From contig JALSJP010000001.1 in assembly GCA_026989265.1 (NCBI GenBank), forward strand, positions 62,001 through 126,000: DNA of 64,000 bases, written 5' to 3'. Shown piece after piece: positions 1 to 64,000 of the stretch. The DNA comes from Micavibrio sp. Its GTDB lineage: Bacteria > Pseudomonadota > Alphaproteobacteria > Micavibrionales > Micavibrionaceae. Numbering within the stretch: the stretch's first letter is position 1; every line of letters starts with the position of its first letter. The translations under genes were made by a program, and so were the position numbers. Under the pieces are notes generated by a model. It was not told the origin of the DNA. It worked only from the letters and a program-made list of their open reading frames with translations, and ran no database searches.

Positions 1-1190
1 TTCATTGTAAGCACCGCAAACATAACAGGTATATTGTCTATAAGTGCCGATGCAAAACCAAGCATTATGTTAGTGGTGCTAGCACCCCAGCCATCGTAGA
101 ATGTATTAGACATTAGCTCTAAATAGCCAAGAAACCCAAGACCGCCAACGCTGAATATAACGCCAAAGAAGAATAGCAACGTATCCCACTCTGCTGCAGC
201 AACATTATCAAGAATGTCAAAGTCTTTGTCTCGCCCCTTGCCTTTAGTGACAGATACATGACGGATAAACCATCCTGTTATCATTAAAACGGAAAGCCCC
301 GTCATCATCCCAACGAATGGCGGCAATCCTAAAGTTTGCTCAAGCCCTACTGCCATGGCAATAGTCATAAAGGCAAATACTATAATGACTTTTGCTCCAC
401 GTTTCATCTTGATTTTTTCGTCAATTGCCTCTGGCTGTTCTTTAGGGATGAAGAATGTCATTATAGTCGCGGGGATAATAAAACACACTAAAGATGGCAA
501 AAATAGAGCAAAAAACTCAAAAAATTCAACTTTGTCTGCTTGCCACACCATTAATGTCGTAATATCTCCAAATGGGCTAAATGCTCCACCCGCATTGGCA
601 GCACAAACAATATTGATACAGCCCATAGTAATGAATTTAGCATTATTATGCCCCACAGCTACTATTACTGTACCCATAACAAGAGCCGTTGTAAGGTTGT
701 CTGCTACTGGTGATAAAAAGAATGCTAAAACCCCTGTCGCCCAGAAAAGCTGCCTTAGGCTCATGCCTGATAGAACTAGCTTCATGCGGATAACTGCAAA
801 TACATTACGATTTTCTAATGCACTTATATATGTCATTGCCGCAAGCAAGAATAACAGTAAGCTTGAATACTCAACCAAACCGTGGGTAATTGCCGCATGC
901 ACAACATCTTTGTTAGCACCAAAATCAGGGGCAACAAAAGCAATAACGATCCATATCAGACCCGCGCCAAGCATAACAGGCTTTGACTTTCGCATATGTG
1001 TATATTCTTCTGCCAAAACGGCAACATAAGATAAAACAAAAATTACGATACATAATATTCCCGCCCAATGCAGACCTATGTTTAAATTTGTAACAGCCGA
1101 GCTTTCGCCCCCGCCACTAGCAAATGCAGCAGATGAAATGAAAGTGGTTAAGGCTATAATAATAAAAGAAGTTAAAAAACGCGCCGTCAT
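1..1190 (-). CDS. nhaD: Na+/H+ antiporter NhaD-like, C-terminus cut off by window edge
   Basis: Read on the minus strand from the ATG at 1190, the frame stays open to base 1, so at least 396 residues are present and the 3' end is missing. The N-terminus looks like a cleavable signal or first membrane segment (ends SAAFASGGG), followed by many hydrophobic segments. Two loops typical of the NhaD/ArsB ion-transporter superfamily can be read: SPVADNLTTALVMG and AGGAFSPFGDITTLM. NhaD proteins exchange cytoplasmic Na+ or Li+ for protons across the inner membrane. It is divergent from rplU across about 210 bp. Family assignment is strong; the exact ion is inferred from the family. Confidence 0.85.
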   Translation of the reverse strand, partial: MTARFLTSFIIIALTTFISSAAFASGGGESSAVTNLNIGLHWAGILCIVIFVLSYVAVLAEEYTHMRKSKPVMLGAGLIWIVIAFVAPDFGANKDVVHAAITHGLVEYSSLLLFLLAAMTYISALENRNVFAVIRMKLVLSGMSLRQLFWATGVLAFFLSPVADNLTTALVMGTVIVAVGHNNAKFITMGCINIVCAANAGGAFSPFGDITTLMVWQADKVEFFEFFALFLPSLVCFIIPATIMTFFIPKEQPEAIDEKIKMKRGAKVIIVFAFMTIAMAVGLEQTLGLPPFVGMMTGLSVLMITGWFIRHVSVTKGKGRDKDFDILDNVAAAEWDTLLFFFGVIFSVGGLGFLGYLELMSNTFYDGWGASTTNIMLGFASALIDNIPVMFAVLTM

Positions 1191-1315
1191 AATGTTATGT
1201 CTGTATGTTGGTTGGTAATATTTTATGATTTGATATCATGTAATTAAATTATTTAAAAGATAAAATATGCTGCAATTGCGAAATATTATTTTTGTGGTTT
1301 TTGTTGTGATATATC

Positions 1316-1344
1316 TTGACAACTAATCATAAACATGGTTATTT
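1316..1344 (+). promoter_or_regulatory. Candidate sigma70-type promoter for rplU-rpmA
   Basis: TTGACA at 1316-1321 is separated by 17 bp from TTATTT at 1339-1344, about 57 nt ahead of the rplU ATG at 1401. A longer in-frame start at 1335 would lie inside this promoter, which supports the downstream start. The rest of 1191-1400, between divergent nhaD and rplU, is AT-rich with no other feature I can support. Confidence 0.5.
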
Positions 1345-1400
1345 CCAACGCTTGCAACATAAGGTTTGTTGCTCAAATCAATAAAAATGGAATTAAAGCG

Positions 1401-1715
1401 ATGTTTGCTGTTATTAAAACTGGTGGAAAACAGTATAAAGTACAAAAAGATGATAAGCTTCTTGTTGAAAAACTAGAAGGTAATGAAGGCGATAAAATCG
1501 TACTTGATGAAGTGTTAATGGTGGTTGACGGTAAAGTTTCTAAAGTTGGTGAGCCTTTGATTAAAGGTGCAACAGTAGAGGCTACGCTTGTTAAGCAAGC
1601 TCGTGGACCGAAGATTATAATTTTCAAGAAAAAGCGTCGTCAAAATTACCGTCGCAAAAAAGGTCATCGTCAGGATTTAACAATGATCCAAATTACAAAT
1701 ATTAAAGCAGCTTAG
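1401..1715 (+). CDS. rplU: 50S ribosomal protein L21
   Basis: The 104-residue product starts [14 protein letters not shown], the standard bacterial L21 N-terminus, and ends in a basic region ([16 protein letters not shown]) that contacts 23S rRNA. The frame extends upstream to 1335, but those 22 extra residues are unlike L21 and overlap the candidate promoter, so the ATG at 1401 is preferred. L21 belongs to the large subunit. It forms the usual pair with rpmA, 12 bp downstream, and the obgE gene follows as in many bacteria, though here separated by a terminator. Confidence 0.95.
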
Positions 1716-1727
1716 GAGACTTAGACT

Positions 1728-2012
1728 ATGGCACATAAAAAAGCAGGTGGTAGTTCCAGAAACGGTCGCGATTCGATTGGTCGTAGACTTGGTATTAAAA
1801 AATATGGCGGAGAAAGCGTTTTAGCTGGTAACATTCTTGTTCGCCAACGTGGCACAAAATGGCAGGCTGGTAAAAATGTTGGTCTTGGTAAAGATCATAC
1901 AATTTTTGCATTGCTTGATGGAGAAGTTCTTTACACTAAAGGAAAAGGCGATCAACCTATCGTAAATATTGTCCCTGCTAATGATGGTTCAAAGAATGTG
2001 GCTGTGAAGTAG
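1728..2012 (+). CDS. rpmA: 50S ribosomal protein L27
   Basis: The 94-residue product begins [16 protein letters not shown], the canonical L27 N-terminal arm that reaches the peptidyl-transferase centre. No Firmicute-type N-terminal pre-sequence is present. A Shine-Dalgarno AGGAG overlaps the rplU stop region, 10 nt ahead of the ATG. It is cotranscribed with rplU, and a strong intrinsic terminator lies 27 bp after the stop. Confidence 0.97.
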
Positions 2013-2039
2013 CATTCTTTGATATATAAGCAATTATTA

Positions 2040-2063
2040 GGGGGTGTTTGCCCCCTTTTTTTT
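2040..2063 (+). terminator. Intrinsic terminator after rplU-rpmA
   Basis: GGGGG (2040-2044), a six-base loop TGTTTG and CCCCC (2051-2055) form a stem followed directly by eight T residues (2056-2063). This is a textbook rho-independent terminator and separates the ribosomal protein unit from obgE. Confidence 0.9.
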
Positions 2064-2087
2064 ATATTATCCAAATAGTCACACAAA

Positions 2088-2165
2088 TTTATTTTCCTAC
2101 AATGAATGAGAAATGTAGGCGTGTTTTAATACGGTAGTGACGAAATGAAGCTGTAGGAAAGTAAA
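2088..2165 (+). repeat. Palindromic element, copy A, upstream of obgE
   Basis: Outer arms at 2088-2101 and 2152-2165 are complementary over 14 positions, with one G-T wobble. Inside is a small hairpin: CGTGT (2120-2124), loop TTTA, ATACG (2129-2133), flanked on the right by GTAGTGACGAAATGAAG. A related element (copy B) lies at 47006-47069 with the same core but different outer arms. The element ends 17 nt before the obgE ATG. It could be a REP-like palindrome or a structured 5' UTR. I do not recognise it as a named family. Confidence 0.6.
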
Positions 2166-2182
2166 TTAGCGGGACTATTATT

Positions 2183-3214
2183 ATGAAATTTCTTGATGAA
2201 GCAAAAATACAATTACAAAGTGGTAAGGGCGGCCCTGGCTGCGTTGCTTTTCACCGTGAGAAAAACCTTGAATTCGGCGGCCCGAATGGCGGAAATGGTG
2301 GCAAAGGCGGCGATATATATTTCCAAGCGGTCAATACTCTAAACACTTTAATAGATTTTCGTTATCAACAATATTATAAGGCAGAAAACGGCGATAACGG
2401 GGCTGGGCGCAATAAAACTGGCTCGGGCGGCGATGATCTTATAATCCGCGTTCCCGTTGGCACAGAAATTCTTGATATCGAAAAAGATACTATATTGGCT
2501 GACCTAACCGAAGAAGGGCAAGTGCTGAAATTCCTTAAAGGTGGGGATGGCGGTTTTGGTAATGCTCATTATAAAAGCTCCACCAACCAAGCGCCGCGTA
2601 AATTTACACCAGGCTGGCCTGCACAAGAAATGTCTGTATGGCTGCGCCTTAAACTGATTGCAGATGTAGGGCTTGTCGGCTTACCAAATGCTGGTAAATC
2701 CACGTTTTTAGCGTCATCTTCTAATGCTAAGCCTAAAATAGCTGACTACCCATTTACAACGCTTCACCCTAATTTAGGGGTGGTAAAAGTTGGTGATATG
2801 GATTTCGTTATGGCAGATATTCCTGGTTTAATTGAGGGGGCGCATGAAGGACACGGTCTAGGTGATCGTTTTTTAGGACATGTAGAGCGCACAAATGCCC
2901 TGCTACACGTTATTGATTGCACGCAAGATGACCTAGAAGGTGCATATAAAACTATCCGCCATGAGCTTAAAGAATATGGCTGCGGCTTAGAAACCAAGCG
3001 CGAGATTATCGTTTTGAATAAATCAGATGCCCTTGGGGAAGAACTAGCGCAAGATCAAGCGGAGATGCTGGAGAAAGCCATTGGCAAAAAGGTAAATATT
3101 ATATCCGCCGTTTCTGGCGCGAATGTAAAAGATATTCTGTTTCAGCTAGCGCGAATCGTATATGAAGAGAAATATGGCATAGACGAAGAAGACGGAGCGT
3201 TTGATCCAACATGA
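2183..3214 (+). CDS. obgE: GTPase Obg, ribosome assembly and stress regulator
   Basis: At 343 residues it has the two-domain core of the family. The glycine-rich Obg fold (about residues 1-158, with GGPNGGNGGKGG near 32-43) is followed by a GTPase domain with G1 GLPNAGKST at 166-174, G3 DIPG at 212-215 and G4 NKSD at 279-282. The optional C-terminal OCT domain is absent, as is common in alphaproteobacteria. Obg proteins bind the 50S subunit and ppGpp and act in late ribosome maturation. The stop overlaps the proB ATG by 4 bp, so the two are translationally coupled. Copy A of the palindromic element lies in its leader. Confidence 0.96.
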   Translation: MKFLDEAKIQLQSGKGGPGCVAFHREKNLEFGGPNGGNGGKGGDIYFQAVNTLNTLIDFRYQQYYKAENGDNGAGRNKTGSGGDDLIIRVPVGTEILDIEKDTILADLTEEGQVLKFLKGGDGGFGNAHYKSSTNQAPRKFTPGWPAQEMSVWLRLKLIADVGLVGLPNAGKSTFLASSSNAKPKIADYPFTTLHPNLGVVKVGDMDFVMADIPGLIEGAHEGHGLGDRFLGHVERTNALLHVIDCTQDDLEGAYKTIRHELKEYGCGLETKREIIVLNKSDALGEELAQDQAEMLEKAIGKKVNIISAVSGANVKDILFQLARIVYEEKYGIDEEDGAFDPT

Positions 3215-4368
3215 ATAGCAAACCAAGCTCTCAATCAGTTTTAAAAAGCGCTCAACTACTTGTTATTAAAATCGGTTCTGAACTTGTGCGCGGCGATAAG
3301 GTAGACCAAGCAAACCAGCCATGGATGGATGCGCTAGCTAGCGATGTAAGCACCCTTATAAATACAGGAACTAAAGTAATTATAGTATCATCAGGAGGAG
3401 TAGCACTTGGGCGCAAGGCATTGAAAATCCCCAAAAATATCGCGCCGAATGATATTCCTTTAGCAAAAAAACAAGCCGCCTCCTCCGTTGGGCAATATCA
3501 TCTTTTTAATGGCTTTTACAAAGCGTTCGAAAAACAAAATATCACTGCCGCGCAAGTTCTTTTAACCATGAGCGAAACAGAAAACCGCCGCATGAATTTA
3601 AACGCCCGTGAAACGCTTCATGCTTTGCTTGAAAATGGGATAGTTCCGATCATTAATGAGAATGACACAGTATCCACCAAAGAAATTCGCTTTGGTGATA
3701 ATGATCGCTTAAGCGTTAGAGTTGCGCAAATGACGCGCGCGGATACGGCTTTATTGCTATCTACGGCTGATGGACTATACACTGATAATCCACATATTAA
3801 TCCACAAGCTGAGCATATTCCCGTTATAGAGCAAATAACGGCGGAGCATTTTGATATGGCGGGTGACGCGCTTGTGGGGCTTAGCACTGGCGGCATGAAA
3901 AGCAAAATTGAAGCCGCCGAGAATGCTATGAAGTCAGGGGTAGACTTGATTATTACCGAGGGGCGAGAACTACACGCTCTATCCAATCTATATAAAAATA
4001 AGGATAAAAAATCCAGCTTGTTTATAGCTAAGAAATGCAAAGAAAGCGCTCGCAAAATCTGGATTGGCTCTCATATGAAGCCAAATGGCTATGCTGTGAT
4101 TGATGATGGTGCGTTATCCGCGCTTAAAAATGGCAAAAATAGAAGCCTGCTTCCCATCGGTGTAACTGATATTCAAGGTGATTTTAAACGCGGTGATGTT
4201 ATCGAAATCAAAGATAGCTCTGGCAAGCGCGTTGGCATGGGGCTTAGTGCTTATAGCGCGGTTCACGCCGTTAAAATCATTGGAAAACCAAGCAGTGAGA
4301 TAATCTCTGTGTTAGGATTTTCAGGTCGTAACTCTCTAATTCATTGCAATGATTTAGTTTTATTTTAA
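3211..4368 (+). CDS. proB: Glutamate 5-kinase
   Basis: The product is 385 residues: an amino-acid kinase domain (KIGSELV near the N-terminus, NENDTVS and FGDNDRLS substrate loops, GGMKSKIEAAE) followed by a C-terminal PUA domain from about residue 290, the full ProB architecture. It phosphorylates glutamate in the first step of proline synthesis and is usually feedback-inhibited by proline. It overlaps obgE by 4 bp; the obgE-proB pairing is common. proA is not in the window. Confidence 0.95.
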   Translation: MNSKPSSQSVLKSAQLLVIKIGSELVRGDKVDQANQPWMDALASDVSTLINTGTKVIIVSSGGVALGRKALKIPKNIAPNDIPLAKKQAASSVGQYHLFNGFYKAFEKQNITAAQVLLTMSETENRRMNLNARETLHALLENGIVPIINENDTVSTKEIRFGDNDRLSVRVAQMTRADTALLLSTADGLYTDNPHINPQAEHIPVIEQITAEHFDMAGDALVGLSTGGMKSKIEAAENAMKSGVDLIITEGRELHALSNLYKNKDKKSSLFIAKKCKESARKIWIGSHMKPNGYAVIDDGALSALKNGKNRSLLPIGVTDIQGDFKRGDVIEIKDSSGKRVGMGLSAYSAVHAVKIIGKPSSEIISVLGFSGRNSLIHCNDLVLF

Positions 4369-4464
4369 TATTTCAATCCCTGCCCACATAAGCACTAGCG
4401 GGATATAAATAATAGCAAATAATGTTCCTAGTAAAACTGTTGTTGCTGCTTTTTCAGGCTTCAA
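4360..4464 (-). CDS. Tiny single-pass membrane protein (34 aa), hypothetical
   Basis: A TTG-started frame on the minus strand encodes 34 residues: a short charged N-terminus (KPEK), then an uninterrupted hydrophobic stretch (TVLLGTLFAIIYIPLVLMW) and a short GIEILK tail. An AGAGG Shine-Dalgarno lies 8 nt upstream. It follows tatD by 27 bp in the same direction and overlaps the convergent proB end by 9 bp. The ribosome site, operon position and clean membrane helix support a real gene. The TTG start and lack of a recognised family keep confidence moderate. Function is unknown. Confidence 0.45.
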   Translation of the reverse strand: MKPEKAATTVLLGTLFAIIYIPLVLMWAGIEILK

Positions 4465-4491
4465 ATATAACGCCTCTTATCATCAATACGC

Positions 4492-5274
4492 TCATTTATT
4501 TATATTAAACAAACGGTAAAAATTATCTGTTGTGATTTTGGCGAACTTCTCTGCCTCTAATCCATAAATGTCGGCTAAAAACTCACCTATTTTAGAAACA
4601 TACGCAGGTTCGTTTACCTTGCCACGATATGGAACAGGAGCTAAAAACGGCGCATCCGTTTCTATCAAGACGCGATCTAGCGGCACTATTTTAACAGCAT
4701 CGCGCAGCGCATCCGCTTTTTTAAAGGTCACAATCCCCGAAAAAGAGATATAAAACCCCATATCAAGAGCTTTTTCCGCTAATGATTGGTGAGAGCTAAA
4801 ACAATGCATAACACCCGTCAGATCGCTATATTCACGCATAATATCTATAGTATCTTGCTCCGCATCGCGCGTATGAACAATTAAAGGTAAGTCAGTCTCC
4901 AAACATACCTCAATATGTTTGCGAAAGCTTTGCTGTTGCTCTTGCGGCGTGGAATTATCATAGTAATAATCAAGACCGCTCTCACCAATTGCAATTATTT
5001 TATCACTGGAATTAGCTATCTTTACTATCTTGGATTTGTCGAATGCTTTTTCCTCGGCAAGCCCTGCATCATGAGGGTGAGTACCAATACTGCACCACAC
5101 ATTATCATTGTTATTAGATATATCTAACAGCGTATCTATTTCCTCGGACATACGGCAACAAACGTTAAGCATGCTCGTAACGCCCGCCTTTTTTGCTGCA
5201 TTAATTATGAGCAAAGGCTCGCCCTTTTCCTTAATAGCAGGGTGGGAAAGGTGACAGTGAGAATCAATCCACAT
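4492..5274 (-). CDS. tatD: TatD family metal-dependent DNase
   Basis: The 260-residue TIM-barrel hydrolase has the metal site DSHCHL at residues 4-9, GESGLDYYY, and IETDAPFLAP near the C-terminus, all TatD/YcfH signatures. Members are 3'-5' DNases, some active on RNA, linked to DNA repair or degradation. The start codon directly abuts the metG stop, and the metG-tatD order is frequent in bacteria, indicating a shared transcript. Confidence 0.93.
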   Translation of the reverse strand: MWIDSHCHLSHPAIKEKGEPLLIINAAKKAGVTSMLNVCCRMSEEIDTLLDISNNNDNVWCSIGTHPHDAGLAEEKAFDKSKIVKIANSSDKIIAIGESGLDYYYDNSTPQEQQQSFRKHIEVCLETDLPLIVHTRDAEQDTIDIMREYSDLTGVMHCFSSHQSLAEKALDMGFYISFSGIVTFKKADALRDAVKIVPLDRVLIETDAPFLAPVPYRGKVNEPAYVSKIGEFLADIYGLEAEKFAKITTDNFYRLFNINK

Positions 5275-6831
5275 TTATATAGTCTCTTCATCAATTATGC
5301 GTGGAAACACGCCTTCGGGTTTATTAATTTCTATGCCAGATTTAAGAGCATGGTCAAGGGATATATACGCAAAACTGCGCTCATTTTCTGGGGTTCCTAG
5401 TTGGTCTAAAATCTTTGGCGCGCAATATGGAACTACTGGCTGGACAATAATAGCCAAGCATCTAATGCATTCAGCTAGGACATATAAAACCGTATTCATA
5501 CGCTCAGGGTCGCTCTTTTTAAGCCCCCACGGAGCTTGTGCATCGACATAGATATCGCACGCCCCTACTACACTCCAAATATGCTCAAGAGCGCGGTTGA
5601 TCTTCATATCATCGAAATTCTCGCGCACAGGCTCTAGCATATTATAAGCCTTATCCAACAGCTCTATATCTTGCTTGGCAAGCTCCCCCGCCGCAGGGAT
5701 CTTTCCATCACAATTTTTGTAAATCATTGACAAACTGCGCTGTGCCAAATTCCCTAAACCATTAGCAAGATCAGCATTTATTCGCGCCACCGCTTGTTTA
5801 TGCGAAAAATTACCGTCACTTCCGTGGGATACTTCGCGCATAAGGAAATAGCGAATCTGATCAAGTCCGTAAGTCTCGATAAGCTCATCAGGTGACAAGA
5901 CATTACCAATAGATTTAGACATTTTAACGCCGCTAACATTGATAAAGCCATGCGCGAAAATCACCTTAGGAAGCTCAAGCCCAGCAGAAATCAGGAATGC
6001 TGGCCAATAAACAGCGTGAAAGCGCGTAATATCCTTGCCAATTACATGGTAATCCGCAGACCAATATTTTTGAAAACTCTCGGATTTTTCATTGGGATAG
6101 CCAATTCCTGTCAAATAATTTGTAAGAGCGTCAAGCCACACATACATAACGTGATCCGCGTCATCAGGAACAGCTATTCCCCATTTAAGGCGGCTTTTAT
6201 GACGAGATACGGATAGATCATTAAGCCCGCCCTCTTGTTTTAGAAAAGCCAAAACCTCATTCATGCGGGATATTGGCTGCACCGCCTTAGGATTTTGCTC
6301 ATAATATTCAATTAACTGATTGGTATAATTAGATAATTTAAAGAAGTAGCTAGGCTCTTCCACCCATTCCACCTCTGTGCCAAGCGGGGTAAATTTATTA
6401 CCATCATCATCGGAGGTCAGTTCATCTTCCGTGAAATATCCCTCTTCACGCACAGAATACCAGCCCTCATATTTACCGAGATAGATATCTCCATTATCTT
6501 TTAGTTTATTCCAAATAGCTTGCGAAGCCTTGTAATGACGCTCCTCGGTGGTGCGAATAAAATCATCGTTAGAGATATTAAGTTTTGCCGTCATCTCAAT
6601 AAAAGTAGCAGCATTTTTATCAGCAAAATCTCGAGGCTTCATGCCGTTTTGCTCTGCCGTTTGCGCGACTTTCTCGCCATGCTCATCTGTGCCTGTTAGA
6701 AACATCACATCATAACCATCAAGGCGTTTGAACCGCGCTATAACATCGGTTAATATGCTCTCATAGGCATGCCCTAAATGCGGCACTCCGTTCACATATG
6801 AAATAGCGGTAGTAATGTAAAACTTATCCAA
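5275..6831 (-). CDS. metG: Methionyl-tRNA synthetase
   Basis: The 518-residue class I synthetase has the HIGH-type motif HLGH at 18-21 and KMSKS at 303-307. The connective-peptide region that often holds zinc cysteines reads YSVREEGYF near 125-133, with no cysteines, so this is the zinc-free short form. The C-terminal dimerisation/tRNA-binding domain of longer MetG proteins is absent. It charges tRNA-Met and initiator tRNA. It abuts tatD and follows holB by 27 bp. Confidence 0.96.
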   Translation of the reverse strand: MDKFYITTAISYVNGVPHLGHAYESILTDVIARFKRLDGYDVMFLTGTDEHGEKVAQTAEQNGMKPRDFADKNAATFIEMTAKLNISNDDFIRTTEERHYKASQAIWNKLKDNGDIYLGKYEGWYSVREEGYFTEDELTSDDDGNKFTPLGTEVEWVEEPSYFFKLSNYTNQLIEYYEQNPKAVQPISRMNEVLAFLKQEGGLNDLSVSRHKSRLKWGIAVPDDADHVMYVWLDALTNYLTGIGYPNEKSESFQKYWSADYHVIGKDITRFHAVYWPAFLISAGLELPKVIFAHGFINVSGVKMSKSIGNVLSPDELIETYGLDQIRYFLMREVSHGSDGNFSHKQAVARINADLANGLGNLAQRSLSMIYKNCDGKIPAAGELAKQDIELLDKAYNMLEPVRENFDDMKINRALEHIWSVVGACDIYVDAQAPWGLKKSDPERMNTVLYVLAECIRCLAIIVQPVVPYCAPKILDQLGTPENERSFAYISLDHALKSGIEINKPEGVFPRIIDEETI

Positions 6832-6858
6832 AATATTAAACTCCTATAGAAATAACAG

Positions 6859-8004
6859 CTAATTACCTATCACAAGAAAAGCCCCACGTATAGCATCGCG
6901 CTTATCAAGATTTGAGAAATTCACGCGCTCGAAGTGATTTTTCAGTCCGTCACTTATAGATATAAGCTTTTCAAGGCTTGTTTCATCCATAATTTTTTGT
7001 AACCCCCCACGCTGTAGATAATCGGGAGGGCTGTGCTGTCCCTTAGCTTTTGCAAATAATATTTGGCGAAGCAACCATTGTAATAACTCGGCAAACATGC
7101 GGTATTGCTTATCTTGCGTGGGAGCAGCAAGAGACACGCTAAGCCCATGTATTTTTGCAAAGTTCCAGTTTGGAACATCGCTAAGATGATCTATGATAAT
7201 TGATAATGTTTCAAGCCCGCCGCCATCTGCAAAACGAAGCGCAGTGCCAATACTTCCTTCTGAAAGTGCTGCAAGTGTTTCAAGCTCACTAAAAGACAGG
7301 CTGTGACCTTGTTTGCTCAAAAGCTCATCCATTATATCATTTGATAGAGGATTAAATGCAATATTGCGCGAGCGCGAGCGAATAGTAGGGATAAGCATCC
7401 CCGCCCTATGTGCAATCAATATAATCAAAACATTTGCTGGCGGCTCTTCTAATATCTTCAAAATGGCGTTTTGCGCATTTCTATTCATAGTATCGGCATC
7501 ATCAATAATAACTATGCGCCACCCTCCATCCGAAGAAGTTTTGCGCAAAAATGGCTCTATCTTACGCAAAGCCTCAACTTTTAAAGAAGCATCAAGCTTA
7601 TTCTTGGTGGAATCATAATGCCGCGCGATATAGAGAAAATCCGCATGCCCGCCCGAAGCAATGCGCGAGAATACAGGGTCGTTATAAGCTACATCTAGTG
7701 AAGTTATATCTTGCGCTAAATCGCCGCCGCCAAATAAGCTATCTTGGTTTTGGTTTGCTTTTCCATGTTTTAGCAGAAATCTAGCAAGGCGAAATGCCAT
7801 AGTGCTTTTGCCTATACCGCTTGCACCTGAAAAAATCATAGCATGGGGCATGGTATCTTGCTCATAAAGCTCAAGAAATAGCTTTTCTTGGCTCTCATGA
7901 CCTAGGCAATAGGGCATTAATTTAGGCTCAACCAAGCCTTCTGAAATCGGCTCAGGCGTGCTAGCCTCAGTTTCTATTATTTCTTCATCACCGAATAAAT
8001 CCAT
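6859..8004 (-). CDS. holB: DNA polymerase III delta' subunit (clamp loader)
   Basis: The 381-residue AAA+ protein has a Walker A GASGIGKS at 60-67 and a Walker B-like VIIDDADTMN, then the LKILEEPP loop and PTIRSRSR where other clamp-loader subunits carry the SRC arginine finger (Cys replaced by Ser). The C-terminal domain is poorly conserved. Delta' is part of the complex that opens the beta clamp and loads it on primed DNA. The start directly abuts the tmk stop; tmk-holB is a classic operon pair. Confidence 0.92.
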   Translation of the reverse strand: MDLFGDEEIIETEASTPEPISEGLVEPKLMPYCLGHESQEKLFLELYEQDTMPHAMIFSGASGIGKSTMAFRLARFLLKHGKANQNQDSLFGGGDLAQDITSLDVAYNDPVFSRIASGGHADFLYIARHYDSTKNKLDASLKVEALRKIEPFLRKTSSDGGWRIVIIDDADTMNRNAQNAILKILEEPPANVLIILIAHRAGMLIPTIRSRSRNIAFNPLSNDIMDELLSKQGHSLSFSELETLAALSEGSIGTALRFADGGGLETLSIIIDHLSDVPNWNFAKIHGLSVSLAAPTQDKQYRMFAELLQWLLRQILFAKAKGQHSPPDYLQRGGLQKIMDETSLEKLISISDGLKNHFERVNFSNLDKRDAIRGAFLVIGN

Positions 8005-8646
8005 TCACCCAAGCTTTGCTAAAGTTATATTTTTTATCTCACTAAATATTTCATCAATGCTTTGAGCAGCATTTATAATATGGCATCTGGCATCATTATT
8101 ACGCGCTATTTCCAAAAAACCCTTGCGCAATTTTTCATGGAAATCCATATCCATGCGCTCAAAGCGATCTTCTGTATTGTTTTCAGCCATAAGCCTAGCG
8201 TTAGAGCGCGCAAGCCCTGCTCTAGCGTCAATATCTAAAATAAATGTAAGGTCAGGCGTGAAGTCGTCAATGGAAAGTCGCTCTATCTCTCTTATTTTAT
8301 TAATATTCAAGCCCCTGCCATAGCCTTGATATGCAATAGTAGAATCGGTAAAACGATCACAAATTACTATCTTACCCGCATCTAATGCTGGTAAGATAAG
8401 CTTTTCAATATGCATAGACCTTGCGGCAAATAGCAGTAAAACCTCAGACATCGCGCTCCACTGCCCACCATCACGCTGCACCAGCAAGTTACGAATGCTC
8501 TCCGCCTCAGGCACGCCGCCCGGCTCGCGCGTTATAATAACGTCATGACCTAGCAATAATAACATCTCGCGGAGTTTGGTTATTTGAGTGGTTTTGCCCG
8601 ACCCCTCCCCGCCTTCTAATGATATGAAAACCCCCTTATTAGGCAT
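8005..8646 (-). CDS. tmk: Thymidylate kinase
   Basis: The 213-residue product starts MPNKGVFISLEG with P-loop GGEGSGKTT at 12-20. DRFTDSTIAYQG carries the dTMP-binding DR motif, and the LID region lies near residue 140-160. The frame stays open upstream to 8709, but the chosen ATG overlaps the dacA stop (TAATG), which fits coupled translation and family length. It phosphorylates dTMP to dTDP. It sits between dacA and holB. Confidence 0.95.
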   Translation of the reverse strand: MPNKGVFISLEGGEGSGKTTQITKLREMLLLLGHDVIITREPGGVPEAESIRNLLVQRDGGQWSAMSEVLLLFAARSMHIEKLILPALDAGKIVICDRFTDSTIAYQGYGRGLNINKIREIERLSIDDFTPDLTFILDIDARAGLARSNARLMAENNTEDRFERMDMDFHEKLRKGFLEIARNNDARCHIINAAQSIDEIFSEIKNITLAKLG

Positions 8647-9776
8647 TAGTCCAAATATCCCTGTCCAGTAGTCAAAAGCCGAGCCTTTGCGATTATCTTT
8701 GCAAACCATGGCATTTCTTTAACGCTGTTGCTTGTTATCAAAGGGACTTTTATTGCCTCGCCTTTAGGGGTATGAATTATTACAGTGCCGACTTCTTGCC
8801 CTTTTGAAATTGGTGCTTTTAGGGGGGATTTATATTTGACCTCAATTTTCAAATCGCGTTCAAGTAATTTAGGCACAATAATATTAAGAGACGTTTTAGC
8901 GCGCAGCCCTACAAAATCTCTTGTTCCAAAATAAACCTCTGCTTTATCCAGATCAGCGCCATCATCAAATAGCGATATATTACGAAATCCATTCAAGCCC
9001 CATTGCAGCAATTTGATGGATTGCTGCTTGCGTTCTGCCTTGCTAGCAAGACCATTAATAACAATTATGACGCGCCGCCCATCTTTTACGCCTGTGCCAA
9101 TTAGACCATATCCACCATTTTTTGTATGCCCAGTTTTAAGCCCATCTGCGCCAATATTTGCGTATAATAATGGATTGCGGTTTGCTTGGCTTATTTTGCT
9201 ATAAGTAAATTCTTTTTCCGCGTAATATCCGTAATAATCAGGGAAATTCTTAATCATAGCCGCCGCAAGAATTGCTAGATCACGAGCGGTTGAGTAATGA
9301 TCAGGGTCAGGCCAGCCACTAGCATTCATGAAATGTGAGTTATTCATGCCAAGCTCTTTAGCTTTTATGTTAAGCGCAGCGGCAAAAGAATCTTCATCAC
9401 CGCCAAGCCCTTCTGCCAAAACAATGGTTGCATCATTACCAGATTGAATAATAACGCCGCGAATAAGGTCTTCGACTTTTACTTGTTTGCCCACAGGCAC
9501 AAACATTTTAGATCCGCCCTTGCGCCAAGCTTTTTCACTAACTAAAAACGTATCATCAAGCGATATATTGCCTTTCTTTAAGGCCTCGAACACAAGATAC
9601 ATTGTCATGACTTTACTCATCGAAGAGGTAGGCATCCGCGCATCCGCATTCTTTTCAAACAAAATAGTTCCCGTATTATAATCAATTATAATAGCTTGCT
9701 TTGCCTTTGTTTCAATATTGGAAGCAAAAACCGCACTAGGAAACAACAAGCACAGGAAAAAAAATATTCTTATCAT
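8646..9776 (-). CDS. dacA: D-alanyl-D-alanine carboxypeptidase, penicillin-binding protein 5/6 type
   Basis: The 376-residue product has a signal peptide (cleavage near AVFA/SN, residue 19), then the penicillin-binding triad: SMSK at 52-55 with catalytic Ser52, an SGN motif (QSGNDAT), and KTG (LKTGHTKNGG). A C-terminal beta-sandwich domain follows. It trims the terminal D-Ala from peptidoglycan stem pentapeptides in the periplasm. It lies 13 bp after rlpA and shares the TAATG junction with tmk. Confidence 0.94.
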   Translation of the reverse strand: MIRIFFFLCLLFPSAVFASNIETKAKQAIIIDYNTGTILFEKNADARMPTSSMSKVMTMYLVFEALKKGNISLDDTFLVSEKAWRKGGSKMFVPVGKQVKVEDLIRGVIIQSGNDATIVLAEGLGGDEDSFAAALNIKAKELGMNNSHFMNASGWPDPDHYSTARDLAILAAAMIKNFPDYYGYYAEKEFTYSKISQANRNPLLYANIGADGLKTGHTKNGGYGLIGTGVKDGRRVIIVINGLASKAERKQQSIKLLQWGLNGFRNISLFDDGADLDKAEVYFGTRDFVGLRAKTSLNIIVPKLLERDLKIEVKYKSPLKAPISKGQEVGTVIIHTPKGEAIKVPLITSNSVKEMPWFAKIIAKARLLTTGQGYLD

Positions 9777-9789
9777 TAGATTCTCTTTC

Positions 9790-10680
9790 TTAATCCACGA
9801 TTATACGTGAGTTTTTATAACCATCAGCCAACACCCGCTCTAACAAACCATCTGCCGCCGTGATGTTAGGGGCAGGAAGGCGCACCCTATAATATTTAGC
9901 TCCATCAATTGTAATGGAATGCACCCGCGCGCGCCCATATTTATCCAAAGAGCTTGCAAATTTCATAGCGTTTGAGCGCGAAGTAAATGACCCTGTTTGA
10001 ATAAATACTTTAGGAGTACCTACCGCATATTCTGAAATAACGGGATCAGGGTAGAAGTTGCCGCCCTCTATATGCCCAGGAATAACTCTGCTTTCACTCG
10101 CTAGCCTTACTGGTGTTTTATATGATCTCTTATTCATTGGAATTTCCATCCCGCGTGTGTCTTGTCCATTTTGCGCGGCTTTTGCAACCATACGACTTTC
10201 TGCTTCTAAGACCTTGACACGCACTTTAACAACGCCTTTTCTCTTGAAATCAAGCAGCTCTGCCCCGCGCTTGGACATATCAATAATTCGCCCCCTTGCG
10301 TAAGGCCCCCTATCATTTACGCGCACAATAATGGATTTGCCGTTATCAAGGTTAGTAACACGCACTATGCTTGGAAGTGGCAGGGTTTTATGCGCCGCGG
10401 TCAAATCATTTTGATTGTAAGTCTCGCCATTAGCCGTCATTTTCCCATGGAAATTAGGGCCATACCATGAGGCAATGCCCTTTTTATCATAATCATAATC
10501 CACAGCGGGGTAATATTTTATTCCCTTAATCCTATAAGGTGATCCAATCTTATAATATCCTTTGCTATGGGCATGAGTTCCCATCATTTTTTTACCAAAA
10601 TGTGAGGCTAGCTCAATTCTTGCGCAGCCACTAACAAATGGCAGGGTGAATAAACAAAGAATTAATATTATCTTTTTCAT
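9790..10680 (-). CDS. rlpA: Septal-ring lytic transglycosylase RlpA, lipoprotein with SPOR domain
   Basis: The 296-residue product has a lipoprotein signal with lipobox FVSGC (Cys19). The RlpA double-psi beta-barrel follows (GIASWYGPNFHGKMTANGE, VRVNDRGPYARGR), and a C-terminal SPOR domain (VFIQTGSFTS) binds denuded septal glycan. Family members cleave glycan strands lacking stem peptides at division sites. It directly abuts mltB and precedes dacA by 13 bp, forming a wall-remodelling block. Confidence 0.93.
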   Translation of the reverse strand: MKKIILILCLFTLPFVSGCARIELASHFGKKMMGTHAHSKGYYKIGSPYRIKGIKYYPAVDYDYDKKGIASWYGPNFHGKMTANGETYNQNDLTAAHKTLPLPSIVRVTNLDNGKSIIVRVNDRGPYARGRIIDMSKRGAELLDFKRKGVVKVRVKVLEAESRMVAKAAQNGQDTRGMEIPMNKRSYKTPVRLASESRVIPGHIEGGNFYPDPVISEYAVGTPKVFIQTGSFTSRSNAMKFASSLDKYGRARVHSITIDGAKYYRVRLPAPNITAADGLLERVLADGYKNSRIIVD

Positions 10681-11643
10681 CTAATTACCGATCGCGATTT
10701 TATCAGCAAGCAAGCCAACCGACGTTGCAAAGTAAGTTGATTTATTCCACTTCATAATCGTGCGGAAGTTATTATAGACCAAATAAGCCCTGCCCTTAAC
10801 CCCATCGGGCGCAACAATAGATGCTTTCATGCCCTCGATCACAGGGATATCAGAGCCATTAGGAAGCTTTACGCCAAGATTTTTCCATGTGGATAAATCA
10901 TGTTTAACCTTTAAACCAACCATATCTTTTGAAAAAGATGCAGGAATACTTACGCGCCGCCCCCATTTTTCATCCTCAATCCAGCCACTTTTACTCAAAT
11001 AATTAGCAGTCGAGGCAAAAACATCAGGAAGGCTTGTCCAAATATTGCGCTTGCCATCTCCATTTCCATCAACTGCAAAAGCATTAAAGCTTGAAGGCAT
11101 GAACTGGTTTTGCCCCATCGCTCCCGCCCATGAGCCATTCATGTTTTTGGGTTTTATATGACCAGCATCTAGTATTTTCAGCGCATTTATAAGCTCTGCC
11201 CGAAAAAACTTGGATCGCCTGCCGTCATATGCCAACGTAGCCAAAGCCTCAACGACCTTAAACCCGCCAGTATTGTTGCCATAGCTAGTCTCAAGCCCCC
11301 AAAGAGCCACAATATATTGCGCTGGAACGCCGTATTTCTTAGCTGTGCTATCAAGCAATTCTCTATGTTCAGCATATAGCCTGCGACCTTGCGCTATCCG
11401 AGCGTCATTAATAACGCGATTTAGATATTGCTCAAATGTCATTGTGCCTTCGGGCTGCTTGCGGTCAAGCTCTATGATACGGGGAATCGGGTTTATGCCC
11501 TTTGTCGCCACCTCGATAATATCAGAGGAAACCCCTTTAGCCGAAGCCTCTTTTTTAAATTCATCAAGCCAAATATCGAATTTATCATCTGCATGCGCCG
11601 TTAATGGCAAAAACAGCAATATTAATAATATAAATTTATTCAT
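10681..11643 (-). CDS. mltB: Lytic murein transglycosylase, MltB family
   Basis: The product is 320 residues from the ATG at 11643, chosen because it gives a clean signal peptide (NKFILLILLFLPLTAHA). The frame opens further upstream to 11709, with a second ATG at 11646. The catalytic region GLETSYGNNTG and the MGQNQFMPSSF motif are those of the MltB/SLT_2 family. No C-terminal peptidoglycan-binding domain is present. The enzyme cleaves MurNAc-GlcNAc bonds, giving anhydro-muropeptides. It is first in the wall/replication operon. Confidence 0.9.
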   Translation of the reverse strand: MNKFILLILLFLPLTAHADDKFDIWLDEFKKEASAKGVSSDIIEVATKGINPIPRIIELDRKQPEGTMTFEQYLNRVINDARIAQGRRLYAEHRELLDSTAKKYGVPAQYIVALWGLETSYGNNTGGFKVVEALATLAYDGRRSKFFRAELINALKILDAGHIKPKNMNGSWAGAMGQNQFMPSSFNAFAVDGNGDGKRNIWTSLPDVFASTANYLSKSGWIEDEKWGRRVSIPASFSKDMVGLKVKHDLSTWKNLGVKLPNGSDIPVIEGMKASIVAPDGVKGRAYLVYNNFRTIMKWNKSTYFATSVGLLADKIAIGN

Positions 11644-11791
11644 CATAATAAGAATCATCTCTATATAGTTTAAATATGACTTCAAAGATAAAGGCTGTAC
11701 TCCAACCAAACAAGATAAATCATCTTAAGAACAACTATTTCTTACAAAAACTGTATTTTTTTATATTTACTATAGACAGACATACATAAAA

Positions 11792-11820
11792 TTGTCTAAA
11801 AAGTGAAACTTGATTATACA
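11792..11820 (+). promoter_or_regulatory. Promoter for tRNA-Ser
   Basis: TTGTCT (11792-11797), a 17 bp spacer and TATACA (11815-11820) end 13 bp before the mature tRNA 5' end. Hexamers and spacing are near consensus. The rest of 11644-11833 is an AT-rich divergent region between mltB and the tRNA; I see no gene in it. Confidence 0.6.
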
Positions 11821-11833
11821 AATCGTAATAGCT

Positions 11834-11924
11834 GGACAGATGGCAGAGCGGTTGAATGCACTGGTCTTGAAAACCAGCGTGGGTTTATAGCCCACCCAGG
11901 GTTCGAATCCCTGTCTGTCCGCCA
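11834..11924 (+). tRNA. tRNA-Ser(UGA)
   Basis: A 91-nt cloverleaf with acceptor GGACAGA/TCTGTCC, anticodon loop CTTGAAA (anticodon TGA), a long class II variable arm (GTGGG/CCCAC) and an encoded CCA end. The T-loop is GTTCGAATC. Confidence 0.97.
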
Positions 11925-11979
11925 TTTTCCTTCACTAAACATTAATACATTACCTATTAACATGTTGTTATAGGCAGGG

Positions 11980-14103
11980 TTAATAGCCATAAACAGACCA
12001 AGGGCGATTTGACGTGCTTTGCGCTACATTTTTAATTGTAACGTCATTATCATTAATCCAAATGCTATATGCACCATTTTTCCAGCTATCGAATTTATCT
12101 ATTACAATATTTGATCTGCAATCAGCGCGCATAGGCGGAATAGAGATTATAATATTTGCCCAACTGCATTCTTGCGATTGGATATAGCTATTGCGAATGA
12201 ATGATAGTTTTTTGCCCTTAATCTCGAAACGGCAACCATTTTCGCCGCAAGTGTAGAAGTCACTAATCCCACTAGCGCCGCCCTTATATGGTAATAATTT
12301 AGCATCGCCCTCTTTTAGTCCATAGTGTTTCACCCAATTTTTACGCACAAATCGCTCACTGCGGCGCGAGGAAACATAAATATCGCCCTCTTCTTGCTTA
12401 AATGCGAATAATTTATGCGACGAGGAAACCAAAATATCTGGCTGAACTCCATTATAGCCCTGAATTACAGCCATAATCATAATGGGAATAGCAATAAGCT
12501 TCCCCCACCCTTTCCACATTATTGCAAACAAAGCAGCCAGCACAAAAATAGCGAATGAGCCAAATTCCCAAGCCGATATGCGGATAACAGCATTTGGAAG
12601 CGAAGCCGCCCAATAGGCAATATCAAGCATATAATCAATGCCAAGCCCCACTATTTGTAACGGGAAATATGCCGCGCCAAACACCATGAAAATGAGGCTT
12701 AGCAAGGCAAATGGCAAAATAACAAATGCCAACAATGGCACAGCGACAAAATTTGCAAGCGACCCCAAATACGACACTTGCCCAAAGTGATAGAGCGAAA
12801 ACGGCGCGGTTGCAATGCTCGCCACCACCGTAGTCATGCAAACCCCAATAAAATACAGCAAAGCCTTATTATACCAACCAGTTTGAGTATTCCATTTCAT
12901 CCAATATTTGCGCGTTATTTCATAGAAGTAAATCAAACAAATAACTGCTGCAAATGACATATGAAAACTAGCCGATAGCAAGCTTTCAGGCGCGATAATC
13001 AAAACGACTAACGCCGCAAACGCAACCAAACGCAATGATATTGGCGAGCGATTAATAATAATTGCCAAAAAAACTATACCAATCATAAGCACAGCCCTTT
13101 GCGTTGGCACGGTGCTTCCTGCCAAAATCATATAGAAAACCGCCCCGCAAAATGCAAAAATAGCGGCAATGTTCTTAATAGAATATCGCATAGCAAAATT
13201 TACAAAAAAGCTTAAAAACAAGCGTGAGAAGAAAAATAATGCGCCAGCAACAAACCCAACATGAAGTCCAGATATAGCAAGCATATGAGCAAGTCCAGCG
13301 TCGCGCACCGCTTGCTTATCGTCGCCAGAAAGCGCATTTTTCTGCCCTACAATCAGCGCAAGAGCAATGCTAGACTGCCGTGGCGTTAAATTATCAGAAA
13401 TTTGACTAGCTATATAATTGCGTAAAACTTCTGTAACATTTGTAGATTTATTAGCATCTTTAATGATTTCAGGGGCGTTATAAATAAACCCAACCGCGCC
13501 AATTCCTTGGAAGTATAAATAACGCCGAAAATCAAAACCATCGGGGAGTATGGGCGCAGAAGGAGGGTTAAGCAGAGCTAAAATCTTTATACGCTGCCCT
13601 ATTTTAACGTCGCCAATATTATCGCGCAGGCGCAGCCTTATTTTGCGCGGGGTTTTATCCTTTGCTAGCTTTTCTATCTCCAAATTCTCAATGATAATTC
13701 GTCTGCCCTTGCCCTCCTCCATCTTTTCAATTGATATAATAGTTCCAATGATATCAACGGGCCCTAGCTTTTTTTCTATAATTGGGGTGGCTATCACATT
13801 AGTTCGCACGTTAGAGCTTAAAAATCCTGACAATATTAGAATGACAAAAAACGAAGCAGAAACAACAAGATGAAGCAATGCGCTCTTATCTCTTAATGTC
13901 CTTATGAGCAAATAAATGGCGGCGGCAAAGCTCCATATAAATGCAGATAAAATCAATGGCGGCTCAAAAGGGATAGAAAAATAAACAGCAACCCCAAGCG
14001 CGAAAAACACAGGATACCACAGGAAAGAATTTTCCTTTTGGCTGAATAGCTTGCCCTCAAACCATTCTATTATTTCTTTGTTTTGCATGAATTCATTTTG
14101 CAT
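11980..14103 (-). CDS. comEC: ComEC/Rec2 family competence membrane protein
   Basis: The 707-residue polytopic protein has an N-terminal DUF4131-like region (two helices, then a soluble domain with RIKILALLNPP) and the Competence domain with AHMLAISGLHVGFVAG. About ten membrane helices are visible. The C-terminal tail after the last helix is only about 150 residues and I see no HxHxDH motif, so the metallo-beta-lactamase domain of full-length ComEC is missing. Family members form the inner-membrane channel for single-stranded DNA uptake. It is divergent from gltX, 40 bp away, a common alphaproteobacterial arrangement. In-frame ATGs lie at 14103 and 14088. Confidence 0.88.
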   Translation of the reverse strand: MQNEFMQNKEIIEWFEGKLFSQKENSFLWYPVFFALGVAVYFSIPFEPPLILSAFIWSFAAAIYLLIRTLRDKSALLHLVVSASFFVILILSGFLSSNVRTNVIATPIIEKKLGPVDIIGTIISIEKMEEGKGRRIIIENLEIEKLAKDKTPRKIRLRLRDNIGDVKIGQRIKILALLNPPSAPILPDGFDFRRYLYFQGIGAVGFIYNAPEIIKDANKSTNVTEVLRNYIASQISDNLTPRQSSIALALIVGQKNALSGDDKQAVRDAGLAHMLAISGLHVGFVAGALFFFSRLFLSFFVNFAMRYSIKNIAAIFAFCGAVFYMILAGSTVPTQRAVLMIGIVFLAIIINRSPISLRLVAFAALVVLIIAPESLLSASFHMSFAAVICLIYFYEITRKYWMKWNTQTGWYNKALLYFIGVCMTTVVASIATAPFSLYHFGQVSYLGSLANFVAVPLLAFVILPFALLSLIFMVFGAAYFPLQIVGLGIDYMLDIAYWAASLPNAVIRISAWEFGSFAIFVLAALFAIMWKGWGKLIAIPIMIMAVIQGYNGVQPDILVSSSHKLFAFKQEEGDIYVSSRRSERFVRKNWVKHYGLKEGDAKLLPYKGGASGISDFYTCGENGCRFEIKGKKLSFIRNSYIQSQECSWANIIISIPPMRADCRSNIVIDKFDSWKNGAYSIWINDNDVTIKNVAQSTSNRPWSVYGY

Positions 14104-14143
14104 GATACATTGCGCTGCTTTTCAAAAATAAGGATTTTATATT

Positions 14144-15544
14144 ATGTCTGTTGTAACACGTTTTCCGCCATCCCCTACAGGATTTATGCATGTTGGTAAT
14201 GCTAGGACGGCGCTTTTTAATTACTTATATGCTCGCAAATCTGGCGGCAAATTTGTTGTTAGAATCGAAGACACAGATAGAAAGCGCCATTCAAATGCCG
14301 CCGTAGAGGCCATTATTGATAGTCTTAGCTGGCTAGGGCTAGATCATGATGGAGAAATTGTATCGCAATTCTCACGCCAAGCGCGTCACGTCGAGATCGC
14401 GCAAGAAATGCTTGATAACGGGAGTGCATATCATTGTTACTGCTCTGCGCAAGAGCTAGAAGAAATGCGTGAAATTGCCCGCAAAAATGGGAGTAAGACT
14501 TTTTATGATAGAAGATGGCGCGATGGCAACCTGCCAATTCCTGAGGGTATATCACCCGTTGTGCGGGTGAAAGCTCCGCAAGATGGGCAAACAATTATCC
14601 ATGATAAAGTCCAAGGTGAGGTTAGCGTAAATAACGATCAACTTGATGATTTTATTATCTTAAGAAGCGACTCAACGCCCACATATATGCTCTCGGTTGT
14701 GGTTGATGACCACGATATGGGAATAACGCATATCATGCGCGGCGACGATCACTTAAACAACACATTCCGTCAAAAGATCATATTTGATGCGCTTGGCTGG
14801 GACGCTCCGATATTCGCGCATTTGCCACTTATTCACGGCGCGGATGGTGGAAAATTCTCCAAACGTCACGGCGCTCAAAGCGTTCAGGAATATAGAGAAA
14901 TGGGCTATCTCCCCGAAGCATTGGTGAATTATTTGCTGCGCCTTGGTTGGTCTCATGGTGATGATGAAATTATTCCTATTGATAAGGCTATAGAGTGGTT
15001 TGACCTTGAGCATATTGGCAAAGCCCCTGCAAAATTTGATTTTGCCAAACTTGATAGCCTAAACGCGCATTATATAAATGCTTGCGCTCCTGAAAAACTA
15101 ATAGAGCAAGCATTACCGTTCTATCAAAGCCGTCATAATATTACGCTTGATGAGCTTGCTAAAACTCGCATAACACAAGGAATTGACGAGCTAAAATCGC
15201 GCGCAAAAACATTGCTGCAATTTGTTGATGACTCGGCGTTCTACGCTAAAACCGCGCCATTTAATTATGATGAAAAAGCGCTTAAAAACCTTGATGGTGC
15301 AGATGATATATTAAAAGCCTTAAAAGCTGAGTTTGAGAAATCCGATAACCTCACTGCAGATAAAGTTCAAGAAATTTGCAAATTAGTTGCAGATGAGCTT
15401 AAAGACGGCAAGCTTGGAAAAGTTGCAATGCCACTTAGAGCTGCACTTACGGGAAGCATCGTATCGCCATCAATTTTTCATGCAGCAGGAATTTTGGGCG
15501 CACAAGAAACATGCATACGCATTCAAGCGGCTATTGATAGATAA
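14144..15544 (+). CDS. gltX: Glutamyl-tRNA synthetase (first copy)
   Basis: The 466-residue class Ic synthetase has the HIGH-type region PPSPTGFMHVGNARTA and the KMSKS-type KFSKRHG, followed by an all-helical C-terminal anticodon-binding domain. AAGGA lies about 10 nt ahead of the ATG. It charges tRNA-Glu. A second paralogue is at 47088-48428. Alphaproteobacteria commonly carry two, with tRNA-Gln made by misacylation and GatCAB; no glnS is visible here. gltX-gltA adjacency is typical. Confidence 0.95.
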   Translation: MSVVTRFPPSPTGFMHVGNARTALFNYLYARKSGGKFVVRIEDTDRKRHSNAAVEAIIDSLSWLGLDHDGEIVSQFSRQARHVEIAQEMLDNGSAYHCYCSAQELEEMREIARKNGSKTFYDRRWRDGNLPIPEGISPVVRVKAPQDGQTIIHDKVQGEVSVNNDQLDDFIILRSDSTPTYMLSVVVDDHDMGITHIMRGDDHLNNTFRQKIIFDALGWDAPIFAHLPLIHGADGGKFSKRHGAQSVQEYREMGYLPEALVNYLLRLGWSHGDDEIIPIDKAIEWFDLEHIGKAPAKFDFAKLDSLNAHYINACAPEKLIEQALPFYQSRHNITLDELAKTRITQGIDELKSRAKTLLQFVDDSAFYAKTAPFNYDEKALKNLDGADDILKALKAEFEKSDNLTADKVQEICKLVADELKDGKLGKVAMPLRAALTGSIVSPSIFHAAGILGAQETCIRIQAAIDR

Positions 15545-15643
15545 GCTATAGCCAAAAAGCTTTATTTGTACTATTATGTCCTTCCTACCTTCGCGCTGGA
15601 AGTTCTTTCTTGCGCTCAAAAATATTCAAGGACTGATGAAATC

Positions 15644-16951
15644 ATGGCTCACAACCCTAAAACAGATAAAACATTTACTCTTACAAATGATGAAACTGGT
15701 GAGAGTGTTAAGCTCCCTGTTTTAGAAGGCAGTGAAGGCCCTCCCGTTATTGATATACGCAAATTATACGCGCAAACGGGGCATTTCACATTCGACCCAA
15801 GCTTCACCGCCACGGGGAGCTGTAAATCCCGTATAACATTTATTGACGGTGAAAAAGGAATTTTGCAACATCGTGGCTATCAGATCGCTGATTTAGCAGA
15901 GAAAAGCAGCTATTTAGAAATTTCGTATTTGCTTTTATATGGCGACCTTCCAAACAAGGAAGAAAAAGAAGAATTTGAGAACACAATCACTTACCACACC
16001 ATGGTTGATGAGCAGGTTAATTTTTTCTTTCGTGGCTTTAGGCGTGATGCGCACCCAATGTCTATTATGTGCGGCGTGCTGGGCGCGTTATCTGCTTTTT
16101 ATCATGACTCCCTTGATATTAATGACCCAAAACAGCGCGAATTATCGGCGCATCGCCTGATTTCAAAAATGCCTACACTTGCAGCCATGACATATAAATA
16201 TTCAATCGGGCAGCCATTTATGTATCCACGCAATGATTTATCATTTTCCGAGAATTTTCTATATATGTGTTTTGCCGTTCCGTCCGAGCCATATAAAGTA
16301 AACCCTATATTGGCGCGGGCTATGGATAAAATATTCATACTCCATGCCGATCATGAGCAAAATGCGTCAACATCAACAGTGCGCCTTGCTGGTTCGTCGC
16401 AAGCCAACCCGTTTGCTTGCATAGCTGCGGGAGTTGCTTCTCTTTGGGGGCCATCACATGGAGGAGCTAACCAAGCTGTGCTGGAAATGCTGGATGAAAT
16501 TGGTTCGGTTGATCGCATTCCTGAATTTATTGAACGCGCAAAAGACAAAGATGATCCTTTCCGCCTAATGGGTTTTGGGCATCGTGTTTATAAGAATTTT
16601 GACCCTAGAGCAAATGTTTTAAAGGCGGCATGTGATGATGTGCTAGAGGATTTAGGGATTAACGATCCTCACCTTGAACTAGCGATGGAGCTGGAACGCA
16701 TTGCGCTTGAAGATGATTATTTTATTGAGCGTAAACTATTCCCTAATGTTGATTTTTACTCGGGCATAATACTGAAAGCTATGGGCTTTCCAACAAGCAT
16801 GTTTACTGTGTTATTCGCCGTAGCGCGCACTGTTGGCTGGATTTCTCAATGGAAAGAAATGCTGGAAGAGCCATCTTTACGCATTGGTCGCCCAAGGCAG
16901 CTATATACAGGCCCAAAATCAAGACCTTATGTGGATATTAAAGATCGGTAA
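15644..16951 (+). CDS. gltA: Citrate synthase
   Basis: The product is 435 residues from the ATG at 15644, preceded by AAGGA; the frame opens further upstream to 15566 but adds non-homologous residues. Active-site motifs are [20 protein letters not shown] and the catalytic Asp in NVDFYSG. It is the long type II hexameric form of Gram-negative bacteria, usually inhibited by NADH. It condenses acetyl-CoA with oxaloacetate at TCA-cycle entry. It follows gltX by 99 bp and is convergent with lpxB. Confidence 0.97.
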
Positions 16952-16999
16952 TCTAGCTATTTAATCTGCTCTTTCTTATGACTGCCCTTATAACACATT

Positions 17000-18178
17000 T
17001 TATGCATTATCTGGGACAGAGCCCCTAATAATTTTAGAAATAAACTCCGCTGCTTTTTTAGGCGGAGGAACGCTCTCTTTATTATTTAATGAAGCGCCAA
17101 GAGCTTTAAACTCATCCTTTTGCTCTTGGCATTTACCATCATCTTGCAATAGATCAAATATATTTTCAGCAATATTTACAGCGTTACATTTACCTTGTAA
17201 AAGTTCAGGCACAACTGGCTTATCCAATAATATATTAGCTAAATGAGCATATTTAACCTTTACCATAAAGCGCAGTATAAGCGCAGTTATCGGGTTGATT
17301 TTATATGCTATAATATGCGGAACGCCTGCATAGGCAAGTTCTAGTGCTATCGTTCCTGATACAGCAACAGCAACATCACAAGCCTTAAAAGCATGCCATT
17401 TCATCAAAGGGTTTGTATTTACATAAACAGGCAAGCTAAATCCTTCCAAGAGCTTTTGCACCTGATATTCAAGTTTTGGCAAGGTTGGCGCAATAATATG
17501 CAGCTCAATATTATCCTCTGCCTCATCAATAAGAGCCATAGCATCAAGTAAAATTTTGCTTAAAGACTTAAATTCACTTTCACGGCTACCAAAGAATAAG
17601 CCAATCGTTTTTGCCTCTGGTGGAATGCTGTTTTCTTCTCTAAACATAGATCCAGAAGCTTCGTTGCAATTGCTAGAAACAAGAGTGTGACCGATATGCT
17701 CGGCTTTCAGCCCATGTTTAGTGAAATATTCAACTTCCATAGGGAAAAGGCATAATATGCCGTCGAGAAATTCTGATATTTTCTTAGCGCGACCAGATCG
17801 CCACGCCCAAACGCTTGGCGCGACATAATGAATAATCTTACCCTTAAATATTCCTCGTTTTTTCAAAGACTTGGCAAGAATAAAGTTGAAATCAGGGAAA
17901 TCAACGGTAATTACCGCATCAGGCTGCTGCTTTTCAATTTCTTCAACAATTTTTTTGTTTAGGCTTAATAATTGTGGGATTTTGGGAATAACCTCCCATA
18001 TGCCTATAACGGAAATCTGATCCATAGGCAAAAGCTCATCAAAGCCAGCTTGTTTCATCAAATTTCCACCAACTCCAAGGCATTCGGTGCTATCCCCATA
18101 TTGTTCTTTCAGGGCTGTAATTAGCGGCGCAGCAAGAGCATCGCCAGAATCCTCACCTGCTATAAAAAAAAACTTCAT
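17000..18178 (-). CDS. lpxB: Lipid-A-disaccharide synthase
   Basis: The 392-residue GT19 glycosyltransferase starts MKFFFIAGEDSGD, with VAPSVWAWRSGRAKKI and VAVSGTIALELAYAGVPHIIAYK as family signatures. It joins UDP-diacylglucosamine and lipid X into the lipid A disaccharide at the inner membrane. It is last in the lpxD-fabZ-lpxA-lpxI-lpxB run, 31 bp after lpxI. Codons 2-5 contain a run of nine T on the coding strand, right after the start. Confidence 0.96.
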   Translation of the reverse strand: MKFFFIAGEDSGDALAAPLITALKEQYGDSTECLGVGGNLMKQAGFDELLPMDQISVIGIWEVIPKIPQLLSLNKKIVEEIEKQQPDAVITVDFPDFNFILAKSLKKRGIFKGKIIHYVAPSVWAWRSGRAKKISEFLDGILCLFPMEVEYFTKHGLKAEHIGHTLVSSNCNEASGSMFREENSIPPEAKTIGLFFGSRESEFKSLSKILLDAMALIDEAEDNIELHIIAPTLPKLEYQVQKLLEGFSLPVYVNTNPLMKWHAFKACDVAVAVSGTIALELAYAGVPHIIAYKINPITALILRFMVKVKYAHLANILLDKPVVPELLQGKCNAVNIAENIFDLLQDDGKCQEQKDEFKALGASLNNKESVPPPKKAAEFISKIIRGSVPDNA

Positions 18179-18209
18179 ATTTCAAAGACCTTTATCATTT
18201 ATTTTAAAC

Positions 18210-19064
18210 TTAATTTTCAATAGGAACGCCATAAACGAATATTTTATATTTATCTGCATATTTAGCAACATTTTTTAAATCAACAATCATAACATTATCA
18301 GCCTGAGCTACAATGCCACAAAGCCCAGCCTTATGAGCATTTACAACAGTATCAACGCCAATGGTTGGCATATCAAGTGCTTTATCTTGCTGCGGCTTGC
18401 AGGTTTTAACAAGGATAGCCCCGCCGCCATTTTGCAACAGACTAGCGCATCTTTTTATAAGTGCGTCAGTGCCTTCGGCTGCTTCCACCCCAATAACCAT
18501 GCCAGCTTGCACGATAACCGATTGCCCGATATCCATTGATCCTATGGCTTGAGAGGTTTTAAGACCAAGCTTAATATCGATGTCATGCTCTGGTTTTGGC
18601 GCAAAAGACCCAATACTGCCCTTTGTTATCAGAAGGTTATCACATATATCATGCATAGCATGTAGCGAAAAGCCCTCAAGCTCAAGCTCTGATTTAAGTG
18701 CGCTTAAAAGATCGTTATCCCCAAGTGAGCGCAGCCCTATTTTAGATAATATCTTTATGGCTTTTAAGTCAGGTTTTATTTCCGAAAATGGCGGGCGTTT
18801 AACCCCTCCGATTAAAACAAGGTTGGATACTCCGTTAGATTTAAAGAAGCTAACAATATTGCTTGCCGACCCAAAATCAGCCCAAAGATGAGTATTTTCG
18901 TTCATTATGTCTGCATTTGTTTGACCTTCAAATCCAACGATAAATGGCTCTATATTTTTTTCTTTGCACACAGAAATAAGATGCGAAGGAAGACTTCCCC
19001 CGCCAGCTATAATACCGATTTTATCAAAATTTAATTCTTTATTTAATTTTTGCGGGGCTGGCAT
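18210..19064 (-). CDS. lpxI: UDP-2,3-diacylglucosamine pyrophosphatase LpxI
   Basis: The 284-residue DUF1009 protein starts near KIGIIAGGGSLP and contains VLIGGVKRPPFSEIKPD and GVEAAEGTDALI, typical of LpxI. LpxI replaces LpxH in alphaproteobacteria and hydrolyses UDP-diacylglucosamine to lipid X and UMP by attack on the other phosphate. The start overlaps lpxA by 22 bp, so expression is coupled. It sits between lpxA and lpxB in pathway order. Confidence 0.94.
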   Translation of the reverse strand: MPAPQKLNKELNFDKIGIIAGGGSLPSHLISVCKEKNIEPFIVGFEGQTNADIMNENTHLWADFGSASNIVSFFKSNGVSNLVLIGGVKRPPFSEIKPDLKAIKILSKIGLRSLGDNDLLSALKSELELEGFSLHAMHDICDNLLITKGSIGSFAPKPEHDIDIKLGLKTSQAIGSMDIGQSVIVQAGMVIGVEAAEGTDALIKRCASLLQNGGGAILVKTCKPQQDKALDMPTIGVDTVVNAHKAGLCGIVAQADNVMIVDLKNVAKYADKYKIFVYGVPIEN

Positions 19065-19837
19065 ATCGGGAACTTGTCTTTTTCTTTGATGAATTTGATA
19101 ATAGACATGACTAAATCATCATCACAAAAATCTTTGGAAACCATTTCTGTGCGCTGATCGAATGTATCATCATCACTAAATAATTTATTAAATGCGCGCT
19201 GTATTTGCTTTATGTCGCCTTTGTCAAAGCCGCTGCGCGTTAGCCCAATAAGATTTAGCCCCGCCAAGGATGCTCGCTCGCCCTTAACGCGACCATATGG
19301 CACAACATCATTATCAACGCCAGACATACCGCCAATAATAGCATGCTCGCCAATGCGGACAAATTGATGCACAGCAGATAGCCCGCCAATTATAGCGTTA
19401 TCACCGACCTCAACATGCCCCGCCACAGTTGCATTATTTGCCATAATAACATTATCACCAATCACGCAATCATGAGCAACATGCGCCGCCATCATAAGCA
19501 AGCAATTATCGCCAATGACCGTTTTCATCGCGCCATGAGCAGTGCCTGGATTAATTGTGACATGCTCTCGTATAGTATTATTTTTCCCGATAATAAGCTC
19601 TGACTTTTCACCAGCGAATTTCAAATCTTGTGGCGGCGTTCCTATAGAGGCAAAAGGATAAATCTTAGTTCCGCATCCGACCGTTGTTAAACCTTCGATA
19701 TGGACATGGGAAACCAAAACCACATTTTCAGACAATGTAACACCAGCACCAACAATGCAGTAAGGTCCAATCTCAACTTCATTAGCAATTGTCGCACCAT
19801 CATGGATTATAGCGGTGGGATGTATTTTGGAACTCAT
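19043..19837 (-). CDS. lpxA: UDP-N-acetylglucosamine acyltransferase
   Basis: The 264-residue left-handed beta-helix protein starts MSSKIHPTAIIHDGA, with hexapeptide repeats through about residue 190 and a helical C-terminal domain. The catalytic His region reads AAHVAHDCVIGDN, and GGMSGVDNDVVPYG is a family motif. It adds a 3-hydroxyacyl chain from ACP to UDP-GlcNAc, the first lipid A step. It lies 92 bp after fabZ, the largest gap in this run, and overlaps lpxI. Confidence 0.96.
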   Translation of the reverse strand: MSSKIHPTAIIHDGATIANEVEIGPYCIVGAGVTLSENVVLVSHVHIEGLTTVGCGTKIYPFASIGTPPQDLKFAGEKSELIIGKNNTIREHVTINPGTAHGAMKTVIGDNCLLMMAAHVAHDCVIGDNVIMANNATVAGHVEVGDNAIIGGLSAVHQFVRIGEHAIIGGMSGVDNDVVPYGRVKGERASLAGLNLIGLTRSGFDKGDIKQIQRAFNKLFSDDDTFDQRTEMVSKDFCDDDLVMSIIKFIKEKDKFPICQPRKN

Positions 19838-19929
19838 ATTTTGCTCTTCAAGGGGTTAGTTTAGATGCTTATAATAATAATGCTTTGCAGCAAAAGGACA
19901 AGTCACGCTTTATTACCAAATATTTCGGC

Positions 19930-20406
19930 TTACTTGCTTTTGGTATCAGTAATCATGGCGCTGAATGTTGCTTCCGCGCAGATTTTATCACCGACTTTTG
20001 CAACGCCTTTAAATTTCCATACAGGCCCGCGCGATTGTATTTTGTTGACATGGATATGCATGCTGTCCCCTGGTGTGACTGGCTTTCTGAATTTCGCGCT
20101 ATCTATGCTCATGAAATAGACGACCTTGCCCGCGGCATCATCGCCCATAAAATCCACAACAACAAGAGCCGCTGTTTGCGCCATAGCCTCAATAATCAAA
20201 ACCCCTGGCATAACGGGAAATCCTGGAAAATGCCCCATAAAATGAGGTTCATTAATAGTAACATTTTTAAGGCTAACAGCGCCCTGCCCGCTCTCAAGCT
20301 CAAGCACACGGTCAATCAACAAAATAGGATAGCGATGCGGTATCATCTCCATTATTTTATTAATATCGATATCTACTTTATTTTTTTGGTTGTTTTCTTC
20401 ACTCAT
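19930..20406 (-). CDS. fabZ: 3-hydroxyacyl-ACP dehydratase FabZ
   Basis: The 158-residue hot-dog protein has the motif [13 protein letters not shown] and the long signature [19 protein letters not shown] carrying the catalytic His and Glu. It dehydrates 3-hydroxyacyl-ACP in fatty-acid elongation, competing with LpxA and LpxD for the same substrate, which explains its position. It overlaps lpxD by 4 bp. Confidence 0.97.
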
Positions 20407-21458
20407 TTTTTACTAGCTCCTGCATTATTATTTTTCTTTTTAATCAAGCGATTTAACGTGGCAACTTGCCTGAAAAATTGCCCTTTTGGCATTGCGGGTG
20501 AGCCTAAATATTCCTGCGCTGCTGGGATATCGCTAATAACTCCCGATTGCGCGCCTATCCTTGCTCCCATACCAATATTCAAGTGACCAGCTATACCAAC
20601 CTGCCCACCAATAGCAACATAATCCTCAATCTTGGTAGAGCCAGAAATACCCACCTGAGCAACAATAACACAGCCGCGCCCAATCTCAACATTATGCCCG
20701 ATTTGTACGAGATTATCTATCCAGCTCCCCTGCCCTATAATAGTGTCAGGACTTGCGCCGCGATCAATCGTAGTATTTGCGCCAATCTCAACATGGTCGC
20801 CAATAATAACGCGCCCAAGCTGCGGCACTTTCACATGACCAGTGGGGTCAATCGCAAAGCCAAAGCCATCTTGACCGATCCGCGCGCCCGTATAAATTCT
20901 AACATTATCACCTATCCGTGCATGAGAAATAGTAGCATTCGCGCCAATGCGGCAGTTAGAGCCGATCTTAACATTATGCTGAATCACCGCGCCAGCCTCG
21001 ATCCAAGCATTATCGCCGATTTCTACATTCTTGCAAATAACTGCATTATGACCTATTACCGCGCCCTTGCCGAGTTTTGCGCTTTCATCAATATATGCGC
21101 TGCTTGCTATTTGTTCATCAGCAATGGATTGGGGAATGGTATCGGGATAAAATGCCTGTGCCGCCAAAGCATAAGCCTTATACGGGGATTTTGTTACAAG
21201 GCAAATAACATTATCAGGTGCAAATGGCACTATTTCAGGTGATACAAAACATGCCCCTGCGCTGGTTTTTGCAAAATCGTCCTTATATTTTATATTATCC
21301 AAAAAGCTTAGCTCATTAGGCTTTGCATTTTTAAGGGAGTTAACATCATCTAAAATAAGGTCAGAATCACAATTTGAAGAGACATCACAAGATGTTATCT
21401 CTGATATTTCCTTAATAGAAAAGCTTTTGGATTTTTTAAAAAAATTAGGGTCAGCCAT
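20403..21458 (-). CDS. lpxD: UDP-3-O-acylglucosamine N-acyltransferase
   Basis: The 351-residue product has an N-terminal uridine-binding domain ([16 protein letters not shown]) followed by a long hexapeptide beta-helix ([39 protein letters not shown]). It adds the second 3-hydroxyacyl chain in lipid A synthesis. It lies 10 bp after the skp/ompH stop and overlaps fabZ by 4 bp, a conserved order. Confidence 0.96.
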
Positions 21459-21468
21459 AAATTACAGT

Positions 21469-22017
21469 CTATTTATTTTTAAGAGTTAGCTTCGGTAGCT
21501 TTTTATTCATGCGCTCCATAACTTTTGGAGTTATATCCAAAGATTTACTCCCAACTATTATGTTTTGGCGCGTAATAATAAGATCAATGCCATCCTCATC
21601 TGCAATTTCTTGGCATACATCAAATATAGCCTTAGTCAAAATATTCATTGCCTCGTTATAACCTTTATCGAGTGATGCTTTTTTAGATTGAATAGAGCTG
21701 CGCGCCTCAATACGTTGTCTTTCAAAAGTTTGGATGCTAGCTAGAAACTCTTCTTTTGATAAGTCAGCTCGCTTTTCTTCGATATCTTGTTGATCGCTAC
21801 GAAGCTTTTCTTCTGTTTTTTTCACATCAACAAGAAAGCTTTTGCGCTTTTTATCTATTTGTTTTTGCACTGATTTTGCGGCCTTTGATTTGGCTAATAC
21901 CCGCTCCACATCAACGACAGCGATATTGATCTGAGCAAAAGATTTACCTGCCCCAACAACCATCGCTAATGACAAAAACATTGCAAAAAATGCAAATTGC
22001 ATATTACGAACATTCAT
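21469..22017 (-). CDS. skp: OmpH/Skp family periplasmic chaperone
   Basis: The 182-residue product has a signal peptide (about residues 1-28, ending GKSFA) and then INIAVVDVERVLAKSKAAKS, the Skp/OmpH start. The central part is a charged, coiled-coil-forming stretch (KKTEEKLRSDQQDIEEKRADL) that makes the tentacles of the trimer. Skp carries unfolded outer-membrane proteins to the Bam complex. It follows bamA by 31 bp. Confidence 0.92.
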   Translation of the reverse strand: MNVRNMQFAFFAMFLSLAMVVGAGKSFAQINIAVVDVERVLAKSKAAKSVQKQIDKKRKSFLVDVKKTEEKLRSDQQDIEEKRADLSKEEFLASIQTFERQRIEARSSIQSKKASLDKGYNEAMNILTKAIFDVCQEIADEDGIDLIITRQNIIVGSKSLDITPKVMERMNKKLPKLTLKNK

Positions 22018-22048
22018 AATTTAACCCTAACTTTTTTAAATATTATAA

Positions 22049-24331
22049 TTAGAAACGAGTTCCGAAGTCGAATCTAAGTTTTTCCTCTTTATCGTAATCC
22101 TCACTTGAGTATGGGACTGCATAATCAAGGCGGATTGGTCCAAATGGTGATTTCCATGAAACGCCAACACCAGCAGAAGCGCGAATGGAATTTTCATCGA
22201 AAAGCCCTGAATTAACCTCATCAATATCCCAAAGAGAACCAACATCACTAAATGTATGTGCTTTTATACCAAGCTCCTTAGGTAGACCAAGGGGAAATGT
22301 AATTTCAACACTACCGCGATAAAAGAAATTACCACCAAGCGCATCATCCGTAGACCTATCACGTGGCCCTACGCCAGAGCGCTGAAACCCGCGAAGAGTA
22401 GAACCACCAAGGAAGAAGCGCTCGTTAATTTCAACATCACTATCACTGTAAGATTGAATAGCTCCACCCTCACCAAGCACATTTAAAACCACATTTTGAG
22501 AGAATGGATAGAAATATGACGCGCCAGTTTTGGCAGATACATATTTAGCATCACCGCCTAAGCCTGCTATCTCCGTATTCAGCCAGTACATAGCGCCGCT
22601 AGTAGCGAATATACGGCTGTCTCTAGTGTCGTATAATAGGCGCTGTGACACGGCAGAAGTCGTTCGCGTCCCTTCCTGCTCCCTGATGAAACGAGAGGCG
22701 TTACTATTAACATTGTCAATTGCATTGCGCTCCATTCTATAGCGAAGTGTCTGGCGCCAGTTTTCAGAAAGCGGATATCCTAACCTAACCCCGCCGCCAC
22801 TACGTCTTTGATCATAAGAGCTTTCTTTTTGCAGATCACGAGTAGTATGAAACAAATCAAAACCAGCAGAAATGTCTCTCCCAAGGAAATATGGTTCGGT
22901 GAATGATAAGTTAAACTCACTTTTCTTACCCGCCATAGTGGTTGAAAGCAAGAGATTCTGCCCCTTACCAAGTAAGTTACGCTCACGAATGCTTATATCT
23001 GCAAGAGGGCCATCAGTAGATGAAAATCCTGCCCCCAAAGATAGCTCGCCAGTTGATTTTTCCTGAACATCTATATCAATCACAGTCTTGTCAGGAGCAG
23101 ATCCTTGAGAAACATTAATATCAACGCTCTCAAAGAAGTTTATTTTCCTGATATTGCTTTCTGATTTAGCAAGTTTAGAGCGGTTAAATGGGTCGCCCTC
23201 AACAAGCTCCATCTCACGGCGTAAAACCTTATCCAAAGTTCTAATATTACCATTTACATTAATGCGCTCGACAAAAACACGCGGAGTTTCATTAATCATA
23301 AACACAACTGTAACGCTTTGATTTTTACGGTTTTTGCGGATATCAGGACGCACATCAACAAAAGCATATTGCAAATCTCCTAATTGATCCGTCATTTTTT
23401 GAACACTGCGCTTAACCTCATTAATATTATACCAATCACCCTCATCAAAAGTGATGGAAGAGCCAAGCACGCTAGCATCAAAATTTCTTATATTTGAGAT
23501 AACCTCATTACCATCAACCTTATAACGCGCACCTTCTTCGACTGTGAATGTTATAAAAAACCCACTTTTATCATTTGAAAGTTCCGCAACAGCAGAAACA
23601 ACTTTGAAATCGACATAGCCTTTTGATAAATAATGCTCCCTCATAAGCTCTTGATCATAATTTAAACGATCCGAATCATAGCGGTCACTGCTGGTCATGA
23701 ATTTATACCATGAGCTTTCTTTTGTACTTATGACGCTACGTAATTTTCTATCACTATAATTTTCATTACCAACAAATCTAATAGTTTTTACTTTTGTGAT
23801 ATCACCCTCATGTATTTCAAATACAAGATTAACGCGATTTTGATCTAAGCGAATGATTTTAGGTTCTATCTGTACAGAAAAACGCCCCTGCCGCCTATAG
23901 ATTTGGTATAATCTAGAAACATCAGAACGCACTTTTGCCCTTGTAAATACTTGGCGCTGGCGCAATTGAACTTCAGAAAGAAGTTCGTCATCTTTTATTT
24001 TATCATTACCCTCAAAACTAATAATATTAATCACTGGATTTTCAACAACACCCACAGATACTAAGCCATTAGCCTCACTAACCTTAACATCAGCGAATAA
24101 ACCAGTGGAAAACAAAGATTTCAACGCTTTGTCAGTAGCTTCACTATCGATATTATCACCAATTTTCAAATCCATATATGAGGCTATAGTTGATTCTTCA
24201 ATTCTTTGCGCACCAGATATTTCTATTTTTTTGACTTTTTGAGAGGCGTAAGCATTCACTGAAAATGACATTAAAGCTAATAGTATAGTAAAGAAAAATC
24301 CACATGATCCGTGTAGTATTGAAAATCTCAT
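22049..24331 (-). CDS. bamA: Outer-membrane protein assembly factor BamA
   Basis: The product is 760 residues from the ATG at 24331, which has AGG 6 nt upstream and gives a good signal peptide; the frame extends to 24364. Five POTRA repeats follow (for example VKKIEISGAQRIEESTIASYM, IRFVGNENYSDRKLRSVIS, INVNGNIRTLDKVLRRE), then a 16-strand Omp85 barrel with LRGFQRSGVGP and a terminal Phe. BamA inserts beta-barrel proteins into the outer membrane. It leads the skp-lpx run. rseP, usually next to it, is about 38 kb away at 62538-63929. Confidence 0.96.
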   Translation of the reverse strand: MRFSILHGSCGFFFTILLALMSFSVNAYASQKVKKIEISGAQRIEESTIASYMDLKIGDNIDSEATDKALKSLFSTGLFADVKVSEANGLVSVGVVENPVINIISFEGNDKIKDDELLSEVQLRQRQVFTRAKVRSDVSRLYQIYRRQGRFSVQIEPKIIRLDQNRVNLVFEIHEGDITKVKTIRFVGNENYSDRKLRSVISTKESSWYKFMTSSDRYDSDRLNYDQELMREHYLSKGYVDFKVVSAVAELSNDKSGFFITFTVEEGARYKVDGNEVISNIRNFDASVLGSSITFDEGDWYNINEVKRSVQKMTDQLGDLQYAFVDVRPDIRKNRKNQSVTVVFMINETPRVFVERINVNGNIRTLDKVLRREMELVEGDPFNRSKLAKSESNIRKINFFESVDINVSQGSAPDKTVIDIDVQEKSTGELSLGAGFSSTDGPLADISIRERNLLGKGQNLLLSTTMAGKKSEFNLSFTEPYFLGRDISAGFDLFHTTRDLQKESSYDQRRSGGGVRLGYPLSENWRQTLRYRMERNAIDNVNSNASRFIREQEGTRTTSAVSQRLLYDTRDSRIFATSGAMYWLNTEIAGLGGDAKYVSAKTGASYFYPFSQNVVLNVLGEGGAIQSYSDSDVEINERFFLGGSTLRGFQRSGVGPRDRSTDDALGGNFFYRGSVEITFPLGLPKELGIKAHTFSDVGSLWDIDEVNSGLFDENSIRASAGVGVSWKSPFGPIRLDYAVPYSSEDYDKEEKLRFDFGTRF

Positions 24332-24445
24332 AATAAGCCTATTCATTAAATTAAAAATAATCATTTAGAGTCTATAGAACTAAACATGAAAATCAAGTCA
24401 CTTAAATTAATTTTAGAGAGGTCAACTAATTATCTAAAAAGCAGA

Positions 24446-24522
<77 letters not shown>

Positions 24523-24578
24523 ACATAAAATATCATAATTAATTACCAACGGTAAACTGCATAAAAACTCAAGATAAA

Positions 24579-24887
24579 TCAAGCTTTTTTATCGCCCATT
24601 TCTGGAATGAATTTAAAATTATCAGAATAATTGCGTGGTTTTATCCGCCTAATATTCTCCGCTAGCAACACATAGTTCCATCCCTTTTTCTGTGCAAAGG
24701 CAACAGCACCCGCGCGCGATAGGAATTTCAAACGCACCTGATTTAATGTATTTTCAGAAGAAGTCCAGCCCATAAGCGGCTCAACCCGCCTAGTTCCCTT
24801 AGGTTCATGCTCTAAAATCCAATTAGAAGGGCTGCGCCCTGATTGCATAACATTTTTACTAGCTTTATAAATTTTAACATCAGTCAT
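24579..24887 (-). CDS. NDUFS4-like complex I accessory subunit (ETC complex I subunit family)
   Basis: The 102-residue product matches the NDUFS4/ETC_C1 family: it begins KIYKASKNVMQSGRSPSNWILEHEP and has MGWTSSENTLNQVRLKF and AVAFAQKKGWNY, the most conserved parts of the mitochondrial 18-kDa subunit. The ATG at 24887 is chosen over a GTG at 24896. The family is largely confined to alphaproteobacteria and mitochondria, where it stabilises the NADH-dehydrogenase module. It lies 30 bp after nrsF in the same direction. The nuo genes are not in the window. Confidence 0.9.
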   Translation of the reverse strand: MTDVKIYKASKNVMQSGRSPSNWILEHEPKGTRRVEPLMGWTSSENTLNQVRLKFLSRAGAVAFAQKKGWNYVLLAENIRRIKPRNYSDNFKFIPEMGDKKA

Positions 24888-24917
24888 GGTAAACACCCTT
24901 TAAATACTATGAACATA

Positions 24918-25550
24918 CTACCAGCGATATATATGCTTGCCAAGCGCCGCCATTGCAATTCCTAGCAATAAATACGGCATAACATGAATATAGCATATAT
25001 GCTCTGCATTATCAGATGAGCATGCAACACGAAGGGCGATATATCCCAGCGTTCCAACAAAAATTATATTCATAAGTGCCATCATATAAGGGTGAGTCGT
25101 TCTCCCTTTTACAGAAAAGAACAATATGGCAAAAATTGGTACAGTCCCGAATATAATAGACTTAATATGACAGTGATGCATCTCTATGTGGGTTATTTTG
25201 TGAATATCTATGTCGAAATGGATAAAACTCCACATTACGCCGAAACTTAGCAGAACTATAGGAGTAGCCAGAATCCACTTTGCACCCCTAACATCAGGCA
25301 CACAAAGCCATGAAGAGCAAATAGCGGCGCTTAGTGCCGTTATAAAGATATACGCCATCTCAAATACAAATATGTTGTCATGTATTTTAACCTCGATATC
25401 AGAGCGCATGCCAAGCGCAAACACAGCAACAGCCATATATGTAGCCGCGATAAGTAAAATGGTAATAGCTCGTTTTAAAGGGTGAGGCATGGCATCAACC
25501 TTTTTCAAGTCACTTGATAGTGATGATATAAGCTCTTCTGAATTACTCAT
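24918..25550 (-). CDS. NrsF-like anti-sigma factor (DUF1109), integral membrane
   Basis: The 210-residue protein has a short cytoplasmic N-terminus (SSLSSDLKKVDAMPHPLKRA) and six hydrophobic segments, the DUF1109/NrsF pattern. In Caulobacter, NrsF holds SigF at the membrane and releases it under redox or metal stress through conserved cysteines; several cysteines are present here (near CSSWLC and MHHCH). It overlaps the sigma gene by 8 bp, so the two are made together. Assignment rests on topology, N-terminus and pairing. Confidence 0.8.
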   Translation of the reverse strand: MSNSEELISSLSSDLKKVDAMPHPLKRAITILLIAATYMAVAVFALGMRSDIEVKIHDNIFVFEMAYIFITALSAAICSSWLCVPDVRGAKWILATPIVLLSFGVMWSFIHFDIDIHKITHIEMHHCHIKSIIFGTVPIFAILFFSVKGRTTHPYMMALMNIIFVGTLGYIALRVACSSDNAEHICYIHVMPYLLLGIAMAALGKHIYRW

Positions 25551-26088
25551 ATTTACCCAATATTTCCTTTAATTTAGTTACGCTTCTATGTGATGCTATT
25601 TTTACAGCTGAGACGCTCATGCCCATTTCATCTGCAACTTCTTTTGCGCTGTATCCTTGAATTTTCATCATCTTAAAAATCTTTTGTTGCTTTAACGGCA
25701 AAGAGGAAACAGCTCTTTCTATATAACCTAATTCGCTAAGGCTTTGTTGAAAGGCTACATTTGGCTGGAAAATTTCCGAATTTTTCTGGCTAAGCTCTTT
25801 AACTTCCCTTGCCTTATAATGTTTTCGTAAATAATCAATGCGCCGAAAATTTATAATAGCGTTAAGCCAAGGTTTAAATGGGCGATCCGCACTATATGTA
25901 TGTAGGGATTTATGAACCGATATGAGGACATCTTGAGCTATATCATCTGCCCAGCTAGAATCGGCCAATTTGCTAGTGATTGATAACTTAATGAAGGGAA
26001 GTACATCGCTAAGCAGCTCTGAGTAAGCGCGTTTATCACCGACTTGAGCTTTAATGGCTAGGTCTTTCCATCTATCTGCTTGGCTCAC
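25543..26088 (-). CDS. ECF sigma factor, SigF-like partner of NrsF
   Basis: The product is 181 residues from the GTG at 26088, with GGAG 9 nt upstream; a TTG start at 26103 is less likely because it overlaps the ribosome site. Region 2 ([31 protein letters not shown]) and region 4 ([34 protein letters not shown]) are clear. It directs RNA polymerase to a stress regulon and is probably sequestered by the adjacent membrane protein. Family autoregulation is common but I see no certain promoter motif here. Confidence 0.87.
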
Positions 26089-26112
26089 AATACTGATCTC
26101 CAAGATTTAAAA

Positions 26113-26189
26113 TGGTCGGAGCGAGAGGATTCGAACCTCCGACCCCCTGTTCCCAAAACAGGTGCGCTACCAGGCTGCGCCACGCTCCG
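26113..26189 (-). tRNA. tRNA-Pro(UGG)
   Basis: A 77-nt cloverleaf with acceptor CGGAGCG/CGCTCCG, anticodon loop TTTGGGA (TGG), T-loop GTTCGAATC and an encoded CCA. Confidence 0.97.
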
Positions 26190-26244
26190 ACTTAAAAGAC
26201 TAAAGTTTTCTACACGATGACTTATAAAACAGCAAGAGAATAAA

Positions 26245-26790
26245 CTAAAAATCTTTATATAAAACTCGATCTCCAATATTAATCCCGAGTATTTCTGCCT
26301 CTCCGCCTGCAATTTCAAGCACAGCCGCAACTTTGCCATTCGACCTAATAGGCTCTAAGCTACCCTCTTTAGCCATATGATGTATATGAGTTATAACTCC
26401 GTCATTTTTGATAAATAAAAGATCAAGGGGGATAAGCGTGTTTTTCATCCAAAAGCTGCGCTCCGCCTCTCCTTTGAACGCAAATAGCATGCCTGTATTT
26501 TCTTCGATATATTTTCGAAACATCATGCCTATTCGCAATTGCTCACCTGTGACGGCTATCTCAACCATATATTTATGAAGCTTCCCATTAGCACTTAGAA
26601 TTGCAATCTCTGCTTTTTTTAGTTTTTGTGGCTTTTTCTCTATATAAAATTTATTCACCTCAATTGGTGGAGGGATATTAATAGTCTTAACCGTGACATT
26701 ATCTTTAGCAATCACATAACTTGATAATGCAAGAAAAACAGCACCCACGAGGGCAATAATAACTATAAAAGTTTTTTTCTTCAAACTCAC
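26245..26790 (-). CDS. DUF192 family protein, membrane-anchored or secreted
   Basis: The 181-residue product has an N-terminal hydrophobic segment (residues 8-27) and a C-terminal DUF192 domain with ERSFWMKNTLIPLDLLFI, EGSLEPIRSNG and VLEIAGGEAEILGI, the COG1430 signatures. The domain is small and of unknown biochemical role, usually exported. The start is GTG with AAGGA 9 nt upstream. It follows the CBS gene by 12 bp. Confidence 0.88.
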   Translation of the reverse strand: MSLKKKTFIVIIALVGAVFLALSSYVIAKDNVTVKTINIPPPIEVNKFYIEKKPQKLKKAEIAILSANGKLHKYMVEIAVTGEQLRIGMMFRKYIEENTGMLFAFKGEAERSFWMKNTLIPLDLLFIKNDGVITHIHHMAKEGSLEPIRSNGKVAAVLEIAGGEAEILGINIGDRVLYKDF

Positions 26791-26802
26791 GTCAAGTTAT
26801 CC

Positions 26803-27267
26803 TTAACTATCTGCTGATTGTATGTTTTCCAAATTACTAACTAATGACTCGTAGCTTATAAAACCTCGAAACTTGCCGTTATTATCCACAACAGATAGCG
26901 GAGCGCCTTTCTTAACAAGCAAGCTAATCCCCTCCCACATAGGAGTGTCAGGCATAACTGTTTCAGCTTTTCTGTCCATAAGTTCTGATACGGGAAGCGT
27001 TTTAACATTGCCCAAACGCTTTGCCACGCCCGGTGCAGCTGTAACTTTTATATCAATTTCAACGCCATCTGCAACATGAACAGAAACAGGTATGAGAGCT
27101 TTTAACATCACTTTCATAGAAAACAGCCCTAAGAATTCACCACTATCATCATCAATAATGGCAGAGGCAAGTACTTTTGCTTTTTTAATGTCCTTTAGAA
27201 CTTTTTCAACGCTATCATTTGGTGATGATGTTATATTTTGTTTGGCAATCGCCGTGTGGCAAGGCAT
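26803..27267 (-). CDS. CBS-domain pair protein
   Basis: The 154-residue product consists almost entirely of two CBS repeats: the first from about residue 10 (ITSSPNDSVEKVLKDIKKAKVLASAII) and the second ending with LLVKKGAPLSVVDNNGKFRGFIS. Such stand-alone Bateman modules bind adenosyl nucleotides and regulate partners. GGGAG lies 8 nt before the ATG. It is followed by the DUF192 gene; no effector domain is attached, so the partner is unknown. Confidence 0.85.
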   Translation of the reverse strand: MPCHTAIAKQNITSSPNDSVEKVLKDIKKAKVLASAIIDDDSGEFLGLFSMKVMLKALIPVSVHVADGVEIDIKVTAAPGVAKRLGNVKTLPVSELMDRKAETVMPDTPMWEGISLLVKKGAPLSVVDNNGKFRGFISYESLVSNLENIQSADS

Positions 27268-27296
27268 TCGTTATCTCCCTATTTTCTACAATATTA

Positions 27297-28094
27297 CTAA
27301 TTTTTTGCTTTAATACCAGCTAAAAAACCAAGTATGTGAGATGACGCACCAAAATCATAAAGATTATTATGCTCCCCATCAGGAAAATTTATGAATTTCT
27401 TTGGTTCTTTTGCAGCTTTAAATAATTCTTCAGCCGAATAAAATGGTATTACTTGGTCTTTATTGCCATGAAGTATAATCAATGGAGCGCTTATATTTCC
27501 AATCTTTTCAATATTCATAAATCGATCTTTTAATAGATATTTAACAGGCACAAATGGGTATTGTTTGACTGCTATTTCTTGCAGGCTTGAAAACGGTACT
27601 TCAAGTATAAGCCCGCCTATATTATATTCAACAGCCATTTGAACAGCCGTGCCTGACCCTATGGATTCGCCGTAAATAACTATTTCCGACGATTGAAAGC
27701 CCTTTTCAGACATAAGCCAATCTATATAAGCGCGACCATCTTCGTAAAAGCCTTGCTCGCTTATATCACCAGAATTACCGCCATATCCGCGATATCCCGC
27801 AAGTAAAGCGCCATATCCAGCCTCTAAATAATATTGCACCTTATATAGGCGGTCTCCATAGTTACCAGAATTTCCATGAAAAAACACTATTACTGGTTTT
27901 GTTCTATCTTTTGGTGCAAAATACCAGCTTTCTAATTTTTGATTATCACGCGTAGTAACCTTGATAATTTCCGCGCCTTGCACTGGCGCAGGTCTAGAAT
28001 TATTGGGGAAATATATCAATGTTCTTTGTGTTACAAATAATGAGGCAACAAACAAAACATATATCAGCGCAGCACCTATGAGGAATATCTTCAT
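27297..28094 (-). CDS. Alpha/beta hydrolase, BEM46/ABHD-like, membrane-anchored
   Basis: The 265-residue product has an N-terminal hydrophobic anchor (residues 3-22), oxyanion region FFHGNSGN, nucleophile elbow YGESIGSG with the serine, an acid in LILHGNKDQVIPF and a catalytic His in DGEHNNLYDFG. The sequence resembles the BEM46/ABHD13/YfhR group. The substrate is not predictable. It starts 3 bp after the upstream ABC transporter stop, so it is cotranscribed and may act on envelope lipids. Confidence 0.85.
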   Translation of the reverse strand: MKIFLIGAALIYVLFVASLFVTQRTLIYFPNNSRPAPVQGAEIIKVTTRDNQKLESWYFAPKDRTKPVIVFFHGNSGNYGDRLYKVQYYLEAGYGALLAGYRGYGGNSGDISEQGFYEDGRAYIDWLMSEKGFQSSEIVIYGESIGSGTAVQMAVEYNIGGLILEVPFSSLQEIAVKQYPFVPVKYLLKDRFMNIEKIGNISAPLIILHGNKDQVIPFYSAEELFKAAKEPKKFINFPDGEHNNLYDFGASSHILGFLAGIKAKN

Positions 28095-28097
28095 TAC

Positions 28098-29873
28098 CTA
28101 TCCCTTAAGCCCCGTTTTATACATTTGCGAATAAAGCCCATTAGAAGCAAGTAATTCTTCATGGCTGCCCTGCTCTGCTATTCGCCCTTGATCTAGCACT
28201 ATAATTTGATCCGCAGATTGAACCGTTGTAAGCCTATGCGCGATAACCAGCGTCGTCCTGCCCCGCTCCAGCTCTTTAAGTGCCTTTTGAACCAATCTTT
28301 CTGACTCATTATCAAGCGCAGAAGTTGCCTCATCAAGCAGCAAAACAGGTGCATCACGCAAAATTGCACGCGCAATAGATATGCGCTGCTTTTGCCCGCC
28401 CGAAAGCTTAGCCCCTCTCTCACCCACTATGGTTTGATAACCATGGTCAAAGCCTTCGATAAAGTCATGCGCTGCGGCTGCTTTTGCTGCTTCGTAAACA
28501 TCCATGTCAGATGCATCAGAGCGACCATAGCGAATATTCTCCATTACGCTGTCATTGAATATTGTTATATCCTGAGCCACCATAGCAATATTATTGCGCA
28601 ATGAGCCGCGATCCAAATCCCTAACATCATGACCGCCTATTATAACCGAGCCTTCGCGCACATCATAAAAACGCGGTATTAAGTTCATGATTGTGCTTTT
28701 ACCACTGCCCGATGCGCCGACAAGGGCAGTAACTTGCCCCGCTTTAGCAGTAAAAGATACGCGGTTTACTGCTTTATTTATTGTATCCTCATAAGAAAAC
28801 TCAACATCTTTTAGGGTAATATCAAGTGCGCCTTTATCCAAAATCACAGCATTATTGCTATCCTGCAAAGATGATTTTCTATCAAGCATTTCAAATACGC
28901 GCTCTGTCGCGCCTAGACCTATTTGCAAAGTATTATTAAGCCGAGCTAGCTTTTTCATTGGCTCATAAGCAAGAGTAAATGCGGCAATGAATGAGGCTAA
29001 ATTACCAGGAGTGGTTCGCCCCGCGATAACCTCATAGCCGCCATATGCAATAATTCCAGCAAACACTATACCAACCAATATTTCATTAACTGGCGTGGAA
29101 AGGGTTGATACTTTAATTGATTTAATATTCAAGTCCCTAACTCTATGAATACCGCGTGAGACTTTTTTAACCTCGTAATCTTCCATGCTATAAGCCTTAA
29201 CAAGTCTAATGCCTTGAAAAGATTGTGATAGCAAATCAGACAGTCCCCCAAGCTCATTTTGAATATGCTTAGATATTTTCCGCAAACGCCTGCCTATATA
29301 TATAACAAAAATAGATAATAGCGGGAAAACAATGAAAGCCGCCAATGTTAGCTTCCAATCCCTAAAAAACATTAAACCAATTAAGAATATAAGCGTAAAC
29401 GCACTTTTCCCTAGTCCTGTTAAACTTCCCGTAACGGCAGAGCGCATGACATTTACATCATTAACCACGCGCGAGAGCAATTGACCGCTTGGGTTTGCAT
29501 GGAAAAACGCCATATCAAGGCGCATAAGGTGAGAAAATAAATCCCCCTGAACATCAGAAACAATATGATGCCCTACCTTGTTCATTAAAATAGTGTGGAT
29601 ATATGTTGTAATGCCGCGTAAAGCAAAAGTCACAGCAACCGCAAGCGATACGGGAACAATCATTTCTGCTTTGCCTGCATATAAAACATCATCCAATATG
29701 GGCTGCATCAGCGCAGCTATAACCGCAGTCATAGCTGCTGCAAAAGCCATGAAAAATATGGCTATTCCTAACTGCCCCCAATATGGAGAAAGATACTCCC
29801 GCGCAAGTCTTTTGACTAATTCAATAGTATTGGACTTGTTCTCTTTATTTTTTTGCATTATAGCATCTATCAC
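28098..29873 (-). CDS. ABC exporter, fused membrane and ATPase domains, MsbA-like
   Basis: The 591-residue half-transporter has six membrane helices through about residue 320 and a nucleotide-binding domain with Walker A GASGSGKST, signature LSGGQKQR and Walker B LLLDEATSALD. Length and sequence fit the MsbA/lipid-exporter branch of type IV ABC exporters. Given the surrounding lipid A genes it probably flips lipid A, but multidrug export cannot be excluded. The first in-frame start is GTG at 29873; an ATG at 29858 is an alternative. Confidence 0.85.
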   Translation of the reverse strand: MIDAIMQKNKENKSNTIELVKRLAREYLSPYWGQLGIAIFFMAFAAAMTAVIAALMQPILDDVLYAGKAEMIVPVSLAVAVTFALRGITTYIHTILMNKVGHHIVSDVQGDLFSHLMRLDMAFFHANPSGQLLSRVVNDVNVMRSAVTGSLTGLGKSAFTLIFLIGLMFFRDWKLTLAAFIVFPLLSIFVIYIGRRLRKISKHIQNELGGLSDLLSQSFQGIRLVKAYSMEDYEVKKVSRGIHRVRDLNIKSIKVSTLSTPVNEILVGIVFAGIIAYGGYEVIAGRTTPGNLASFIAAFTLAYEPMKKLARLNNTLQIGLGATERVFEMLDRKSSLQDSNNAVILDKGALDITLKDVEFSYEDTINKAVNRVSFTAKAGQVTALVGASGSGKSTIMNLIPRFYDVREGSVIIGGHDVRDLDRGSLRNNIAMVAQDITIFNDSVMENIRYGRSDASDMDVYEAAKAAAAHDFIEGFDHGYQTIVGERGAKLSGGQKQRISIARAILRDAPVLLLDEATSALDNESERLVQKALKELERGRTTLVIAHRLTTVQSADQIIVLDQGRIAEQGSHEELLASNGLYSQMYKTGLKG

Positions 29874-29950
29874 GCTTATTAAATTAATGTCTTTGTGTTA
29901 TAATTGAAAAAGATAAAATATCAAAGACTAAACTATATGTAGGAAATATT

Positions 29951-30937
29951 GTGACTTTTAGCATTGAAAACGGGCAAGCTGGTTTAGGTTTAGCATTAGG
30001 AAGCGGCATGTCTCGCGGTCTAGCACATATTGGGGTGTTAAAAGTCCTTAATAAGCACAATATATTTCCCTCTATCGTTGCTGGAACATCCATAGGATCA
30101 GTTGTTGGTGGCTGCTACCTTGCTGGAAAGCTTGATGATTTTGAAGAATGGGCATTATCACTTAACCGCCTTAAAATATTATCATATCTTGATTTCAGAG
30201 TGCGCAGCGCAGGGCTTGTTGGCGGTAAACGCCTTAAAAAAACATTGGGTGAGCATTTTAGCGATACAAAATTTGAAGATCTACCGCATAAATTCATCTG
30301 CATAGCAACCGACCTTGCCACAGGTCATGAGGTATGGCTTAGAGATGGTGACTTAATGAATGCGATGACAGCGTCATTTGCGTTGCCCGGTGTATTCCCT
30401 CCCGTAAATATCGATGGGCGCAACCTTGTTGACGGGGCGCTTGTAAATCCATGCCCTATATCGCCATGTCAAGCTCTTGGCGCACGCATGACAATAGCCA
30501 TTGACCTTAACACCGATCTTATTGGTAAATCGACTAAAGCAGGAAATAATTATCAAACAATAGCAGGGTTTGACGTGTTTAATAATAGTGATGTCCCGCC
30601 AGAGCAGCAAAAGAAATTCAAAGCTTCCGCGCTATCTCGCCGCCTTTTCCGTAGAGAAAAGAATGACCCTAGCCTTTTTGGCGTTATGGTTTCAGGGCTT
30701 GGGATTATACAAGACCGCCTAACTCGATCAAGGCTAGCTGGAGAACCGCCCGACATCCACATAAGACCACCAATTGGTCATATTGGGCTGATGGAATTTG
30801 AAAAAGCAGAAGAGCTTATAAAATTGGGAGAGGACGCTACAGAAAAGCTTATCCCTGAAATTAAAGCCGCCATGATGGTTTTGCTAGACCCTGATGTTGC
30901 CAAAAAATGCGTGGAAATGGATAATAAATCTCATTAA
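29951..30937 (+). CDS. Patatin-like phospholipase, RssA family
   Basis: The 328-residue product has the oxyanion glycine motif LALGSGMSRGLAH, the nucleophile GTSIGS with serine, and the catalytic aspartate in DGALVNPCP, the Ser-Asp dyad of patatins. The C-terminal part (TRSRLAGEPPDIHIRPPIGHIGLMEF) is like RssA/NTE proteins of Proteobacteria. It probably hydrolyses lysophospholipids on the cytoplasmic side. It starts with GTG, with AGGAAA a few bases upstream. It is divergent from the ABC exporter. Confidence 0.88.
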   Translation: MTFSIENGQAGLGLALGSGMSRGLAHIGVLKVLNKHNIFPSIVAGTSIGSVVGGCYLAGKLDDFEEWALSLNRLKILSYLDFRVRSAGLVGGKRLKKTLGEHFSDTKFEDLPHKFICIATDLATGHEVWLRDGDLMNAMTASFALPGVFPPVNIDGRNLVDGALVNPCPISPCQALGARMTIAIDLNTDLIGKSTKAGNNYQTIAGFDVFNNSDVPPEQQKKFKASALSRRLFRREKNDPSLFGVMVSGLGIIQDRLTRSRLAGEPPDIHIRPPIGHIGLMEFEKAEELIKLGEDATEKLIPEIKAAMMVLLDPDVAKKCVEMDNKSH

Positions 30938-30966
30938 GAAAATAACAGCTCTATACTTACTTAAGC

Positions 30967-31911
30967 TCACTTATCGCGTCTTTTATGTTTACGATCAGGC
31001 AATGCCTTACCCCAAACCATATCATCAACAAGATAATTAGGGCGGACACCATTATATTGACGAACAAGTATATTAAGCGCCCTATCTGTTTCCGCAAGAT
31101 CTTCACTATCACCAAATACCGAAGAATGCACCCCGCGCTTAACAAGGCATGTATCTATATTAGCAAGTGACCCGCCCAAGATATCATGAGCCATAGTATC
31201 GCCGACCATAACTGTTTGCCCAGGATAAATATCTTCTTTTTGAAGTAACCTTATGCAATGCTGATAAATAGGCTGATGCGGCTTTCCTATATACTCAACA
31301 ATTCCTCCAAAATCTTTATAGCGTGCAGCAATTGTCCCAGGCCCCATAATATTTTGACCGCCCATTATGCCCAAACTATCAGGGTTAGCGCAAATTGCCT
31401 TTAAATTATAACGTGCGGATTCTTTTAATAAAGGCTCATAATCTTCTAATATTTTATCAGGAGCATCACTCCCGCTAATAATTAAAAAATCAGCATTTTT
31501 AGGGTTTTCAACAACTTCAATATCAAGCCCATCAACAATAGTTCTATCGCCGCCTCGGCTTATCAATACGCATTTCTTACCAATATCTTTAAAATAACCC
31601 TCAGACTGCTCATCAAGCCCCTGCCACGTTACCTCACCCGAAGTTATTATTCCGTCATATAAATCAGAAGTAATCCCCAACTCACTTAAGCGATCAGCAT
31701 TTGTCTGCGCGCGCTTACCAGAATTTGAAAGTATGATGATATATTTATGACGCTCTTTAAGCTCTGTCAGACAATTAATGACACCATCATATGCCTTAAC
31801 ACCATCATGTAAAACGCCCCACTGATCAATAATGAAGCCAGAATAACCATCCGATATATCAGATATGCCCGCGCAAAATTTTGTTTTACTTACCTTAGAT
31901 GACCCTTGCAA
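30967..31911 (-). CDS. HAD-superfamily hydrolase, subfamily IIA (TIGR01459-like)
   Basis: The 314-residue product has motif I FIIDQWGVLHDG, motif II in IIILSNSGKRAQ, and GKPHQPIYQHC and MVGDTMAHDILGGSLAN as motifs III/IV. The DxWGxxHDG form of motif I is typical of the TIGR01459 group common in alphaproteobacteria, related to NagD phosphatases. The substrate is unknown, probably a sugar or nucleotide phosphate. The start appears to be TTG at 31911; no nearby in-frame ATG precedes the domain. It is convergent with the patatin gene. Confidence 0.85.
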   Translation of the reverse strand: MQGSSKVSKTKFCAGISDISDGYSGFIIDQWGVLHDGVKAYDGVINCLTELKERHKYIIILSNSGKRAQTNADRLSELGITSDLYDGIITSGEVTWQGLDEQSEGYFKDIGKKCVLISRGGDRTIVDGLDIEVVENPKNADFLIISGSDAPDKILEDYEPLLKESARYNLKAICANPDSLGIMGGQNIMGPGTIAARYKDFGGIVEYIGKPHQPIYQHCIRLLQKEDIYPGQTVMVGDTMAHDILGGSLANIDTCLVKRGVHSSVFGDSEDLAETDRALNILVRQYNGVRPNYLVDDMVWGKALPDRKHKRRDK

Positions 31912-32004
31912 TGAAACTACCCCTTACACATAAACATCAAATTACTATGTCGCATTATGCCACAACAAATAATGTAATCAATAAGCTTTTACAAAAAGTA
32001 AATT

Positions 32005-33450
32005 TTATTTGTTTTTAAGGGTTTGGATATATTTTTTAACATCCCTTTTTATCTCAGGAGCGAATATATAGAGCGCGATAATATTAGGAATTGCCAAAGC
32101 AAAGAACATTGCGTCCGTTAGGTTAACAACATTTGCGATATCTGCCGAAGCCCCAATCACAAGGGAGAAGCAAAATAACAGCTTAAAAGAAATTCCAACC
32201 CATTTATTTTCACCAAATAGATAAGCTAATGATTTCATGCCATAGTAAAACCACGTAATCATTGTCGAAAATGCAAATAAACAAACAACCAAAGCAAGCA
32301 TATATTTAAACTCTGGAATGGCGCTTTCAAATGCGCGCGAGGTAAGCTCCACCCCTTCCATGCCATTGGCTTGATCATATACGCCAGTTACAACAATGAC
32401 TAGCGCCGTAATGCTGCAAATAACCACAGTATCAATGAAAGGACCAAGCATTCCAACCATTCCTTGGGATACTGGTGAGTTGGTTTTTGCCGCCGCATGT
32501 ACAATAGCAGCAGACCCTATTCCAGCTTCATTAGAGAAGAATGCCCGCTGCGCCCCTATCAAGAGAGCGCCTATAAATCCACCATAGCCTGCCTCAGGTG
32601 AAAAGGCTTGTGTTATAATGTTCATAAAGGCACTTGGCACTTGATGTGCATTTAGCCCAAGAACCGCTAAACCTGATATAATGTAGATTGCCGCCATTAA
32701 TGGTACAAGGCGCGATGCCACGCTTGCAATAGATTTAATTCCGCCAAATATAACCGCGCCAACAAGCACAGCCACAAACAGACCAAACATCCAGCCACTA
32801 CCCGCTAGAAAGCTGTTATCGCCGCCCGTTACATTAACAACTTGGGCGAAAGCTTGGTTGATTTGAAACATGTTACCGCCAGAAATAGATGCTCCGATGC
32901 AAAATACAGCAAACATAGCGGCAAAGAACACACCAACTCCGTGCATTCCATTGCGATCGAAGGCTTCGCGCAAATAATACATAGGCCCTCCAGCAATTTT
33001 TTCTGGATTTTCAGGATCAGGGTGAGTGCGGTATTTAACTGCCAATGTGATTTCAGTGAACTTAGATGACATACCAATAAAGCCCATAACTACCATCCAA
33101 AATACAGCCCCTGGTCCGCCTAGGGATACAGCAATAGCAACGCCGCCAATATTACCCAGCCCTACTGTCCCTGACAATGATGACATAAGGGCTTGGAATC
33201 GGGTTATTTGTCCATCTTGAGCATCTTTTTCTTTAGGTTTCAAAAGACTAATAGCATGCCCAAAATATCGAATATTAATAAAGCCAAGGTAAATTGTGAA
33301 AAATGCGCCCGCCCCAATAAGCCATAATAATATAAGTTTTAAGTCTGCCCCACCGCCAACAGGAACACTATAAAATACTATTTCATTAGCTTTTGCAGAT
33401 ATTGGCTCGATAAACTCATTAATAGTTTTATCTATATTACTCAGCTCCAT
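32005..33450 (-). CDS. Alanine/glycine:sodium symporter, AgcS family
   Basis: The 481-residue membrane protein has about 11 helices and AgcS signatures: RFQALMSSLSGTVGLGNIGGVA, GPGAVFWMVVMGFIGMSSKF, and FFSNEAGIGSAAIVHAAAK. It imports alanine or glycine with Na+. AAGGA lies 6 nt before the ATG. It starts 3 bp after the upstream secreted-protein gene, suggesting one transcript. An NhaD antiporter elsewhere in the window is consistent with use of sodium gradients. Confidence 0.93.
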   Translation of the reverse strand: MELSNIDKTINEFIEPISAKANEIVFYSVPVGGGADLKLILLWLIGAGAFFTIYLGFINIRYFGHAISLLKPKEKDAQDGQITRFQALMSSLSGTVGLGNIGGVAIAVSLGGPGAVFWMVVMGFIGMSSKFTEITLAVKYRTHPDPENPEKIAGGPMYYLREAFDRNGMHGVGVFFAAMFAVFCIGASISGGNMFQINQAFAQVVNVTGGDNSFLAGSGWMFGLFVAVLVGAVIFGGIKSIASVASRLVPLMAAIYIISGLAVLGLNAHQVPSAFMNIITQAFSPEAGYGGFIGALLIGAQRAFFSNEAGIGSAAIVHAAAKTNSPVSQGMVGMLGPFIDTVVICSITALVIVVTGVYDQANGMEGVELTSRAFESAIPEFKYMLALVVCLFAFSTMITWFYYGMKSLAYLFGENKWVGISFKLLFCFSLVIGASADIANVVNLTDAMFFALAIPNIIALYIFAPEIKRDVKKYIQTLKNK

Positions 33451-33453
33451 AAG

Positions 33454-33930
33454 CTATCCTTCGCATAGGGGGTTCGATACTTCATGACCAGCAAATGGCG
33501 TGGCTGCCCACCTGCGAAGTGTAGCGCCGCTCATTTTTGCAACCTGCCCAATGCGAGATGCAAATGTCTTGCAAAAAATATCAGGGCGCATTTCTGCTGC
33601 GTCATTAGATATTTTATTAGCAAACTCAGTTCTAAGTTTATGCATAGCCTTGTCAGGGTTTTTTATATTATTATCACGCATATAATCCATTAATATTTTT
33701 TCATATGTAGAAAATAATTTCTCATGCTTAGTGGTGAATTTTTTATGCTCCATATATAAGTTATTGCCATTAGCGTCTGCCATATGCGCGCAATTAAGAC
33801 CAATTACCATAAGTTCACTATGAATGCGGATACCTTGTTCTGCTTCAGCTTCAAGCTTCGTGTAACATGAATTTGCATAGGATGTGCTTGAAAATATGAT
33901 CGTAAACAATAACAATAATAAAAATTTCAT
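33454..33930 (-). CDS. Secreted four-cysteine hypothetical protein
   Basis: The 158-residue product has a signal peptide (residues 1-19, ending SYA) and a helical mature domain with four cysteines after cleavage: NSCYTK, LNCAHM, IFCKTF and NPLCEG. The segment EQGIRIHSELMVIGLNC resembles uncharacterised exported proteins of alphaproteobacteria that I recall without a functional name. Two disulfides are likely. It lies 3 bp ahead of agcS. Function is unknown. Confidence 0.75.
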   Translation of the reverse strand: MKFLLLLLFTIIFSSTSYANSCYTKLEAEAEQGIRIHSELMVIGLNCAHMADANGNNLYMEHKKFTTKHEKLFSTYEKILMDYMRDNNIKNPDKAMHKLRTEFANKISNDAAEMRPDIFCKTFASRIGQVAKMSGATLRRWAATPFAGHEVSNPLCEG

Positions 33931-33986
33931 TACCCACTAACTACCCTATTGTTTTATCTCTAGACTGGAAAATATAGATTATTATC

Positions 33987-34008
33987 TGCCAAACTGTTGA
34001 ATTTGGCA
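33987..34008. repeat. Inverted repeat between tRNA-Arg and the secreted-protein gene
   Basis: TGCCAAA (33987-33993) and TTTGGCA (34002-34008) are perfect inverted arms around an 8-nt loop. No T-run follows on either strand, so it is not a standard terminator. It may be an operator or a processing hairpin for the upstream tRNA-Arg transcript. Nothing else is recognised in 33931-34127. Confidence 0.4.
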
Positions 34009-34127
34009 AGCCTTATTTTGAAAGTAATGAGAACACTTCAGCGACATTTATATGAGGTGTTTATACAGGATTTTCCACGAGTAAGTTAAGGCTTGAGCGC
34101 AAAAGTGCAGCTTGCAGAATAATAAAA

Positions 34128-34204
34128 TGGTGCGCCCGAGAGGATTCGAACCCCTGACTTCCTGATCCGTAATCAGGCACTCTATCCAACTGAGCTACGG
34201 GCGC
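34128..34204 (-). tRNA. tRNA-Arg(ACG)
   Basis: A 77-nt cloverleaf with acceptor GCGCCCG/CGGGCGC, anticodon loop TTACGGA (ACG, read as ICG after deamination), T-loop GTTCGAATC and an encoded CCA. Confidence 0.97.
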
Positions 34205-34315
34205 ATGTTTGCGTAAAAGCAGGCGGAATATACTCCAATAATTTTTACTTTGCAAGCAAAGATGATGCATAAAAAGAAAAAACATCTACTAGCTCTAAAT
34301 GTTTTCCATATAAAC

Positions 34316-34345
34316 TTGACTGAGGTAGCATAGATGCTTTATCAT
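34316..34345 (+). promoter_or_regulatory. Candidate promoter for the orphan two-gene unit
   Basis: TTGACT (34316-34321), an 18 bp spacer and TATCAT (34340-34345) lie 34 bp before the ATG at 34380. A GGTGA ribosome site is close to the ATG. This gives the unit its own transcription start. Nothing else is recognised in 34205-34379. Confidence 0.5.
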
Positions 34346-34379
34346 ATGTGTAATTAAATAACATAAATATGGTGATAAA

Positions 34380-34793
34380 ATGAGTGTTAAACCAACCAAT
34401 AATTCCGAAGCAGTTGAATACACAACTAACTTTATTGTTTTCACTGAAGGAGGTGAATTTAAGTGGGCTATCTGTGACTTTATTTCAGGCAATGAATATG
34501 GTGATAATGCTTTTGATATAGACAATAAAATCATAGCTTTAAGAGATGGGGACGGTGCAATATCAAAAGAGCAGCTAGACCTATTAATCAAAGAATATTG
34601 GGAACACCTGCCTAAGGGTATTAAGGGCACTCACCCAAATTATGAAACCATAAAAACAACAAACGATGATGATGATTCATTTACATCTCTAATTGATTTT
34701 GCTGGAGGGGAGACTGAAGCTCTCCAGCTTCTCCATGAAAATGGCTTTGATATGATTGATACAGATGCCCCAAATCAAGAATGCTCGCCATAG
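34380..34793 (+). CDS. Hypothetical acidic protein, first gene of orphan pair
   Basis: I do not recognise this 137-residue protein. It is acidic and soluble-looking, with no signal peptide or membrane segment. The N-terminal half (NFIVFTEGGEFKWAICDF, IDNKIIALRDGDGAISKEQLDLLIKEYW) alternates strands and a helix. A low-complexity NDDDDSF linker precedes a helical tail (LIDFAGGETEALQLLHENGFD). It has its own promoter and ribosome site. Its stop is one base before the ATG of the membrane protein downstream, indicating coupled synthesis and probably joint function. Confidence 0.7.
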   Translation: MSVKPTNNSEAVEYTTNFIVFTEGGEFKWAICDFISGNEYGDNAFDIDNKIIALRDGDGAISKEQLDLLIKEYWEHLPKGIKGTHPNYETIKTTNDDDDSFTSLIDFAGGETEALQLLHENGFDMIDTDAPNQECSP

Positions 34794-34794
34794 T

Positions 34795-36096
34795 ATGATG
34801 GATGAAATCAAACCAAATTTTAAAAAAAGCGCCTCTTCCCAAGAAATACATAGTTGGGACGATCCCTATTGGCAGGAAAAAACGCCAATTGCTCTAATTG
34901 TTCATTCTTTGGCGCAAAAACACAAGGATGTTGAGGAAAATCACCTCGCAAAAAGAAAGGAAATTGTTTCCGATACTGTGCCAGCATTAGTTGGATTATA
35001 TGAGCAATCTATCCCATTACTAGCTTTTACCGCACTAGCTGGAGTTATTGTATATACGCTGCATGCACAGGCAAAGACAAGTGATGAAGAATATCATGAG
35101 TTGCTTAAAATTTGGGCAGAATATAAGAATAACGACAAAGATGAAAATCGCGAATATGCAGAAAACATTGTTAAAGAACGCATTTCAGAAATGAATATCA
35201 AGCTAAGCGATATACATATAACAGATATTGAAGAGCTTAATATTGCTATGAGTTATGCAGAGAAACAAGCTAAAGAGCGTGGTTTGATTCCACACAAAAA
35301 AGTAACAGCCAAAGATGTGCAGCAAATGGACGGAAGGCTAAAGCAAGTGGCAAACAAATATGGTAAAGCAATCACAAATAATATTGTATCACCAGTTTTA
35401 GACACCATGGCTTTTTATGTTGAGGCTACTAAAAGCTGTTTTGCTGACCTTAAAAGTCCCGGGAAAGCTTTTGACGGGGTTGCTGATGGGGTTACCACAA
35501 GTAAGGCTATATTTACTGACAGGCGCTCAACAAGGCAACGCCGAGAGGAGCGCAAGCACCATAAAGAAAAAGTTAAGTTTATAAAGAGGAAAACCGCAGA
35601 GCTTCCAAAATCAACCGTAATTAAAGCAAATATAGCTTTAGAAGCGGCTAAGCGCTATAGCGATATCATTGAAAACATAGAAGACTACAATCCTAAACAA
35701 GGCAAAGCCTTGCTTGGCTTCGGTTTTGCAACGGGGCTTGCTGGTGTTGGTTTAATTGGCTTGGGGGCGAGCGGCGCGGAATCTGTATATGCCGTGAATG
35801 GTTTAGAAGGAAATATACTTCAAATAGGTGCAGGCATATGGGGGCTTGCTCTTGGTATTGGCTCATGGGGACAAACTGGTGGCGGGGCTAAATACTATCA
35901 CGACGCACTGCATGGAGAACGCGCATTAGAGGCGCAAGAGCATAAGTCTCTTGCTAAGTCATATAAAAATCTAGTTGAGGGTGCAAAAAGAAATAAGGAT
36001 AAGCCGCGAGCATCTGCTCTGCCCATTAATTGGAGATCAGATCGTGCGGACTTGCATGTTTTACCTAGATCCCAAGATGATAACACCCCCAGTTAA
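34795..36096 (+). CDS. Hypothetical membrane protein with glycine-rich C-terminal helices, second gene of orphan pair
   Basis: The product is 433 residues from the ATG at 34795, one base after the previous stop; the frame also opens upstream to 34756. Visible regions: a charged N-terminus; a membrane helix near residues 70-90 (PLLAFTALAGVIVYTL); a long helical, charged middle; a very basic stretch near 245-268 (RRSTRQRREERKHHKEK); and two glycine-rich hydrophobic segments near 304-328 and 341-357 (GFGFATGLAGVGLIGLG; IGAGIWGLALGIGSWG). I know no family for it. The closely packed glycines suggest helix-helix packing in a membrane. An effector, toxin or envelope role are all possible. Confidence 0.7.
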   Translation: MMDEIKPNFKKSASSQEIHSWDDPYWQEKTPIALIVHSLAQKHKDVEENHLAKRKEIVSDTVPALVGLYEQSIPLLAFTALAGVIVYTLHAQAKTSDEEYHELLKIWAEYKNNDKDENREYAENIVKERISEMNIKLSDIHITDIEELNIAMSYAEKQAKERGLIPHKKVTAKDVQQMDGRLKQVANKYGKAITNNIVSPVLDTMAFYVEATKSCFADLKSPGKAFDGVADGVTTSKAIFTDRRSTRQRREERKHHKEKVKFIKRKTAELPKSTVIKANIALEAAKRYSDIIENIEDYNPKQGKALLGFGFATGLAGVGLIGLGASGAESVYAVNGLEGNILQIGAGIWGLALGIGSWGQTGGGAKYYHDALHGERALEAQEHKSLAKSYKNLVEGAKRNKDKPRASALPINWRSDRADLHVLPRSQDDNTPS

Positions 36097-36103
36097 AAAG
36101 CTC

Positions 36104-36131
36104 TTGACCATGCGCCCCTATCCTTTAGGAT
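36104..36131 (+). promoter_or_regulatory. Candidate promoter for olsBA with a near-leaderless start
   Basis: TTGACC (36104-36109), a 16 bp spacer and TAGGAT (36126-36131) end only 7 bp before the olsB ATG at 36139. Transcription would begin at or within a base or two of the start codon. The -10 overlaps a small palindrome ATCCT-TT-AGGAT (36120-36131). No Shine-Dalgarno lies before the ATG. Confidence 0.4.
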
Positions 36132-36138
36132 GCCTTAA

Positions 36139-36924
36139 ATGTATAAAAACACCACCGCATATGTCAGGCTTGCGCGCAACGCTAAAGAAGTAGAAGAGGC
36201 ACAAAAGCTGCGCTATAGAGTGTTTTATGATGAATATGGAGCAAAACCCTGCCCTAAAATGGCTGCCCAAAAACGTGATTTTGATGATTTTGATGAGATA
36301 GCCGATCACCTTATTGTGCTTGTAAAAGACGAGCAAACGGGAGCAGAAAAAATAGTTGGCACATACCGCCTGCTCCGCCAGAATATTGCTAAAAAGCACG
36401 GTAACTTTTATTCCAGCGGTGAATATAATCTTGATAACTTGTTAAATAGTAATCAGTTTTTATTAGAACTCGGGCGTTCTTGCGTGCTAGCCGAATATAG
36501 GACAAAGCCCATACTTAACCTGCTGTGGCAAGGCATAGCAGATTATATCACCGATCATAATATCGATTTGCTATTTGGTTGCGCTAGCTTTCAAGGCGTT
36601 GATATTAATGAAATAGCAGGTCAGCTTTCATATCTACATCACTTTCATTCAACGCCCGAAGATATGCGCCCTATTGCCCTACAAGATCAACATATTGATA
36701 TGAATATAGTCCCAAAAGACACAATAAATGAGCGCAGGGTGTTTGCCTCCCTGCCCCCTTTGATTAAGGGTTATTTAAGGCTAGGGGCTAGCATTGGCGA
36801 GGGCGCAGTTATTGACCACCAATTCAATACAATAGATGTATGTATAGTGGTGCAAACTAGCCTTATGACTGATAGATACCGTAAATATTACGAACGCAAA
36901 ATTCAAAAGACCATGCCAAAATGA
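36139..36924 (+). CDS. olsB: Ornithine N-acyltransferase OlsB (lyso-ornithine lipid synthase)
   Basis: The 261-residue GNAT-fold protein has EAQKLRYRVFYDEYGAKP and LELGRSCVLAEYRTKPILNLLWQGIADYI, matching the OlsB/acetyltransf_5 family, which also resembles autoinducer synthases. It adds a 3-hydroxyacyl chain from ACP to ornithine, giving lyso-ornithine lipid. The downstream gene overlaps by 4 bp and encodes the second acyltransferase, which fixes the pathway. In several bacteria ornithine lipids rise under phosphate limitation; I see no PHO box here. Confidence 0.88.
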   Translation: MYKNTTAYVRLARNAKEVEEAQKLRYRVFYDEYGAKPCPKMAAQKRDFDDFDEIADHLIVLVKDEQTGAEKIVGTYRLLRQNIAKKHGNFYSSGEYNLDNLLNSNQFLLELGRSCVLAEYRTKPILNLLWQGIADYITDHNIDLLFGCASFQGVDINEIAGQLSYLHHFHSTPEDMRPIALQDQHIDMNIVPKDTINERRVFASLPPLIKGYLRLGASIGEGAVIDHQFNTIDVCIVVQTSLMTDRYRKYYERKIQKTMPK

Positions 36925-37688
36925 AACCATATTTGAAATTTATCTTATTTATATTAATAACGATTCCTATTGTGATTTTGCAGTGGGTTTTGCTGCTGTT
37001 TCATAAAGGGCGCGGGGCTTATATTCTACCATATATTTGGCACAAAGCCGTATGTGCTATTTTCCAAATTAAAGTAGAAATCACCGGCAAACCAAGCAAT
37101 CAAGCTCAAACCATTTATGTTAGCAACCATCTATCATATCTCGATATCCCCGTTATAGGCAGCGTTTTGCGCGCCTCATTTGTTGCAAAAAAAGATGTCG
37201 CGTCATGGCCTGTGTTTGGATTACTATCAAAATTACAGCAAACTGCATTTATAAGCCGTGATAGAGCAGATGCTAGGCAAGCTAAGGGTAATCTTGATAA
37301 TATGCTAAATGAAGGGAAGAGCCTTATTATATTCCCCGAAGGAACTTCAACCGATGGCAGGGAAGTTATCCCCTTTAAATCAAGCTTATTTTCTATCGCG
37401 ATGAAAGAAAATTTAAAAGATATATATGTGCAGCCATTTACAATAAAAATGGAAAGTGTGGGTAGCAAACCTGTTGCAAACCAAGAGAACCGTGATTTAT
37501 ACTCTTGGCACATTAATATGGATACACCGCTTGGCGAGCATTTATGGCTATTTGCGCAAAGCCGCGGCGCAGTAATTTTCCTGATTTTTCATGAACCAGT
37601 AAAGGCTCATGATTTTGAAAACAGAAAAACACTTGCCAAAGCATGCCAACAAGCCGTATCAAATGGACTAACAAATAATTTTTCATGA
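36921..37688 (+). CDS. olsA: 1-acyl-glycerol-3-phosphate/lyso-ornithine lipid O-acyltransferase OlsA
   Basis: The 255-residue PlsC-family protein has an N-terminal membrane helix (residues 6-28), the acyltransferase motif NHLSYLDIP (HX4D), the FVAKKDVASWPVFG region and FPEGTSTDG. Pairing with olsB by a 4-bp overlap points to O-acylation of lyso-ornithine lipid; general lysophosphatidate acylation is also possible. It acts at the cytoplasmic face of the inner membrane. Confidence 0.87.
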   Translation: MKPYLKFILFILITIPIVILQWVLLLFHKGRGAYILPYIWHKAVCAIFQIKVEITGKPSNQAQTIYVSNHLSYLDIPVIGSVLRASFVAKKDVASWPVFGLLSKLQQTAFISRDRADARQAKGNLDNMLNEGKSLIIFPEGTSTDGREVIPFKSSLFSIAMKENLKDIYVQPFTIKMESVGSKPVANQENRDLYSWHINMDTPLGEHLWLFAQSRGAVIFLIFHEPVKAHDFENRKTLAKACQQAVSNGLTNNFS

Positions 37689-37697
37689 GGATTTAAA

Positions 37698-37913
37698 ATG
37701 AATATAACCCCCGAAGAAATGGCACAATTAAAAGCCTATCTTGACCGCACATTAAAAACCCCTAACCTTACGGTTAAAATGCGCGAAAAAGCAGCGGATT
37801 CTATCGAAGTCATGGTTGATGGCGAATTTATAGGGCTTATCTATAAGATCGAAGATGAAGGCGAAGTGTCGTTTAGCTTTGAAATGGCTATACTTGATAT
37901 TGATCTTGTTTAA
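37698..37913 (+). CDS. DUF3126 family protein
   Basis: The 71-residue protein begins NITPEEMAQLKAYLDRTLKTP and contains SIEVMVDGEFIGLIYKIEDEGEVSFSF, the DUF3126 pattern seen in alphaproteobacteria at this length. GAGGA lies 7 nt before the ATG and overlaps the olsA stop region, so it is cotranscribed with olsBA. Function is unknown. Confidence 0.85.
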   Translation: MNITPEEMAQLKAYLDRTLKTPNLTVKMREKAADSIEVMVDGEFIGLIYKIEDEGEVSFSFEMAILDIDLV

Positions 37914-38352
37914 GTTTTTTACAATATTTTTGCTAATTATAATATTGATTTCACGCCCTGTCATGGCTGTGGAGCAGCTTAGTTTTGGCGATAAAGTAAG
38001 CCCTTCACTGAAATATCAAATAAACACTCTGCTTGGGGAAGTGTATGAGACAGATATATCGCTATATCATATAGCAAATATTGACCTTAATAATGATGGT
38101 ATTGATGAGCATATTTTAAAACGCAAGACATGCGAGGTTAGTAAAAACCAGTGCATATACAGCATTATTGCAGAAAAAGATGGTAAAATTATATTATTAT
38201 CTAAAATAAGAGCCAAAAACCTTATCATTGGTGAAACATCTTCATTTGGCATAAAAGACATATTGGTATTCAAAAATGAAATAAATGATTATAACTTTGA
38301 TATATATATGTGGTCGCCGTCCCAAAAAATGTATATAATGAATATTGAGTAA
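37906..38352 (+). CDS. Secreted hypothetical protein, start overlapping DUF3126
   Basis: The frame is open from an ATG at 37855, but that would overlap the DUF3126 gene by 59 bp and put charged residues before the signal. A TTG at 37906 gives a good signal peptide (FKFFTIFLLIIILISRPVMA) and an 8-bp overlap, so it is preferred. No clear ribosome site is seen for either. The mature domain of about 127 residues contains NIDLNNDGIDEHIL, a calcium-loop-like motif resembling VCBS/FG-GAP repeats, and two cysteines. Function is unknown. It heads a run of three secreted-protein genes. Confidence 0.6.
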   Translation: MFKFFTIFLLIIILISRPVMAVEQLSFGDKVSPSLKYQINTLLGEVYETDISLYHIANIDLNNDGIDEHILKRKTCEVSKNQCIYSIIAEKDGKIILLSKIRAKNLIIGETSSFGIKDILVFKNEINDYNFDIYMWSPSQKMYIMNIE

Positions 38353-38373
38353 GTATAGGGGCAGAATAAAAGA

Positions 38374-39753
38374 GTGCTAAAACTAAACCTCATTATTGTA
38401 ACTATTATATTTCTAGGTATATCGCTTGGAGGTAGAGCTGTTATGGCTGCTTGCTCACCTGGAATCCCATGCACTGGCTATGATATATATACCAACACAG
38501 ATTCGGGAACTAATGCTTCTTTTAGTGGCGCAAAAACTGGCACGCCTGCTCCTCACGCAAATGTAACAGGCGCAACAACCAGCGCATGTGATGGTAACTT
38601 TATGAACCAAATTTACAGCCGCGCATTTCTAGAGGGTAGCCGCGAAGTCATTATGAGCGAACAAATAATTCATAAGCCTGACAGCGTTCTCGAATATACC
38701 TGCTTTGACCAATTTATAAATATGGCGGCGCATAATGCTGGCACAGCATTTAGTGAAAGCCAAAAATGGTCAAATACTTCTGTTTCATTGTTAACGGCAG
38801 ATGATACAGCCTCTACAACAATAATAAACCAAACAGCACCAGCAAGTCTGCTCCCAGACCAACTTATGCATTCCGTGTTTTCAGATGAAAGATTAGACAA
38901 TGTGCTAGAAGATTTCTTGTTTGATATTTTGCAAGATTATGTTGATGATAATTTTGACCATACTTTTATGGGTGAGAGTATAATCATTGATAATGATATA
39001 AATACATCCCAAATTGGTGCTAATAGCTATGCATGTACCCATATGGAAACTATATGGAATATTGCGCGCTGCATAGATTTTGGTGAGGATGACAGATTTA
39101 GATCGTTTGAGCATTTAGTGAATTTTGATCCGCGCTCTATTCCTCAATCATGTTCACCTGGTAATGAGTCTGATGACACAATTGAGGCGGGGAATGATAC
39201 TACTAAATATGAAAATGTATCATCTGGTGGTGGAATATTTAGTAAAATGCCTATTGATCTAAAAACCATATTCTACACTGATCCTATAACAGGAGTAGAC
39301 TTAAATTTGGATTTAGATGGTGTAAATAACTGCCCTCCTGCTGGCGGCGCTGTTTCTGGCGTTGAAACAGACATATCAAATGACATAATCAGGGTTGCTA
39401 ATAACTGCGACAGCGAGACGGTGAATGATCAATTAAATATGTATTCATCATTCGATATAATGAAAACATATACAGACATGATAAAGGGTTTTGGTCTATA
39501 TATCCCTGGCACTGGAAATGTCACTGGGATAATAATTTGCTCCGCGCCATTGCCTACGGGGATTCCTGTCATTACATATAATATAACAAACTCATTATCT
39601 GGTGGAATTGACGCAATGGAAAGATCATACGAATTTCACTTTGATCATATTTGCCCAAATGCAGGATGTTATTATCAACCAATTAAAGTTCCATATATTT
39701 GGGGGGCGCCAATACCTGCTGTGGGTACAGGACTGTGCCTACCAATTTTATAA
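38374..39753 (+). CDS. Secreted cysteine-rich protein, paralogue 1 (KPDSVLxYTCFDQ family)
   Basis: The 459-residue product starts with GTG and has a signal peptide (residues 1-25, ending AVMA). A low-complexity Ser/Thr/Gly region (residues 30-70) precedes a conserved block with ACDGN, SRAFLEGSREVI and KPDSVLEYTCFDQ (101-113). A second block reads SYACTHMETIWNIARCIDF (218-236) and ends near IPQSCSP; a C-terminal block reads ICPNAGCYYQP. All three blocks recur in the next gene, with matching cysteines, so both are paralogues with shared disulfides. I do not recognise the family. The middle section (about 265-400) is unique to this copy. Confidence 0.75.
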   Translation: MLKLNLIIVTIIFLGISLGGRAVMAACSPGIPCTGYDIYTNTDSGTNASFSGAKTGTPAPHANVTGATTSACDGNFMNQIYSRAFLEGSREVIMSEQIIHKPDSVLEYTCFDQFINMAAHNAGTAFSESQKWSNTSVSLLTADDTASTTIINQTAPASLLPDQLMHSVFSDERLDNVLEDFLFDILQDYVDDNFDHTFMGESIIIDNDINTSQIGANSYACTHMETIWNIARCIDFGEDDRFRSFEHLVNFDPRSIPQSCSPGNESDDTIEAGNDTTKYENVSSGGGIFSKMPIDLKTIFYTDPITGVDLNLDLDGVNNCPPAGGAVSGVETDISNDIIRVANNCDSETVNDQLNMYSSFDIMKTYTDMIKGFGLYIPGTGNVTGIIICSAPLPTGIPVITYNITNSLSGGIDAMERSYEFHFDHICPNAGCYYQPIKVPYIWGAPIPAVGTGLCLPIL

Positions 39754-39811
39754 ATATTTTGATTATAATGAATAATAGAGTATAAAAATAATGAAGACAA
39801 AGGATATGAAA

Positions 39812-40714
39812 ATGAAATCAGTATTAAGCAAGACTTATTTATGGCTATTGCTATTATTTGCGTTTTCTTTGCCATTAACCCCTTTTGCTGCAAAAGCAGG
39901 ATCAGTAATTGCGGACAGCCCATGCGACAACGCATATTATGAATCCCTAACGGCTCGTGCTTGGCTGGAAGCTCAAAGGGAAATAACCCAAAATCAAAAT
40001 ATAATCCTAAAACCAGATAGTGTATTGCAATATACATGCTTTGACCAGTTAGTGTGGGAACTCGGCGATCACGCCGATGAAATGTTAAGTGAGACCAATT
40101 ACTATGGAACTCCATTAAACACTAGCAGCATGGATAATGCATTAAATAATTTAGTATTAGCATCTATTGGAGCGTTCGCTAGTGGCAACTATACAAGCCT
40201 TAGTTTACTTAGCGGGCACCCTGCTGGAACAGCTATCCAACACAAAGTTTCAGACACATATTCTGGAAGTTCTTCATATAGCTGTGATGTAATGAAGCAA
40301 GTATGGCATGCTGCAAAATGTATTAACTTTATAAACGACGCGGAATATGATGGTTTTCATACATTTAGCGAATATGCAACAAACCCGCTTGATAAGCGTC
40401 ACTTGCCTAGCGCTTGTATGCCATTAATGGGTAATTGGGCAACAAACTTAGCCTCTGCATTAAGCACAGGACCTTGGACAAATGACCCTCTTCAAACATA
40501 TCAAGCGCAAACAACGCCGCAAACTTGTTCTGGTGCTAACTGCCCTTGTAGTGGCAACCCCATACCTACAGGCGTTGTCGTTTCAGGACAAAGTCCTGGC
40601 CCGGCAAGTTATGATGAGAAAATCTGCTTACAACCTGGTTGTCGTTATCACCCTGGTGGATTTCCTCTGGTTCCTAGTGGAAGCGATGTTGCGGAAGGGT
40701 GTTACGGTAATTAG
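39812..40714 (+). CDS. Secreted cysteine-rich protein, paralogue 2 (KPDSVLxYTCFDQ family)
   Basis: The product is 300 residues from the ATG at 39812, which has AAGGA 7 nt upstream; in-frame ATGs at 39791 and 39806 are less well placed. A signal peptide ends near FAAKA. The mature part repeats the blocks of the preceding gene: SPCDNAYY, RAWLEAQREI, KPDSVLQYTCFDQ (67-79), SYSCDVMKQVWHAAKCINF (155-173), LPSACMP and ICLQPGCRYHP near the end. It lacks the long central insert of paralogue 1. It lies 58 bp downstream in the same direction, consistent with tandem duplication and divergence. Function is unknown. Confidence 0.75.
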   Translation: MKSVLSKTYLWLLLLFAFSLPLTPFAAKAGSVIADSPCDNAYYESLTARAWLEAQREITQNQNIILKPDSVLQYTCFDQLVWELGDHADEMLSETNYYGTPLNTSSMDNALNNLVLASIGAFASGNYTSLSLLSGHPAGTAIQHKVSDTYSGSSSYSCDVMKQVWHAAKCINFINDAEYDGFHTFSEYATNPLDKRHLPSACMPLMGNWATNLASALSTGPWTNDPLQTYQAQTTPQTCSGANCPCSGNPIPTGVVVSGQSPGPASYDEKICLQPGCRYHPGGFPLVPSGSDVAEGCYGN

Positions 40715-40731
40715 CAGACCGCTCCTAGTGC

Positions 40732-42015
40732 ATGTATCAAATATATAAAATATTAACAGCGCTTAGCACTCCGTTACTTACAGCGATATTAAACAAGCGC
40801 CTTAAGGCAGGTAAGGAAGATCCTAATCGCATTCGGGAAAAGCTATCAATCATTGATAAGCCGCGCCCTGATGGAGATTTAATCTGGATACATGCAGCAA
40901 GTATAGGTGAGGCGCAATCAACATTAGTTATTATCGATAACCTCCTAGCATCAAATAAAAATTTAAACATAATTGTTACAACAGGGACTCTTACCTCCGC
41001 TCAAATAATGGAAGAAAAACTCCCAAAACCGCAAGCATTTCATCAATTTTATCCTTTAGACCATCCTAAATGGGTGGCTAGGTTCGCAAATCACTGGAAC
41101 CCTGATTGCGTTATCTGGATGGAATCAGAATTATGGCCAAACATGCTTCATGAGATTAAACGCCGCAAAATTCCTGCATTTCTTATTAATGCGCATATGT
41201 CAGAAAAATCATTTAGGTCGTGGAAACTATTAAAATCATTAACAAAATCAATGTTATCGGCATTCAACAAAGTGCTTTGTCAGACTGATATAGATAAAAA
41301 GCGGTTTAGCGCACTTGGCGCATCAAATATAGTAGTTACTGATAATTTAAAATATAGCTCCCCTGCCCTTACATATGACAAGGTAAATTTAGATAAACTG
41401 CGCGATATAACTTTGGGGCGGGTAATATGGCTATATGCCAGCACCCATGCGGGCGAGGAAGAAATAGCATGCCGCTCTCATATTGAGCTTAAAAAGCAAT
41501 TTCCTAACTTGCTTACCGTGATAGTGCCGCGCCACCCTGATAGGCGAGATGATATAAAAAATAAATGCAGCGAATTTGGACTTAATATAAAATTTAGAGG
41601 CTTCGAAAAATCACTGCCTAATGTGCATGATGATATATATATCGCTGATACTCTTGGTGAGCTTGGGTTGTTTTATAGGCTTGCGCCGCTTGCTTGTATT
41701 GGCAGGTCATTTAGTGATGATGGCGGTGGCGGACATAATCCTATAGAAGCAGCGCAATTAGGCTGCGCCGTAATTCATGGCAATAATGTTCAAAACCTAC
41801 AAGATATTTTCGAAGAGATGAACAAGGCTAAAGCAGCTATTTGTATAGAGAAACCTGAAAACCTATCCTTAGTAATAGAAACATTACTTAGTGATAATAA
41901 TAAAATGCTTGAGCTACAAAATGCAGGAAAGCAATATGCACAAAATAAAAACAATGTTATAGATGGGGTTATGTCAGAAATAAAACCTGTATTAAGTATT
42001 TTAAATGCCGATTAA
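40732..42015 (+). CDS. waaA: 3-deoxy-D-manno-octulosonic acid (Kdo) transferase
   Basis: The 427-residue product has an N-terminal membrane segment and the Kdo-transferase N domain (IWIHAASIGEAQS, VTTGTLTSAQIM, WMESELWPNML), followed by a GT-B C domain (GHNPIEAAQLGCAVIHG). WaaA attaches Kdo to lipid IVA at the inner membrane. The 3' end overlaps lpxK by 11 bp, and lpxK overlaps the acyltransferase gene, giving a compact lipid A operon. Confidence 0.94.
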   Translation: MYQIYKILTALSTPLLTAILNKRLKAGKEDPNRIREKLSIIDKPRPDGDLIWIHAASIGEAQSTLVIIDNLLASNKNLNIIVTTGTLTSAQIMEEKLPKPQAFHQFYPLDHPKWVARFANHWNPDCVIWMESELWPNMLHEIKRRKIPAFLINAHMSEKSFRSWKLLKSLTKSMLSAFNKVLCQTDIDKKRFSALGASNIVVTDNLKYSSPALTYDKVNLDKLRDITLGRVIWLYASTHAGEEEIACRSHIELKKQFPNLLTVIVPRHPDRRDDIKNKCSEFGLNIKFRGFEKSLPNVHDDIYIADTLGELGLFYRLAPLACIGRSFSDDGGGGHNPIEAAQLGCAVIHGNNVQNLQDIFEEMNKAKAAICIEKPENLSLVIETLLSDNNKMLELQNAGKQYAQNKNNVIDGVMSEIKPVLSILNAD

Positions 42016-42997
42016 AACCCCTAAATTCTGGTATAGGAATAGCCGCTCTACTCCGCCATTAATAGAGCGCATAATGACCCCTTTAAGCATTATTTATAAG
42101 CTCGGGCATAAGCTAAATCTTAGTAAAGCCATTACAAATACAGCTCCTATTCCTGTTATTTGCGTTGGCAATATAACGGCGGGGGGAAGCGGTAAAACCC
42201 CTAGCATCATAGCTTTGCACAAACTTATAGAAAAACACAAAATATATAATGCACCCTATTTTTTATCGCGCGGCTATGGCGGATCAGAAAAATCGCCAAG
42301 ACGCATATCGGTTCATGATGACGCAAATGAAACTGGGGATGAACCATTATTGCTTGCAAGTCATTCAAATACAATAATTTCTGCACGCCGTTATGATGGT
42401 GCAATGCTTGCTTATAATATGGGCGCAGATATTGTTTTAATGGATGATGGCTTTCAAAATCAAAGCCTTTATAAGGATTTGTCATTTATAGTAATTAATG
42501 GAAAAACTGGTCTTGGGAATGGAAAGATGATTCCCGCGGGTCCTTTGCGAGAGTCTGTAGAAGATGCCCTAAAACGCGCCAATGCCGTTATTATAATTGG
42601 TGATGATGAAAGCGATATTAAGACAATAATCCCTAAAAATATTCCTGTATTTAAGGCATATATAAAACCATCAAATATAGATAAGATTGATAGAGATGCC
42701 CCCTATATTGCGTTTGCGGGACTGGCTCATCCGCAGAAATTTCATGATACTTTGTTGGAAAATAATATAAATATAGCTTCTTTCCATGAATTTTCTGACC
42801 ACCATAAATTTTCACCAAAGGAAATAGACCGGCTAATTAAAGAGGCAAAAGATAACGGATCAAAGCTCATTACAACTGAAAAGGACTATATGAGAATCCC
42901 CGATAAATACCGTGAGTTTATCGAATATTTCCCAATAGAGCTAGTTTGGAAAAATGAAGCAGATATATTGCAACTACTTCGAGGACTTAGCAAATGA
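42005..42997 (+). CDS. lpxK: Tetraacyldisaccharide 4'-kinase
   Basis: The 330-residue P-loop kinase has ICVGNITAGGSGKTPS (Walker A near residues 56-64), FLSRGYGGSEKS, LMDDGFQNQSL and a C-terminal half with ITTEKDYMRI, all LpxK signatures. It phosphorylates the 4' position of the lipid A disaccharide at the inner membrane. It overlaps waaA by 11 bp and the next gene by 4 bp. Confidence 0.95.
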   Translation: MPIKTPKFWYRNSRSTPPLIERIMTPLSIIYKLGHKLNLSKAITNTAPIPVICVGNITAGGSGKTPSIIALHKLIEKHKIYNAPYFLSRGYGGSEKSPRRISVHDDANETGDEPLLLASHSNTIISARRYDGAMLAYNMGADIVLMDDGFQNQSLYKDLSFIVINGKTGLGNGKMIPAGPLRESVEDALKRANAVIIIGDDESDIKTIIPKNIPVFKAYIKPSNIDKIDRDAPYIAFAGLAHPQKFHDTLLENNINIASFHEFSDHHKFSPKEIDRLIKEAKDNGSKLITTEKDYMRIPDKYREFIEYFPIELVWKNEADILQLLRGLSK

Positions 42998-43860
42998 AGA
43001 AGGCTAGCTATTTTTTAGAAGGAATATTGCTAAATGCTTTATTTATATTTTTCAAAATACTTCCGCCCAAAACGGCATCTAATATCGGTGGATGGTTAGG
43101 GCGTAATATAGGAGCAAAGCTTGGCACGAGCCGCACTGCGCGCCTCCATATTATGAAGGCTATGCCAGATACTACTCAAGATAAGGCGGACAAGATTATT
43201 GGCGGTATGTGGGATAATTTAGGGCGCATAATAGCAGAATACCCGCATTTAAAGCATATAGGCGCAAATCTCACGACCATAGAAAACAAAGAGGAGTTGG
43301 CAAGTCATATAAATGACCCGCGCCCTATTATATTTATTGGCGGACATATCGGCAATTGGGAGATTAACGGCTCAGCTACTTTTATGCAGCTAGACCACGC
43401 GGTTAATCTGACTTATCGCGCGCCAAATAATCCATGGGCAGATAGGCTGCTTGAAAAAGCGCGGACAATGGGCGGCAAGTTAAAAGCATTCCCAAAATCT
43501 CGAAAAAGCGGCAGACTTCTTATAAATACCCTTAAAAATCACGGCTCTTTAGGTATTTTAATAGATCAAAAATACAATGAAGGCATCGAAGTTGATTTTT
43601 TTGGCATGGCTGCGATGACTAATCCCGTTTTTGTGCAGCTAGCGCAGAAATATAATGCTCTTCTTATTCCTATAAGATGCGTGCGCAAAAAAGGCTGTGA
43701 TTTCAGCCTTATAACCTACGAGCCTATTGATTTATTCGATGACAATGGCGATGCCCTAGAAATAAAAGATGTTATAAAAGATGCTAATGCTCTTTTGGAG
43801 GGGTGGATAAAGGAAAAGCCAGAACAATGGCTATGGCTGCATAAACGCTGGAAAGATTAG
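42994..43860 (+). CDS. Lipid A late acyltransferase, LpxL/HtrB family
   Basis: The 288-residue membrane-anchored acyltransferase has the HX4(D/E) motif in GGHIGNWEING, then LTYRAPNNPWADRLL, GILIDQKYNEGIEVDFFG and a C-terminal EQWLWLHKRWK typical of LpxL/LpxM. It adds a secondary acyl chain to Kdo-lipid IVA. Overlap with lpxK and position after waaA confirm the pathway. Which chain and position it acts on cannot be told from sequence. Confidence 0.9.
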   Translation: MKKASYFLEGILLNALFIFFKILPPKTASNIGGWLGRNIGAKLGTSRTARLHIMKAMPDTTQDKADKIIGGMWDNLGRIIAEYPHLKHIGANLTTIENKEELASHINDPRPIIFIGGHIGNWEINGSATFMQLDHAVNLTYRAPNNPWADRLLEKARTMGGKLKAFPKSRKSGRLLINTLKNHGSLGILIDQKYNEGIEVDFFGMAAMTNPVFVQLAQKYNALLIPIRCVRKKGCDFSLITYEPIDLFDDNGDALEIKDVIKDANALLEGWIKEKPEQWLWLHKRWKD

Positions 43861-43924
43861 ATTGATTATAGGCAATAATTAATGCATAAAAGCTTGTGTA
43901 AAATTAATAAAAAGATGAGTGAAT

Positions 43925-45283
43925 ATGAATTGGGCGACAGATAGCTGGAGAAATAAACCAGCATTACAACTACCGACTTATAAAGATGCGGCTTTGTTAA
44001 AAGCTACAGAAGAGGAGTTATCAAAGCTCCCTCCCCTTGTTTTTGCTGGCGAAGCGCGGAGACTGCAAGAGCATTTAGCCCATGTTGCCAATGGCAAAGC
44101 ATTTCTTTTGCAAGGCGGTGATTGCGCCGAGAGCTTTGCCGAATTTAATGCTAATAAAATCCGTGATACATTCCGCGTTATTTTGCAAATGGCGGTTGTT
44201 ATGACATATGCTGGCTCTATGCCGATTGTAAAGATTGGGCGCATGGCTGGACAATTTGCAAAGCCCCGCTCTAGCGATAGTGAAACAATTGACGGTGTTA
44301 CCCTACCAAGCTATCGTGGTGATAATATAAATGCGCTTGAATTTACCAAAGAATCGCGTGAGCCTGATCCGCGCCGTATGGTTAAAGCATACCACCAATC
44401 CGCAGCAACTCTAAATCTGCTGCGTGCCTTTGCTAGTGGCGGATATGCTAATCTTAACAAGGTGCATAAATGGAATTTAGGATTTGTTAAAGACTCTCCA
44501 CTTGGCGAACGCTATCAAGAACTAGCCAATAATATTGGTGAGGCTTTACGCTTTATGGAGGCATGCGGCATTAATTCGCAAAGTTTTCCATCGATAAAGG
44601 AAACAAGTTTCTACACTTCTCATGAGGCGCTGCTTTTGCCATATGAAGAAGCCTTAACGCGCCAAGATAGCCTTAGCGGTGATTACTATGATACTTCCGC
44701 GCATATGTTGTGGATTGGTGCGCGCACTCATCAGCTTGAAAATGCGCAAGTGGAATTTATACGAGGCATTAAAAACCCGATTGGGCTTAAATGCTCGCCT
44801 GATCTTGATGTTGATGAGCTACTCCGTTTGATCGATATCTTAAATCCTGAAAATATTGCGGGGCGTTTGACATTAATTGCGCGCATGGGGCATGACAAGG
44901 TTGAGACAAGCCTTGCGCCATTGTTACGCGCAGTTAAATCGGAAGGGCGCAGCGTCGTATGGTCTTGTGATCCTATGCATGGCAATACTATAAAGTCATC
45001 ATCGGGCTATAAAACCCGTCCATTTGATATGATTTTAGCGGAAGTTAAGGGATTCTTTGCTGCTCATAGAGCGGAAGGAACTCACGCGGGCGGAGTTCAC
45101 CTTGAAATGACAGGACAAGATGTTACGGAATGTGTTGGCGGGGCGCACGCAATAGCGGATGAGGATTTATCAAGCCGTTACCACACACATTGTGACCCAC
45201 GCTTGAATGCTAATCAGGCTTTGGAAATGGCGTTTTTAATATCTGATGAGCTGAAAAATACGCGCCCTATATGTGAAGATTAA
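43925..45283 (+). CDS. DAHP synthase, class II
   Basis: The 452-residue plant-type AroA_II enzyme has [25 protein letters not shown]-like text ([14 protein letters not shown]), [29 protein letters not shown] and [15 protein letters not shown]. It condenses phosphoenolpyruvate with erythrose 4-phosphate, the first step of the shikimate pathway. The ATG at 43925 is preferred to an in-frame GTG at 43919. nadE follows closely. No other shikimate gene is in the window. Confidence 0.95.
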
Positions 45284-45290
45284 AGATATT

Positions 45291-46961
45291 ATGGGATCGG
45301 TCATATCTATCATCAATAATAAGACTAAGCCACTAAATATCACCTTGGCGCAGCTTAACCCTACTCTAGGTTATATTGATGGTAATGCAGCGCAAATAAT
45401 TAAAACATGGAAAGAAAATAACGCTAGTGACTTAATAGTTTTTCCTGAGCTATTTATTTGCGGATATCCTCCTGAGGATTTGGTTTTAAACCCTGCCCTG
45501 CTGAAATCTATAGAGCGTAAAATTGATGCTATTTGCGCGGAAACAGTAAGTTTTAGCGCGGCTGCATTAATTTCAACGCCTTGGGTAATTGACGGGAATC
45601 TATATAACGCTGCTTTATTAATAGAAAACGGCGCAATAAAGCATGTATTTACAAAGCATTTGCTGCCCAATTACTCGGTTTTTGATGAAAAAAGAGTATT
45701 TACCAGTGGCGAGCTTCCCGAAGCTATAAATTTCCGAGGGCATAAATTAGGCATTATGATTTGTGAAGATTTATGGGATGCCCGCGTTTCAAAACATTTG
45801 AAAAACCAAGGTGCAGAGCTGCTTATAGCTATAAATGCAAGTCCTTATAACTATGATCAATATAATAATCGTATAAATATATCGCGCGCGAGGATAGCAG
45901 AAACAGGATTAAGCTTAATATATGTTAATATGATCGGCGGGCAGGATGAGCTTGTCTTTGATGGTAGGTCATTTGTGATGAATGCTAGTGGCAAGCTGAT
46001 ATATGATGCTCCCGCTTTTGAAGAAGAAATATCAACAATTAAGCTAACTAATAAAGCGCAAATAGAAATACTTAAAGGGCGCGCTTTGCCTGTAATAAAG
46101 CAAAATGAGCTTGATCTAATATATGAAGCCCTAAAACTTGGGCTTAAGGATTACGTGCATAAAAACGGCTTTAGCGATGTTATTATAGGTCTATCGGGCG
46201 GGGTAGATAGCGCTCTTACCGCCGCTATTGCCGTTGATGCACTTGGCAAAGATCATGTGCGTTGCGTGATGCTGCCTTTTGAGTTCACCTCACAGACAAG
46301 CCTTGATGATGCTAAAACATGTGCCAAAATGCTTGGGGTTAGCTATGATATCATGCCAATAAATGAGGCTGTTAAGGCATTTGAGAATATAATCCCTGAT
46401 CTAAGCGGCATTGCCCATGAAAATACGCAAAGCCGAATCCGCGGGAGCATACTTATGGCTTTGTCCAATGCTAGCGGGGCTATGCTTATCACCACAGGTA
46501 ATAAAAGTGAAATGGCGGTTGGGTATTGCACGCTTTATGGTGATATGAATGGCGGGTTTAACGCTCTTAAAGATGTATATAAAACAGAGGTCTACGCCCT
46601 TTCATCATGGCGTGGCTTGCCTAAAAATATCATAAATAAAGAACCAACGGCGGAGCTTAGGGCTGGGCAAACAGATCAAGATAGCCTGCCGCCATATGAT
46701 TTACTAGATGACATATTGATTCTACTGATAGAGCATAGCCATATAGATTGGAAAACCGCGCCTGATGATTTGCTCGAAATACGGGAGCGATGTTTAAAGC
46801 ATCCAAAAACAGTTGAAAAAATAGCATGCCTATTAAAAAATACAGAATATAAACGATTTCAAGCCGCACCTGGAACGCGCATATCCCCATATGGATTTGG
46901 GCGCGACCGCCGCTACCCCATGACTAATAATTTTGTAAATAAAGTTGAAAAAGGTGCATAA
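45291..46961 (+). CDS. nadE: Glutamine-dependent NAD+ synthetase
   Basis: The two-domain enzyme is about 556 residues from the ATG at 45291; a GTG at 45273 would overlap the previous gene by 11 bp. The N-terminal nitrilase-type glutaminase has FPELFICGYPPEDL (Glu), FTKHLLPNYSVFDEKR (Lys) and MICEDLWD (Cys). The C-terminal synthetase has the pyrophosphate loop GLSGGVDSALT. It converts deamido-NAD to NAD using glutamine ammonia. It is probably cotranscribed with the DAHP synthase gene. Confidence 0.95.
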   Translation: MGSVISIINNKTKPLNITLAQLNPTLGYIDGNAAQIIKTWKENNASDLIVFPELFICGYPPEDLVLNPALLKSIERKIDAICAETVSFSAAALISTPWVIDGNLYNAALLIENGAIKHVFTKHLLPNYSVFDEKRVFTSGELPEAINFRGHKLGIMICEDLWDARVSKHLKNQGAELLIAINASPYNYDQYNNRINISRARIAETGLSLIYVNMIGGQDELVFDGRSFVMNASGKLIYDAPAFEEEISTIKLTNKAQIEILKGRALPVIKQNELDLIYEALKLGLKDYVHKNGFSDVIIGLSGGVDSALTAAIAVDALGKDHVRCVMLPFEFTSQTSLDDAKTCAKMLGVSYDIMPINEAVKAFENIIPDLSGIAHENTQSRIRGSILMALSNASGAMLITTGNKSEMAVGYCTLYGDMNGGFNALKDVYKTEVYALSSWRGLPKNIINKEPTAELRAGQTDQDSLPPYDLLDDILILLIEHSHIDWKTAPDDLLEIRERCLKHPKTVEKIACLLKNTEYKRFQAAPGTRISPYGFGRDRRYPMTNNFVNKVEKGA

Positions 46962-47005
46962 TAGGGTTATCTAAAATGATTAATTATATTCATTCATATC
47001 TTTAA

Positions 47006-47069
47006 CTGGACAAGGCATGAGTGAAGCAGCGTATTTTAATACGTAATGAGCGAAATAACGATGCTCCAG
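47006..47069 (+). repeat. Palindromic element, copy B, upstream of second gltX
   Basis: Outer arms CTGGA plus GCAT (47006-47010, 47015-47018) pair with ATGC plus TCCAG (47061-47069), with a CAAG bulge. The inner hairpin is CGTAT (47030-47034), loop TTTA, ATACG (47039-47043). The right flank TAATGAGCGAAATAACG matches that of copy A at 2134-2150 closely. The outer arms share no sequence with copy A yet remain self-complementary. The element ends 18 nt before the gltX ATG. Nothing else is seen in 46962-47087. Confidence 0.6.
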
Positions 47070-47087
47070 ATAGAAATATGGATTAAT

Positions 47088-48428
47088 ATGAAAGTTAGAT
47101 TTGCACCATCACCGACAGGAATGCTCCATGTTGGAAATGCGCGCACTGCGCTTATTTCATGGCTGTTTACCCGCTCTATGGGCGGTGAATTTATGCTGCG
47201 CATTGATGATACAGATAGGCTGCGCTCTAAAGATGAATATGAGGTAGCAATAGAATCAGGTCTTAAATGGCTTGGCATGGATTGGGATTTAAAAGCTCGC
47301 CAGCGTGATCGCTCTGATATTTATGAGAGCAAAATTGAGCAACTAAAAGTGGCGGGCAGACTATATCCTTGTTATGAAACGCCTGAAGAGCTTGATTTAA
47401 AACGGAAAAGCCAGCTTTCGCGTAAATTGCCCCCTATATATGATCGCGAGGCATTGGAGCTATCCGATGATAAAATTAAAGCCTATGAAGAGCAAGGGCG
47501 AAAGCCACATTGGCGTTTCAAGCTTAATCATGAAGCCATTATTTGGAATGATATGGTGCGCGGGGAAATAAAGTTTGACGGCAAAGACCTGTCCGACCCT
47601 GTGCTTATCCGCGAAGATGGCAGCCCGCTTTATCATATATGCTCTGTTATTGATGATATCGATTATGAAATAACTCACGTGGTGCGCGGGGAAGATCACG
47701 TATCTAACACTGCTTGCCACATTCAAATGTTCGAAGCATTGGGCGCGAAAGCCCCGATATTTGCTCATCTGCCATTATTATCTGATAAAGAAGGCGGAAA
47801 ATTATCCAAACGCATTGGCTCGCTTAGCCTTAAAGAGCTGCAAGATGACGGGCTAGAGCCTTTGTCCGTGGTAAGCCTTATGGCGCGCCTTGGAACGTCT
47901 GACCCTATTGAGGCTTTTTGTGATATTAAAACCGTGATAGATAATTTTGATATTTCTAAATTCTCGCGCGGAACTCCTAAATTTGACCCAGATGAATTGC
48001 TGCGCCTTAATGCTAAAATACTGCATGAGCGAGAATTTGATGAGATTAAACCGCGCCTTATTGAAATTGGCTTGGCTGAATTAGACGCAGAATTTTGGAA
48101 TATTGCGCGCCCTAATATTGAGAAACTCTTAGATATTAAGGATTGGTGGAATGTTGCTAAGAACCCTGTAACGCCAATTATCGAAGATTCTGAATTTATA
48201 GAGCAAGCATTAGAGCTTTTGCCCGAGTGTCCGTGGAGTAAAGATACATGGAAGAATTGGGCAAATGCAGTTAAGGCAAAAACAGGGCGTAAAGGTAAGC
48301 AATTATTTATGCCGCTACGCCAAGCTTTGACAGGAATGGATCACGGTCCCGAGCTTTCCGAACTCTTATTACTTATTGGTTATGATAATGCGAAAGAGCG
48401 TTTACAAAGCCACAAAAAAGCTGCTTAA
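47088..48428 (+). CDS. gltX: Glutamyl-tRNA synthetase (second copy)
   Basis: The product is 446 residues from the ATG at 47088, which starts MKVRFAPSPTGMLHVGN; the frame extends to 47046 but that stretch lies in the palindromic element. The KMSKS-type motif is KLSKRIGS. It differs clearly from the first copy at 14144, so this is an ancient paralogue pair rather than a recent duplication. In alphaproteobacteria one paralogue may favour tRNA-Gln misacylation, with GatCAB completing Gln-tRNA; which does so here cannot be told. GGA lies about 6 nt before the ATG. Confidence 0.93.
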   Translation: MKVRFAPSPTGMLHVGNARTALISWLFTRSMGGEFMLRIDDTDRLRSKDEYEVAIESGLKWLGMDWDLKARQRDRSDIYESKIEQLKVAGRLYPCYETPEELDLKRKSQLSRKLPPIYDREALELSDDKIKAYEEQGRKPHWRFKLNHEAIIWNDMVRGEIKFDGKDLSDPVLIREDGSPLYHICSVIDDIDYEITHVVRGEDHVSNTACHIQMFEALGAKAPIFAHLPLLSDKEGGKLSKRIGSLSLKELQDDGLEPLSVVSLMARLGTSDPIEAFCDIKTVIDNFDISKFSRGTPKFDPDELLRLNAKILHEREFDEIKPRLIEIGLAELDAEFWNIARPNIEKLLDIKDWWNVAKNPVTPIIEDSEFIEQALELLPECPWSKDTWKNWANAVKAKTGRKGKQLFMPLRQALTGMDHGPELSELLLLIGYDNAKERLQSHKKAA

Positions 48429-48443
48429 CCTCTAATGATAACC

Positions 48444-48680
48444 CTAATGAGAGCGATTTTTTAGGGAATATAGAAACTTTTCTAGCTTTTTTGAATCTTG
48501 ATGTGATGCATCAGGCCATAGGATTTCGACTGTATTATAGAATGACTGGCGACCCTCTGTGAATAAATGATCGCAAAGCAAGACCTTGCGGCGTGGAGAT
48601 AGCTCCGAAAACTCTTCTATAATGTTAAAGCTGTTACTACCAGCTTCAACAATATCTCGCAAACCTGACCTCATTAACAT
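48444..48680 (-). CDS. Small hypothetical protein (78 aa)
   Basis: The start at 48680 is chosen because GGGGAG lies 7 nt upstream; the open frame extends to 48734 but would overlap the promoter. The 78-residue product is soluble-looking and partly helical, with SGLRDIVEAGSNSFNIIEEFSE and SPRRKVLLCDHLF followed by a basic C-terminus (SKKLEKFLYSLKNRSH). I do not recognise a family. A near-consensus promoter lies just upstream. It is convergent with gltX and follows the chemoreceptor gene in the same direction. Confidence 0.6.
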   Translation of the reverse strand: MLMRSGLRDIVEAGSNSFNIIEEFSELSPRRKVLLCDHLFTEGRQSFYNTVEILWPDASHQDSKKLEKFLYSLKNRSH

Positions 48681-48723
48681 AAATGCACTCCCCACAAAAA
48701 ACCACATTAAAACAATGTGAAGA

Positions 48724-48752
48724 AGTATATACACAAAAAACCATTAAGTAAA
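48724..48752 (-). promoter_or_regulatory. Candidate promoter for the 78-aa hypothetical gene
   Basis: On the minus strand TTTACT (48752-48747), a 17 bp spacer and TATACT (48729-48724) lie about 44 nt before the ATG at 48680. The -35 lies 20 bp after the chemoreceptor stop. Confidence 0.5.
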
Positions 48753-48771
48753 GTTTTTTACCCACCCCCTG

Positions 48772-50073
48772 CTAAGCGGTTTTAATATTCGATAAAAACA
48801 CCTCAACTTCCCCATTCAAAGAAGTGGATTTTTTGTTTAAACTATCAGCGGCGACTTTAAGGTTTTCTGATGCACCTTTAACACTTTCAGACGATGCTAT
48901 CACCTGAGAGGCAACGCCAGAAACATCACTAACATTTTCAGCAGCGCCTTGAGTGCTGCACACAATCTCATTCATAGCTACAGAATGTTCTTCCATAGCA
49001 GCAGAAATAGACGTTGAAATTTCATTTATATCACCAATTGTTTTAGAAACCTCGGAGATAATATCAACAGCTTGCTGTGATGATTTTTGCGTTGACCCGA
49101 CTTGTGCTTCAATTTCTTCAGTAGCACGCGCCGTTTGCGTAGCAAGAGCCTTAACCTCTGATGCAACAACAGCAAAACCTTTACCAGCATCACCAGCGCG
49201 CGCAGCCTCAATAGTAGCATTTAATGCAAGCAGGTTTGTTTGCTCTGCAATATCCTTAATCATTGTAACAATTTCTACAATTTTATCAGAATTACTCTTC
49301 AGACTTACAATAGCGCCATTAGCTTCATCAACTTTGACAACCGCATCACTAGATATGCGGCTTGCAGAAGTTATTTGAACGGCGATTTCTCTTATGGATG
49401 CTAACATTTCTTCTGAAGCCGCAGCCACCTTATTAACATTTTCAGCAGCAGTATCCGAAGCATTCAAAAGCATATTTGCCTGTTTATCACCATTCTTAAC
49501 AACTCCATCAAGTCCATTTGATATGACAGAAAGCTCTTCCATTGCCGTGGAAATCTCTACAAGAAACTTAACAATATTAGCGTCAAAATCATCGGTCATA
49601 GACATTAATCTATTTGCAAAATCATCTTGTGAAGCCTGAAACGCCCCTGCTGCCGTGTTAATGGATCTTGCGCCCATCAGCAAACTACCATGCATACCTG
49701 TTTCCAAAATACGGCGGAAATATTTGCCTTCGTTAATACAATCCATAACAGCGGTAGATTCACGCACAAATGCGTCAATATAATCAACCATTGAATTTGT
49801 TGATTGCTGTAAGTGTTTAATTTTACCGCCATCCGACACATTTAAAATACGCGCCTCAAAATCACCGACTTTAAGGCGATTAATAACATCTGTAACACGT
49901 GATACTTCACTAGCAGACTTTTTTACCAAAACCATAACAACAAGCAACAACACCAATATAGCAGGAATAACAAGCTCAAGAGGAATAATTTTAAAATAAA
50001 AATCAACTCCAAGAAAAACAATAGATATAGCCAATATTATTTGTGATTTAGAGAGAGAAGATAAGTTCATCAT
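48772..50073 (-). CDS. Methyl-accepting chemotaxis protein without periplasmic sensor domain
   Basis: The product is 433 residues from the ATG at 50073, which has AAGGAG exactly 6 nt upstream. A tight hairpin of two membrane helices (about residues 12-27 and 33-51) leads to a HAMP-like region, a linker and a long signalling coiled coil. The coil has the highly conserved tip [27 protein letters not shown]. No extracellular ligand domain exists. The upstream gene, overlapping by 26 bp, encodes a PAS domain, so the two together look like Aer split in two. It would signal to CheA/CheW, not found in the window. Confidence 0.92.
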
Positions 50074-50572
50074 ATCCGACTCCTTTTTCCTCAAGAAGAT
50101 TTAAAAGCATTTGAAAAGAAGCATTCATACCGTCCTTACTGTTAGTATGCTTAGCTTCTTCATCAAGAAGAGATTTATATAAAGGCTTTATGATATTATC
50201 AATAACGCCAGCTTTAGGAACCCTGCGACTTGAATGGTAAGCTATGATATTACCACGTTCATCAAATGTTGGTGTCACATGCGCGAACACCCAATAATGG
50301 TCACCATTTTTCGACATATTTATAACATATGCAAAAATCTCATTTCCCGCACCAAGGGTGTCCCACAATAATTTAAAAACACATCTAGGCATATCGGGGT
50401 GGCGAATTATGCTGTGGGGTTGCCCCATAACTCCCTTTTCTGAATAACCTGCGATTTTCAAAAAAACATCATTGGCGTATATAATGCGACCTTTAAGATC
50501 GGTTTTACTAACAATGATCTCATCATTGTCAAAAAAACGCTCCACCCCCGTAGGGCTAATTTTTTCTACCAT
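50048..50572 (-). CDS. PAS-domain sensor protein, Aer-type
   Basis: The 174-residue protein has an Aer-like PAS domain (about residues 15-120) with [36 protein letters not shown] and [19 protein letters not shown], the pattern of FAD-binding Aer PAS sensors. A helical tail (120-174) could contact the receptor. It has no membrane segment. It overlaps the downstream chemoreceptor gene by 26 bp. Probable role: sensing redox or energy state for taxis. FAD or heme binding is an inference. Confidence 0.88.
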
Positions 50573-50642
50573 TTATATAACCTAATATCTAAAAGTTAAC
50601 ATTTAAGAAGCGACAGCAAAAAGCATCGCTAAAAAACAATCA

Positions 50643-50654
50643 CATATGCATATG
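50643..50654. promoter_or_regulatory. 12-bp perfect palindrome, possible operator
   Basis: CATATGCATATG reads the same on both strands. It lies 71 bp upstream of the PAS gene start, where a repressor or activator could bind. A looser inverted pair AGCGA/TCGCT is at 50612-50633. I see no known regulator motif. The remainder of 50573-50717 holds nothing else recognisable. Confidence 0.35.
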
Positions 50655-50717
50655 AAATAATCTATCAAAAAAAGTAAAAAATAATATTTGACATTTAAAA
50701 ACTGATTGGGGAAAAAA

Positions 50718-50794
50718 TGGTGGGCCTGGTCGGACTTGAACCAACGACCGATCCGTTATGAGCGGATTGCTCTAACCAACTGAGCTACAGGCCC
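50718..50794 (-). tRNA. tRNA with CAU anticodon, probably tRNA-Ile2
   Basis: A 77-nt cloverleaf with acceptor GGGCCTG/CAGGCCC, anticodon loop CTCATAA (CAT), T-loop GTTCAAGTC and encoded CCA. The acceptor stem is the one usual for alphaproteobacterial tRNA-Ile rather than elongator Met, so it is more likely the lysidine-modified Ile2 tRNA reading AUA. Elongator tRNA-Met is the alternative. Confidence 0.85.
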
Positions 50795-50798
50795 CCAT

Positions 50799-50813
50799 TG
50801 AAACAGCGTTTCA
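50799..50813. repeat. Short inverted repeat just upstream of tRNA-CAU
   Basis: TGAAAC and GTTTCA are perfect arms around AGC, ending 5 bp from the tRNA 5' end. It lies where the tRNA transcript would begin, so it could affect 5' processing or be chance. It is too short to name. Confidence 0.3.
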
Positions 50814-50908
50814 GGAAGCTTTTATGACGCATCTTACATATAAAAGCAATATCTTTTATATAGCTATATGCTAATATCTTAAAAAACCTCAAAAGCTATT
50901 AGGTCGTT

Positions 50909-52315
50909 ATGATGTATGAAAATATAAAACTCTTAAATCCGTTTATTTCTTCAAAAAAAGAAAACCATATTAATATTGATATAGTTAACTCAAAAACCCT
51001 TAAAAAACTTGATGAGTCCATACAAACCCAAATAGGTGAACAGGGTTTTGATGGTGAATCAGGACAGATTTTTATACTGCGTAATGAAACAGGCAAAACC
51101 ATGTCAATTATTGCGGGAGCAAGTGAAAATCAAACCATCGTGGATGGCAGTAAGATTTATGATGCTGTTAAAAATGCCTTTTCCTTGGAATATCTAAATA
51201 AAACCAGCTTTTCTATAAATTCGGATAGTGAAAACTTGCATATAGGGTGGGGCTTTGCTGCGTATAAATTCTCGCGATATAAGAGTGATGAAAATGAAAA
51301 GAAACCGCTGCTTTTAATAAATGATAAAGCCGATAAAAACCGCATAAAAGCCTATGTAGAATCAGTGTGTTTAATTAGAAATTTAGTTAATACTCCCGCT
51401 AATGATATGGGTCCTAACGAGCTTGAAAAAGCGACTGAACATCTAGCAAAGCACCATGGAGTTGAGCTTAAAACTATTAAAGATAAAGAGCTTATATCTC
51501 AAAATTTCCCTATGATTTATGAAGTTGGCAAAGCAAGCCCTCGCGCTCCTCGTCTGCTTGATTTTAACTGGGGAGAGCCAAAACACCCCAAAGTAACGCT
51601 GGTTGGCAAGGGCGTATGTTTTGATACTGGTGGCTTAGATATTAAGCCATCGCAATTCATGCTTACCATGAAAAAAGATATGGGCGGAGCGGCGCATGTA
51701 TTGGGGCTAGCTCATATGATTATGAGCCTAAAACTCCCCGTGAATTTGCGCGTTTTAATTCCAGCGGTTGAAAATTCTATATCGGGAAACTCCTACCGCC
51801 CATCTGATATTATAAATAGCCGTAAAGGCATAACCGTTGAGGTCGGTAATACTGACGCGGAAGGTCGACTTGTTTTAGCAGACGCACTTACATATGCTTG
51901 CGAAGATAATCCTGATTTGCTGATAGATTTTGCAACGCTAACTGGCGCGGCGCGAATTGCACTTGGCTTTGACCTGCCTGCGATATTTTCAAACAATGAT
52001 GAAATAGCAGGGGAAATCCAAAAGCAATCCGCGCAGGATGATGTTGATGACCCTGTATGGCATTTGCCGCTTTGGCAGCCCTACCGCAAAGATTTAGATA
52101 GCCCTATAGCAGATATCAGCAGCACAGGAACGGGCAAGGCTGGGGCTACAAACGCTGCGCTTTTCCTGCAAGAATTTATCACTGATAAAACGCCGTGGAT
52201 ACATATGGATGTATATGCGTGGGAGCAAACAGGCAAGTCTGGCAGACCTAAAGGCGGCGCTGATACAGGAATGCGAGCTATATTTGCTTATTTAGAGGGT
52301 AGGTATAAGGGCTAA
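50909..52315 (+). CDS. Leucyl aminopeptidase, M17 family
   Basis: The 468-residue product has the M17 metal and active-site motifs: GKGVCFDTGGLDIKPS, MKKDMGGAAHV and NTDAEGRLVLADAL, followed by PLWQPYRKDLDSPIADISS. The N-terminal macro-like domain is divergent. AGG lies 5 nt before the ATG. M17 enzymes use two metal ions to remove N-terminal residues from peptides. Its sequence is closer to the PepB-like alphaproteobacterial branch than to E. coli PepA. It overlaps the convergent ligase gene end by 4 bp. Confidence 0.93.
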   Translation: MMYENIKLLNPFISSKKENHINIDIVNSKTLKKLDESIQTQIGEQGFDGESGQIFILRNETGKTMSIIAGASENQTIVDGSKIYDAVKNAFSLEYLNKTSFSINSDSENLHIGWGFAAYKFSRYKSDENEKKPLLLINDKADKNRIKAYVESVCLIRNLVNTPANDMGPNELEKATEHLAKHHGVELKTIKDKELISQNFPMIYEVGKASPRAPRLLDFNWGEPKHPKVTLVGKGVCFDTGGLDIKPSQFMLTMKKDMGGAAHVLGLAHMIMSLKLPVNLRVLIPAVENSISGNSYRPSDIINSRKGITVEVGNTDAEGRLVLADALTYACEDNPDLLIDFATLTGAARIALGFDLPAIFSNNDEIAGEIQKQSAQDDVDDPVWHLPLWQPYRKDLDSPIADISSTGTGKAGATNAALFLQEFITDKTPWIHMDVYAWEQTGKSGRPKGGADTGMRAIFAYLEGRYKG

Positions 52316-53688
52316 AACAACGCCAAGATATCATGTGCAAAATCGTGAAGCGTGTCGTCGCGCGCTCCCATGATTACTATACGATCACCTTCTTTGGCTA
52401 TATATTTAATAAAAACAGGAATTTCGGAGCGGTTTTTAAACCAGTGCGCACTCACGCCTTTATCGGTTAAATCATTAATTATGTGCTTTGCCGTTACCGC
52501 ACGATCAACCGTGCCACCAGCATAATAAGCCTCAGGCATTAACAAGTAATCATCACTATCTAAATATTTGGCAAATACCTCAACCATTTCCTCGCCCATT
52601 AATCGCAGTGGGGCAAAGCCGTGAGGCTGGAACATTATAATCAAACGCCCGTCAAAGTCTTTTAGGCTCTGCAAGCTTGCGGATATTTTATCAGGATTAT
52701 GGGCAAAGTCATCATAAACCGCAACTCCGCCCGATGTGCCAATATATTCCATACGCCTTTTAATGCCTTTGAATAGTTTTAGAGCTTTAACTCCGCGCTC
52801 TATATCAAGTCCAAGCGCAAAAACAACCGATAAAGCGGCAAGCGCATTTTCAACATTATGGCGACCTGCTACATTAAGCTCCACATCATATTTACTGCCA
52901 TAAGAGTTTAAGTGAAATTTAATGCCATGCATTGAATATGGCTCGAGATTATAGGCAACTAAATTCGCCATATCATCATTAATGCCATAGCTGATAACTC
53001 GTGATTTTGCGCGCATCTCACAAAGATTTTTAACGCGGGGTTGATCAAAATTAACTATAACGCAATCGCTAGCCCGCGCCAAATAATCACCGAAAAGCTG
53101 CTCTAGCTCTTCCATGGATTTATGATCGAGCGCGATATTATTAAGCAGCGCAATGGATGGATTATAATGCGCGATAGAGCCATCACTTTCATCCATTTCG
53201 GCTATAAATAAACCGCTATCGCCTTTTTGGATAGAGCTTTGCAGGTTGCGAATCTCCCCACCATTTACGATTGTGGGATTTTCCCCCATTTCTGATAGAA
53301 TAGTGCCAATCATGCCGACTACGCTTGATTTACCGCTAGTACCTGCCACGGCTATTTTATGCTCATGAGCGTTGAAAAGCTGCGCTAAAAGCTGCCCGCG
53401 CGTTATAATTGGGATATTGTTTTCTAGGGCGGATTTTACGTCGGGAATGCTATTTTCAATCGCGCTGGAAACAACCAATATATCAATATATTTGGTAATG
53501 CCAGAGCCATCTTGTGGAAATAGTTCTATAACCGAATCCTTTAAAGCCTGAAATTTTTCGGGGTTATTGCCATTATCATATGATCTATCAGAGCCAGTAA
53601 CATTTGCACCTGTTTTGCAAAGAAGGGTCGCAAGCGGCATCATACCGCTTCCCCCTATTCCACAGAAAAAATAGGATTTAGTAGGCAA
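52312..53688 (-). CDS. mpl: Mur ligase, MurC/Mpl type (probable peptidoglycan recycling ligase)
   Basis: The product is about 458 residues from a TTG at 53688, one base after the upstream stop; a GTG at 53733 would add 15 unrelated residues. The start FFCGIGGSGMMPLATLL and the ATP loop GTSGKSSVVG are Mur-ligase motifs, though the usual GTHGKT is changed to GTSGKS. DDFAHNPDKI and MFQPHGFAPLR follow. The single-step Mpl ligase attaches recovered tripeptide to UDP-MurNAc; MurC adds L-Ala. Sequence favours Mpl or a third branch, not canonical MurC. The gene symbol is tentative. Confidence 0.75.
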   Translation of the reverse strand: MPTKSYFFCGIGGSGMMPLATLLCKTGANVTGSDRSYDNGNNPEKFQALKDSVIELFPQDGSGITKYIDILVVSSAIENSIPDVKSALENNIPIITRGQLLAQLFNAHEHKIAVAGTSGKSSVVGMIGTILSEMGENPTIVNGGEIRNLQSSIQKGDSGLFIAEMDESDGSIAHYNPSIALLNNIALDHKSMEELEQLFGDYLARASDCVIVNFDQPRVKNLCEMRAKSRVISYGINDDMANLVAYNLEPYSMHGIKFHLNSYGSKYDVELNVAGRHNVENALAALSVVFALGLDIERGVKALKLFKGIKRRMEYIGTSGGVAVYDDFAHNPDKISASLQSLKDFDGRLIIMFQPHGFAPLRLMGEEMVEVFAKYLDSDDYLLMPEAYYAGGTVDRAVTAKHIINDLTDKGVSAHWFKNRSEIPVFIKYIAKEGDRIVIMGARDDTLHDFAHDILALF

Positions 53689-53689
53689 G

Positions 53690-54322
53690 TTACTGACCAG
53701 CGTATATTTGCACAGGCTCGGAACTAGCTTCACCTGTTAAATCACTAATGACAGATTGCAAGTCTGATTTTTCATCGCCGCTTTCTTGCTCAACAAAATC
53801 ATCGCCTTCACCGCGAAGGATAATTGGTAGAATAACTTTGTGCTTATCTGAGTTAAGGCGAGGTTGAGAAGGTCTAAACTCTTCCAAATCGTAAGTTTCT
53901 GGCTGTCTTATGTCACTATTATTATGCTGAGGTAATTTGTTTGGTTTTATAATCTCATGGGAAAAATCAATCGCAATTACGGATGGGTAATAAAATAAAG
54001 AGCTAGAGGCGTAATCCCATGCCATGCCAGCAGGCCCTCCCCACATAGCTTGCTCTGAAATTTGCGCGGGGACAGACATTTCAATTTTTCTATTACCCGG
54101 TGCATTGCAGGTTATTTCCATATCTTTAGGAGACTTCTTAATATTTACAGTATATGGCGGAAACACCTGATATTTAAGTCCATCAACATAAATATAGCAT
54201 TTAGCATTCTGAGCATCAGGCGTTAAAAACGTAATATCTTGGTTCGATGATTCAAGCGCATATCCGCATGACCCAAGAATTAAAATAGAAGATAAGGATA
54301 ATAAGTATTTGGGAAAAGGCAT
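53690..54322 (-). CDS. Hypothetical lipoprotein
   Basis: The 210-residue product has a lipoprotein signal with lipobox ILGSC (Cys19). The mature part contains KCYIYVDGLKYQVFPPYTVNIKKS, a beta-rich segment like PEGA-type surface repeats, and AMWGGPAGMAWDYASSSLFYYPSVIAIDF, then a disordered acidic tail (about 130-210). I know no function. AGGA lies 9 nt ahead of the ATG. It stops 1 bp before the ligase start, implying cotranscription and perhaps an envelope role. Confidence 0.75.
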   Translation of the reverse strand: MPFPKYLLSLSSILILGSCGYALESSNQDITFLTPDAQNAKCYIYVDGLKYQVFPPYTVNIKKSPKDMEITCNAPGNRKIEMSVPAQISEQAMWGGPAGMAWDYASSSLFYYPSVIAIDFSHEIIKPNKLPQHNNSDIRQPETYDLEEFRPSQPRLNSDKHKVILPIILRGEGDDFVEQESGDEKSDLQSVISDLTGEASSEPVQIYAGQ

Positions 54323-54409
54323 AAGGATAGTTCCTAACAGAGTGATAGACTTGTCAAAGGGTAGCTAATTTATAACCCTATGACAATTACACTTACAGAA
54401 ATATAAAGA

Positions 54410-57016
54410 TTAAGCCACAGACTTTTTATCTTCTTCCAATAAATCGACTTTAAAAGATAAATTATCTCCTTTTACATCGACAATAACTTTTGCTCCTGAG
54501 GCAAGCTCACCAGATAAAAGCATCTCAGCAAGCTTATTTTGTAAGTAAGTTTGAATCGTACGCTTTAGCGGTCGCGCTCCATAAACGGGGTCATAACCTT
54601 TATCAGCAATCCAACTACTCGCCTCATCGCTTATCTCAAGCTCGACATGTTGAGCGGCAAGAAGATCGTGCAGATAGCCAAGCTGAATATCAACAATGCC
54701 TTTGATTTTGGAGCAGCTAAGGCGGCTAAATAGCAGTGTCTCGTCAATACGGTTCAAAAGCTCGGGTCTAAAAGTTGAGCGCACGACATTCATTACATCC
54801 TCGCGCACTGCGTTCACATCTTCGCCGTCTTTTTGATTAACCAAAAACTCACTGCCCATATTTGAGGTCATGATAAGCAGCGTGTTGTTGAAATTAACGA
54901 CCCTGCCCTGCCCGTCTGTTAAACGCCCATCATCAAGCACTTGCAGCAATACATTAAACACATCAGGGTGAGCTTTTTCCACCTCATCAAATAATACCAC
55001 TTGGTAAGGTCTGCGGCGCACGCTTTCGGTTAATGCTCCGCCCTCTTCATAGCCAACATAACCAGGAGGCGCGCCAATCATGCGTGATACGGCGTGTTTT
55101 TCCATATATTCGGACATATCAAGGCGCACCATTGCGCTTTCATCATCAAAAAGAAATTCTGCCAAAGCTTTGGTAAGTTCGGTCTTGCCAACTCCCGTAG
55201 GCCCTAAAAATAAAAATGAGCCAATAGGTCGGTTAGGATCTTGCAGCCCTGCTCGAGAACGGCGTATAGCATTAGATACGGCGGTAACTGCATCATCCTG
55301 ACCGACAACTCTTTGAGCAAGCTTTTTTTCCATAGAAAGCAATTTATCGCGCTCACCTTCCATCATTTTATCAACGGGAATGCCCGTCCATCTGCTAACG
55401 ATATAGGCGATATCATTGGAGACCACCTCCTCATTAATCATGTTATCGGTATCATCAGATGCAGCATCTTTAAGTTTAGCCTCTAATTCGGGGATAGCAC
55501 CATATTTAAGCTCACTAGCCTTTGCCCAGTTACCCTCACGCTCGGCTTGCTCAAGTTCAATGCGCGCGCGATCAAGCTTTTCAGTTTGAGCCTGCCCAGC
55601 ATTAAGCTTTTCTTTTTCGGCTTTCCCCTGCCCCGTTAAATCCGCGGATTTAGATTCTAAATCTTTAAGCTCTTTTTCAAGGTCTTTTAAGCGTTCAATA
55701 GAGCCTTTATCCTTTTCTTTCTTAAGTGCCTCACGCTCAATTTTAAGCTGGACAATCCTGCGATCAAGCTCATCTATTTCCTCGGGCTTGCTATCTACTT
55801 GCATGCGAAGGCGCGATGAAGCCTCATCAACCAAATCAATGGCTTTGTCGGGCAGAAATCTATCTGTGATATAGCGGTTAGAAAGGGTTGCAGCGGATAC
55901 AATAGCAGCGTCGGTTATACGCACGCCATGGTGAAGCTCGTATTTTTCCTTAAGCCCGCGCAATATAGATATAGTATCTTCTACCGTTGGCTCAGACACA
56001 AATACTGGCTGAAAACGCCTTGCAAGCGCAGCATCTTTTTCAATATGCTTACGATATTCATCTAGAGTTGTTGCGCCAACCATATGCAGCTCGCCCCGCG
56101 CAAGTGCAGGTTTAAGCATGTTCGAGGCATCCATAGAGCCTTCGGACTTACCCGCGCCAACAAGAGTGTGCATCTCATCCAAAAACAAGACAATCTCACC
56201 CTCGGCGGCGGCAATTTCATCAACTACGGCTTTTAGGCGCTCTTCAAATTCTCCACGATATTTTGCCCCTGCTAATAATGCGCCAAGATCAAGCGACATA
56301 AGTTTCTTATCGCGCAAAGCTTCGGGGACATCGCCATTAACTATGCGCTGTGCAAGCCCTTCAATAATTGCAGTTTTACCAACACCTGGTTCACCAATTA
56401 GAACAGGATTATTTTTAGTGCGGCGTGATAATACTTGAATAGTGCGTCGTATTTCCTCATCCCGCCCAATGATAGGGTCAAGCTTGCCGTCCAAAGCATC
56501 CTTAGTAAGATCACGCGCATATTTATTAAGAGCGTCAAATTGATCCTCTGCATTCGCGCTATCGGCATTGCGCCCTTTTCGCATATCATTAATAGCGTTG
56601 TTAAGTTTAGCATCGGTGATATTTGCATCTTCTAAATAGCCAGAAACATCGGCTTTCTTCGCCATTACCATGGCTTGCAACACGCGTTCAGTAGTAACAA
56701 AGCTATCGCCTGCTTTTTTGCTTATGTCTTCTGCATTGGCGAAGATTCTTGTTATATCAATGGATAATCGGAGCTGCCCCGCTCCCGATCCTTCAACAAC
56801 AGGGAATTTAGATATAGCAGACTCAATGCTGCGTTTTAGCTTGGTAAAATCACCATCGCAAACGCGCAATAATTTAGAAACCAGACCGTCACTATCATCT
56901 AACATAACCTTAAGTATATGCTCAGGCTCTAACGATTGGTGACCATAGCGCGTTGCCAAGGTCTGAGCCTCTTGCAAAAATGTTTTAACTTTTTCGGTTA
57001 ATTTGTCGAAATTCAT
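54410..57016 (-). CDS. clpB: ATP-dependent disaggregase ClpB
   Basis: The 868-residue Hsp100 protein has an N-terminal Clp_N domain, a first AAA+ domain with [10 protein letters not shown], a coiled-coil middle domain (about residues 410-530, rich in Lys/Glu/Leu heptads) that defines ClpB, and a second AAA+ domain with [10 protein letters not shown]. It has no ClpP-binding loop. With DnaK it rescues aggregated proteins after heat stress. A strong AAGGAGGT lies 7 nt before the ATG. Family regulation by sigma32 is usual, but the promoter I see is sigma70-like. Confidence 0.97.
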
Positions 57017-57048
57017 GGCTATGACCTCCTTTTATTATCCTAATTACA

Positions 57049-57077
57049 ACTCTATTCCTGTAGATGATTTAAATCAA
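57049..57077 (-). promoter_or_regulatory. Candidate promoter for clpB
   Basis: On the minus strand TTGATT (57077-57072), a 17 bp spacer and TAGAGT (57054-57049) lie about 33 nt before the clpB ATG. It begins directly where the DUF4167 terminator ends. I see no convincing heat-shock sigma hexamers. Confidence 0.35.
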
Positions 57078-57106
57078 TAAAAAAGGCGATAAAACTTACC
57101 GCCTTT
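57078..57106 (-). terminator. Intrinsic terminator after DUF4167 gene
   Basis: On the minus strand AAAGGCG and CGCCTTT are complementary arms around an 11-nt loop, followed by a T run. It lies 29 bp after the DUF4167 stop and separates that gene from clpB. Confidence 0.8.
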
Positions 57107-57134
57107 AAATATGATTATTTCAATAAAAAAGAAG

Positions 57135-57575
57135 CTAATCTACAGCTTCTGCATTTTGCTTTACATGCGGAGATTCAGACTTGTTAGACGTTTCCGCGCC
57201 AATTATGCTTGCTGGCAGACCAAGGTCATCCGCCACAGTATTAACTTTATTCCCTTCATCCTCAGCAACAGATTTAGGGTTTTCAAGTCCCTTAACCTTA
57301 TTAGAAGCATCACCGCTTAGCTCATTAATGATGCGGATATAATGCTCTGCATGCTGTAAGTAATTCTCCGCAATCATGCGATCACCCATCGCCGTAGCAT
57401 CTTTAGCCAAAGCCAAATATTTTTCCGCTACCTGATGAGCAGTGCCACGGATACGTACATCTGGGCCATTGCTATCATAAACCTGAGTACGTGAGCTCTG
57501 GTTACTATTACGACGTCCACCGTTATTGTTGCGGTTTCTGCTGTTTCTTCTATTATTCGGTGTTCCGTGTCTCAT
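57135..57575 (-). CDS. DUF4167 domain protein
   Basis: The 146-residue product has a basic, Arg/Asn-rich N-terminus (PNNRRNSRNRNNNGGRRN) suggesting nucleic-acid binding, then the DUF4167 helical domain (VRIRGTAHQVAEKYLALAKDA, MIAENYLQHAEHYIRIINE), and a disordered tail. The family is typical of alphaproteobacteria, where it sits near prmC and clpB, as here. Function is unknown; RNA binding is an inference from the basic tail. Confidence 0.88.
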   Translation of the reverse strand: MRHGTPNNRRNSRNRNNNGGRRNSNQSSRTQVYDSNGPDVRIRGTAHQVAEKYLALAKDATAMGDRMIAENYLQHAEHYIRIINELSGDASNKVKGLENPKSVAEDEGNKVNTVADDLGLPASIIGAETSNKSESPHVKQNAEAVD

Positions 57576-57795
57576 ATTTAAGATCCATTAGCATTTAAAA
57601 TTACACAATCAACACATACAGCCTACATGATTCCTATAGACATAAATAGCCTGTTACGCCAAAGCATTCATAGTTAAACACAACATATTGTTAATGACTT
57701 TTGCCCTAACCGCATATTGTGGTTGCGTTTGTGTTGAACAACTTCAAACTACAAGCAAGCGGCATTTCCAATCAAGGCGTATCGTTAAAATAAAT
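57576..57795. other. Intergenic region between prmC and DUF4167
   Basis: 220 bp without a gene. It contains a small hairpin AACCGCA/TGTGGTT near 57708-57725 and AT-rich stretches that could hold the DUF4167 promoter, but no hexamer pair I would defend. No terminator with a T run is visible after prmC. Confidence 0.4.
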
Positions 57796-58623
57796 TTATT
57801 TATCCCCACTAGAGATATCCACAACCCGCGGATTCCCTGATAGATCAATATGGACGCTGCGTTGCATAAATCGCGATTCCTCCGCGAGTCGCATAACATC
57901 TTTTTCCTGATCATAACCAATTTCAAATAGAGCTTTTCCACCCTCATTTAAAAAGTTTTTTAGTTTGGGGAAAATAATTTTATATGGAGTTAATCCATCC
58001 TTGCCACCATCTAATGATAGAATCGGATCATGATTCCTAACCTCTTTTGACAAAGTTGGCACTATTTGATTCTTAATATAAGGCGGATTCGATACTATCA
58101 GGTCAAATTTCCCTGAAATAGAATCAAGCCATGAGCTGCAAATAAAGCTTATGCGAGAATCAATATTATGATTCTTTGCATTTATCGATGCATATTTCAC
58201 CGCGCCAAAGGATAAATCAACGCCATAGCCAGTGGCGTTAGGAAATTCTGATAATAGGGAAATAAGTATGCATCCCGAGCCAGTTCCTAAATCTAAAATC
58301 TTAATTGCCCTATATTTAGGGAAATGCTTTAACGCTAGCTCAATGATAAGCTCCGTATCGGGGCGCGGGTCGAGAGTATTCTCATCTATAATAAATTCCA
58401 GCCCCCAAAACTCGCGCTTTCCATAGATGCGAGATAGTGGCTTGCCAGCAACTCGCTGCTCTACATCACTCATAATATTACGGCGTTGCTTATCAGTGAT
58501 AATAGAATCAGGTTTAGAGATAATATCCGACCAGCTATAATCCGTACGCTCTTCTATAATAATGCGAGCATCAATATCGGATTCTAAAATTTTGGTGATT
58601 TTTTGGTATAATTCTTTAAGCAT
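57796..58623 (-). CDS. prmC: Release-factor glutamine methyltransferase PrmC
   Basis: The 275-residue product has an N-terminal helical release-factor-binding domain, a SAM motif DLGTGSG at 111-117 and the catalytic NPPY at 179-182, typical of N5-glutamine methyltransferases. It methylates the Gln of the GGQ motif in release factors. It overlaps prfA, its substrate's gene, by 8 bp. Confidence 0.94.
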
Positions 58624-59683
58624 CTAACCTTGCCAATGCTTCGGCTTGATCTTCGGATATTAGCGCGTCTATAACTTCATCAAGGGCTTCTCCGCGCATC
58701 ACATCATCAAGCTTATAAAGTGTTAGATTAATGCGGTGATCGGTCAGGCGACCTTGTGGAAAATTATAGGTGCGGATTCTCTCTGATCTATCACCCGAGC
58801 CAACTTGAGATTTACGGTCTTCCGCGCGTTCATCGGCAAGCCTTTGCCTTTGCAAATCATAAAGGCGAGTGCGTAAAACCTTCATGGCTTTTTCTCTATT
58901 TTTATGTTGAGAGCGCGCCTCTTGCATTTCCACTGTAACGCCCGTTGGTAAATGGACTATGCGAACCGCGCTGTCTGTCGTATTAACATGCTGCCCGCCT
59001 GCACCTTGCGAGCGGTAAGTATCAATGCGCAAATCACGCGCCAAATCAATTTGCACATCCACTTCTTCGGCTTCGGGAAGCACTGCCACAGTTGCAGCCG
59101 AAGTATGCACGCGCCCTTGCGTTTCCGTTTTGGGAACTCTTTGCACCCTATGAACACCTGATTCGAACTTCATTTTGGAAAAAACATTTTTTCCTGTAAT
59201 TTCCGCAACAATATCTTTATAGCCGCCAACATCATTGGCGGAGGCTTCCACTACATCGAATTTCCAGCCCATTTTAGAGGCATAACCCCGATACATACCG
59301 AGTAAATCAGCGCAAAATAAACCCGCTTCATCACCGCCTGTACCCGCGCGTATTTCCAATATAGCATTTTTTGTATCGGCTTCATCTTTTGGAATAAGAA
59401 CAAGCCTTATTTGTTTTTCAAGCTCAGGAATGCGGGCGTTAAGCTCGCGGATTTCTTCTTCTGCTATTGCCTTCATTTCAGGATCAGATAACATTTCATC
59501 AAGGTCATCTTTTTCCTGCAACGCATTTTCCAGCTCTTCCCATGCCTCGACCACGGGGGTAATATCTGCATACTCCATGGACAGCTTTGTAAATGCATCA
59601 CCGTTAAGCCCACCAGCAGACATAAGAGCAGAAAGCTCTTCATGGCGATCTTTAATAGATAATAATTTTTCTTTCATAGACAT
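58616..59683 (-). CDS. prfA: Peptide chain release factor 1
   Basis: The 355-residue product has the peptidyl-hydrolysis motif GGQ at 229-231 (GAGGQHVN) and the PxT recognition tripeptide PKT at 184-186 in RVPKTETQG, which reads UAA and UAG. Length matches RF1. In-frame Met1 and Met3 are both possible starts. It lies 3 bp after the RodZ-like gene and overlaps prmC. Confidence 0.96.
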
Positions 59684-59686
59684 GTT

Positions 59687-60550
59687 TTATATTTTCTCTT
59701 CAATATCTTTAAACTCTAAAGTTTTAAGATATGCAGTGTTAAGGGGGATATCACGGCGGACATCGCCATCTTTTCCTAATGGTTTTAACGCTTTGCCATC
59801 TATAATAATTTCAACATTAGCAGCATTTCCAAGTGACATGCTAAGACCTGGGCTGTTAGGAACAAAATACTGCTCTCCTGCTTCAAGAATATTAGATACT
59901 ATAATTTTACCATCGGAATTTTTAATCTCAACCCAACTGCTTTTGATTATATTGAGGATAATACCTGCTTTTTGCTCATCGCCGCTACTCATGTTTTCTA
60001 CAGCAATATCATTATCTGGCAATGTTGAGTCAATTAAAAAAGGTGGATCGATTAATATTTCCTCATAAACGTGAGTTTTAATATGCTCAGGGACGCTCTC
60101 AACGTAAAAACCATCGCTATTTTTTGATTTATTAGAATTACTTACGGCTATAAAGAGCAACATCACTAAAAAAACAGATAAAGCTACAATCCAAGCCGCG
60201 GGTTTTTTAGTTTCCGAGGCTAGAACAGAAAAAGCCTCTTCCTTTTTTTTACTATCACTATCACTATCATTATCATCACTCATATATTGATCCTTGAAAA
60301 GCTGCACAGCGCGCGCGCCATCAATACCAAGATACTCGGCGTAGCTACGCACAAAACCAATGGCATATACTTTGCCTGGCAGGTTACTAATATCGCCTTG
60401 TTCTATAGCTATAATTTGACAAGACCTTATTCTAAGAGCGTCCTCAACATCATCCAATGTCTTGCTATAGTGAATACGGGTAATACGAAGAGCTTCACCA
60501 ATATTCTCATTTGCCAGAGCTTCTATGTCATCAACGGGCAATCCACTCAT
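59687..60550 (-). CDS. RodZ-like HTH membrane protein
   Basis: The 287-residue product has an N-terminal HTH_25 domain (about residues 15-80, GEALRITRIHYSKTLDDVEDALRI, LPGKVYAIGFVRSYAEYLGID), a Ser/Asp linker, one membrane helix at 119-137 and a periplasmic DUF4115-like domain with SSWVEIKNSDGKIIV at the C-terminus. This is the RodZ layout, a bridge between MreB and the elongation machinery. The position between lysC and prfA is that of an alphaproteobacterial RodZ-like gene. It overlaps lysC by 4 bp. The linker codons form ACTATC tandem repeats. Confidence 0.8.
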   Translation of the reverse strand: MSGLPVDDIEALANENIGEALRITRIHYSKTLDDVEDALRIRSCQIIAIEQGDISNLPGKVYAIGFVRSYAEYLGIDGARAVQLFKDQYMSDDNDSDSDSKKKEEAFSVLASETKKPAAWIVALSVFLVMLLFIAVSNSNKSKNSDGFYVESVPEHIKTHVYEEILIDPPFLIDSTLPDNDIAVENMSSGDEQKAGIILNIIKSSWVEIKNSDGKIIVSNILEAGEQYFVPNSPGLSMSLGNAANVEIIIDGKALKPLGKDGDVRRDIPLNTAYLKTLEFKDIEEKI

Positions 60551-61773
60551 GCATCAAGCCCATAAGCCACATGAAGTGAACGAACGGCAAGTTCCGTATA
60601 GTCTTCTTCTATTAGAACAGAAATTTTTATTTCTGATGTAGATATAACCTGAATATTTATGCTTTTATCAGCCAAAACTCTAAACATTGTATTTGCAACT
60701 CCAGCATGGCTTTTCATGCCTATGCCAACAACTGAAATTTTTGACACATTATCATTAACAACAATATCTTGATAAGCTAGGTCAACATTCTCTTTAAGAG
60801 TCTTGGTCGCTAAATCCGCTTCATTTCTAGGAACAGTAAAAGTCATATCCGTAAGACCATCCAAAGATATATTTTGAACAATCATATCAACATTTACAGC
60901 CGCTTTTGCCAAAGGTTCAAATATCCGCGCTGCAATTCCGGGGACATCTTCAACGCCGACAACGGTTATTTTTGTTTCATCACGGCTATGCGCTATGCCG
61001 CTAACTAATTCTTGTTCCATAATATTCACCTCATTTGTTACCAATGTGCCTTTGCGCGCGCTACCTACTTCATCATCAAAGCTAGATAAAACCTGAACAG
61101 GAACGCCGTTTTTTGCCGCCATTTCAACTGATCTGGTTTGCAATACTTTGCTACCCAGTGATGCAAGCTCCAGCATTTCCTCATAAGAAATTTTATGAAT
61201 TTTCTTAGCTGCAGGCACAATGCGCGGATCAGCCGTATATACGCCCGAAACATCGGTATATATATCGCAGCGATCAGCCTTAAGAGCCGCAGCTATAGCC
61301 ACAGCCGAAGTATCAGAACCACCGCGCCCAAGTGTTGCAACCCTGCCTTGCACTGTTATGCCTTGAAATCCGGGGATAACGGCGACCTCTCCATCATTAA
61401 GGCGATTATGAAGCTCATCCGTATCAATATTTTCAATCCGCGCCTTGCCATGAGTGCCATCCGTAACAATCGGTATTTGCCAGCCAAGCCATGAGCGAGC
61501 AACAATGCCGCATTTTTGCAATGCCATAGCCATCAAGCCAGCAGTTATCTGCTCACCGCTTGAAACCACTATATCATATTCACGTACATCATATATTGGG
61601 CTTATATCGCTGCAATACTCAACCAGCTTATTGGTCACGCCCGACATAGCCGAAACAACGACAACGACTTTATGACCAGACTCAACCTCACGCGCAATTT
61701 TAGAAGCCGCATTTTTAATGCGCTCTATATCCGAGACAGAAGTACCGCCAAATTTTGCAACTATTAAAGACAT
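60547..61773 (-). CDS. lysC: Aspartate kinase
   Basis: The 408-residue product has the kinase start VAKFGGTSVSD, GRGGSDTSAVA and DVSGVYTADPR, then two C-terminal ACT domains (ITVVGVEDVPGIAARIF; ISVVGIGMKSHAGVANTMFRVL), the usual lysine/threonine feedback site. It phosphorylates aspartate, feeding lysine/DAP, threonine and methionine synthesis. DAP is also the residue handled by the Mpl-like ligase. It is divergent from ubiG, 79 bp away. Confidence 0.96.
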   Translation of the reverse strand: MSLIVAKFGGTSVSDIERIKNAASKIAREVESGHKVVVVVSAMSGVTNKLVEYCSDISPIYDVREYDIVVSSGEQITAGLMAMALQKCGIVARSWLGWQIPIVTDGTHGKARIENIDTDELHNRLNDGEVAVIPGFQGITVQGRVATLGRGGSDTSAVAIAAALKADRCDIYTDVSGVYTADPRIVPAAKKIHKISYEEMLELASLGSKVLQTRSVEMAAKNGVPVQVLSSFDDEVGSARKGTLVTNEVNIMEQELVSGIAHSRDETKITVVGVEDVPGIAARIFEPLAKAAVNVDMIVQNISLDGLTDMTFTVPRNEADLATKTLKENVDLAYQDIVVNDNVSKISVVGIGMKSHAGVANTMFRVLADKSINIQVISTSEIKISVLIEEDYTELAVRSLHVAYGLDA

Positions 61774-61852
61774 TTTTAAAATCTTACACTCTTGTATTTA
61801 TAACAACCATTATCCATACTTATATTCGGACAAAAAATCAAAGGTATTTATC

Positions 61853-62554
61853 ATGCAAAGCACTATTGATCAAAATGAAATCAACCATTTTGCAAAAGAT
61901 TCTGATAAATGGTGGGATGAAGAAGGTCCTTTCAAGCCACTCCACCGCCTTAACCCTGTGCGCATGGAATATATAAAGGATCAAATTCACGCACATTATG
62001 GCGAGGACATAAAAGACCTTAATATTATAGATATTGGTTGTGGTGGCGGCTTGGTCTGTGAAGAGCTAGCTCATATGGGCGTAAATATTACAGGAATTGA
62101 CGCTGACTCAAATGCTATAAACACGGCAATTGACCATGCTAATATTTCAGATTTAGACATAGCATATATTTGCGGTGATGCTCAAAATTTAGATCAGCAA
62201 TATGACGTGGTAATCGCCCTTGAAATTATAGAGCATGTAGCTGATATCGCTGCGTTTATGCAGTTATGCAAGGACAGACTGAAACCTGATGGATTGCTTA
62301 TAATGTCTACCATCAACCGAACGGCTAAATCTTTTGCCCTTGGGATTATCGCGGCGGAATATATATTAAGATGGGTGCCGCGTGGCACTCATAAATGGGA
62401 TAAATTCGTTAAGCCTTCGGAAATTGCAAACCACGCCCGCAAACATGGATTATCACCTCATAATGCAACTGGGCTAATATTCAACCCAATAAGCAATGAG
62501 TTCGAGCTATCCGAAACTGATTTAGCAGTAAACTATCTTATAGCTTTGCGCTAA
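61853..62554 (+). CDS. ubiG: Ubiquinone biosynthesis O-methyltransferase UbiG
   Basis: The product is 233 residues from the ATG at 61853, which has AAGG 8 nt upstream; the open frame extends to 61718 into the lysC start. It begins IDQNEINHFAKDSDKWWDEEGPF, then SAM motif IDIGCGGGLVCEELA and IALEIIEHVAD, and ends with PRGTHKWDKFVKP, all UbiG/COQ3. It performs two O-methylations in ubiquinone synthesis. It overlaps the convergent rseP end by 17 bp. Confidence 0.95.
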   Translation: MQSTIDQNEINHFAKDSDKWWDEEGPFKPLHRLNPVRMEYIKDQIHAHYGEDIKDLNIIDIGCGGGLVCEELAHMGVNITGIDADSNAINTAIDHANISDLDIAYICGDAQNLDQQYDVVIALEIIEHVADIAAFMQLCKDRLKPDGLLIMSTINRTAKSFALGIIAAEYILRWVPRGTHKWDKFVKPSEIANHARKHGLSPHNATGLIFNPISNEFELSETDLAVNYLIALR

Positions 62555-63929
62555 CTATTTGATAAATATCATTAAGATTTGCAAAAGCCATAATCCCTAT
62601 CAAGAATATAAAGCCAGCCTTAAAAGCGTAGTCCTGCGCTACTTCGGGGATAGGTCTGCCTAATATTGCCTCAAAGAAATAAAACAGCAAATGCCCGCCA
62701 TCAAGCAATGGAATAGGCAACAAGTTAATAAACCCTAGATTAATGGAAAGCAGCGCCATAAGCAGAATAAGCGGCACAACGCCTTGCTGCGCCATGTCGC
62801 CTGCAATCGCGCCGATGCGTATTAATCCACCAAGCTCTGTTGCGCTTCTTGTTCCAACTATCATCTGCCATAAAGCTTCTAGCGAGCTGCGCGTCATAAC
62901 ATATGCTTCGTTAGTTGCGGCTTGCACAGCAGTAATAGCATTATGAGCGGCATATGATTTAGCAGGAATATTGGCTAAATATAACGCCTCTTCACTAATG
63001 TTATCAGCACTACCAAGCTCAGGATTTTTATCCGCCATAGGGTTAATAATCAAGACCCTTGCATCATCACTCAGACCTAGTGATATTTTAAATGTAGTGC
63101 CTATGCGGTTTTTAATTTCAGCCAAAGCAAGTAAGGGGTCGCTATATTCTATGCCATCAATTTTTTTAATCTCGCTAATTAATATACCTTGCTCTGCGCT
63201 AATCAAACCAAGCAAGCCTATGGAGCTTTTAAAACCAAAGCGATCTTCAATATTTTTACGCTCGGGCTTTGCATATATATCAATAAGTTCGCCATCACGT
63301 TTAACAACAAAATGCCTTTCTTCATCAAGTGCAACCATCATTTCGCGCCTTACATCACCGAAAGAATTTATTGCCTTACCATCAATGGAAACAACATAAT
63401 CATGCACTTGAAAGCCGTATTTTTCTGCGCTACTGCCGCCGATAATCGCCGCGCCCGCAGGAGGTGATACAGGCTTGCCATGGAAAACGTAAAGCCCAGC
63501 AAGTAAAAATATAGCGAATATATAATTAATAGCAGGCCCAGCAAGAACTACGGCGGCACGTTGCCATAGTGGTTTAGTGAAAAAGGCAACTTTCTTTTCT
63601 GCCTCGGTCATCTCGCGAGATTTTCCATCATCGCACTCAACATTATCACTATGCCCCGAGCTTGCAGGATCAGTATCGCCAAAAAGCTGAACATAGCCGC
63701 CAAGCGGTATCATGGAAAGCTTCCAGTGAGTGCCACCCTTATCAGTAAACCCCCATATTTCCTTGCCAAACCCGATAGAGAAAGTCTCAACGCGAACCCC
63801 GCACATGCGCGCAACTATGTAATGCCCCCATTCATGCACAAACACAAGGATACTAAGCACAAGCACAAAAGCCCCGCCATAAATCCATATATTTTGTCCA
63901 AGCATTTGAATAAGGTCGGTTATATTCAT
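62538..63929 (-). CDS. rseP: Site-2 intramembrane metalloprotease RseP
   Basis: The 463-residue product has the zinc motif HEWGH at 32-36 in the first membrane helix, periplasmic PDZ-type domains (about residues 150-290), and a late helix with LPIPLLDGGHLL carrying the third metal ligand. It completes regulated intramembrane proteolysis of anti-sigma factors and clears signal peptides. In most alphaproteobacteria it lies directly before bamA; here it is about 38 kb away, next to a fragment that may be dxr. Confidence 0.95.
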   Translation of the reverse strand: MNITDLIQMLGQNIWIYGGAFVLVLSILVFVHEWGHYIVARMCGVRVETFSIGFGKEIWGFTDKGGTHWKLSMIPLGGYVQLFGDTDPASSGHSDNVECDDGKSREMTEAEKKVAFFTKPLWQRAAVVLAGPAINYIFAIFLLAGLYVFHGKPVSPPAGAAIIGGSSAEKYGFQVHDYVVSIDGKAINSFGDVRREMMVALDEERHFVVKRDGELIDIYAKPERKNIEDRFGFKSSIGLLGLISAEQGILISEIKKIDGIEYSDPLLALAEIKNRIGTTFKISLGLSDDARVLIINPMADKNPELGSADNISEEALYLANIPAKSYAAHNAITAVQAATNEAYVMTRSSLEALWQMIVGTRSATELGGLIRIGAIAGDMAQQGVVPLILLMALLSINLGFINLLPIPLLDGGHLLFYFFEAILGRPIPEVAQDYAFKAGFIFLIGIMAFANLNDIYQIVSAKL

Positions 63930-63932
63930 AGT

Positions 63933-64000
63933 TTATATTACTTTCTGATAATTTCTAATAATAGCCAAGCGCACAGTGTTATCTAATTCTTCAGTTTCTT
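63933..64000 (-). CDS. C-terminal fragment, possibly DXP reductoisomerase
   Basis: On the minus strand a frame runs in from the window edge and ends with TAA at 63933-63935, four bases before the rseP ATG. The last residues read ETEELDNTVRLAIIRNYQKVI, a helix that could be the end of Dxr, the usual neighbour of rseP in alphaproteobacteria. The fragment is too short to name from sequence alone; the suggestion rests on gene order. Confidence 0.4.
   Translation of the reverse strand, partial: ETEELDNTVRLAIIRNYQKVI

Follow-up and report, generated by a model that had tools for sequence, protein, structure and literature searches.

A gene pair in an envelope lipid locus

The window, by which we mean the whole 64,000-nucleotide stretch of Micavibrio sp. 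DNA analyzed here, carries two adjacent plus-strand genes separated by 37 bp. Copy A (P0001; 38374..39753) starts at GTG and encodes a predicted exported protein of 459 residues, in which an N-terminal CxPGIPC linker is followed by a helical cysteine domain, a long insert, and a C-terminal cysteine module. Copy B (P0002; 39791..40714), also predicted to be exported, consists of a helical cysteine domain and a C-terminal beta module. A preliminary description had presented the two as tandem secreted paralogs of 459 and 300 residues that share a series of sequence blocks. All of the blocks are present in both proteins, both open reading frames (ORFs) are real, and the paralogy is borne out by BLASTP, which aligned the copies at 27% identity across ~200 residues (E = 2e-22) and returned a second, separate C-terminal match; thus, their likeness is not due to chance. 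The length given for copy A stands, and that given for copy B holds from an internal ATG, the first ATG yielding 307 residues. Each protein begins with a hydrophobic stretch that ends in an AxA-like site, as judged by eye, and both are apparently exported.

The pair is genuine, but it is not the genome's full complement: a third copy of 468 residues lies on the minus strand 139 kb away (G000:C1:~240.6-241.8 kb, equivalent to L006:10580-11986), where it has no partner gene of the kind described below. Third copies, at this and similar loci, lack a partner gene and occupy a second conserved site, adjoining an HtpG-like gene (~640 residues) on the other strand; a small ORF of 140 to 160 residues is also found there, and a 5-aminolevulinate-synthase-like gene is often near.

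Upstream of the pair, all on the plus strand, lie genes for an OlsB-like L-ornithine N-alpha-acyltransferase (36139..36924; at 300 of 320 bits, below the NCBIfam cut-off), an OlsA-like lyso-ornithine lipid acyltransferase (36921..37688), a 71-residue ORF (37698..37913) that looks DUF3126-like, and a small protein, P0003 (37855..38352), which we call the partner. Downstream, 40732..43860 of the same strand encodes KdtA (40732-42015), LpxK (42005-42997), and an LpxL/HtrB-type acyltransferase (42994-43860), names that we assigned by sequence recognition. Farther upstream (34756-36096, plus strand) is a 446-residue protein that has hydrophobic stretches and matches no family above cut-off. The order OlsB, OlsA, small ORF, partner, copy A, copy B, KdtA, LpxK, LpxL recurs in dozens of loci, with synteny assessed by phmmer. 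Nearly every syntenic locus has the small ORF (71 to 79 residues), even where the partner is missing, and KdtA still lies 3' of the cysteine gene in other families of the order (G037, G047, and G049, at L173, L079, and L174, respectively; also L081). The pair belongs, as an old and fixed element, to a chromosomal lipopolysaccharide (LPS)/ornithine-lipid locus. The preliminary description had proposed looking for secretion, conjugation, or predation genes next to family members; what the conserved neighborhoods contain is this locus, with no secretion genes.

In the family tree, A copies and B copies group mostly by position, indicating an old duplication and vertical inheritance, so that we rejected a recent tandem duplication; copy B groups with the single syntenic copy of M. 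aeruginosavorus ARL-13. Mean identity multiplied by coverage was 34% for copy A, 37% for the partner, 47% for copy B, 48% for LpxK, and 54% for KdtA. Copy A and the partner are thus less conserved than their neighbors, and copy B is close to LpxK. The term "fast-evolving," applied earlier to the linkers of the duplicated genes, suits copy A and the partner and hardly copy B, and the image of a variable accessory duplication gives way to that of an old, vertically inherited, syntenic pair.

Family status and distribution

Neither copy matched a family in Pfam, NCBIfam, PHROGs, PADLOC, or PDB sequences, and PDB profile searches with both the cysteine family and the partner family found nothing. 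The family is therefore undescribed in the libraries searched, in agreement with the initial impression that it belonged to no recognized family; the anticipated alternative, a match to a conjugation or pilus component, did not appear in the profile libraries.

The profile search that had been suggested detected the family in 110 of 126 Micavibrionales genomes, representing 44 of 49 genera. Among 385 evenly sampled Alphaproteobacteria, only four genomes have it, all from the window's own family; among 398 evenly sampled Pseudomonadota, the window's genome is the only one. All 74 named GTDB loci come from Micavibrio or from metagenome-assembled genomes (MAGs) labeled Alphaproteobacteria or Proteobacteria, and viral contigs, plasmids, and phages yielded no members. 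These observations, in which absence outside the order refers to the sampled genomes and a pattern-based scan, support restriction of the family to the order that contains the predatory Micavibrio. Most of the genomes are metagenome assembled, and their organisms may or may not be predatory. The cultured obligate epibiotic predator M. aeruginosavorus ARL-13 carries a single copy (L172:10089-11021), whose gene neighborhood is that of the window's pair. The NCBI taxonomy (taxid 349221) lists Micavibrio under Bdellovibrionota (Pseudobdellovibrionaceae), and the window's near relatives are deposited as Alphaproteobacteria MAGs.

Conserved cysteines

The matching cysteines noted in the pair extend to the family as a whole: nine cysteine columns are each kept in 88 to 99% of 144 members, in all paralog groups. 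They correspond to residues 72, 110, 221, 233, 260, 389, 427, 432, and 455 of P0001 and to residues 45, 83, 165, 177, 209, 246, 279, 284, and 304 of P0002. This conservation may reflect disulfides; since nine is an odd number, the cysteines cannot all pair within one chain, and at least one must be free or bonded to another molecule. In the P0002 model, five fall in the N-terminal part, predicted to be helical, and four in the C-terminal beta module. The two parts are separable, as the copy A equivalent in L144 consists of two adjoining ORFs (L144:8833-9561 and 9549-9935) with one part each. The model of the cysteine domain is poor (pTM 0.38), and so the structure search with P0002, which matched nothing, is uninformative.

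Cell wall enzymes fused to copy A in relatives

No enzyme domain was found by Pfam in copy A of the window's species, and M23 peptidase (PF01551) matched neither P0001 nor P0002. About ten related lineages have a copy A with an N-terminal M23 peptidase. PF01551 scored above its curated cut-off in seven of the fusions tested (L055, L072, L079, L128, L155, L174, and L173), and a local profile combined with motifs identified others (L124, L129, L135, L136, and L142). The catalytic HxxxD and HxH/HxD motifs are visible in most of these fusions, some having HxD, and are lost in G037. In L115, beta-helix regions take the place of M23. In L107, a 1,259-residue beta-helix ORF (4978-8757), with copy A's usual linker near its end, overlaps copy A (8627-9838), which suggests a frameshift or sequencing error that splits one fusion gene.

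Two genomes from another family of the order, G049 and G047, carry a second enzyme type. G049 has two adjoining cassettes, each comprising a partner and a fusion, one lysozyme-like and the other M23; the cysteine domains are identical over their first 194 residues (94% DNA identity), whereas the N-terminal parts are different enzymes. In G047, the lysozyme-like and M23 versions reside at two separate loci, with cysteine domains of 85% DNA identity. The lysozyme-like part has a weak PDB match to the lytic transglycosylase of phage endolysin gp144 (E = 0.003), together with a motif; a Transglycosylas assignment in Pfam was rejected, the match reaching only E = 0.12. A constant domain with exchangeable enzymes, each with its own partner, was encountered in G049 and G047 only, and not in the window's genome.

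The upstream partner protein

In most loci with two copies, the partner gene immediately precedes copy A, often with a 4-bp overlap. P0003 has 165 residues, with a likely start at an in-frame TTG (position 37906) that would give 148, and the protein is probably exported. Its structure is predicted with confidence (pLDDT 94), and its loop DLNNDGIDE is of the calcium type, following a DLNxDGxxE pattern that is near-invariant in the partner family. The model resembles beta-propeller blades, with a best Foldseek E value of 0.02, and the 50 matches listed do not include the structure of XAC2610. That protein is an inhibitor of a lysozyme-like effector, with a propeller topology common to other wall enzyme inhibitors (PMC10933484). 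Against the XAC2610 family model (NF047539; curated cut-off, 35 bits), P0003 scored 14.7 bits; 12 of 45 partner members matched at E <= 0.1, all below threshold, the best at 3.1e-5 and with a best single score of 19.5 bits. As every match stays under the curated cut-off, we rejected membership; XAC2610 also went undetected in the PDB profile search, and we regard the possible likeness as a lead.

In G047 and G049, partner type follows enzyme type. Partners of the same type match between the two genomes (lysozyme-like, 9e-10; M23, 6e-12), compared with 0.001 for the best cross-type match. Enzyme labels cluster strongly on the partner tree, where 5 changes suffice, versus a shuffled mean of 12; across types, the correspondence rests on these two genomes. 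Weak relatives of the partner in other Alphaproteobacteria have no obvious cell wall enzyme adjoining, and the idea that such relatives lie beside wall enzymes was not supported at the six loci checked. In one alphaproteobacterium outside the order, two adjoining exported proteins with DLNxDGxxE (L186:3932-4357 and 4478-4903) have no wall enzyme beside them.

Interpretation

We tentatively prefer, as the leading candidate, an order-specific envelope carrier or anchor for cell wall enzymes, which the partners may hold in check. The cysteine domain, with its helical part and beta module, would be a constant carrier or anchor of the cell envelope, exported past the inner membrane, and in relatives it would hold an M23 endopeptidase or a lysozyme-like enzyme on its N-terminal side. 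The exported partner encoded upstream would pair with the enzyme and probably restrain it, leaving the producer unharmed, and the module may act on the surface of the predator or within its periplasm, handling cell wall, possibly that of the prey, during epibiotic feeding. In the window's genus, the enzyme of copy A has probably been lost, leaving both copies as the carrier or anchor part; because they carry no enzyme, we infer binding or anchoring as their direct function. The proposal that the proteins are surface or secreted factors that meet other cells fits insofar as predicted export, conserved cysteines, wall enzyme fusions, and restriction to a group with predatory Micavibrio are concerned; as a variable duplication, it does not.

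Several observations count against the carrier reading. The partner is kept in the window and at about 40 distinct loci beside an enzyme-less copy A, a persistence that enzyme inhibition alone would leave unexplained; the single syntenic copy of ARL-13 has no partner; the weak alphaproteobacterial relatives of the partner lack wall enzyme neighbors; and the pairing of types comes from two genomes.

The main rival, which we consider somewhat unlikely, is a housekeeping role: the cysteine proteins would build or stabilize the cell's own outer membrane or wall, for example, as a tether between the two, the M23 forms would remodel the cell's own wall, and predation would be incidental. The site, flanked by ornithine-lipid genes on one side and LPS-core genes on the other, is fixed throughout the window's family, and KdtA still lies next to the gene in other families; this, the near-universal vertical inheritance in the order, and a rate of evolution for copy B about that of LpxK all agree with such a role. 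However, LPS and wall synthesis occur widely outside the order, yet the family is absent from every genome sampled there; the sequences of copy A and the partner are poorly conserved; and one domain on two enzymes, each with its own partner, would be unusual for self-remodeling enzymes.

A surface adhesin or prey contact scaffold, quite unlikely in our estimation, would use the cysteine domain for binding, with beta-helix, repeat-rich, and M23 parts interchangeable and the upstream protein serving as a chaperone or co-subunit rather than an inhibitor. The beta-helix regions of some A copies, helical inserts of about 700 residues in the A copies of L104 and L114, and retention of the partner where the enzyme is absent speak for a scaffold, whereas partner type tracks enzyme type in two genomes and Pfam recognized no adhesin domain in the window's own copies. 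Cysteine-rich exported proteins do occur in conjugation, pilus, and secretion systems, but a part in such an apparatus is highly improbable here, given conserved neighborhoods without secretion genes and no Pfam or NCBIfam match, and conjugation, pilus, phage, plasmid, and defense origins were rejected because PHROGs, PADLOC, plasmids, phages, and viral contigs gave no matches.

The carrier reading has a bolder form, which we rate as rather unlikely: a predator-specific modular system in which a new disulfide-stabilized carrier, found in the Micavibrio order alone, displays interchangeable wall enzymes, or in some lineages just itself, where predator and prey meet. Dedicated partners would protect the producer, and the system would be among the founding elements of epibiotic predation in this lineage. 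The means by which an epibiotic predator feeds through the prey envelope is stated to be unknown for Bdellovibrio exovorus (PMC11055950). The family described here is order specific, near universal, predicted to be exported, and tied in relatives to wall-cutting enzymes. As a protein domain family without an earlier description, it could be named and modeled, and the single copy in the cultured predator ARL-13 makes a direct knockout and localization test possible.

Comparison with known systems

Like M23 (LytM) endopeptidases, the fusions in related lineages have the peptidase domain N-terminal of the cysteine domain, mostly with catalytic motifs; the differences are that both of the window's proteins lack M23 and that the cysteine domain is in no M23 family. 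In polymorphic toxin and effector-immunity systems, as in the two genomes with both enzyme types, a constant domain is combined with alternative enzymes, each with a neighboring partner; here, however, the constant part lies at the C terminus of proteins encoded at a fixed, syntenic locus, and most of the family lacks an enzyme.

The partner resembles XAC2610 of the XAC2609/XAC2610 pair of Xanthomonas citri, and also the inhibitors PliI and Tsi1, in being small, exported (as predicted), and beta-rich, with an acidic calcium-type loop, in its subthreshold family similarity, and in lying beside a cell wall hydrolase gene in some relatives. It differs in that no match exceeds the curated cut-off, no lipobox was seen in P0003, the enzyme is usually absent, and no type IV secretion system is reported in ARL-13. 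The protector that accompanies the predatory wall enzymes of Bdellovibrio is described as being of the ankyrin type (PMC4686830) and belongs to a different lineage, and we claim no sequence relation to it; the two systems would be alike in that a predator guards itself from its own wall enzymes.
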